The notes under the pieces: model-generated
Told to the model about the DNA's origin: nothing
Databases searched by the model: none
Seen by the model: the letters and a program-made list of their open reading frames with translations, nothing else
IMG/VR virus record: IMGVR_UViG_3300042691_026149
Span: 1 to 22,619 of that record
Origin: a virus
Reading direction: 5' to 3' (one strand)
Length of the DNA stretch: 22,619 nt
In this document: positions 1-22,619 of the stretch, piece by piece
Numbering within the stretch: the first letter of the stretch is position 1
How the letters are laid out: every line of letters begins with the position of its first letter
Program-made: the position numbers and the translations under genes

Positions 1-313
1 ACTTGCTGCGGCACACCACCATGGGCAGGTTCAGGCTGCGGACCTTTTTGATCAGGCCTGCGTGGTCCAGTGGGTACTGGTCGATGTCAACGCAGCCCCA
101 GATGCAGGAGTTGTCTGCGCGGATGGGGATGATGCCCAAACTCGGCTCCACCCCTTGTAGATGCTTGGTCCAAAGGTCATCGGTTGGCGGCTTGCGCACA
201 ACGACGGCCTTGCCCGCCTGCTTACCGTCTCCACGAGACGATTCAATTTTGTATGTTCCGTAGGCAATATCCAGGCCGGAAAAGATCGCCTTGAACCGGG
301 TGATGTCGGTCAT
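1..313 (-). CDS. AEP-type DNA primase, N-terminal part (runs off left edge)
   Basis: The frame is open from the ATG at 313 to the window edge, giving 104 residues with no stop. A purine-rich stretch (AGAAAGAAG) lies just upstream of the start. The translation has the pattern of archaeo-eukaryotic primase (AEP/PrimPol-like) proteins found in phages and TOTE-type elements: GIIPI at residues 60-64, then the metal-binding pair D76-I-D78 within GCVDIDQY, then LPMVVCRSK at 97-104, which in this family leads into a Gly-His motif that lies beyond the edge. The D-x-D pair would bind the divalent metals used for primer or strand synthesis. Neighbours fit: an SNF2 helicase and a RecB-like nuclease lie about 2 kb away, so this is probably the replication primase. 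The C-terminal half, including any helicase or primase-C domain, cannot be seen. Family assignment is from motif memory. Confidence 0.72.
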   Translation of the reverse strand, partial: MTDITRFKAIFSGLDIAYGTYKIESSRGDGKQAGKAVVVRKPPTDDLWTKHLQGVEPSLGIIPIRADNSCIWGCVDIDQYPLDHAGLIKKVRSLNLPMVVCRSK

Positions 314-332
314 TTCTTCTTTCTACGATAGG

Positions 333-460
333 TGGGGGACACGGAGCGGTTTACTAGCCGCCCCTCGCCACGGTAATTGCAAGTCCCGTGAACAGGAGGG
401 TTGGCCAAGGTCGAACACATGCTGAATCCGGAGAATCCGACGAGCCGCATGTGTCCCCCA
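333..460 (-). ncRNA. Branched inverted-repeat element, candidate structured RNA of unknown family
   Basis: The gap between the primase and the next gene folds almost entirely into perfect helices. The closing stem is 334-342 with 451-459 (9 bp, GGGGGACAC/GTGTCCCCC). Inside are 346-349 with 358-361 (4 bp), 362-366 with 396-400 (5 bp) stacked outside 369-373 with 386-390 (5 bp), and 415-422 with 447-454 (8 bp) enclosing 429-432 with 436-439 (4 bp, GAA loop). All are Watson-Crick, so either strand could fold. The minus strand is chosen because the flanking genes are read that way. The three-armed cloverleaf is about 126 nt. It lacks a T-arm with a UUC loop and an anticodon arm, so it is not a normal tRNA, and I saw no hammerhead core. 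It could be a regulatory 5' leader of the primase, a processed small RNA, or a cruciform at a replication origin. Confidence 0.42.
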
Positions 461-464
461 AAAC

Positions 465-1238
465 TCAGAAGGGTGCGGGACCGTTGCCTGCTGCGCCTGT
501 CTCACCTTCGTGTTTAACTTTCACATCACCTGCGCCGACCGACTGTGCAAACGCCTTGGCAGCGTTGTAGATGTCGGCGGACTCAACGGGACCGGTGCGC
601 TCGACTTCCCAACCAAACCACTTGCCCTTGTCGTTGGACTCGGCCACGGTGGACAGGCGGTACATCTGGCTGTACATCGGAGGCGTGAACAGGCCGTTCT
701 TACCCGAGAGCTTAACCGACTGCATCATGCTGTTCCACTTGCGGCTTTTCTTGAGCTGCGTGGACTTCATGGTGATGAGGGCTGGCTCGGGAAAGCCCGA
801 TTCGCTGATCATCATCACGTAGTAGTTGGCCGTGTTTTCGATGTAGTTGCCGTTGTCGAGGTAGTCCTTGTTGTCGCCCGGCTCCTTGTGGGTCTGGGAC
901 AGGATGTCGCTCGTGGCCGGGTAGATGTGCACGGGTGCACCGCTGCCGCTGCCGCGTGGTGCCCACTCGATGTACTGGCGCACGTAGGCGCAGGGTACAA
1001 CGGCCAGGCCCCGTTTGCCGTCAAACAGTTCACCGGTGACGGTGTTCAAGACCATGCCTGGCAAGGCACCGTCCACTTCACCGACTTCGGGGCTGGTGCT
1101 GGTGAGCAAGCGCAAGAAGGGCAGTGCGTAGTCCTCTTGCGTCATGCCGTCAAAGCCGGCACCTGCGTCCTTCTCAATGTCACCCATGATTGCCAATGCG
1201 GTGTTGGCGTTCTTTTCCGCGATTTCAGTTTTAGCCAT
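465..1238 (-). CDS. Conserved phage protein, possible single-strand DNA-binding protein
   Basis: This 257-residue protein starts at the ATG at 1238 behind AAGGAAAA. It resembles a widespread phage family that sits beside AEP primases and helicases. Recognisable parts are an N-terminal ALPFLRLL segment around residue 40, an NTVTGE motif near 65, a YIEWAPR motif near 90, a GNYIENTA stretch near 128, and a basic KSTQLKKSRKWNSMM block near 160 that could contact nucleic acid. The tail is Gly/Ala-rich and ends in a terminal Phe (GPAPF), reminiscent of the aromatic C-terminal tips of bacterial SSB and T7 gp2.5, although it is not strongly acidic here. Its place in the replication block supports a DNA-binding role. 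That role is inference; what I recognise is only the family pattern. Confidence 0.6.
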   Translation of the reverse strand: MAKTEIAEKNANTALAIMGDIEKDAGAGFDGMTQEDYALPFLRLLTSTSPEVGEVDGALPGMVLNTVTGELFDGKRGLAVVPCAYVRQYIEWAPRGSGSGAPVHIYPATSDILSQTHKEPGDNKDYLDNGNYIENTANYYVMMISESGFPEPALITMKSTQLKKSRKWNSMMQSVKLSGKNGLFTPPMYSQMYRLSTVAESNDKGKWFGWEVERTGPVESADIYNAAKAFAQSVGAGDVKVKHEGETGAAGNGPAPF

Positions 1239-1255
1239 GATCCGTTTTCCTTGTT

Positions 1256-1810
1256 TCAGTTTGATTTGATGACAGCTTTTTGGCCAATGAATACGCCAAA
1301 GAGCTCAGTGTCGACAACTTCACCCTTCTCGACACGTTCCTTGACCCAGGCCTTGAGGGTCTGGGGTTCTATCTTCTGGGCTTGCTCGAATGGGTACCCG
1401 TTCTCGCCCAGCAGATTCAGTAGACGAGCAGAGAGCTCGTCCTCGCCGCGTCCAAAACGAACGCTGACGGTGTTCTTGATGATGTCGTCAAAGCCGTGGT
1501 CACGCAGCCATTGGTAGGCTTCGGACTGGCGAGCCTTGGAGATGCTTGCGCCGTAGTAGGGCTTGATGTCGATAGACGAGCCATCCTCCATCACAAACTT
1601 CTTCATGCCCGACTCGGCCATGGCCTCAGGTATGGTCTGCTCGGTGAGCTTGCGGTACTGGTCGTTGCGCTCGGAGAGCGATTCTTCCAGCTCGGCAATT
1701 TCTTTCTCAAGCAGCTTGGCGCGACGAGCCAGTCCAGCAATGCCGGACACCTGTTCGTCAGAGACCTTCAAGGCCCCTGCGTCGTCTTCAAATAAAGTCG
1801 TAAGACTCAT
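1256..1810 (-). CDS. Conserved phage protein with N-terminal coiled coil, unknown function
   Basis: 184 residues. The start is placed at the ATG at 1810, which gives MSLTTLFEDD and has AAGGAGAAG about 7 bases upstream; an upstream extension of the open frame lacks support. Residues 30-60 form a charged heptad-like coiled coil (LLEKEIAELEESLSER). The rest carries a pattern common in phages: IPEAMAESG, a VMEDGSSIDIKP strand, an AYQWLRDHGFDDIIKN helix, VRFGRGED, and a closing FGVFIGQ. I do not know a function for this family. The first 23 bases overlap the end of the preceding gene, and it lies 17 bp upstream of the putative SSB gene, so the genes are likely co-transcribed as part of the replication or early block. 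Confidence 0.75.
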   Translation of the reverse strand: MSLTTLFEDDAGALKVSDEQVSGIAGLARRAKLLEKEIAELEESLSERNDQYRKLTEQTIPEAMAESGMKKFVMEDGSSIDIKPYYGASISKARQSEAYQWLRDHGFDDIIKNTVSVRFGRGEDELSARLLNLLGENGYPFEQAQKIEPQTLKAWVKERVEKGEVVDTELFGVFIGQKAVIKSN

Positions 1811-2132
1811 CAACTTCTCCTTTCTTGAACAAATCAACCTCCAGCGGAATGTAGCGCCGTTCGCGCTTGTCCCACTTGAGGCACTTAAAGCGGCCACTGT
1901 TTTTAGAGGCAGCTACTGCACAGGCGATGCCTATGGCAGATGGGTCACCGATGAGGAGCAGGAAGTCCTCGTCGGTAAATCTCTCCAGCTTGCGCTGAAT
2001 GCGGCGGACCGTGGGCACAACGGAAAAAGCAATCTGCGCGTTGGGCGGCAGAATAATCTCGATTGAGCCGAAGTCAAGGGCGCTAACGATGTTGTGTTGC
2101 GTGGTCTCTTGGACGACGTAAACCTTTGGCAC
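1788..2132 (-). CDS. Conserved small phage protein, unknown function
   Basis: 114 residues from a GTG start at 2132, chosen because AAGGAG sits about 9 bases upstream and no ATG is nearby. The protein begins PKVYVVQE and has ILPPNAQI, LLLIGDPSAIG near residues 59-69, and a closing KWDKRERRYIPLEVDL. This arrangement recurs in small phage proteins encoded just upstream of the coiled-coil protein, so the pair appears conserved, but I know of no assigned function. It is the first gene of the leftward replication block, and the 83-bp divergent region at 2133-2215 would hold its promoter. It overlaps the next gene by 23 bases. Confidence 0.72.
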   Translation of the reverse strand: MPKVYVVQETTQHNIVSALDFGSIEIILPPNAQIAFSVVPTVRRIQRKLERFTDEDFLLLIGDPSAIGIACAVAASKNSGRFKCLKWDKRERRYIPLEVDLFKKGEVDESYDFI

Positions 2133-2215
2133 GTGAAATTCTCCTTTCTGAATCTGAGGGGCCAGTGTACACTACCTTTTCAGGAAAATGCAACTCCTGC
2201 CAGAAAGAAGATTCA
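2133..2215. promoter_or_regulatory. Divergent promoter region with 10-bp palindrome
   Basis: This 83-bp gap lies between the leftward block (GTG at 2132) and the rightward helicase (ATG at 2216), so promoters for both directions are expected here. A perfect palindrome AGTGTACACT occupies 2164-2173. It contains TACACT readable on both strands as a weak -10 element. On the minus strand TTGCAT (2188-2193) lies 18 bases upstream of TACACT, a weak sigma-70-like arrangement. The palindrome could be an operator that controls both units. The promoter boxes are poor matches, so only the divergent geometry and the palindrome are firm. Confidence 0.4.
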
Positions 2216-3667
2216 ATGGACCATTTTTTAGCCACCTACCCCTTTAAAAACAAGCCCTTTGTTCACCAACAGGCTTACCTCCAACGCTTTTGGGAGTTCC
2301 CTGTGGCCGCGCTGTTCGCGGACATGGGCACTGGCAAGAGCTTCATGCTCATCAACAACGTGGCCATGCTCTATGACAAGGGCAAGATCAACGGGTTCTT
2401 GATCGTGGCACCCAAGGGGGTGTACCGCAACTGGTACGACACCGAAATCCCCAAGCACCTGCCCGAGCACATCGTCTACCGCATGGCGATCTGGAACCCC
2501 ACGCCGCGCAAGGCTGAGCAGCAGGCCATGGACGAGCTCTTCACCGTGACAGAGGACTTGAAAATCCTCGTCATGAACGTGGAGGCCTTCAGCACGGCCA
2601 AGGGCACCGCCTACGCCAAGCGCTTCCTGCTCGTGCACAACGCCATGATGGCGATCGACGAGAGCACCACCATCAAAACGCCCGGCTCTGCGCGCAGCAA
2701 GAACACCGAGAAGGTGGGCCGTGGCGCGCGGTTCCGGCGCATCCTCACAGGCTCCCCGGTCACCAAGAGCCCGATGGACCTGTACCAGCAATGCGCATTC
2801 TTGTCCGATGGCTGCTTGAACGTGAGCAGCTACTACGTCTTCCAGGCCCGCTACGCGGTCACCGTGGAGCGCCAACTCAACACGCATACATTCAAACAAA
2901 TCGTGGGCTACAGGCGCTTGGATGAGCTCAAGGAAAAGCTCGACCGCTTTGCCTACCGCGTGAAGAAGGAGGAGTGCTTGGACCTGCCCGACAAGCTCTA
3001 CGTCAAGCGCGAGGTGGACCTCACACCTGAGCAGCAGAAGGCCTACAACGAGATGAAGGCCTTTGCGATGGCGCAGATTCAGGGCGGTTTGGTGAGCACG
3101 GTCAACGCCCTCACCCAGCTCATGCGGCTGCACCAGATCGTGTGTGGCCACGCCAAGCTGGACGACGGCACGGTCATTGAGCTGCCCAACAAGCGCTTGG
3201 ACGAGCTGATGGCGGTGGTGGAAGAGACCGACGGCAAGATGATCATCTGGGCCAACTACCGTCACGACCTTGAGGCCATCCGCGTGGCCTTGGCCAAAGA
3301 GTACGGCATGAACAGCGTGGCGCTGTACTACGGTGACACGGGCTCGGAGGAGCGCCAGCGCATCGTCAACGACTTCCAAGACCCTGAGAGCGACCTGCGC
3401 TTCTTCGTTGGCAACCCCAGCACCGGTGGCTACGGTTTGACGCTCACGGCGGCCAACACGATGGTCTACTACAGCAACAGCTTTGACCTGGAAAAGCGCC
3501 TGCAGTCCGAGGACCGCGCACACCGCATCGGCCAGACCAAGAACGTGACCTACATTGACCTGATCGCGACGGGCACGGTGGACGAGAAGATCGTCAAGGC
3601 GCTGCGTGCAAAGATCGACATCGCAACCCAAGTGCTCGGGGAGGACATCAAGTCATGGCTGATCTGA
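2216..3667 (+). CDS. SNF2-like superfamily 2 DNA helicase/ATPase
   Basis: 483 residues from the ATG at 2216 (MDHFLATYPF). An upstream TTG in frame at 2126 would overlap the divergent gene and is not preferred. The ribosome site is weak (AGAAAGAAG). Superfamily 2 motifs are in order: a Q-like HQQAYLQRF at 17-25, Walker A DMGTGKS at 36-42, VAPKGVYRNW in motif Ia at 64-73, motif II DEST at 148-151, motif III LTGSP at 177-181, and the SNF2-type motif VI QSEDRAHRIGQ at 430-440. It should be an ATP-driven double-strand DNA translocase or helicase in phage replication or recombination. Its end overlaps the nuclease gene by 13 bases, so the two are probably made together and may act as a pair. Motif VI and the length indicate SNF2/RapA-like rather than DnaB-like helicases. 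Confidence 0.9.
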   Translation: MDHFLATYPFKNKPFVHQQAYLQRFWEFPVAALFADMGTGKSFMLINNVAMLYDKGKINGFLIVAPKGVYRNWYDTEIPKHLPEHIVYRMAIWNPTPRKAEQQAMDELFTVTEDLKILVMNVEAFSTAKGTAYAKRFLLVHNAMMAIDESTTIKTPGSARSKNTEKVGRGARFRRILTGSPVTKSPMDLYQQCAFLSDGCLNVSSYYVFQARYAVTVERQLNTHTFKQIVGYRRLDELKEKLDRFAYRVKKEECLDLPDKLYVKREVDLTPEQQKAYNEMKAFAMAQIQGGLVSTVNALTQLMRLHQIVCGHAKLDDGTVIELPNKRLDELMAVVEETDGKMIIWANYRHDLEAIRVALAKEYGMNSVALYYGDTGSEERQRIVNDFQDPESDLRFFVGNPSTGGYGLTLTAANTMVYYSNSFDLEKRLQSEDRAHRIGQTKNVTYIDLIATGTVDEKIVKALRAKIDIATQVLGEDIKSWLI

Positions 3668-4338
3668 TCCCCTGGTCCAACCGCTTCGTGTACGAAAAAG
3701 TGGAGCGGATCGACACGTCAGCAGGACGTGTTTACGCTTTGCCGGATGGCGTACACGTGCCCTCGGTGACCACCATCTTGGACCGCACCAAGGACAAGGC
3801 CGCGCTCAAGGAGTGGGCTGACAGGGTTGGCCAAGCGGAGGCCGACAGGCAAAAGGAGCAGGCGGCCTACATTGGCACACACATGCACACAACATTGGAG
3901 TGCATTCTCAGTGGGGACCCGTTGCCCGTGGGCCGTGATTGGCAAGCCTTGAAGGGCCAGGAGATGGGCTTTCGCTTGGCCAACCGGTACTTCGGGGAGG
4001 TGTCCGAGATTCACGGCTCGGAGGTGGCGCTGCACTACAACCAGCGCTACGCAGGCTCAACCGATTTGGTGGCCACGTACCGTGGTCATCTGGCCATCGT
4101 CGACTTCAAGCAGTCGGTCAAGCCCAAGCGCTACGAGTACATCACCGATTACTTTCACCAGCTCGCGGCCTATGCCACGGCGCACGATTCGATGCACGGC
4201 ACCGACATCAACTTTGGCGCTGTGCTGGTGGCGGTGCAGGATGGCACCACGCAGGAGTTCACCATCGCAGGGCGCGAGTGGCTGAACTTCAAGGCGCAGT
4301 GGATGGAGCGCCTATTGCGTAGCGAACAGCAGCCTTAG
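3655..4338 (+). CDS. PD-(D/E)XK exonuclease, RecB/Cas4-like
   Basis: 227 residues. The ATG at 3655 lies inside the helicase 3' end and follows GGGGAGGACATC, which includes a good Shine-Dalgarno sequence. Active-site residues of the RecB-type PD-(D/E)XK family are all visible: H78 in GTHMHTTLE, E123 (SEVAL), D137 in GSTD, D150-F-K152, and the Q169-LAAY motif that follows the core. The length fits a stand-alone nuclease domain. No cysteine cluster for a Cas4-type iron-sulfur site is present (a single Cys in LECIL). It probably degrades or trims DNA ends during replication, recombination or packaging preparation, working with the helicase upstream. Its TAG stop overlaps the TAA of the convergent gene on the other strand. 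Confidence 0.88.
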   Translation: MADLIPWSNRFVYEKVERIDTSAGRVYALPDGVHVPSVTTILDRTKDKAALKEWADRVGQAEADRQKEQAAYIGTHMHTTLECILSGDPLPVGRDWQALKGQEMGFRLANRYFGEVSEIHGSEVALHYNQRYAGSTDLVATYRGHLAIVDFKQSVKPKRYEYITDYFHQLAAYATAHDSMHGTDINFGAVLVAVQDGTTQEFTIAGREWLNFKAQWMERLLRSEQQP

Positions 4339-5648
4339 AAGACGCCGCCGGTGCGGGTTGGGCCGGGCTGCTGCTGGGGCTGTTGTTGAGTTGCGGACGC
4401 AGACGGGCCTCCACCGAACAGGTTGGCGCTGGTTTGCCCAACGGCGTTTGACAGGTTTTGTCCCATGCCAGCGTTCATGTTTGACTGCATTGGCGCGGGC
4501 TGCTGCATGTTCGAGAACATGTTGCTCTGGCCAAAGCCGGTGGACTGATTCTGAGCGGGCTGCTGCATGTTCGAGGACATGTTGAGCTGGTTCCTGGGGT
4601 TGTATTGGGTGGCCTGCATGAAGGCAGCTTGCGTGGGAGACTGCTGCGGTACTGCGGGAGCCCCCATCGCTTGTCCAAATCCCAAGCCGGCATTCATTAC
4701 TCCCTGTCCGGGCATAAAAGACGGAGGATAAGCCGAGGAGCCTTGTGTAACGTCGAATGCCTCCTGTGCGCGCTGTTGAGGCTGACCGCCCAGTCCAATT
4801 AGTTGACCCGCTTGGTTGAGAGGCGCAGGCGGAGTGAAGCCCCCGACCAAGTTGCCCGCCATGCCTTCTATGGGCCGGAATGGCTCGACTTGTTGCGGAG
4901 GAGCGCCGCTAGGCAGGCCCCTCGGCCCCGTGAAGCCGGGAGGTGGACCACCAAGGCCTATGTCACGTGGCAAGCCGATCTGAGGATTGTTACCCATGTA
5001 TTTTCTATAGGCCTCGTCTTGCGCTCTACCTACTGACCCGGAGCTTATGTCCCCAAAGTACGGAGAGTTGTACATGTCCATAGTGGCAGGTCGTCCTGAG
5101 GTGCTGTCTATAAATGCTCGGTACTCAGGGGAGCTAAAAAAAGCATTGTTTTCGGGTACTCTTTGTTCAGGAAAGGCCGGCATGCTGGGCATTTCACGAT
5201 CAAAAGGATTGCCCGTGTTTGGCAGACTACCCCTCGGCCCCGTGAAGCCGGGAGGTGGACCACCAAGGCCTATGTCACGTGGGGGGAGGTTCCCAGGAAA
5301 GGAGCCTAGTCCTTGAATCTGTTGCTGACCGCCAGTCATCGTTGCAGCCATTTGAGCGCGTTGCTGCGCAACTTGTTGTTGGGCTTGGGCTTGGGCTACG
5401 GTTTGTAACTGAGCGGCGCGTTGAGCGCGTTGCTGCGCAGCTTGTTGAGCTGCCGCCCGTTGTTGGGCTTGGGCTACGGCTTGTAGCTGTGCGGCGCGTT
5501 GGGCGCGTTCCTGTGCGGCTTGTTGAGCTGCGGCCCGTTGAGCTGCGGCTCGTTGCTGTGCGGCGCGTTGCTGTGCGGCGCGTTGTGCTTCTGCTTTTTT
5601 AACAGCTGCCAACTGGCTCTTAGCGGGTGTGGGTCTTACGGTAGCCAT
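4335..5648 (-). CDS. Low-complexity virion protein with Ala/Gln/Arg repeats
   Basis: 437 residues from the ATG at 5648, with AAGGA about 11 bases upstream. Residues 20-100 are an Ala-Gln-Arg helix-forming tract with a 26-residue unit in tandem (37-62 and 63-88). The middle holds two copies of RDIGLGGPPPGFTGPRG encoded by an exact 53-bp DNA repeat. Between them lies a more ordinary, AT-richer segment (NPFDREMPSM...EAYRKYMG). The C-terminal third is Gln/Asn/Met/Gly-rich with SNMQQPA repeated. I recognise no catalytic domain. As the last gene of the long leftward structural unit, after four other large low-complexity genes, it is most likely an internal or accessory virion protein. Function is inferred from position only. 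Confidence 0.7.
   Translation of the reverse strand: MATVRPTPAKSQLAAVKKAEAQRAAQQRAAQQRAAAQRAAAQQAAQERAQRAAQLQAVAQAQQRAAAQQAAQQRAQRAAQLQTVAQAQAQQQVAQQRAQMAATMTGGQQQIQGLGSFPGNLPPRDIGLGGPPPGFTGPRGSLPNTGNPFDREMPSMPAFPEQRVPENNAFFSSPEYRAFIDSTSGRPATMDMYNSPYFGDISSGSVGRAQDEAYRKYMGNNPQIGLPRDIGLGGPPPGFTGPRGLPSGAPPQQVEPFRPIEGMAGNLVGGFTPPAPLNQAGQLIGLGGQPQQRAQEAFDVTQGSSAYPPSFMPGQGVMNAGLGFGQAMGAPAVPQQSPTQAAFMQATQYNPRNQLNMSSNMQQPAQNQSTGFGQSNMFSNMQQPAPMQSNMNAGMGQNLSNAVGQTSANLFGGGPSASATQQQPQQQPGPTRTGGVF
4918..4970. repeat. 53-bp exact direct repeat, copy 1
   Basis: Identical base for base to 5230-5282, with mismatches immediately outside both ends. The copies are 312 bp apart, a multiple of three, so both encode the same RDIGLGGPPPGFTGPRG segment in the minus-strand gene. 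Identity at synonymous positions points to a recent duplication or gene conversion. Confidence 0.95.
5230..5282. repeat. 53-bp exact direct repeat, copy 2
   Basis: Second copy of the repeat at 4918-4970. The 259 bp between the copies are visibly more AT-rich than the flanking gene (43% and 52% GC in two hand-counted 60-base lines). Confidence 0.95.
5385..5540. repeat. Tandem 78-bp coding repeat (two units)
   Basis: Encodes residues 37-62 and 63-88 of the minus-strand protein. The units read QRAAAQQAAQ-x-RAQRAAQ and LQ-x-VAQAQ, differing only at Glu/Gln and Ala/Thr. This is a typical slippage- or recombination-generated coding repeat. Confidence 0.85.
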
Positions 5649-5659
5649 TTGGAGTGTCC

Positions 5660-8600
5660 TTACTGTGCAGGGGTGTTGGAATTATTGACCATCGGGCTGA
5701 CGGTGTCAAAAGGAAACAGCGATTGATACATCGAGCGGGCGTTGCCCGGTGTCGGTGCTCCGGCTGACGGGGCAGCAGGCTTCGGCGTGGCCGCGTTGGC
5801 GTTCATGCCAGGAAAGCCCCGGGTGCTGGGTGCAACGGGCAGTTGGCGCAGCTGACGTGCTGCTTGGCCCTGGACCGTGAACGGCGGCTGGTTGCTCGCC
5901 ACGGGCTCGGGCTGTGGCTCTTCGTACGTGGCGTAGTTCAGGCCAGCGGACACCAAGTAGCCATGCAGCTGACGGGCGATGTTGAGCTTCTCGCGTTCGG
6001 TCTTACCTTTGCGCAGCAGCAGCGCGGCAAAGTCGGGGTCCTGCGCGGCGCGCTCGAGCAGCGCAATGGTGTTCATACCGGGCATCTTGTCGAAGATTGA
6101 GCGCACGGCTTTGGAGCCGGCAGCAGCTGCGATCAGCGTGCCCGGGCCACTGGGAGCAGCAGTAGCACCGATGCGAGCACCGATGATGCGTTGGGCCAAC
6201 TCAGAGACAGCGTCGCTGCCTGCCACCACGTTGTCCATGGTGCGGTTGCTGGCCATGGCCTTCTCGATGCGGATCATCGGATCGATCAAACGCTTGATGT
6301 TCTTCATCTCCGTCAACGTCATCGCGCCGTTGGCACGCATGATGTTGACCAAGGACGGCTGGTTTGGCGCGAGAGGCTTGAAGAACGCGTCTTCGAACGC
6401 CTGTGGGCTGAACTTGCCGCCGGCCGTGGTGGCCTTGGTGTAGGCGTAGTCGTACAGCGAGGATTTCAGACCGCGAACGGCAGCGTCGCCGCCTTTGTTG
6501 GCCATCTCAACCACATTGCGCATGCTGCGAACGGGCGTGCCGCTGTTGAGGATGTTGCCAATGGCAATGCTGGGGCGCTCGTCGCCGGCCTTGAGAATCG
6601 AGGCAAACGCGTACTGGTCAGCCGCGCGCTTCATCAGGGCGCTGTTCTGGTTCTGGACCATGCGGAAGGCGTTCTCGGCCTTGACAGCGTCGGTCAAATC
6701 GCCGGTGATGCCCAGCTTGTCCAGCATGGGCTTGTTCTCGGCCACGAACTTGTTGAGCTTGGTGGTGTTCAGGCGCGTGACTTCACGGCCCGTGGCCGGG
6801 TCAAACGTGGTGTCAATGGCGGCGGCCGCACCCATGCGCAGAACACGCTGGTGGGCGTCGGCCAAGGAGGCGGCACCTGTTCGCGACATGTCGGCAGCAG
6901 GCTTGAGGGCCTGGGCCTGCGGGCTGTCTTTGCCGAATCGGCGAACGGCGTCGTCGTAACGACTGGACATGAACTTGACGGCGTCTTCCAGCTCGTTCAT
7001 GCGCATGGCCGTGACGTCGGCGTTGGCACCAAAGGCGCGAGTCACCAGGATTTCAGCAGGCAGGCGCTCAGCGCCAGTGCGAGCAAGGTCTCCGGTCTCC
7101 GATGCGGTCTTGGCAAAGGTGCGGGTGAAGACGTCGTTTAACGACTTGGAGAAGTTGCGTGCCTCGTCAAACTCAGGGTTCTTCAGCGCGTTCAAGTCCT
7201 GCAACATGCCTTCGGCCATCGTGCCGTAGAAGTTGGCGTTGTTCACGTCACCTTTGCCGGCGGCCTCACGTGCCATCTTGAGCAACGTGGAGCGGTAGTT
7301 CACCAGCTCGTCCACGCCCAGCGTTTTGACCTCTGGCATAAACCGCGATGGCACCTGACGGGTTTCTCGGTACTCAGCGGTCAAGCGGCCTGCCCGGAAC
7401 TTCTGCACAGCCTCTTTGTCAACGCCCATCGCCTCCATGATCTTGCGAACAGGAGCAGGAACAGCGTCGTCGTACAAGGCGTCGCCAACACTGGCAGCAC
7501 GCTTGAGGAAGTCATTGGCGGTGTTGGAGGGGGCCACAGAGGGCGCGACAAGAATCTGCTCACTAAAGGTTTTGGTGACGGGCCTGCCGTTGAAAGGGTT
7601 GACGCCCACCTTGACAGTTTTCTGCACCGTTTTGTCAACAGGCGCGGTCAGCTTGTCCAACGCGCTTGTCCACAGCTGGGACTCGTAGTCGCGCGCTTGG
7701 CGCAAAGCGGTCTCGGTCTCGCCTTTGATGATGGCACCAATCTGCTGGCGCGCTTCCGGCGTGTCCCGTGTGATGCGAGAAATCTTCGCCGCAGCGTTGG
7801 CGTCAGCCACAGCCAAACGACCGTCGATCATCGACGTGAACATGTTCTCTTGCAGGCGCGCGGCCATGACCAATGCGTCTTGCGTGCCGATGCTCTTAAG
7901 TCGATCGGTCAACAACTGGTAGGCCAGTTTTGCCTGGCGGCCCTGCTCTTGGCTCTCGCCCAGGAACTGAGCGTGGGCCTTGCCCAGCGCAGTCTCCATC
8001 TCGGTCAGCGCCAAGCTGCCGGTCTTCTGTGCAGAAGTTGGGGTGATGCGGCGCGAGCCAGGAGTACCCAACTGGTCGATGGGCATCTCCGCTTCCAAGC
8101 GGCGAATCAGCGTGGGAATGTCCTCGCCGGACTCTTCAATGATGGTGTACAGGCGGTTCGCGGCCCGTGCTTCGCGGGACCCGGCGCTGAAGCTGCCAGC
8201 GATCTTGCGAACGCCATCGGCAATCGTGGCGCTGCCGTTGATCACGAAGCGGCCAGGGGAGAAAAAGCCACCGGTGACTTCGCCCACGAACCGAGTGCCG
8301 GGAGCGCCGGGGTCGACAGCCTCGGCAACGCCTGCACCAACACCTGAACCCGCTGCGCCGGAGAGTTCAGCGGCGACGTAGGTCTTGGGATTGCGAATGG
8401 CGCTTTCGCGGGCGGCGTTCAGGAAGTTGGCCACACGGTTGCCCGTCATCGGGGGCAGTGCGGGCGCCACAAAAAGGAATGGGGTGGCTCCGCCGAACGT
8501 CTTGCCGCCTTCGCGGTAGGGGATAAGAGACGGGTCGGTAGGCTCTGGCAAAAGGGACGTAAAGCCCTCTTCTGCCTGTTTGCCAGCATAGTAGCCGCCA

Positions 8601-8881
8601 ATCCCGCCCAAGACCATGCCGCCGATAGCAGGAATTGGACCACGTGGAATACCCGCCTTCAGGCCCGTCAGCGCACCCGCAACAATAGGGCTCTCGCTGA
8701 GAAAGCCCTGAATGGTGCCCTTGCCAACCTCCGCAGCCGCGTCGCCCGCAGTGCTGGGCATTTCCATGCCTGGATAGGTGGCCGACAAAGCGGCATCCTT
8801 TTCCTGGTCCGTGGGCTCCTCGGTAGAGATGCCAGGGTACAGGTCTTCCAGGGTGGCGGGTTTGGCGGTTGCTTCAGGCAT
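5660..8881 (-). CDS. Large internal virion / DNA-ejection-like protein
   Basis: 1073 residues, the longest gene in the window. The ATG at 8881 shares its A with the TAA stop of the preceding gene (TAATG), so translation is coupled. Most of the protein is predicted alpha-helical and charged. Weakly hydrophobic Gly-rich stretches at about residues 55-105 (IVAGALTGLKAG, GGMVLGGIGGYYAG) could insert in a membrane, and the C-terminal 80 residues are Pro/Ala-rich. No lytic transglycosylase catalytic motif was found. Size, helical content and position after other large virion-type genes resemble the internal core proteins that podovirus-like phages eject into the cell envelope. This is an inference from architecture; I do not recognise a named domain. 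Confidence 0.72.
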   Translation of the reverse strand: MPEATAKPATLEDLYPGISTEEPTDQEKDAALSATYPGMEMPSTAGDAAAEVGKGTIQGFLSESPIVAGALTGLKAGIPRGPIPAIGGMVLGGIGGYYAGKQAEEGFTSLLPEPTDPSLIPYREGGKTFGGATPFLFVAPALPPMTGNRVANFLNAARESAIRNPKTYVAAELSGAAGSGVGAGVAEAVDPGAPGTRFVGEVTGGFFSPGRFVINGSATIADGVRKIAGSFSAGSREARAANRLYTIIEESGEDIPTLIRRLEAEMPIDQLGTPGSRRITPTSAQKTGSLALTEMETALGKAHAQFLGESQEQGRQAKLAYQLLTDRLKSIGTQDALVMAARLQENMFTSMIDGRLAVADANAAAKISRITRDTPEARQQIGAIIKGETETALRQARDYESQLWTSALDKLTAPVDKTVQKTVKVGVNPFNGRPVTKTFSEQILVAPSVAPSNTANDFLKRAASVGDALYDDAVPAPVRKIMEAMGVDKEAVQKFRAGRLTAEYRETRQVPSRFMPEVKTLGVDELVNYRSTLLKMAREAAGKGDVNNANFYGTMAEGMLQDLNALKNPEFDEARNFSKSLNDVFTRTFAKTASETGDLARTGAERLPAEILVTRAFGANADVTAMRMNELEDAVKFMSSRYDDAVRRFGKDSPQAQALKPAADMSRTGAASLADAHQRVLRMGAAAAIDTTFDPATGREVTRLNTTKLNKFVAENKPMLDKLGITGDLTDAVKAENAFRMVQNQNSALMKRAADQYAFASILKAGDERPSIAIGNILNSGTPVRSMRNVVEMANKGGDAAVRGLKSSLYDYAYTKATTAGGKFSPQAFEDAFFKPLAPNQPSLVNIMRANGAMTLTEMKNIKRLIDPMIRIEKAMASNRTMDNVVAGSDAVSELAQRIIGARIGATAAPSGPGTLIAAAAGSKAVRSIFDKMPGMNTIALLERAAQDPDFAALLLRKGKTEREKLNIARQLHGYLVSAGLNYATYEEPQPEPVASNQPPFTVQGQAARQLRQLPVAPSTRGFPGMNANAATPKPAAPSAGAPTPGNARSMYQSLFPFDTVSPMVNNSNTPAQ

Positions 8882-10935
8882 TACTGGGTTCCTCGTTTGC
8901 GGGCGTACACATAAATCCTGCGGCTGGGGTCATACACCAAATATTCACCAGGAGGGGCTGCTTTCCAGGCTTCTGTGTTGTCGATCTTACGACTTTTGAC
9001 GCCCAAAAGGTCGCGGACAAAATTAACGTCTTCGGTTTTTTTCACCTGATTTTGTCGTTCTGAGCTGCCTACTTTTGGCGTCTGAGCAAGGGTCGCACTT
9101 TTCCTGCCGATGCTTTCAAACACGCTGTCCAGCGCTACCAACGAGTTGATGTACGACTGCTTGTTGGTCAGCATCCTGGGCGTGATGTTGTCCAGCTCAG
9201 ATTGAATCTGCGTGCGCTCACCCTCGGCGAACCGGGGGTTTTCCTGCAGCACGTTGACCACGCGAGCACGCATGTTCTCCAGCATGGTGGTGCCTTGCTG
9301 GAACTCAGACTTGATGCTACCAGCTGCCTCAAGGGGGATGCGACGGACAATGCCAGAGACTAAGACGGGCACAAAGCCAGTACCTGTTTCGGACAGGTCA
9401 AAGAAGGTGGCCAGAGGCGCATCTTGCACAACAGGGCGTACGTTCTCGGGCAGCGTTGCGGGGTCCGCGCCCATGCCAACCACGGGGTCTTCCACGGGGA
9501 CGGTAGGCGCAGGCGTCGGAACGACAGGGGGGCCACCGGTAGAAGCAGCAGGTGCAGGCGGCGTCACCGTCACAGGGCGTGGCGGGGCGTTCTTGCGGGC
9601 GTTTAGAGCAGTGCCCACAAACTCTGGGAGTTCGTTGCGTTGTTCTCGGATACGAATCTCGTCGGTGTCCGGGTCCTTGTACTGCACAAAAGTAGGCTGG
9701 GTGTAGTTCTTAACAGCCGACAGGAAGTAGCGTTCGCTTTCCTCGTCCAGCTCGCCTTTGGCGTACAGGGGAGCGTAGCGAACGAACATGTCCAAGGAGC
9801 GGCCGGCCAGGCTGCTGCCAAACGGGCTGGTGCCTGTCTTGCCCGCGTTCTTGAGCACGTCGGCGTAGCCCTTGCGCTGCATTTCCAACAACTTCAGGTT
9901 GGAGGCGCGGATGCTCTCGATGTCCTTCTCCGCTGCTTGCAAGCCCAACAGCTTGGTCTGACGCTGCTCTTTGTCGGAAGCCGAGATGAACTTTGCCATC
10001 TCGCCAGGCAACGTGCGTACCGCACCGGCCAAGCGGCTTATCCCCGAGCCGCGAAGCGGGCGACCCGCATCGTCGACGTTGGCAGCATAGTTGAAGGCCC
10101 GTTGTCCGAGGGACAAGAGCATCTGCGCCTCACGTGAGTCGGTGTTGTCGCCCAAGACGTCTTGGTAGACCTTGGCGCGCTCTGCCGCTGCCGTGCGCAG
10201 GTTGGGCAGTGCGGTGGGCTGTTGTTGCATGGTGGCCAGGAACTGGGCCCGGGCATTTGCAACCATCTCAGGAGGCGGGGTAAACCCCAACGAGGACGAC
10301 TCTTCATCAACAGGGGTCACGCCGTCCTCATCCGACCCCTCGTTAAAACGCTGGACGTACCCGCCACGGGCCATTTGAATGGGCGGCTGATCGGATGGGG
10401 GCATGCCGGGAGGCATACCGGCAGGCATTCCACCTGCACCACCTGCACCTGCCAGCAACGCCGCAATGCCGCCGTCCTGTGGGGGTGGGGCCATCATGTC
10501 TGCGCCGGGCATCATCGGAGGCGCGCCCTCGGGCAACGGAGGCATACCGGGTGGGGGCATGCCGGGCATGCCTTCCATCATCGGGGGCTGTGGGCCCTCG
10601 GCCATGGGTGCCGACTGAGGCAGCGCGCCAATGCCGCCACCGCCTTGCTGCGCCAGCACGGGCTGCAGCATGGCCAAAACCGTCTCGGGGGTCTCAGCCG
10701 CTGCGGCGTAGCCCACCAAGTCGGCCAACTCGTCGCGGCGCGCGTCAATGGAGCGCATGTCACCACGCAGGTTGTTCATCAAAATCTCAGGCGTGTCAGG
10801 ACGACGGTCCAGCATCTCCTCCGGACTGCGCTCATCCTCGTCGTCGCCCTCATCATCGTCTTCCAAAGCATCCAAGAAGCCTTGCATGATGCCGCTGTTT
10901 TCGATGTCGATGTCTTCGTTCATCATTTTGTTCAT
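8881..10935 (-). CDS. Internal virion-like protein with acidic start and Pro/Met/Gly-rich segment
   Basis: 684 residues from the ATG at 10935, with AGAGGA 8 bases upstream. The first 50 residues are strongly acidic (DALEDDDEGDDEDE). Residues 100-190 are a Pro-Met-Gly tract with collagen-like GMPPGMPP repeats, followed by ARGGYVQRFNEG near residues 189-200, a motif I associate with virion proteins of aquatic phages. The central part is helical and charged. A Pro/Val/Ala-rich linker at about 455-500 precedes a final helical domain ending in a YLVYDPSRRIYVYA strand pair. No enzyme motif is visible. It is coupled through TAATG to the 1073-residue gene, and both probably belong to the same ejection apparatus. 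Confidence 0.7.
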   Translation of the reverse strand: MNKMMNEDIDIENSGIMQGFLDALEDDDEGDDEDERSPEEMLDRRPDTPEILMNNLRGDMRSIDARRDELADLVGYAAAAETPETVLAMLQPVLAQQGGGGIGALPQSAPMAEGPQPPMMEGMPGMPPPGMPPLPEGAPPMMPGADMMAPPPQDGGIAALLAGAGGAGGMPAGMPPGMPPSDQPPIQMARGGYVQRFNEGSDEDGVTPVDEESSSLGFTPPPEMVANARAQFLATMQQQPTALPNLRTAAAERAKVYQDVLGDNTDSREAQMLLSLGQRAFNYAANVDDAGRPLRGSGISRLAGAVRTLPGEMAKFISASDKEQRQTKLLGLQAAEKDIESIRASNLKLLEMQRKGYADVLKNAGKTGTSPFGSSLAGRSLDMFVRYAPLYAKGELDEESERYFLSAVKNYTQPTFVQYKDPDTDEIRIREQRNELPEFVGTALNARKNAPPRPVTVTPPAPAASTGGPPVVPTPAPTVPVEDPVVGMGADPATLPENVRPVVQDAPLATFFDLSETGTGFVPVLVSGIVRRIPLEAAGSIKSEFQQGTTMLENMRARVVNVLQENPRFAEGERTQIQSELDNITPRMLTNKQSYINSLVALDSVFESIGRKSATLAQTPKVGSSERQNQVKKTEDVNFVRDLLGVKSRKIDNTEAWKAAPPGEYLVYDPSRRIYVYARKRGTQ

Positions 10936-10944
10936 ATCGTCCTC

Positions 10945-12540
10945 TTAGAAAAGGCCTTTTGTTTTTTGCAGAGCGGCGGCGGTGGAAAGGCCACCCAATG
11001 CGATGCCCGCTGCCTGCTGGAACGGGCTGGCTGACGGTGCGCTGACAGCCGAGGTGGCCATCTGCGTGGACGGCGCGCCCCTTTGGATGTCCGACAGGAA
11101 GGCGGCCTGCTGGTACGGCGCGTATATTTTCTGCATTTCCGTGGCGCGCTGCGCATCCAGGTCTTGTTGGTTGAATGCTTGCTGAGCCTGGCCCACGTTG
11201 TACAAAAAGTTGATGTCGCCTTGGTTGATGGCCTGTGCGGTCTGGCCCAACGCGCCTTGTTGCACGCCCAACTGGCCAAGCTGTCCGCCCAACGCGCCGA
11301 GGCCCTGTGCGGTCTGCTGGCCAATGCCGAACTGCTGGCCCGCCAACTGGCCAATGCCCTGGCCCAGCTGTTGCAGCTGTTGGCCCTGTTGGCCATAAAT
11401 GCCGGCGGTGGTCTGCGCGGCCTGGTTGCGTGCCTGTGCCTGCTGCATCAACAGGTTGGCAATGTTTTGGTTGATGGCCGACTCCTGCCCTGCCAATGCG
11501 CCGCCTTGCGAGGCCAAGTTGCCATACTGCTGGCCTGCCTGCAAGAACTGACCTGCTGCACCTTGGCCCAGCTGGGCTTGTTGTGCCTGCTGCTGGCCCA
11601 GTGTAGAACCCGCCTGCAGCTCGAGTTGGCCAATACCTTGCCCTGACTGCATTTGACGCTGCTGTTGCTGCTCAAAGGTAGCGATGGCGTTGGCCTGCGC
11701 TTGGTTGAAGCCTTGCGACAAGAGGTTGGCGATCGTGCCCGCCTTTTGGTCCATGATGTTGCGCTGCATCTCAGCGCGCTGCACACCTTCGCGTTCGCCG
11801 CCAAAGGCGCCCGAGCGCACTGCTTGGGCAGACAAGCCCTGCTGCGCAATCGCGCCCTGACGGTCCATCTGACGCATGGTCTCGTCGATGACCTGTTGGC
11901 GATAAGGGTCCATGAAGGCCTGGGCGGAGCTTGGGTCGTAGCGCTGAGCAGCGCCTGAGAGGATGCCAGCACCCCTGCCTGCACCCTGCTCAATTAAGGC
12001 CTGAGCGCGCTGCAGATCAGCCTGGCTGGACATGGCCGCCAGGCCTTGGCCCGTGCCCAGCGCTCCGAGACCTGCGGTCAAGCCTTGTCGAGCAGCGCCA
12101 AACTGGCCGGTGGTGTCTGACATGGCCGCGCGCCGTGCTGCGTCATCCAGGTAGCCAATACCGGTTCCGATCTGGCCAATACCAGAGGTGATGTTGCCGG
12201 CGGCTTGGCCCGCTTGCTGCATAGCGGCCTGGGCGTCAGTGAACTGGTTGCGGGTGTCCGCGCCGCGCAGGACGTCGGCGGCCTCTGCCGTGGTGGTGTA
12301 CGCCGAGCCCAGTGCCTTGTTGGCAGCGGTCATGTACGGAGTGAAAGCACCGACGCCGGTGGTCGTGGCGGCCTGCATTGCCGCTACTTGGGCGGGGGTA
12401 AACCCTGCAACCTCAAAATCAGGGAGGGTTTTTGCCAAATTCTGAGACGAGAGCGCTCTCGCGTCCCGCATCAGTTTTAGCTTTTCCGCTTCAATCTCCG
12501 GGGCTTCCCGGACAATTTGTTGGGTGGTTTCGGTTGCCAT
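10945..12540 (-). CDS. Gln/Ala/Gly-rich internal virion or tape-measure-like protein
   Basis: 531 residues. The ATG at 12540 follows directly on the TAA of the preceding gene, with AGGGGA upstream in that gene's tail. A conserved-looking block at about residues 205-260 contains FMDPYRQQVIDETM, QGLSAQAVRSGAFGG and REGVQRAEMQRN. This combination recurs in virion proteins of many aquatic phages. Residues 280-450 are a long Gln-Gly-Leu-Ala helical tract with quasi-repeats such as GIGQLAGQ and QLGQLGVQQ. The last 30 residues are small and hydrophobic. The rod-like composition suits an internal or tape-measure-like virion protein. The assignment is by pattern and by its place among other large structural genes. 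Confidence 0.7.
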   Translation of the reverse strand: MATETTQQIVREAPEIEAEKLKLMRDARALSSQNLAKTLPDFEVAGFTPAQVAAMQAATTTGVGAFTPYMTAANKALGSAYTTTAEAADVLRGADTRNQFTDAQAAMQQAGQAAGNITSGIGQIGTGIGYLDDAARRAAMSDTTGQFGAARQGLTAGLGALGTGQGLAAMSSQADLQRAQALIEQGAGRGAGILSGAAQRYDPSSAQAFMDPYRQQVIDETMRQMDRQGAIAQQGLSAQAVRSGAFGGEREGVQRAEMQRNIMDQKAGTIANLLSQGFNQAQANAIATFEQQQQRQMQSGQGIGQLELQAGSTLGQQQAQQAQLGQGAAGQFLQAGQQYGNLASQGGALAGQESAINQNIANLLMQQAQARNQAAQTTAGIYGQQGQQLQQLGQGIGQLAGQQFGIGQQTAQGLGALGGQLGQLGVQQGALGQTAQAINQGDINFLYNVGQAQQAFNQQDLDAQRATEMQKIYAPYQQAAFLSDIQRGAPSTQMATSAVSAPSASPFQQAAGIALGGLSTAAALQKTKGLF

Positions 12541-14721
12541 TTATTTCCCCTTTACCGGGCCGCCTTCGAGCATTTTCATGAGCTTGTACATGCGCGCCGC
12601 ACCCTTGCGACGACTTCCTTTGCCGGCATTACGCACGGCCTTGGCGGTAAACACGAACTCCCCGTCCGACAGCATAGCTGGGATGTCGTCCGAGGTTCCC
12701 GTGCCGGGGCCGTTGATGGGGCCCGTTTTGCGTGGGAACTGCGTGCGGCTCATCTCGCCGCCCTTGGCACGGTAGATCAAGGGCACGCCGTACATGCCGG
12801 CTACGTTGTAGGGCTGAGCCACTCCGCCGGGGGAGTTGGTGATGCCCCCACCCATGTAGACAGGGGCAAGCTGGCCCTGCGGTATGGACGAAGGAAACGT
12901 CGTGGGTGGGACAACGGAGCTCTTTCGCGTGGTGGGCTTGGTGTAGGTGTTTGAAAAGCCCCCGCCACCCAGGCCGCCACTGAACAGGTCCGGGTTGTCG
13001 CGCATGTAATCTTCGCCCGTGTAGTCCTTGTCAAACAACGGCTCTTCTTCGGGCTTTTCCTGTTTAAAGGCCCCAAGTGCGCCGGCACCTACGGTGCCTG
13101 CGGCTATCAAGGGGCCATACTTGCGGAAAAATCCTGCGTCTGCAGGCAAGCCGGCTCGGCTGGGGGAGAGGTACGTGTCGTACAGGTCTTTGCCCACGTT
13201 AATAGGCTCCTGCACAAACTGGCGCATGGTGTCGATTGGCCCCGTCATGCCCAAAGCGCCACGCTCAATTTGGATGTTGGTGGGTGACGGCCCAAGGCTT
13301 GGAGAAACGGAATCCGGGTCGATGCCGATCGCCTTGTTAAAGTCATAAGTAGGGTCAGCTGGAGAGGCTACCAATGGGGTCGTCGGCGCAGGCTCAATGC
13401 CGATCATCTTGTTAAAGTCATAACTAGCGTCGTATGGAGCTACCGTCCCATCAGGCGTGGGGTTAAACTGCATGGCCGCGTTTTGAGGATTTGCGGCAAT
13501 CAATTCTTGGGCCGTGCCGGCAGGTCCCACCGCCTCAACACCCGGTGCAGTGATAGAGCCCCCTGGGGTAACGCTGGCATCGACAACAGGGGCTTGGCCC
13601 GCTGCAGCTGGGGACTGCCCTGCTGGTTGCCCAGCGGCATCAAGCTCTGCACGGAACTGGGCATTCTGTGCCGGTGTGGCGCGTGCGTTGTCTATGCCTT
13701 GCAGGGCAGCGGCCGAGAGACCCGAGGTCACGCCCATGCGCAGAGCATCTTTCGTGCTCATGCCGCCGAGTTTGCCGATACCGGCTCCAATCAGGCCTGT
13801 GGAAAGGCCTGTGTTCAGTGCACTGCCTGCAGCGCCGGGCAAGAAGCCGCCAACGGCGGACAGTGGGCTAGCGCCCATGATCGTGCCGCCGCCGCCAATG
13901 TAACCCATGGCACCTGCTATCAAGGCCTGTTTGACAGTGCCGCCACCCGCCAAGGTGACGCCCGCGCTGGCCAAGCCAGCGGCGGTGCCCATTGACAGGC
14001 CCACACCTGCGGGACCAAGGGCCACGGCCAGGCCCACAGTCAAAATAATTTTCCCAACAGGGCTTTGAGCGACCTTCTTGACGGCTTTCGCCACCGACTT
14101 AAAAGCCTTCTTCAACGAGAAAAACTCTGGCAAGCCAGTAACAGGGTTGATCGTGCCAGAGCCGCCACGGGCTTTGAGCAACTGAGCCTCTCCTGGCGTG
14201 ATGTGCGCCAGCATGGTGTCGCCATTTCGGCCTTGCGCAGCCAAGTAAGACGCCACGTCTGCCAAGCCGCCTTCGGCCATGGCCATCGGAGCCATGCCGC
14301 TCATCGCGGCCATGGGGTCCTCTTGCATCGGGGCCATCGCGCCTTGTGCCTGGGACATCTGCAGCTCGTTGAGGGCCACCAACATGGCACCCAAGAACTC
14401 GGGGTCGTATTGTTCTGGGATGTCTTCAGCGTCAACAACGTCCTGATCAATGAGCTGCTGGCGCAGGGCCGGATACTCGGCAGGGCGCTGAGACAGGTAC
14501 TCAAAGAGCTCGATCATCGTGGCCAGCTCGGAAGGCGAGAGCTCAATGCCGGCCAAGTTCTGGCGCAACGACTCGGTGAGCGCGGCCAAACCCTCGGGGT
14601 CGGTCATGCCCATCGCCGTTTGCGCGGCGTCATACGCCTGCATGCTGGTCACATAGGGTTGGGCCTCTTGACCCTGCATAGCTGCTCCCTGTGGGAGAGC
14701 CATGATGCCTTCTTCATCCAT
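12541..14721 (-). CDS. Internal virion-like protein with membrane-active segment and conserved C-terminal motif
   Basis: 726 residues from the ATG at 14721, behind AAAGGA. The first 200 residues are acidic and Met/Ala-rich, followed by AEGGLADVASYLAAQGRNGD, the HITPGEAQ motif and a GGSGTINPVTGLPEF motif. Residues 218-320 form a Gly/Ala-rich hydrophobic region (KIILTVGLAVALGPAGVGL) able to insert into a membrane. Two YDFNK-x-IGI-x-P repeats follow in a low-complexity zone. The C-terminal 57 residues (670-726) carry NGPGTGTSDDIPAMLSDGEF and a basic helix GSRRKGAARMYKLMKML, a signature I know from many environmental phages. It is a likely ejected virion protein. Exact function is unknown. Confidence 0.74.
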   Translation of the reverse strand: MDEEGIMALPQGAAMQGQEAQPYVTSMQAYDAAQTAMGMTDPEGLAALTESLRQNLAGIELSPSELATMIELFEYLSQRPAEYPALRQQLIDQDVVDAEDIPEQYDPEFLGAMLVALNELQMSQAQGAMAPMQEDPMAAMSGMAPMAMAEGGLADVASYLAAQGRNGDTMLAHITPGEAQLLKARGGSGTINPVTGLPEFFSLKKAFKSVAKAVKKVAQSPVGKIILTVGLAVALGPAGVGLSMGTAAGLASAGVTLAGGGTVKQALIAGAMGYIGGGGTIMGASPLSAVGGFLPGAAGSALNTGLSTGLIGAGIGKLGGMSTKDALRMGVTSGLSAAALQGIDNARATPAQNAQFRAELDAAGQPAGQSPAAAGQAPVVDASVTPGGSITAPGVEAVGPAGTAQELIAANPQNAAMQFNPTPDGTVAPYDASYDFNKMIGIEPAPTTPLVASPADPTYDFNKAIGIDPDSVSPSLGPSPTNIQIERGALGMTGPIDTMRQFVQEPINVGKDLYDTYLSPSRAGLPADAGFFRKYGPLIAAGTVGAGALGAFKQEKPEEEPLFDKDYTGEDYMRDNPDLFSGGLGGGGFSNTYTKPTTRKSSVVPPTTFPSSIPQGQLAPVYMGGGITNSPGGVAQPYNVAGMYGVPLIYRAKGGEMSRTQFPRKTGPINGPGTGTSDDIPAMLSDGEFVFTAKAVRNAGKGSRRKGAARMYKLMKMLEGGPVKGK
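13322..13429. repeat. Pair of 33-bp imperfect coding repeats
   Basis: Copies at about 13322-13354 and 13397-13429, offset by 75 bp (25 codons), encode the two YDFNK-x-IGI segments of the minus-strand protein. They differ at a few bases. Confidence 0.7.
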
Positions 14722-14829
14722 GATAGTCCTTTCCAGTTTTTGCCAGTAGCTCAGTTGAGAGCCGCGCGCCGGGAAAGGACGCGATGATGGCTGAAATTAT
14801 CCAACAAAAAGCACTGTTTTGTCCACTCA
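14722..14829. other. 108-bp gap with tRNA D-arm-like sequence
   Basis: On the plus strand AGTAGCTCAGTTGAGAGC (14745-14762) is close to the D-arm consensus of bacterial tRNAs, with a GCTC/GAGC stem and a shortened loop. TTTTTG at 14737-14742 can pair with CAAAAA at 14805-14810, giving tRNA-like overall size. The anticodon and T arms do not form: there is no T33, no TTC loop and no matching stems. It is therefore at best a decayed tRNA fragment or a chance match. The Shine-Dalgarno sequence of the following leftward gene (AAAGGA) also lies in this gap. Confidence 0.25.
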
Positions 14830-15162
14830 TTACGCCCTGTCCGTCTCAAGGTAGGACAGGAAAAAGTCAACGGTGGCCACGCTTGACGTGACCTTGAGGA
14901 TGTCGCCCGTCTCCAAGATGCACGGCACACCACTGAAAGCGTCCATGGTCTGGTTCGTGGGCAGCGAGTAAGTCTTCAGCAACGCGAAGGCCGTGGCCCC
15001 GCCGCTGGGGTAGACGTTGATGGACAACGCAGCCGGGGAGGCGTTGCGGTTGGTCACCCGCAACGAGGACACCACCGCTGTGTTAGCAGCGGGCACCGTG
15101 TAGATGGTCGTCTCCGTGGCTGCCGCTGGTGTGAGGTGCTTGCGCAGGTACTTGTTTGCCAT
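14830..15162 (-). CDS. Small beta-rich virion-associated protein, unknown function
   Basis: 110 residues from the ATG at 15162, two bases after the stop of the gene before it. The sequence alternates short hydrophobic strands and Ala/Thr/Ser turns (TIYTVPAANTAVVSSLRVTN, ALSINVYPSGG, ETGDILKVTSS, VDFFLSYLE), as expected for a small beta-sandwich. Similar 100-120 residue proteins occur in phage structural clusters, where they may be tail- or head-decoration proteins. I do not know an assigned function. The neighbours (the nozzle protein and the 237-residue beta protein) support a virion role. Confidence 0.65.
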   Translation of the reverse strand: MANKYLRKHLTPAAATETTIYTVPAANTAVVSSLRVTNRNASPAALSINVYPSGGATAFALLKTYSLPTNQTMDAFSGVPCILETGDILKVTSSVATVDFFLSYLETDRA

Positions 15163-15164
15163 GA

Positions 15165-15878
15165 TCAGCCCGCTGAAACAAAGTTGATGGTGAGGATCAC
15201 CGAGGGAATCTCAGGACGCGTGGGGCTCACCCCTGCGGCGTAGTGTTCCAAATACACGTCAATGTTGTCCGACCACCATGCAATCTCCAGGTAGTTCACA
15301 GAAGGATCCGTGACGGTGAAGATGCCGGTGACAGCGGGCACCACGTGAGACCAAATGGTCGCGCTCTTGCGTGCAGGTATGTCAAACCGCGTGTTGCTCA
15401 GCGGGTAATTGACGCCCGTGTCCTTGGCCCATATCTCAAACTCCGCCGCCGTGTTGCTGCGGTTGGTCATCTGCAGCGTGAACGTCACCAAATACTGCCC
15501 TGAGCAGGGCACGTAAATCTTGCTGTTGTCCACCACCCGTATGCCGTTGGACAGCGCCACGGTGTTGTAGGTCACCAAGTTCTCGCTGGTGATGCCCGCG
15601 CTGGTCTGGTCCACGTTGGAGATCAACATGGCATGGGGCTGCAGCATGCCGTTGGACAACTGGAACCCACGGATGCCGCCCGCAAAGCCGCCACCCGCAC
15701 CGCTGCCCGCGCTCATCCAAGTGGCTGCGCCCGCCGTGTCCTGGCTGATGACAGGGGTGTAGGTGTTGTTGAGCTGCAGGATCACCTGCTCGAGCGAGCG
15801 CACCAGTTGGTTGAACTGCTGCGGGTCGTAGCCCGACGGCGACGCGTTGGGCAGTCGGACGTTGGTGATTTTGCTCAT
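15165..15878 (-). CDS. Virion protein with predicted C-terminal jelly-roll-like domain
   Basis: 237 residues. The ATG at 15878 overlaps the upstream stop in ATGA, so it is coupled to the nozzle gene. Residues 1-45 are a short helical head (QQFNQLVRSLEQVILQLN) that could trimerise. A Gly-rich linker at about 57-68 leads to a beta-rich domain with YLVTFTLQMTNRSNTAAEF, FDIPARKSATIWSH and a closing IPSVILTINFVSA. This recalls small C1q/TNF-like or carbohydrate-binding jelly rolls on phage fibres, but I cannot confirm the fold. A head-helix plus beta domain next to the tail nozzle suggests a small trimeric tail or head fibre. Confidence 0.6.
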   Translation of the reverse strand: MSKITNVRLPNASPSGYDPQQFNQLVRSLEQVILQLNNTYTPVISQDTAGAATWMSAGSGAGGGFAGGIRGFQLSNGMLQPHAMLISNVDQTSAGITSENLVTYNTVALSNGIRVVDNSKIYVPCSGQYLVTFTLQMTNRSNTAAEFEIWAKDTGVNYPLSNTRFDIPARKSATIWSHVVPAVTGIFTVTDPSVNYLEIAWWSDNIDVYLEHYAAGVSPTRPEIPSVILTINFVSAG

Positions 15879-17725
15879 CGCAAGCCGTCAGGTTGGATGT
15901 CCACGCGCATCGTGCCAAAGCGCCACCGGCTTCCCAGCTGGTCGCTCTCAATGCGCAACTGAATCTGCCGCCCACGCGCACGTGTGTCCACCTTGTCCGT
16001 GGTCGGCGTGATGATGTACGGGTCCAAGGAGCTTGGCGTTGCACTGGTCTGTGGGTACAGGCGCAGCAGTAAGCGCACGGTCAGGTCGCCCACCTGGTTC
16101 TTGAAGTCAGGGATGAAGCGCTTCATGAACAGCACCTGGTCCCCGTCGCCGATGTCAAAGTAGCCCGAGTAGATGTACGCGGGCAGTGGCGCGCCGTTGG
16201 CGTCCACGCCAGTCTCTTGGTTGTACAAGTGGCTGCGCCCAGCCGTCAGGCCGTAGATCGGCGTGAGCGTCGGCAAGTTGTCCAACGGCATGTACTCGGT
16301 GGCGATGGGCCGATCAAACGTCCCAGTGTCGTGCCACGCGGTGCGCGCCATGGTGCCAATGGACCAGACGTTTTCCAAGTAGTTGTAGGTCACGTAGCGG
16401 TTGATGCGGTCGCTGTTGAGCGTCGGGTAGTACCACGTGACCTCGTTGAACTGCGTGTTGATGCCCACGTTGACCAAGGGAGCCTGCGCAATGTTCAGGT
16501 CCTCAAACACAAAGTCCTGCACGGAGCAGGCCAGCTTCTTGACCGTACCATCAAACACAAAGAACGCGTCCTTGCTCATCCAATACGCCACGCCGTTGAC
16601 GTCGGCGGCCGCGTGCGGGCCGATGATGCCGCAGTTGGCCCCCAGCTGCTGAAAGCCAAAGGTGTAGGGCGGCCCTAAGTACTGCTGGCCGTGCAGCGCC
16701 GTATCGGTCCAAATCAAAATCTGGCCCCGCGAACGCACCGCAGAGATGATCTCGTTGCCGTCCGTCAAGCGCTGGCCGCCCGCCGTGTTCGTGGCCGTGG
16801 CCACGAAGTTTCCAATGTTCTCTTGGTCCGAGAAGCGCACAAACATCGGGTCTTGGCTGGTGGGGTCCCCCAAGGTGCTCTCCGTGCCAAAGCACACCAG
16901 ATGCCGGTCCGGCGTGGAGATGAGTGCGAACTTGCTCTTGGTGGGCGCTCCTGCAATGACCGTGGCCCGCGTGCCGATGCCCCCGCTGGGCAGCCATTCG
17001 TAGATGCTTCCGTCCACCAGCTGCAGAACGAGGTTTTCGCCGTAGTTGTCGAACTGCCATACCCGGGACAGCAGCGACAGGCCGGCAGAGGCCGGACGGG
17101 GTGTGCCCCATGTGCTCAAGCCCCACGTACCGGTGCCCCAGCCAAAGTCAACAACGCTGGTGTCTGTGCCGACGTTTATCTGGTAGGCCGCGTCGGCCGT
17201 GCCGGCCGCCGTTGCCGTGCTGGACGCCGGGGTCGGCGAGAGGATGGTGTACTCGTTGGCATTGATCACCCCTTGGATTTCAAACTCGTTGGCCAGTGAT
17301 GCATTGGGAATACCACCGGGGTCCCCTGTCACGCTGGAGAAAGTGACAAAGTCGCCTTGGATTGCGCCGTGGGCCACGTCGTTGACGGTGACCAAGGACA
17401 GGCCAGTGGCCGTGGTGAACGTCACGGTGCCCGTGGCCCGTATGGGAGTAATGTCGGCCCACGCGCCGCCGTAGAAGGCGTAGACCTTGCGGGTGGTGCC
17501 AAGGGCAGCATAGGGCACACCGTCCAGACCGTTCCAAGTGAATATTTGACTGGTCAAGCCGACAAAGTTCACCAGGGTGTTGCCAAACTGCGTCCATCCG
17601 CCCAGCTTCTCGGGCAGGCCGTAGCGAAAGCGCACGAAGTCGGCGTCTACCCAGCCGCCTTCTGCGCCGTATTCGGTGTTTTGCTTGTCAACGCCGGGCT
17701 TGAGGAAGAGTCGAAGAAGTGCCAT
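15875..17725 (-). CDS. Tail nozzle / packaged-DNA stabilisation protein, P22 gp10-like
   Basis: 616 residues from the ATG at 17725. The layout fits the phage stabilisation protein family (P22 gp10 type) that forms the tail nozzle closing the portal channel. The N-terminus LRLFLKPGVDKQNTEYGAEG and GWVDADFVRFRYGLPEKLGG contains the typical 'remain-pinned' WxDxxxVRFRxG pattern. Repeated WG and W-x-x-G blades follow in the middle, then YWMSKDAFFVFDG, and a C-terminal WRFGTMRVDI at about residues 599-608. P22 gp10 is 472 residues, so this copy is longer. The insertion seems to lie around residues 90-180, where a Thr/Ala-rich beta segment replaces part of the expected propeller. The Shine-Dalgarno sequence is weak. 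Presence of such a protein argues for a short-tailed phage. Confidence 0.65.
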   Translation of the reverse strand: MALLRLFLKPGVDKQNTEYGAEGGWVDADFVRFRYGLPEKLGGWTQFGNTLVNFVGLTSQIFTWNGLDGVPYAALGTTRKVYAFYGGAWADITPIRATGTVTFTTATGLSLVTVNDVAHGAIQGDFVTFSSVTGDPGGIPNASLANEFEIQGVINANEYTILSPTPASSTATAAGTADAAYQINVGTDTSVVDFGWGTGTWGLSTWGTPRPASAGLSLLSRVWQFDNYGENLVLQLVDGSIYEWLPSGGIGTRATVIAGAPTKSKFALISTPDRHLVCFGTESTLGDPTSQDPMFVRFSDQENIGNFVATATNTAGGQRLTDGNEIISAVRSRGQILIWTDTALHGQQYLGPPYTFGFQQLGANCGIIGPHAAADVNGVAYWMSKDAFFVFDGTVKKLACSVQDFVFEDLNIAQAPLVNVGINTQFNEVTWYYPTLNSDRINRYVTYNYLENVWSIGTMARTAWHDTGTFDRPIATEYMPLDNLPTLTPIYGLTAGRSHLYNQETGVDANGAPLPAYIYSGYFDIGDGDQVLFMKRFIPDFKNQVGDLTVRLLLRLYPQTSATPSSLDPYIITPTTDKVDTRARGRQIQLRIESDQLGSRWRFGTMRVDIQPDGLR

Positions 17726-17728
17726 GGC

Positions 17729-17962
17729 TTATCTGTACCCTGCGGTTTTTTTGGCGATGGCCTTGGGCTGCTTTACGAACTGCTTCCCGGCTTTTTTGCC
17801 AGCGCGTTTCGCACGCGTTGTCGCAGCGTACTCAGCAGGGCTGAGGCTTTTAATCGCAGCTTCAGGAAGGTATCGTTCACCTGTGACAGAAGATTTTTTA
17901 CCACTTTTTGTCCTCCATTTTTGGTCGCCCCAATCTTTCAGGGATTTTTGTGGGGCTTTCAT
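17729..17962 (-). CDS. Small basic phage protein, conserved, unknown function
   Basis: 77 residues from the ATG at 17962, which overlaps the previous stop as ATGA. The motif order KSLKDWGDQKWRTKSGK, TGERYLPEAAIKSLSP, EYAATTRAKR and a Lys-rich end matches a small family I have seen in many aquatic phages and some bacteria (my memory suggests DUF5872, unverified). It has a very high Lys/Arg content with an ordered middle, so nucleic-acid or virion-DNA binding is possible. It ends 4 bases before the nozzle gene. Confidence 0.7.
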   Translation of the reverse strand: MKAPQKSLKDWGDQKWRTKSGKKSSVTGERYLPEAAIKSLSPAEYAATTRAKRAGKKAGKQFVKQPKAIAKKTAGYR

Positions 17963-18156
17963 GACGTATACCCGCCGCCAGCGGCCTTATATTTCTTGGC
18001 CACCAGCTGCGCCTTGCGCGCGCTCCATTTTCCAGCGCCGGTGCCTTGCGTAGCGGCGGCCTTGACCTGGCTCACGATCCGCTTGCGCAGTTCGGGCTTG
18101 GTGTAGTTGCCGGCCGCATTGACCTTGGACTTGGATTTGGGCTTGGCGCTTGGCAC
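17959..18156 (-). CDS. Small basic phage protein, conserved, unknown function
   Basis: 65 residues from a GTG at 18156. The start is supported by GAGGACC 8 bases upstream and by length. The sequence KVNAAGNYTKPELRKR, GAGKWSARKAQLVAKKYKAAGGGY is a compact pattern common in environmental phages, usually beside the other small basic protein as here. It is strongly basic with one likely helix pair. Function is unknown; a histone-like or DNA-associated role is only a guess. Confidence 0.68.
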   Translation of the reverse strand: MPSAKPKSKSKVNAAGNYTKPELRKRIVSQVKAAATQGTGAGKWSARKAQLVAKKYKAAGGGYTS

Positions 18157-18167
18157 GTGGTCCTCGC

Positions 18168-18380
18168 TTACATTGTCGCGCCAGTTGAGGCGGGCATTGT
18201 GGTGATTTCAATGGCGACGGAGCGGCGAAGATTCAAAGGCTCTGCGCAGTCCGCACAGGTGTCTGCCTCCAACTCCGAGGCGTCCAGGTCATAGCCGCAT
18301 GCCCCGCACACGACATCAATCAGGTGCGAGGGCTCCGTGCTGCCATCGGGCAGTGCTCGAGACGGGTTCTGTAGCTTCAT
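18168..18380 (-). CDS. Small zinc-ribbon protein
   Basis: 70 residues from the ATG at 18380 with AGGTG upstream. Four cysteines form a clear zinc-ribbon knuckle pair: C25-GA-C28 and C42-AD-C45. The flanks are short and without other recognisable domains. Such proteins can bind nucleic acid or protein partners, and in phages some alter host transcription, but nothing here shows which. It lies between the peptidase gene and two small basic genes in the late leftward unit. Confidence 0.65.
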   Translation of the reverse strand: MKLQNPSRALPDGSTEPSHLIDVVCGACGYDLDASELEADTCADCAEPLNLRRSVAIEITTMPASTGATM

Positions 18381-18404
18381 GGGTCACCTCGGTTTTTCTG
18401 TATT

Positions 18405-18872
18405 TTACGCAACCAGGCCAGGTAAGTACACCGTTTTGCCGTCCTTCTTGGTGGCTGTCATAACCTGCTTCTTGTTGTCGCCATCCACAAAGCTCACATG
18501 CACCCAGCCGGAGTCGGGGATGCCGGGGGTATAAAACTCGAGGATTAACTGGCGAAACTCAAGGTTGTCTTTGATCCACTCGGCCAGCTCGGCGTTTGGC
18601 ACGCCGGGGATTTCGATGTCAGCGGCCTGACCTTTGCAGTGATCCGACGTCTTAGAACCACCGACCTTTGCGTTTACATCAGGGTGGCGAAAACCGGAGT
18701 TGACCTTCACGCCCTTGCCGAAGTGGTCACGCACAGGCTGCAGCACCTTGCCAGCCAACTCGGTCAAGTTGGCGATCTCAACAGCGCCGGGGGCGTTATC
18801 CATGTCAAACCGCAGGGCGGTCTCGCTCTTAGTCAGTTCGGCGAGGCTGAAGTTCTTGGTCAGTTGGGTCAT
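18405..18872 (-). CDS. Endolysin-type M15 peptidase
   Basis: 155 residues from the ATG at 18872. It has the peptidase M15A layout: an N-terminal KNFSLAELTKS start typical of this family, SGFRHPDVNAKVGG at 59-72, zinc ligands H78 (SDHCKG) and D85 (AADIE), the probable catalytic E112 (LILEFY) and the third ligand H125 in WVHVSF. It should cut peptide stems of peptidoglycan, so it is the probable endolysin. There is no signal peptide and no extra cell-wall-binding domain, so a holin is needed for export. Candidate membrane proteins lie immediately upstream in the transcription unit. Confidence 0.88.
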   Translation of the reverse strand: MTQLTKNFSLAELTKSETALRFDMDNAPGAVEIANLTELAGKVLQPVRDHFGKGVKVNSGFRHPDVNAKVGGSKTSDHCKGQAADIEIPGVPNAELAEWIKDNLEFRQLILEFYTPGIPDSGWVHVSFVDGDNKKQVMTATKKDGKTVYLPGLVA

Positions 18873-18875
18873 GGT

Positions 18876-19193
18876 TTACATCTTTCCACGGATATAGGCA
18901 GTTGCTGCCATGAAAGCCACGACGATCGTCCCCATCGCGGCACAGAATGTTGTTGCCAGCCCCATGACGGCGTTCACTTTTTCAATTGAGACGTAGGGCA
19001 AACACACAAAAATAATGATCACGAACGGCAGAAACAACGCGGCCCACGCCATTATCCGTTGCTGGTCGGCGAGCTTGTCCATGTTCTCAATCTGCAACAT
19101 TCGCTCGCTGCGTTCAAGCTCTTCGTCGGTGACGGTGCCGTCGTTGTTCATGTCGAACTTTGCGTATTGCGAATTGTCTTCAAGTTTCTTCAT
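18876..19193 (-). CDS. Two-helix membrane protein with EF-hand motif, holin candidate
   Basis: 105 residues. The ATG at 19193 is preferred over an upstream TTG because it overlaps the previous stop as ATGA and has GAGGGAC 6 bases away. Residues 14-25 are a textbook EF-hand loop: D14, N16, D18, G19, T20, T22 and E25 fall at calcium-ligand positions 1, 3, 5, 6, 7, 9 and 12. A charged helix (DEELERSERMLQIENMDKL) follows, then two hydrophobic spans at about 48-67 and 78-97. It lies directly upstream of the peptidase gene, where a holin is expected. A calcium-binding cytoplasmic head on a holin-like protein is unusual. The EF-hand and helices are seen; the holin role is inferred. Confidence 0.7.
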   Translation of the reverse strand: MKKLEDNSQYAKFDMNNDGTVTDEELERSERMLQIENMDKLADQQRIMAWAALFLPFVIIIFVCLPYVSIEKVNAVMGLATTFCAAMGTIVVAFMAATAYIRGKM

Positions 19194-19636
19194 ACGTCCC
19201 TCGACAACCAAATTGCCGCACCGATGATGATGCCCAAACCGCCCAGCAGGACGATGATTAATATGATCATGGCCACGTCTTTGATCCGACCAATCAGGCG
19301 CTGACGATCAAGCACTTTCTGGCGCTTGTCCGCTTCACGCTTTTTCTTGACCTTGACCTGAAACGCCAACCAGTCGTCCCACATGCCGCCGCGACCAGAG
19401 TAGATCATCATCTGCTTGAGTTCTGCCTCTTGCTGCTTGAGCTTTTCCAAGGCCATGAACTCCTCAAGGTCACTACCCCTTGACCCACCCTTTTCGTTGG
19501 CTTTTCTCTGGAGTTCTGCCTTGCTGTCAAAGTATTTGAACAGCGCATCGCCAGCAGCCATGATGTCGCCAGAGTGCTGCACCGCCTCCTTGATGACAGC
19601 AAAGGCTGCGTTGGCTGCGGCCAGTTCCAACAACAT
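19190..19636 (-). CDS. Lysis-cassette membrane protein with long charged helix
   Basis: 148 residues. The start is placed at the ATG at 19636 (MLLELAAANAAF), with AAGGGTGG about 9 bases upstream; a TTG at 19669 would overlap the gene before and is rejected. Residues 1-35 are an amphipathic Ala-rich helix, 60-120 a charged coiled coil (KLKQQEAELKQ, KVKKKREADKRQK), and 121-144 one strong membrane span (VAMIILIIVLLGGLGIIIGAAI) ending near the C-terminus. I recall similar proteins near lysis and tail genes in aquatic phages, with no known role. It could be a regulator of holin timing or another membrane-disrupting partner. Confidence 0.68.
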   Translation of the reverse strand: MLLELAAANAAFAVIKEAVQHSGDIMAAGDALFKYFDSKAELQRKANEKGGSRGSDLEEFMALEKLKQQEAELKQMMIYSGRGGMWDDWLAFQVKVKKKREADKRQKVLDRQRLIGRIKDVAMIILIIVLLGGLGIIIGAAIWLSRDV

Positions 19637-19638
19637 GA

Positions 19639-19851
19639 TCAGCCACCCTTCATGTGACCCACGACCCAAGCGACAGCGGCACCCAAACTGGATGCGATGG
19701 TCATGCCAGCCCAGAAGCCACCCTTGCCCTTGTTGGCCAACTCAAGCAACTCGGCAATCTGGCCTTCCATCTTGTCGATTTTCTTGTCCATCTGGGTCAC
19801 ACGTTCCCACAGAACGCCGTACTTAACTGGGTCAATTTCAGGGTGGTCCAT
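19639..19851 (-). CDS. Small membrane protein, XhlA-like holin candidate
   Basis: 70 residues. Two adjacent ATGs (19854 and 19851) overlap the Rz-like stop. The second has the better distance from AGGTGA. Residues 12-42 form a coiled coil (LWERVTQMDKKIDKMEG QIAELLEL in part), and 45-64 a single membrane span (GFWAGMTIASSLGAAVAWVV), followed by a short tail. This layout resembles XhlA-family haemolysin/holin accessory proteins. It sits between the spanin genes and the other membrane genes, so a role in host-membrane lysis is likely. Similarity is architectural only. Confidence 0.62.
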   Translation of the reverse strand: MDHPEIDPVKYGVLWERVTQMDKKIDKMEGQIAELLELANKGKGGFWAGMTIASSLGAAVAWVVGHMKGG

Positions 19852-20312
19852 CATTTCACCTGTGCTATTGCTGTCCAAGCTGTGAAGAGACTTTGGGCGT
19901 CAACGGCGTGTCCGTCAGCTTTTGCCGCCAACTCTGAATATTCGCGAGTGCATTGCTCGAATACGACACTGAGGGCGCGGGTGTGGTTAATGAGGGAGGT
20001 GTCGGTAGCGTTGGCGTAGGCGCTACGACTGGCAATGAGGTCGTCCCGCAGCCGGTCACGCTCATCACGAGTGGCAGCAGCATCAATGACATTGCGCCGC
20101 ACAATCTCAACGGCTTTTCTGAGCGCTGCATCTTTCTCTCCCTGCATCCGTGCTGTTTCTTTTGCGGCCTGTTCGGTCGCCACCTGAAGCGCCTGAGTAT
20201 GCTCAAGCACCATCTCGTCGATTTTACCGTTGAGTCGCCAGCCGTTGGCCGTCCAGCCAGTGAAAAGCCCCACAGCCAGCGCACCTGCGGCGATGTAGGG
20301 CAGTGGTAGCAT
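19851..20312 (-). CDS. Rz: Rz-like inner-membrane spanin
   Basis: 153 residues from the ATG at 20312, sharing its A with the TAA of the lipoprotein gene. There is an N-terminal membrane anchor at about 4-21 (PYIAAGALAVGLFTGW), then a long coiled coil (residues 30-100), and the typical Rz-like end with EQCTREYSELAAKADG and a closing WTAI. The i-spanin spans the periplasm and fuses inner and outer membranes with its partner Rz1, which is encoded inside this gene in another frame. That arrangement confirms the identity. Confidence 0.85.
   Translation of the reverse strand: MLPLPYIAAGALAVGLFTGWTANGWRLNGKIDEMVLEHTQALQVATEQAAKETARMQGEKDAALRKAVEIVRRNVIDAAATRDERDRLRDDLIASRSAYANATDTSLINHTRALSVVFEQCTREYSELAAKADGHAVDAQSLFTAWTAIAQVK
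19865..20131 (-). CDS. Rz1: Rz1-like outer-membrane lipoprotein spanin, embedded in Rz
   Basis: 88 residues in a different frame wholly within the Rz gene, as in phage lambda. The ATG at 20131 has AGGGAG six bases upstream. Residues 1-28 are a lipoprotein signal: charged MQRSEKPLR, a hydrophobic core (AMSLMLLPLVMSV), and the lipobox V25-T26-G27-C28. The mature part is Pro/Thr-rich (VVAPTPTLPTPPSL) and about 61 residues long, as expected for an o-spanin that meets the Rz periplasmic tip. A longer version of the open frame runs upstream to 20284 but lacks the signal-peptide logic. Identified from the lipobox, proline content and nesting. Confidence 0.88.
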   Translation of the reverse strand: MQRSEKPLRLCGAMSLMLLPLVMSVTGCGTTSLPVVAPTPTLPTPPSLTTPAPSVSYSSNALANIQSWRQKLTDTPLTPKVSSQLGQQ

Positions 20313-20776
20313 TACTCAGCCACAGGGTAAATCAAGCGATCTTCAGCGGTGCCGACAATCGGACCACGACCCTTCACCAAGTCGGTGACCATGTCGTTGT
20401 CGTCGATCTTGCCAGCCAGAGCGTTGTTGCTGCTGTTGATGGCAATCTCGGCGTTCTTGGTGATCGAGTAGAACTGCGTGACGCTTGGCACGATCAGAGC
20501 GGCCCAAGGCAGCAATGCCTCGGCGGTGCTCTTGGGTGCGGCAATGGTCTGTTGGCTGGCCTTGGCACCAGCGTTCTTCAGCGCGAAGTACATCTGAGCC
20601 GCGCCTTTGGCTTGGGCGTCACCCTTGGTAGCCATCTCGACGATAGCCATGTCAGCACGCATCTCCTGCTCGGCCAAACGCTTCTCACGGGCTTCCACAG
20701 CGGCGTAGTACGAGTCGTTGCTGGTGGCACATGCAGTCAGCGTCAGGGCTGCGATTGCGGTTGCGATCAGTTTCAT
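20312..20776 (-). CDS. Phage lipoprotein, lysis-module associated
   Basis: 154 residues from the ATG at 20776, behind AAGGAG. A short lipoprotein signal (MKLIATAIAALTLTAC) places the lipid-modified cysteine at 16, within lipobox L-T-A-C, with Ala at +2, so outer-membrane sorting is likely. The body is Ala-rich and helical, with one weakly hydrophobic stretch (LLPWAALIVPSVTQFY) at about 88-103. Its neighbours are the spanin pair downstream and the small 55-residue protein upstream, to both of which it is coupled. Role unknown: it could be a lysis accessory or a superinfection-exclusion type lipoprotein. Confidence 0.72.
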   Translation of the reverse strand: MKLIATAIAALTLTACATSNDSYYAAVEAREKRLAEQEMRADMAIVEMATKGDAQAKGAAQMYFALKNAGAKASQQTIAAPKSTAEALLPWAALIVPSVTQFYSITKNAEIAINSSNNALAGKIDDNDMVTDLVKGRGPIVGTAEDRLIYPVAE

Positions 20777-20940
20777 TCGGCTTCTCCTTGGTCAGCGGCC
20801 AATGGGGTGTTGCCCTCGGCCAGCCAGCGTTGGTATTCCTGAAAATCCTCGGTGCAGGTCAGGCGGCATTTGCCGTCATCGTCAATACGGGCGTAGATGG
20901 TTTGCCCGTCTTCATTGGTGTGTAGTGTTTTGAAAATCAT
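20773..20940 (-). CDS. Small acidic phage protein, unknown function
   Basis: 55 residues from the ATG at 20940, which overlaps the tail-fibre stop as ATGA, with GGAG 11 bases away. The body is acidic with a short strand pair (GQTIYARIDDDGKCRLTC) and an EYQRWLAEGNTPLAAD end, a phrase common to small proteins adjacent to phage tail-fibre genes. It ends in an ATGA overlap with the lipoprotein. Possible roles are fibre assembly or a virion accessory; no function can be assigned. Confidence 0.62.
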   Translation of the reverse strand: MIFKTLHTNEDGQTIYARIDDDGKCRLTCTEDFQEYQRWLAEGNTPLAADQGEAE

Positions 20941-22073
20941 AGTTCGGCACTCCATGCAAGATAGCTGGTACTGTTTCTCATGCGTAACAAAACGGCTTGC
21001 CCAGCGGTTAATCCGCTTGCAACGGTGTAGTTAATTGCGGCGGTGTTTACCGTGGCATTGTTAAATGTCGGCACAGCACTGCAAACAGTAACACTGCCCC
21101 CGGATCGGTTAATGTCGTAATCCGCAGCAGTACCGTTTTGCACAAGCGCGGTGGGGGCCACTCGCATTGAAACAGGGAACGTCACAAGACCCGATGCCTC
21201 TGTTGTGGAGTTTACAAAACCAGAAGCAATAGCTGTGTTTGAACCGCTTGTCTGAACTGTTTGGTAGTAATACCGCTGACACAACGCCAACTCAGTCCCA
21301 TAAGGACGGCGCTCAAAAGGCGTGGCGACTGAGCCAGCTTCGAGTTGGACTCCGGTAATGTAGAAGGTGGCTCCAGAGTTTCCAACAAAACTGACTTGGT
21401 TGGTTGTGTTTCGGAAATTGCCAGCCGCCCATGAGCCAGCAGTTGTATTGGAGTTAGACCCAGAACCCAAGTCCCATGTAATGTATATACCAGCGGTGTT
21501 ATCGGTAGTCCATGTTCCGCTAGTGTCGCCAGCAATAGTGATGGTCTTGTACTCCCAAGTGTTCGCGGCAGAAACTGAATACTCAGCTATGTACGAACGG
21601 TCTGTGTCACCATTTCGCAAACCAGCGCAGTACGTACCAGTAATACTGGAGCGAACCCAGAACGATAGCGTTACTTGCTTTGCATCCGCTGTACCAAAGC
21701 CAAAGTCAGCAATGTTGTTTCCTTCGATGCCTTGGTAAATAGTCCCAATTTGGGAGGCTGAAGGCGTTACTCCAGTGGTCTGCGTCCACAGAAGCGAGTT
21801 TGTAAATCCTGCGGGGGCTACTGTACTTTGTCCAATCGTCCCGTTACCTGTGAAAAGCGCCGTTGTAACTGCTGCCCCAAAACGGTCAACACCGAAAGGA
21901 GTGCTTGCTAAGTTAATAGCAACGCCAGCGTTCCTCTGGTCAATCCGCATATCTCCGTTGATGATGCGGTTGCGAAAGCCCTGCAAGCTGTCCGCTGTCG
22001 GGGTCATGCCGTTGATCGTGGCGGTGTTGCCACCTGCTGCGTTCGTGATTGCGTTTACTGCGATGGTACTCAT
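20937..22073 (-). CDS. Tail-fibre-like receptor-binding protein
   Basis: 378 residues from the ATG at 22073, with GGAGGA upstream and an ATGA overlap. The N-terminus SLQGFRNRIINGDMRIDQRNAG and FGVDRFGA is a motif widely seen in phage tail fibres, followed by a Thr/Ser/Gly-rich beta region. YITGVQLEAGSVATPFERRP and GTELALCQRYYYQ near residues 240-275 close a carbohydrate-binding-type module. The last 100 residues form a distinct beta domain. Base composition is clearly more AT-rich than the neighbours (48-55% GC in hand-counted lines), which suits a host-range gene acquired by transfer. Confidence 0.75.
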   Translation of the reverse strand: MSTIAVNAITNAAGGNTATINGMTPTADSLQGFRNRIINGDMRIDQRNAGVAINLASTPFGVDRFGAAVTTALFTGNGTIGQSTVAPAGFTNSLLWTQTTGVTPSASQIGTIYQGIEGNNIADFGFGTADAKQVTLSFWVRSSITGTYCAGLRNGDTDRSYIAEYSVSAANTWEYKTITIAGDTSGTWTTDNTAGIYITWDLGSGSNSNTTAGSWAAGNFRNTTNQVSFVGNSGATFYITGVQLEAGSVATPFERRPYGTELALCQRYYYQTVQTSGSNTAIASGFVNSTTEASGLVTFPVSMRVAPTALVQNGTAADYDINRSGGSVTVCSAVPTFNNATVNTAAINYTVASGLTAGQAVLLRMRNSTSYLAWSAEL

Positions 22074-22432
22074 ACTTCCTCCACGGGCACTGTGACCCAT
22101 TGTTGATTCTCTTCGTCCCAGACGTAGTCTTCTCCGGGACTTGGTACGGGTGCTTGCCAGTCGAAGTTCTCGTCCAGCACCCAGCTTGGGTACGGCTGAG
22201 CAGCAATAAAAACATCGTTGGCCTGATCATACCGCCCGCCGATGCTGGCGTACTGCTTGCGCATGTTGCCGTTGTAGCTGGTCTGGACCCACTCGCCGCC
22301 GAGAAGGTTCTGGCAAAACTGCTTACCAATAGCTTCAGACTCTTGGCCGCTCTCGTCCAAGATGTCGCTGTTGTTTACCACGATGACTGTGAGCACCGTG
22401 CCTTGTTCGTCAATTTGTGCGAAGTGTGCCAT
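22070..22432 (-). CDS. Cyanophage-like structural protein
   Basis: 120 residues from the ATG at 22432, which shares its A with the TAA stop of the gene before it. The sequence MAHFAQIDEQGTVLTVIVVN, FCQNLLGGEWVQTSYNGNMR, ASIGGRYDQANDVFIAAQPY and PSWVLDE, ending in YVWDEENQQWV, closely follows a small family common in marine T4-like cyanophages and other aquatic phages, where it is treated as a virion or tail-associated protein of unknown function. It lies between two fibre genes here, which agrees. Confidence 0.78.
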   Translation of the reverse strand: MAHFAQIDEQGTVLTVIVVNNSDILDESGQESEAIGKQFCQNLLGGEWVQTSYNGNMRKQYASIGGRYDQANDVFIAAQPYPSWVLDENFDWQAPVPSPGEDYVWDEENQQWVTVPVEEV

Positions 22433-22619
22433 TACGCAATCCTGTATCGAATGACGACGATGCCAGAGCCGCCGTTGCCCGCAATAGCCCATACACCGCT
22501 GCTTGAAACGCCAGAGCCTCCACCGCCGCCGGTGTTTGCTGTTCCACTACCACCAGAAGCACTACCGCCTCCACCAGAACCACCAGTGCCTTGAGTGCTA
22601 CCAGCAATACCAGAGCCAC
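22432..22619 (-). CDS. Glycine-rich tail protein, C-terminus only (runs off right edge)
   Basis: The frame is open from the window edge (first full codon at 22617) to the TAA at 22434-22432, about 61 residues with no start in the window. It is strongly Gly/Ser-rich (GTGGSGGGGSASGGSG) and ends GNGGSGIVVIRYRIA. The Gly-rich coil followed by a GIVVIRY strand is a common C-terminal end of aquatic phage tail-fibre or receptor-binding proteins. The stop overlaps the next start as TAATG. Confidence 0.75.
   Translation of the reverse strand, partial: GSGIAGSTQGTGGSGGGGSASGGSGTANTGGGGGSGVSSSGVWAIAGNGGSGIVVIRYRIA

Follow-up and report, generated by a model that had tools for sequence, protein, structure and literature searches.

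Several structured RNAs resemble parts of the locus studied here. STAXI (RF01728; PMC2864571) is a candidate structured element located near genes for ssDNA-binding proteins and other DNA-manipulation genes, and it was argued to be an RNA rather than a DNA element. The L17 downstream element (RF01708; PMC2864571) is a structured RNA proposed to act on the upstream gene from its 3' UTR. Intergenic sRNAs of ~100 nt are known from phage PAK_P3, and their discoverers noted a short stretch reminiscent of the tRNA T-loop (PMC4933390). In related cultured phages, G/C-rich hairpins linked to gp34 are found at the same position as the element described below, sometimes followed by a T-run.

The locus shares with STAXI a neighborhood of ssDNA-binding and DNA-manipulation genes, the neighbor in our case being a gene for a probable ssDNA-binding protein. 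STAXI, however, contains a pseudoknot, is present in 2-3 repeats and occurs in Enterobacteriales (PMC2864571), whereas the RNAs reported here are either a branched single-copy element or loop-E-framed elements with a variable insert, all from metagenomic phages. The L17 downstream element accompanies a ribosomal protein gene in Lactobacillales and Listeria (PMC2864571), while no Rfam match is obtained here. The PAK_P3 sRNAs are expressed late in infection, and one is flanked by tRNA genes (PMC4933390); they show no demonstrated sequence relation to our elements. Compared to the gp34-linked hairpins, the elaborated elements in the same slot fold into larger structures, and 54 of 56 lack TTTT after the stem.

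The window, i.e. the entire 22,619-base virus record analyzed, holds one copy of a 126-nt element (334..459, minus strand), termed W-type in the following. It is a folded, evolutionarily conserved RNA that two replication genes flank in a lake phage genome, as seen from its fold z-score, its covariation and its G-U and A-C counts. The element occupies most of a 151-nt intergenic gap (314..464) that extends from the stop of a gp34-like gene to the start of a primase gene, both on the minus strand. The minus strand is also the sense strand of the element, for which the earlier note had given no orientation. The upstream gene (465..1238, minus strand) belongs to the Pam3_Gp34 family (PF23977, E 5.2e-66). 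The downstream gene (2..313, minus strand) is the start of an AEP-type primase cut by the window end (phrog_21866; AEP-TOTE just under the cut-off), and its ribosome-binding site begins ~10 nt past the closing stem P1.

The gp34-like protein probably binds ssDNA. Its structure was predicted with low confidence (pLDDT 63.5), and Foldseek returned no match at E < 0.001 (best E 0.041). With VIA, the best match was an integrase-RDF fusion (Z 5.9), followed mostly by ssDNA-binding OB-fold proteins at Z 2-4.3. These OB-type matches are weak and suggestive only, and given the Foldseek result and the best VIA Z of 5.9 the assignment is kept at the level of probable. None of the family databases names the protein an SSB, and comparing its sequence with those of solved structures was uninformative.

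On the minus strand, the element is closed by the 9-bp stem P1, formed by GGGGGACAC (451..459) and GTGTCCCCC (334..342); eight of its nine pairs are invariant and one shows a double change, in L033. The 9-bp closing stem of the earlier note is confirmed, its span of 333-460 adding one flanking base on each side. P2 pairs ATGCGG (445..450) with 344..349, two of the six pairs being unformed in the window itself. P3 (435..441 with 410..416) carries double changes at two pairs, and in P4 (403..408 with 354..359) the pair 61/109 occurs as UA, GC, CG and UG. P6 (386..391 with 368..373) includes a column pair, 78/95, with five standard pair types among eight sequences, and its loop GACTTGCAATTA (374..385) is almost invariant in alignment A4. 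P1, P2, P3, P4 and P6 are conserved across the W set. P5 and P6 together make up the arm for which outer and inner stems of 5 bp each had been described; P5 (CCCTC, 396..400, with GAGGG, 362..366) is present in the window and L002 only. Against dinucleotide shuffles, the window element reaches z-scores of -2.65 (plus) and -2.82 (minus), with 2 of 200 shuffles equally good, and the eight W sequences range from -2.5 to -4.5. The fold thus exceeds chance, in agreement with the initial impression of an element too ordered to be accidental, while folding energy taken alone is modest evidence.

Rfam 15 yielded no family match in the window, and when E values of up to 10 were admitted for the gap, along the lines proposed by the earlier note, the top score was 11.6 bits where the family threshold is 59.5; STAXI, which is contained in Rfam, matched neither window nor gap. 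The view that the element is no tRNA or tmRNA was borne out, as ARAGORN and Rfam had no such match in the window. One 119-nt element and one framed element (both classes are introduced below) likewise reached no Rfam family. Since neither the W-type nor the framed kind matches an Rfam family, both are at present missed by genome annotation. When the gap was compared with cultured phages at the DNA level, only the primase start and chance matches came up, and two pattern scans of viral contigs for further W-type elements recovered the known gene context and chance matches only. No description of W-type or framed elements was found in the open-access literature. On the minus strand, no terminator-like site is present in 200-2300; P1 is directly followed by ACCTATCG on its 3' side, not by the U-tract that follows the G/C-rich stem of an intrinsic terminator.

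Relatives of both flanking genes were taken from IMG/VR and the gap was excised from each. The W set comprises eight distinct sequences (the window and seven others) in one gene context throughout, and a four-helix structure was tested for covariation on alignment A4 of these sequences. Paired cells amount to 96.0%, compared to 40-50% when the 3' partners are slid, a comparison that favors the drawn structure since it was drawn with the same sequences in view. Double-sided changes occur in 16 cells, compared to 5.1 in shuffled data (0 of 500 as high), and are spread over seven pairs; taking the pair and cell counts together, 0-1 of 500 shuffles are as high. Counted on the minus strand, 34 G-U pairs face 8 A-C mismatches. 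As the shuffle control leaves relatedness in, the evidence leans chiefly on the slide control and on the strand asymmetry. The earlier note had held that stems without covariation in relatives would speak against an RNA; in the eight W sequences the stems do covary, and its suggestion of a new phage structured RNA is sustained by this covariation, by the excess of G-U over A-C and by the lack of an Rfam match. The 34 G-U pairs against 8 A-C mismatches are as expected for an RNA with the same orientation as the genes and indicate an RNA structure and not a DNA cruciform, and the equal constraint on both strands that a cruciform would entail is not seen in these counts.

The W-type RNA is predicted to fold in two mutually exclusive ways. 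The segment GACACATGC (447..455, minus strand) is able to pair either with the 3' strand of P1/P2 or with GCATGTGTT (414..422, minus strand), a near-copy of that 3' strand; the latter pairing is predicted in the growing transcript in 8 of 8 sequences. When the 5' half is folded alone, each of the eight W sequences is predicted to form the alternative hairpin, with energies of -17.8 to -24.0 kcal/mol. In minimum-energy folds of the growing transcript, it is finally abandoned at nucleotide 122-124 of 126, again in 8 of 8. The alternative hairpin is therefore predicted to be displaced once the last P1 nucleotides have been transcribed, and a delayed closing of the structure is a plausible consequence of this strand exchange. 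In L033, a change in the first strand is matched on both alternative partners (columns 14, 49 and 125), a triple covariation, and a neighboring alternative pair is broken. Since the remaining alternative pairs are nearly invariant, the two-state reading rests on the prediction and this one event.

The gp34-primase slot is filled interchangeably by simple hairpins, loop-E-framed RNAs, a ~119-nt type and the W-type element. Relatives of the window carry in the gap either simple G/C hairpins of 46-57 nt, elements of the GGGGCCGAAAG..GAGTAGGCCCC kind (53-104 nt), or members of the ~119-nt class. The last class covaries as well, with 93.3% of cells paired, 53 double-changed cells compared to 16.6 after shuffling (0 of 500 as high), and 117 G-U pairs against no A-C mismatch. 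Regardless of the RNA class in the slot, the flanking genes are 81-92% identical to the window at the DNA level, which argues that the RNA was exchanged and not gradually altered. Close relatives, with flanking genes 81-90% identical, thus swap RNA wholesale in a genome slot that is usually ignored, and covariation in these structured RNAs is strong enough to build on. In distant gp34 phages (Pbunavirus, Carpasinavirus, DSL-LC04, 023Pt_psg01), a plain hairpin is seen by eye in the slot, in some cases with a short T-run behind it that resembles an intrinsic terminator. With TTTT after the stem in 2 of 56 elaborated elements, U-tracts are rare, and intrinsic termination is unlikely as a general function.

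The framed elements are defined by a GAAA/GAGTA internal loop, a putative loop-E (bulged-G) motif, between a G/C-rich P1 and P2. The W-type element has no GAAA opposite GAGTA, and a scan of the window for the frame was empty: it shares with framed elements the slot, in which many other freshwater phages carry them, but not the frame. Position statistics of the framed family therefore apply to it by analogy only. A search of IMG/VR constrained solely by a 5' core, GAAAGCGGATG with either purine allowed at three positions, and a 3' core, GC[GA]AGTA, detected at least 182 distinct framed elements in at least 182 viral contigs and many unrelated contexts. Among the matches listed, pairs 1-4 of the frame P1, left unfixed by the search, are standard in 176-178 of 182 elements, pairs 1-3 of the frame P3 (ACGCA type) are standard in 98-99 of 99, and G-C, C-G, U-A and U-G pairs all occur in the two stems, while pairing at the outer positions 5-6 beyond P1 is inconsistent. 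As some loci were fetched via G/C-rich P1 patterns, the GGNN-fetched set provides the cleanest test of P1; there, pair 2 is standard in 117 and pair 3 in 116 of 118 elements among the matches listed.

The insert carried by the frame is hypervariable: clustering by shared 12-mers splits the 118 elements of one subtype into 97 groups, and T-loop hairpins are found in 11 elements compared to 0.64 expected by shuffling, both among the matches listed. Similar inserts are located beside unrelated upstream families, e.g. in L253/L321 and L337/L374/L431. Two inserts (L218:1100-1172 and L294:625-697) are predicted as tRNA-Thr(tgt) by ARAGORN, with the frame itself forming the acceptor stem; the Rfam tRNA threshold was reached by the L218 insert only (30 bits). 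The inserts of L356, L412, L378 and L423 also look tRNA-like by eye.

The framed elements are positioned tightly behind the upstream gene. Among the matches listed, the distance from the stop codon to the element has a median of 7 nt (IQR 5-9), and for the distance from the element to the next start codon the median is 19 nt, with an IQR of 13-22 and values reaching 58. By eye, some framed elements are followed by an A-run and a terminator-like hairpin instead of a gene. Stop-codon read-through was considered and rejected, as only 57 of 131 framed elements can be read across in frame without meeting a stop. The immediate upstream proteins (n=119, among the matches listed) include DUF669 (10), Enc34 ssDNA-binding (7), Pam3_Gp34 (6), SSB (6) and RecT (2), and further ssDNA-binding families upstream are phrog_7364/18154. 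The ssDNA-binding or annealing families (DUF669, Enc34, SSB, RecT, phrog_7364/18154) are of unrelated descent. Among the matches listed, an automated search for an SSB-type acidic tip was positive on the upstream side for 48 of 145 elements and on the downstream side for 3 of 145; for elements first fetched by a later scan, the listed matches gave 20 of 84 upstream and 2 downstream. The proteins encoded downstream vary widely, and in the matches listed their 25 most frequent families include none that binds ssDNA.

A small Cys-rich gene intervenes upstream of 18 elements, and many of the examples read have an acidic-tip gene one to three genes upstream. The small, secreted-looking Cys-rich protein (MKK..CTTCCYGGNCTTNCF) is encoded just upstream in L225, L260, L301, L341, L361, L391, L401, L408, L415 and others, in many cases behind an ssDNA-binding-type gene. 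The upstream families phrog_27714 and phrog_9528/2300 are large and lack an annotation as ssDNA-binding, so that roughly one third of the elements can be firmly linked to an ssDNA-binding gene; for some others we infer one from acidic tails and neighborhood. An acidic tip upstream need not mean an SSB in every case, as NCBIfam assigns a nearby upstream protein in L333 to the NGO0469 family of replication initiation proteins. The framed family thus ties one RNA core to many unrelated genes, among which those for ssDNA-binding proteins are prominent.

The reading we prefer, at a probability of about 0.45, is that the W-type RNA is a cis-acting, intercistronic 3' UTR element of the upstream gene that caps and protects its message or uncouples the two genes. 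The RNA, which we infer to belong to a gp34-to-primase message, would adopt a compact, G/C-capped fold a few nucleotides past the stop codon. This fold would block decay in the 3'-to-5' direction and/or uncouple the gp34-like gene from the primase gene, so that the probable ssDNA-binding protein may be produced in excess over the primase. Owing to the near-copy of its own closing strand, the half made first would form one hairpin that is later displaced, and the structure would close late, once the final P1 nucleotides exist. A fold just past the stop, a product probably needed in quantity and simple hairpins in relatives fit such protection or uncoupling. In the framed elements, the tight distance to the stop and the variable downstream genes and spacing likewise point to a 3' UTR or intercistronic RNA of the upstream gene and not to a leader of the primase. 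That leader, riboswitch-like or an attenuator with the two-state fold as its switch, had been put forward by the earlier note. It would profit from the two mutually exclusive folds that prediction gives for every one of the eight W sequences, from the triple covariation in L033 and from the nearby primase ribosome-binding site, yet P1 is not followed by a U-tract, the predicted fold does not sequester the ribosome-binding site, and the wider framed set has diverse downstream genes at loose spacing; we regard it as quite improbable. The cruciform origin, also raised there, is consistent with the location among replication genes beside the primase. Such a DNA element is exceedingly improbable, as the changes keep G-U pairs of the sense strand and rarely leave A-C, in the W set as in the 119-nt class, and the wider framed family is tight in orientation and upstream-stop distance.

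A generic stability role leaves the strict frame core, the hypervariable inserts and the preference for ssDNA-binding genes unexplained, and the fixed core with its hypervariable insert leaves room for a trans-acting role. The RNA might be cut from the transcript of the ssDNA-binding protein and serve as a decoy, sponge or anti-defense RNA, with the frame presenting a fast-changing domain. Cluster diversity among the listed inserts, the recurrence of similar inserts beside unrelated upstream families, tRNA-like inserts, T-loop enrichment in the listed matches and a wholesale replacement that resembles fast turnover are in line with this; the tight upstream-stop distance and the simple hairpins in the slot, however, fit a cis role, neither a target nor a processing site was identified, and the W-type element is conserved, not hypervariable, across its eight sequences. 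We consider a trans-acting RNA unlikely. T4 gp32 autoregulates at its own mRNA, and with ssDNA-binding genes as preferred neighbors the upstream protein could similarly bind the W-type RNA and control its own operon. The element is located 3' of the gene, away from its ribosome-binding site, and the same frame with similar inserts is found beside unrelated ssDNA-binding families, which makes a protein-specific site unlikely; autoregulation is accordingly very doubtful. More speculatively, and in our view again unlikely, freshwater phages could share uncatalogued RNA scaffolds behind ssDNA-binding-protein genes that display exchangeable trans-acting domains against the host, with the W-type element as a parallel two-state strand-exchange RNA. 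If so, the fixed core would consist of the loop-E-like GAAA/GAGTA and GGATG/ACGCA, the domains would include tRNA mimics, and an arms race with the host would be implied. Whether a 3' UTR RNA architecture sets the dose of ssDNA-binding proteins, or variable RNAs are aimed at the host, is a testable question.

Some further observations concern individual contigs. Tandem pairs of framed elements are present in L160, L215, L326, L362 and L625. A subclass with GCTTCRCATA in the insert (L561, L565, L572, L583, L608, L617) is located, in the five cases with the upstream gene in view, 14-21 nt past the stop of a gene whose product ends in LRVYQIKN. On the contig of a relative, an Rfam int-alpA RNA was found (L016:4544-4609, 52.9 bits). 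A scan of bacterial and archaeal genomes gave one clearly genuine framed element, L482, among the matches listed, the others being chance-like. L482 is a Verrucomicrobiota MAG contig, possibly mis-binned viral, and its insert is the same as in L217. An unannotated framed element is also found before a ribbon-helix-helix gene in a deposited metagenomic phage genome from Manatee Spring (L649, MW202879).
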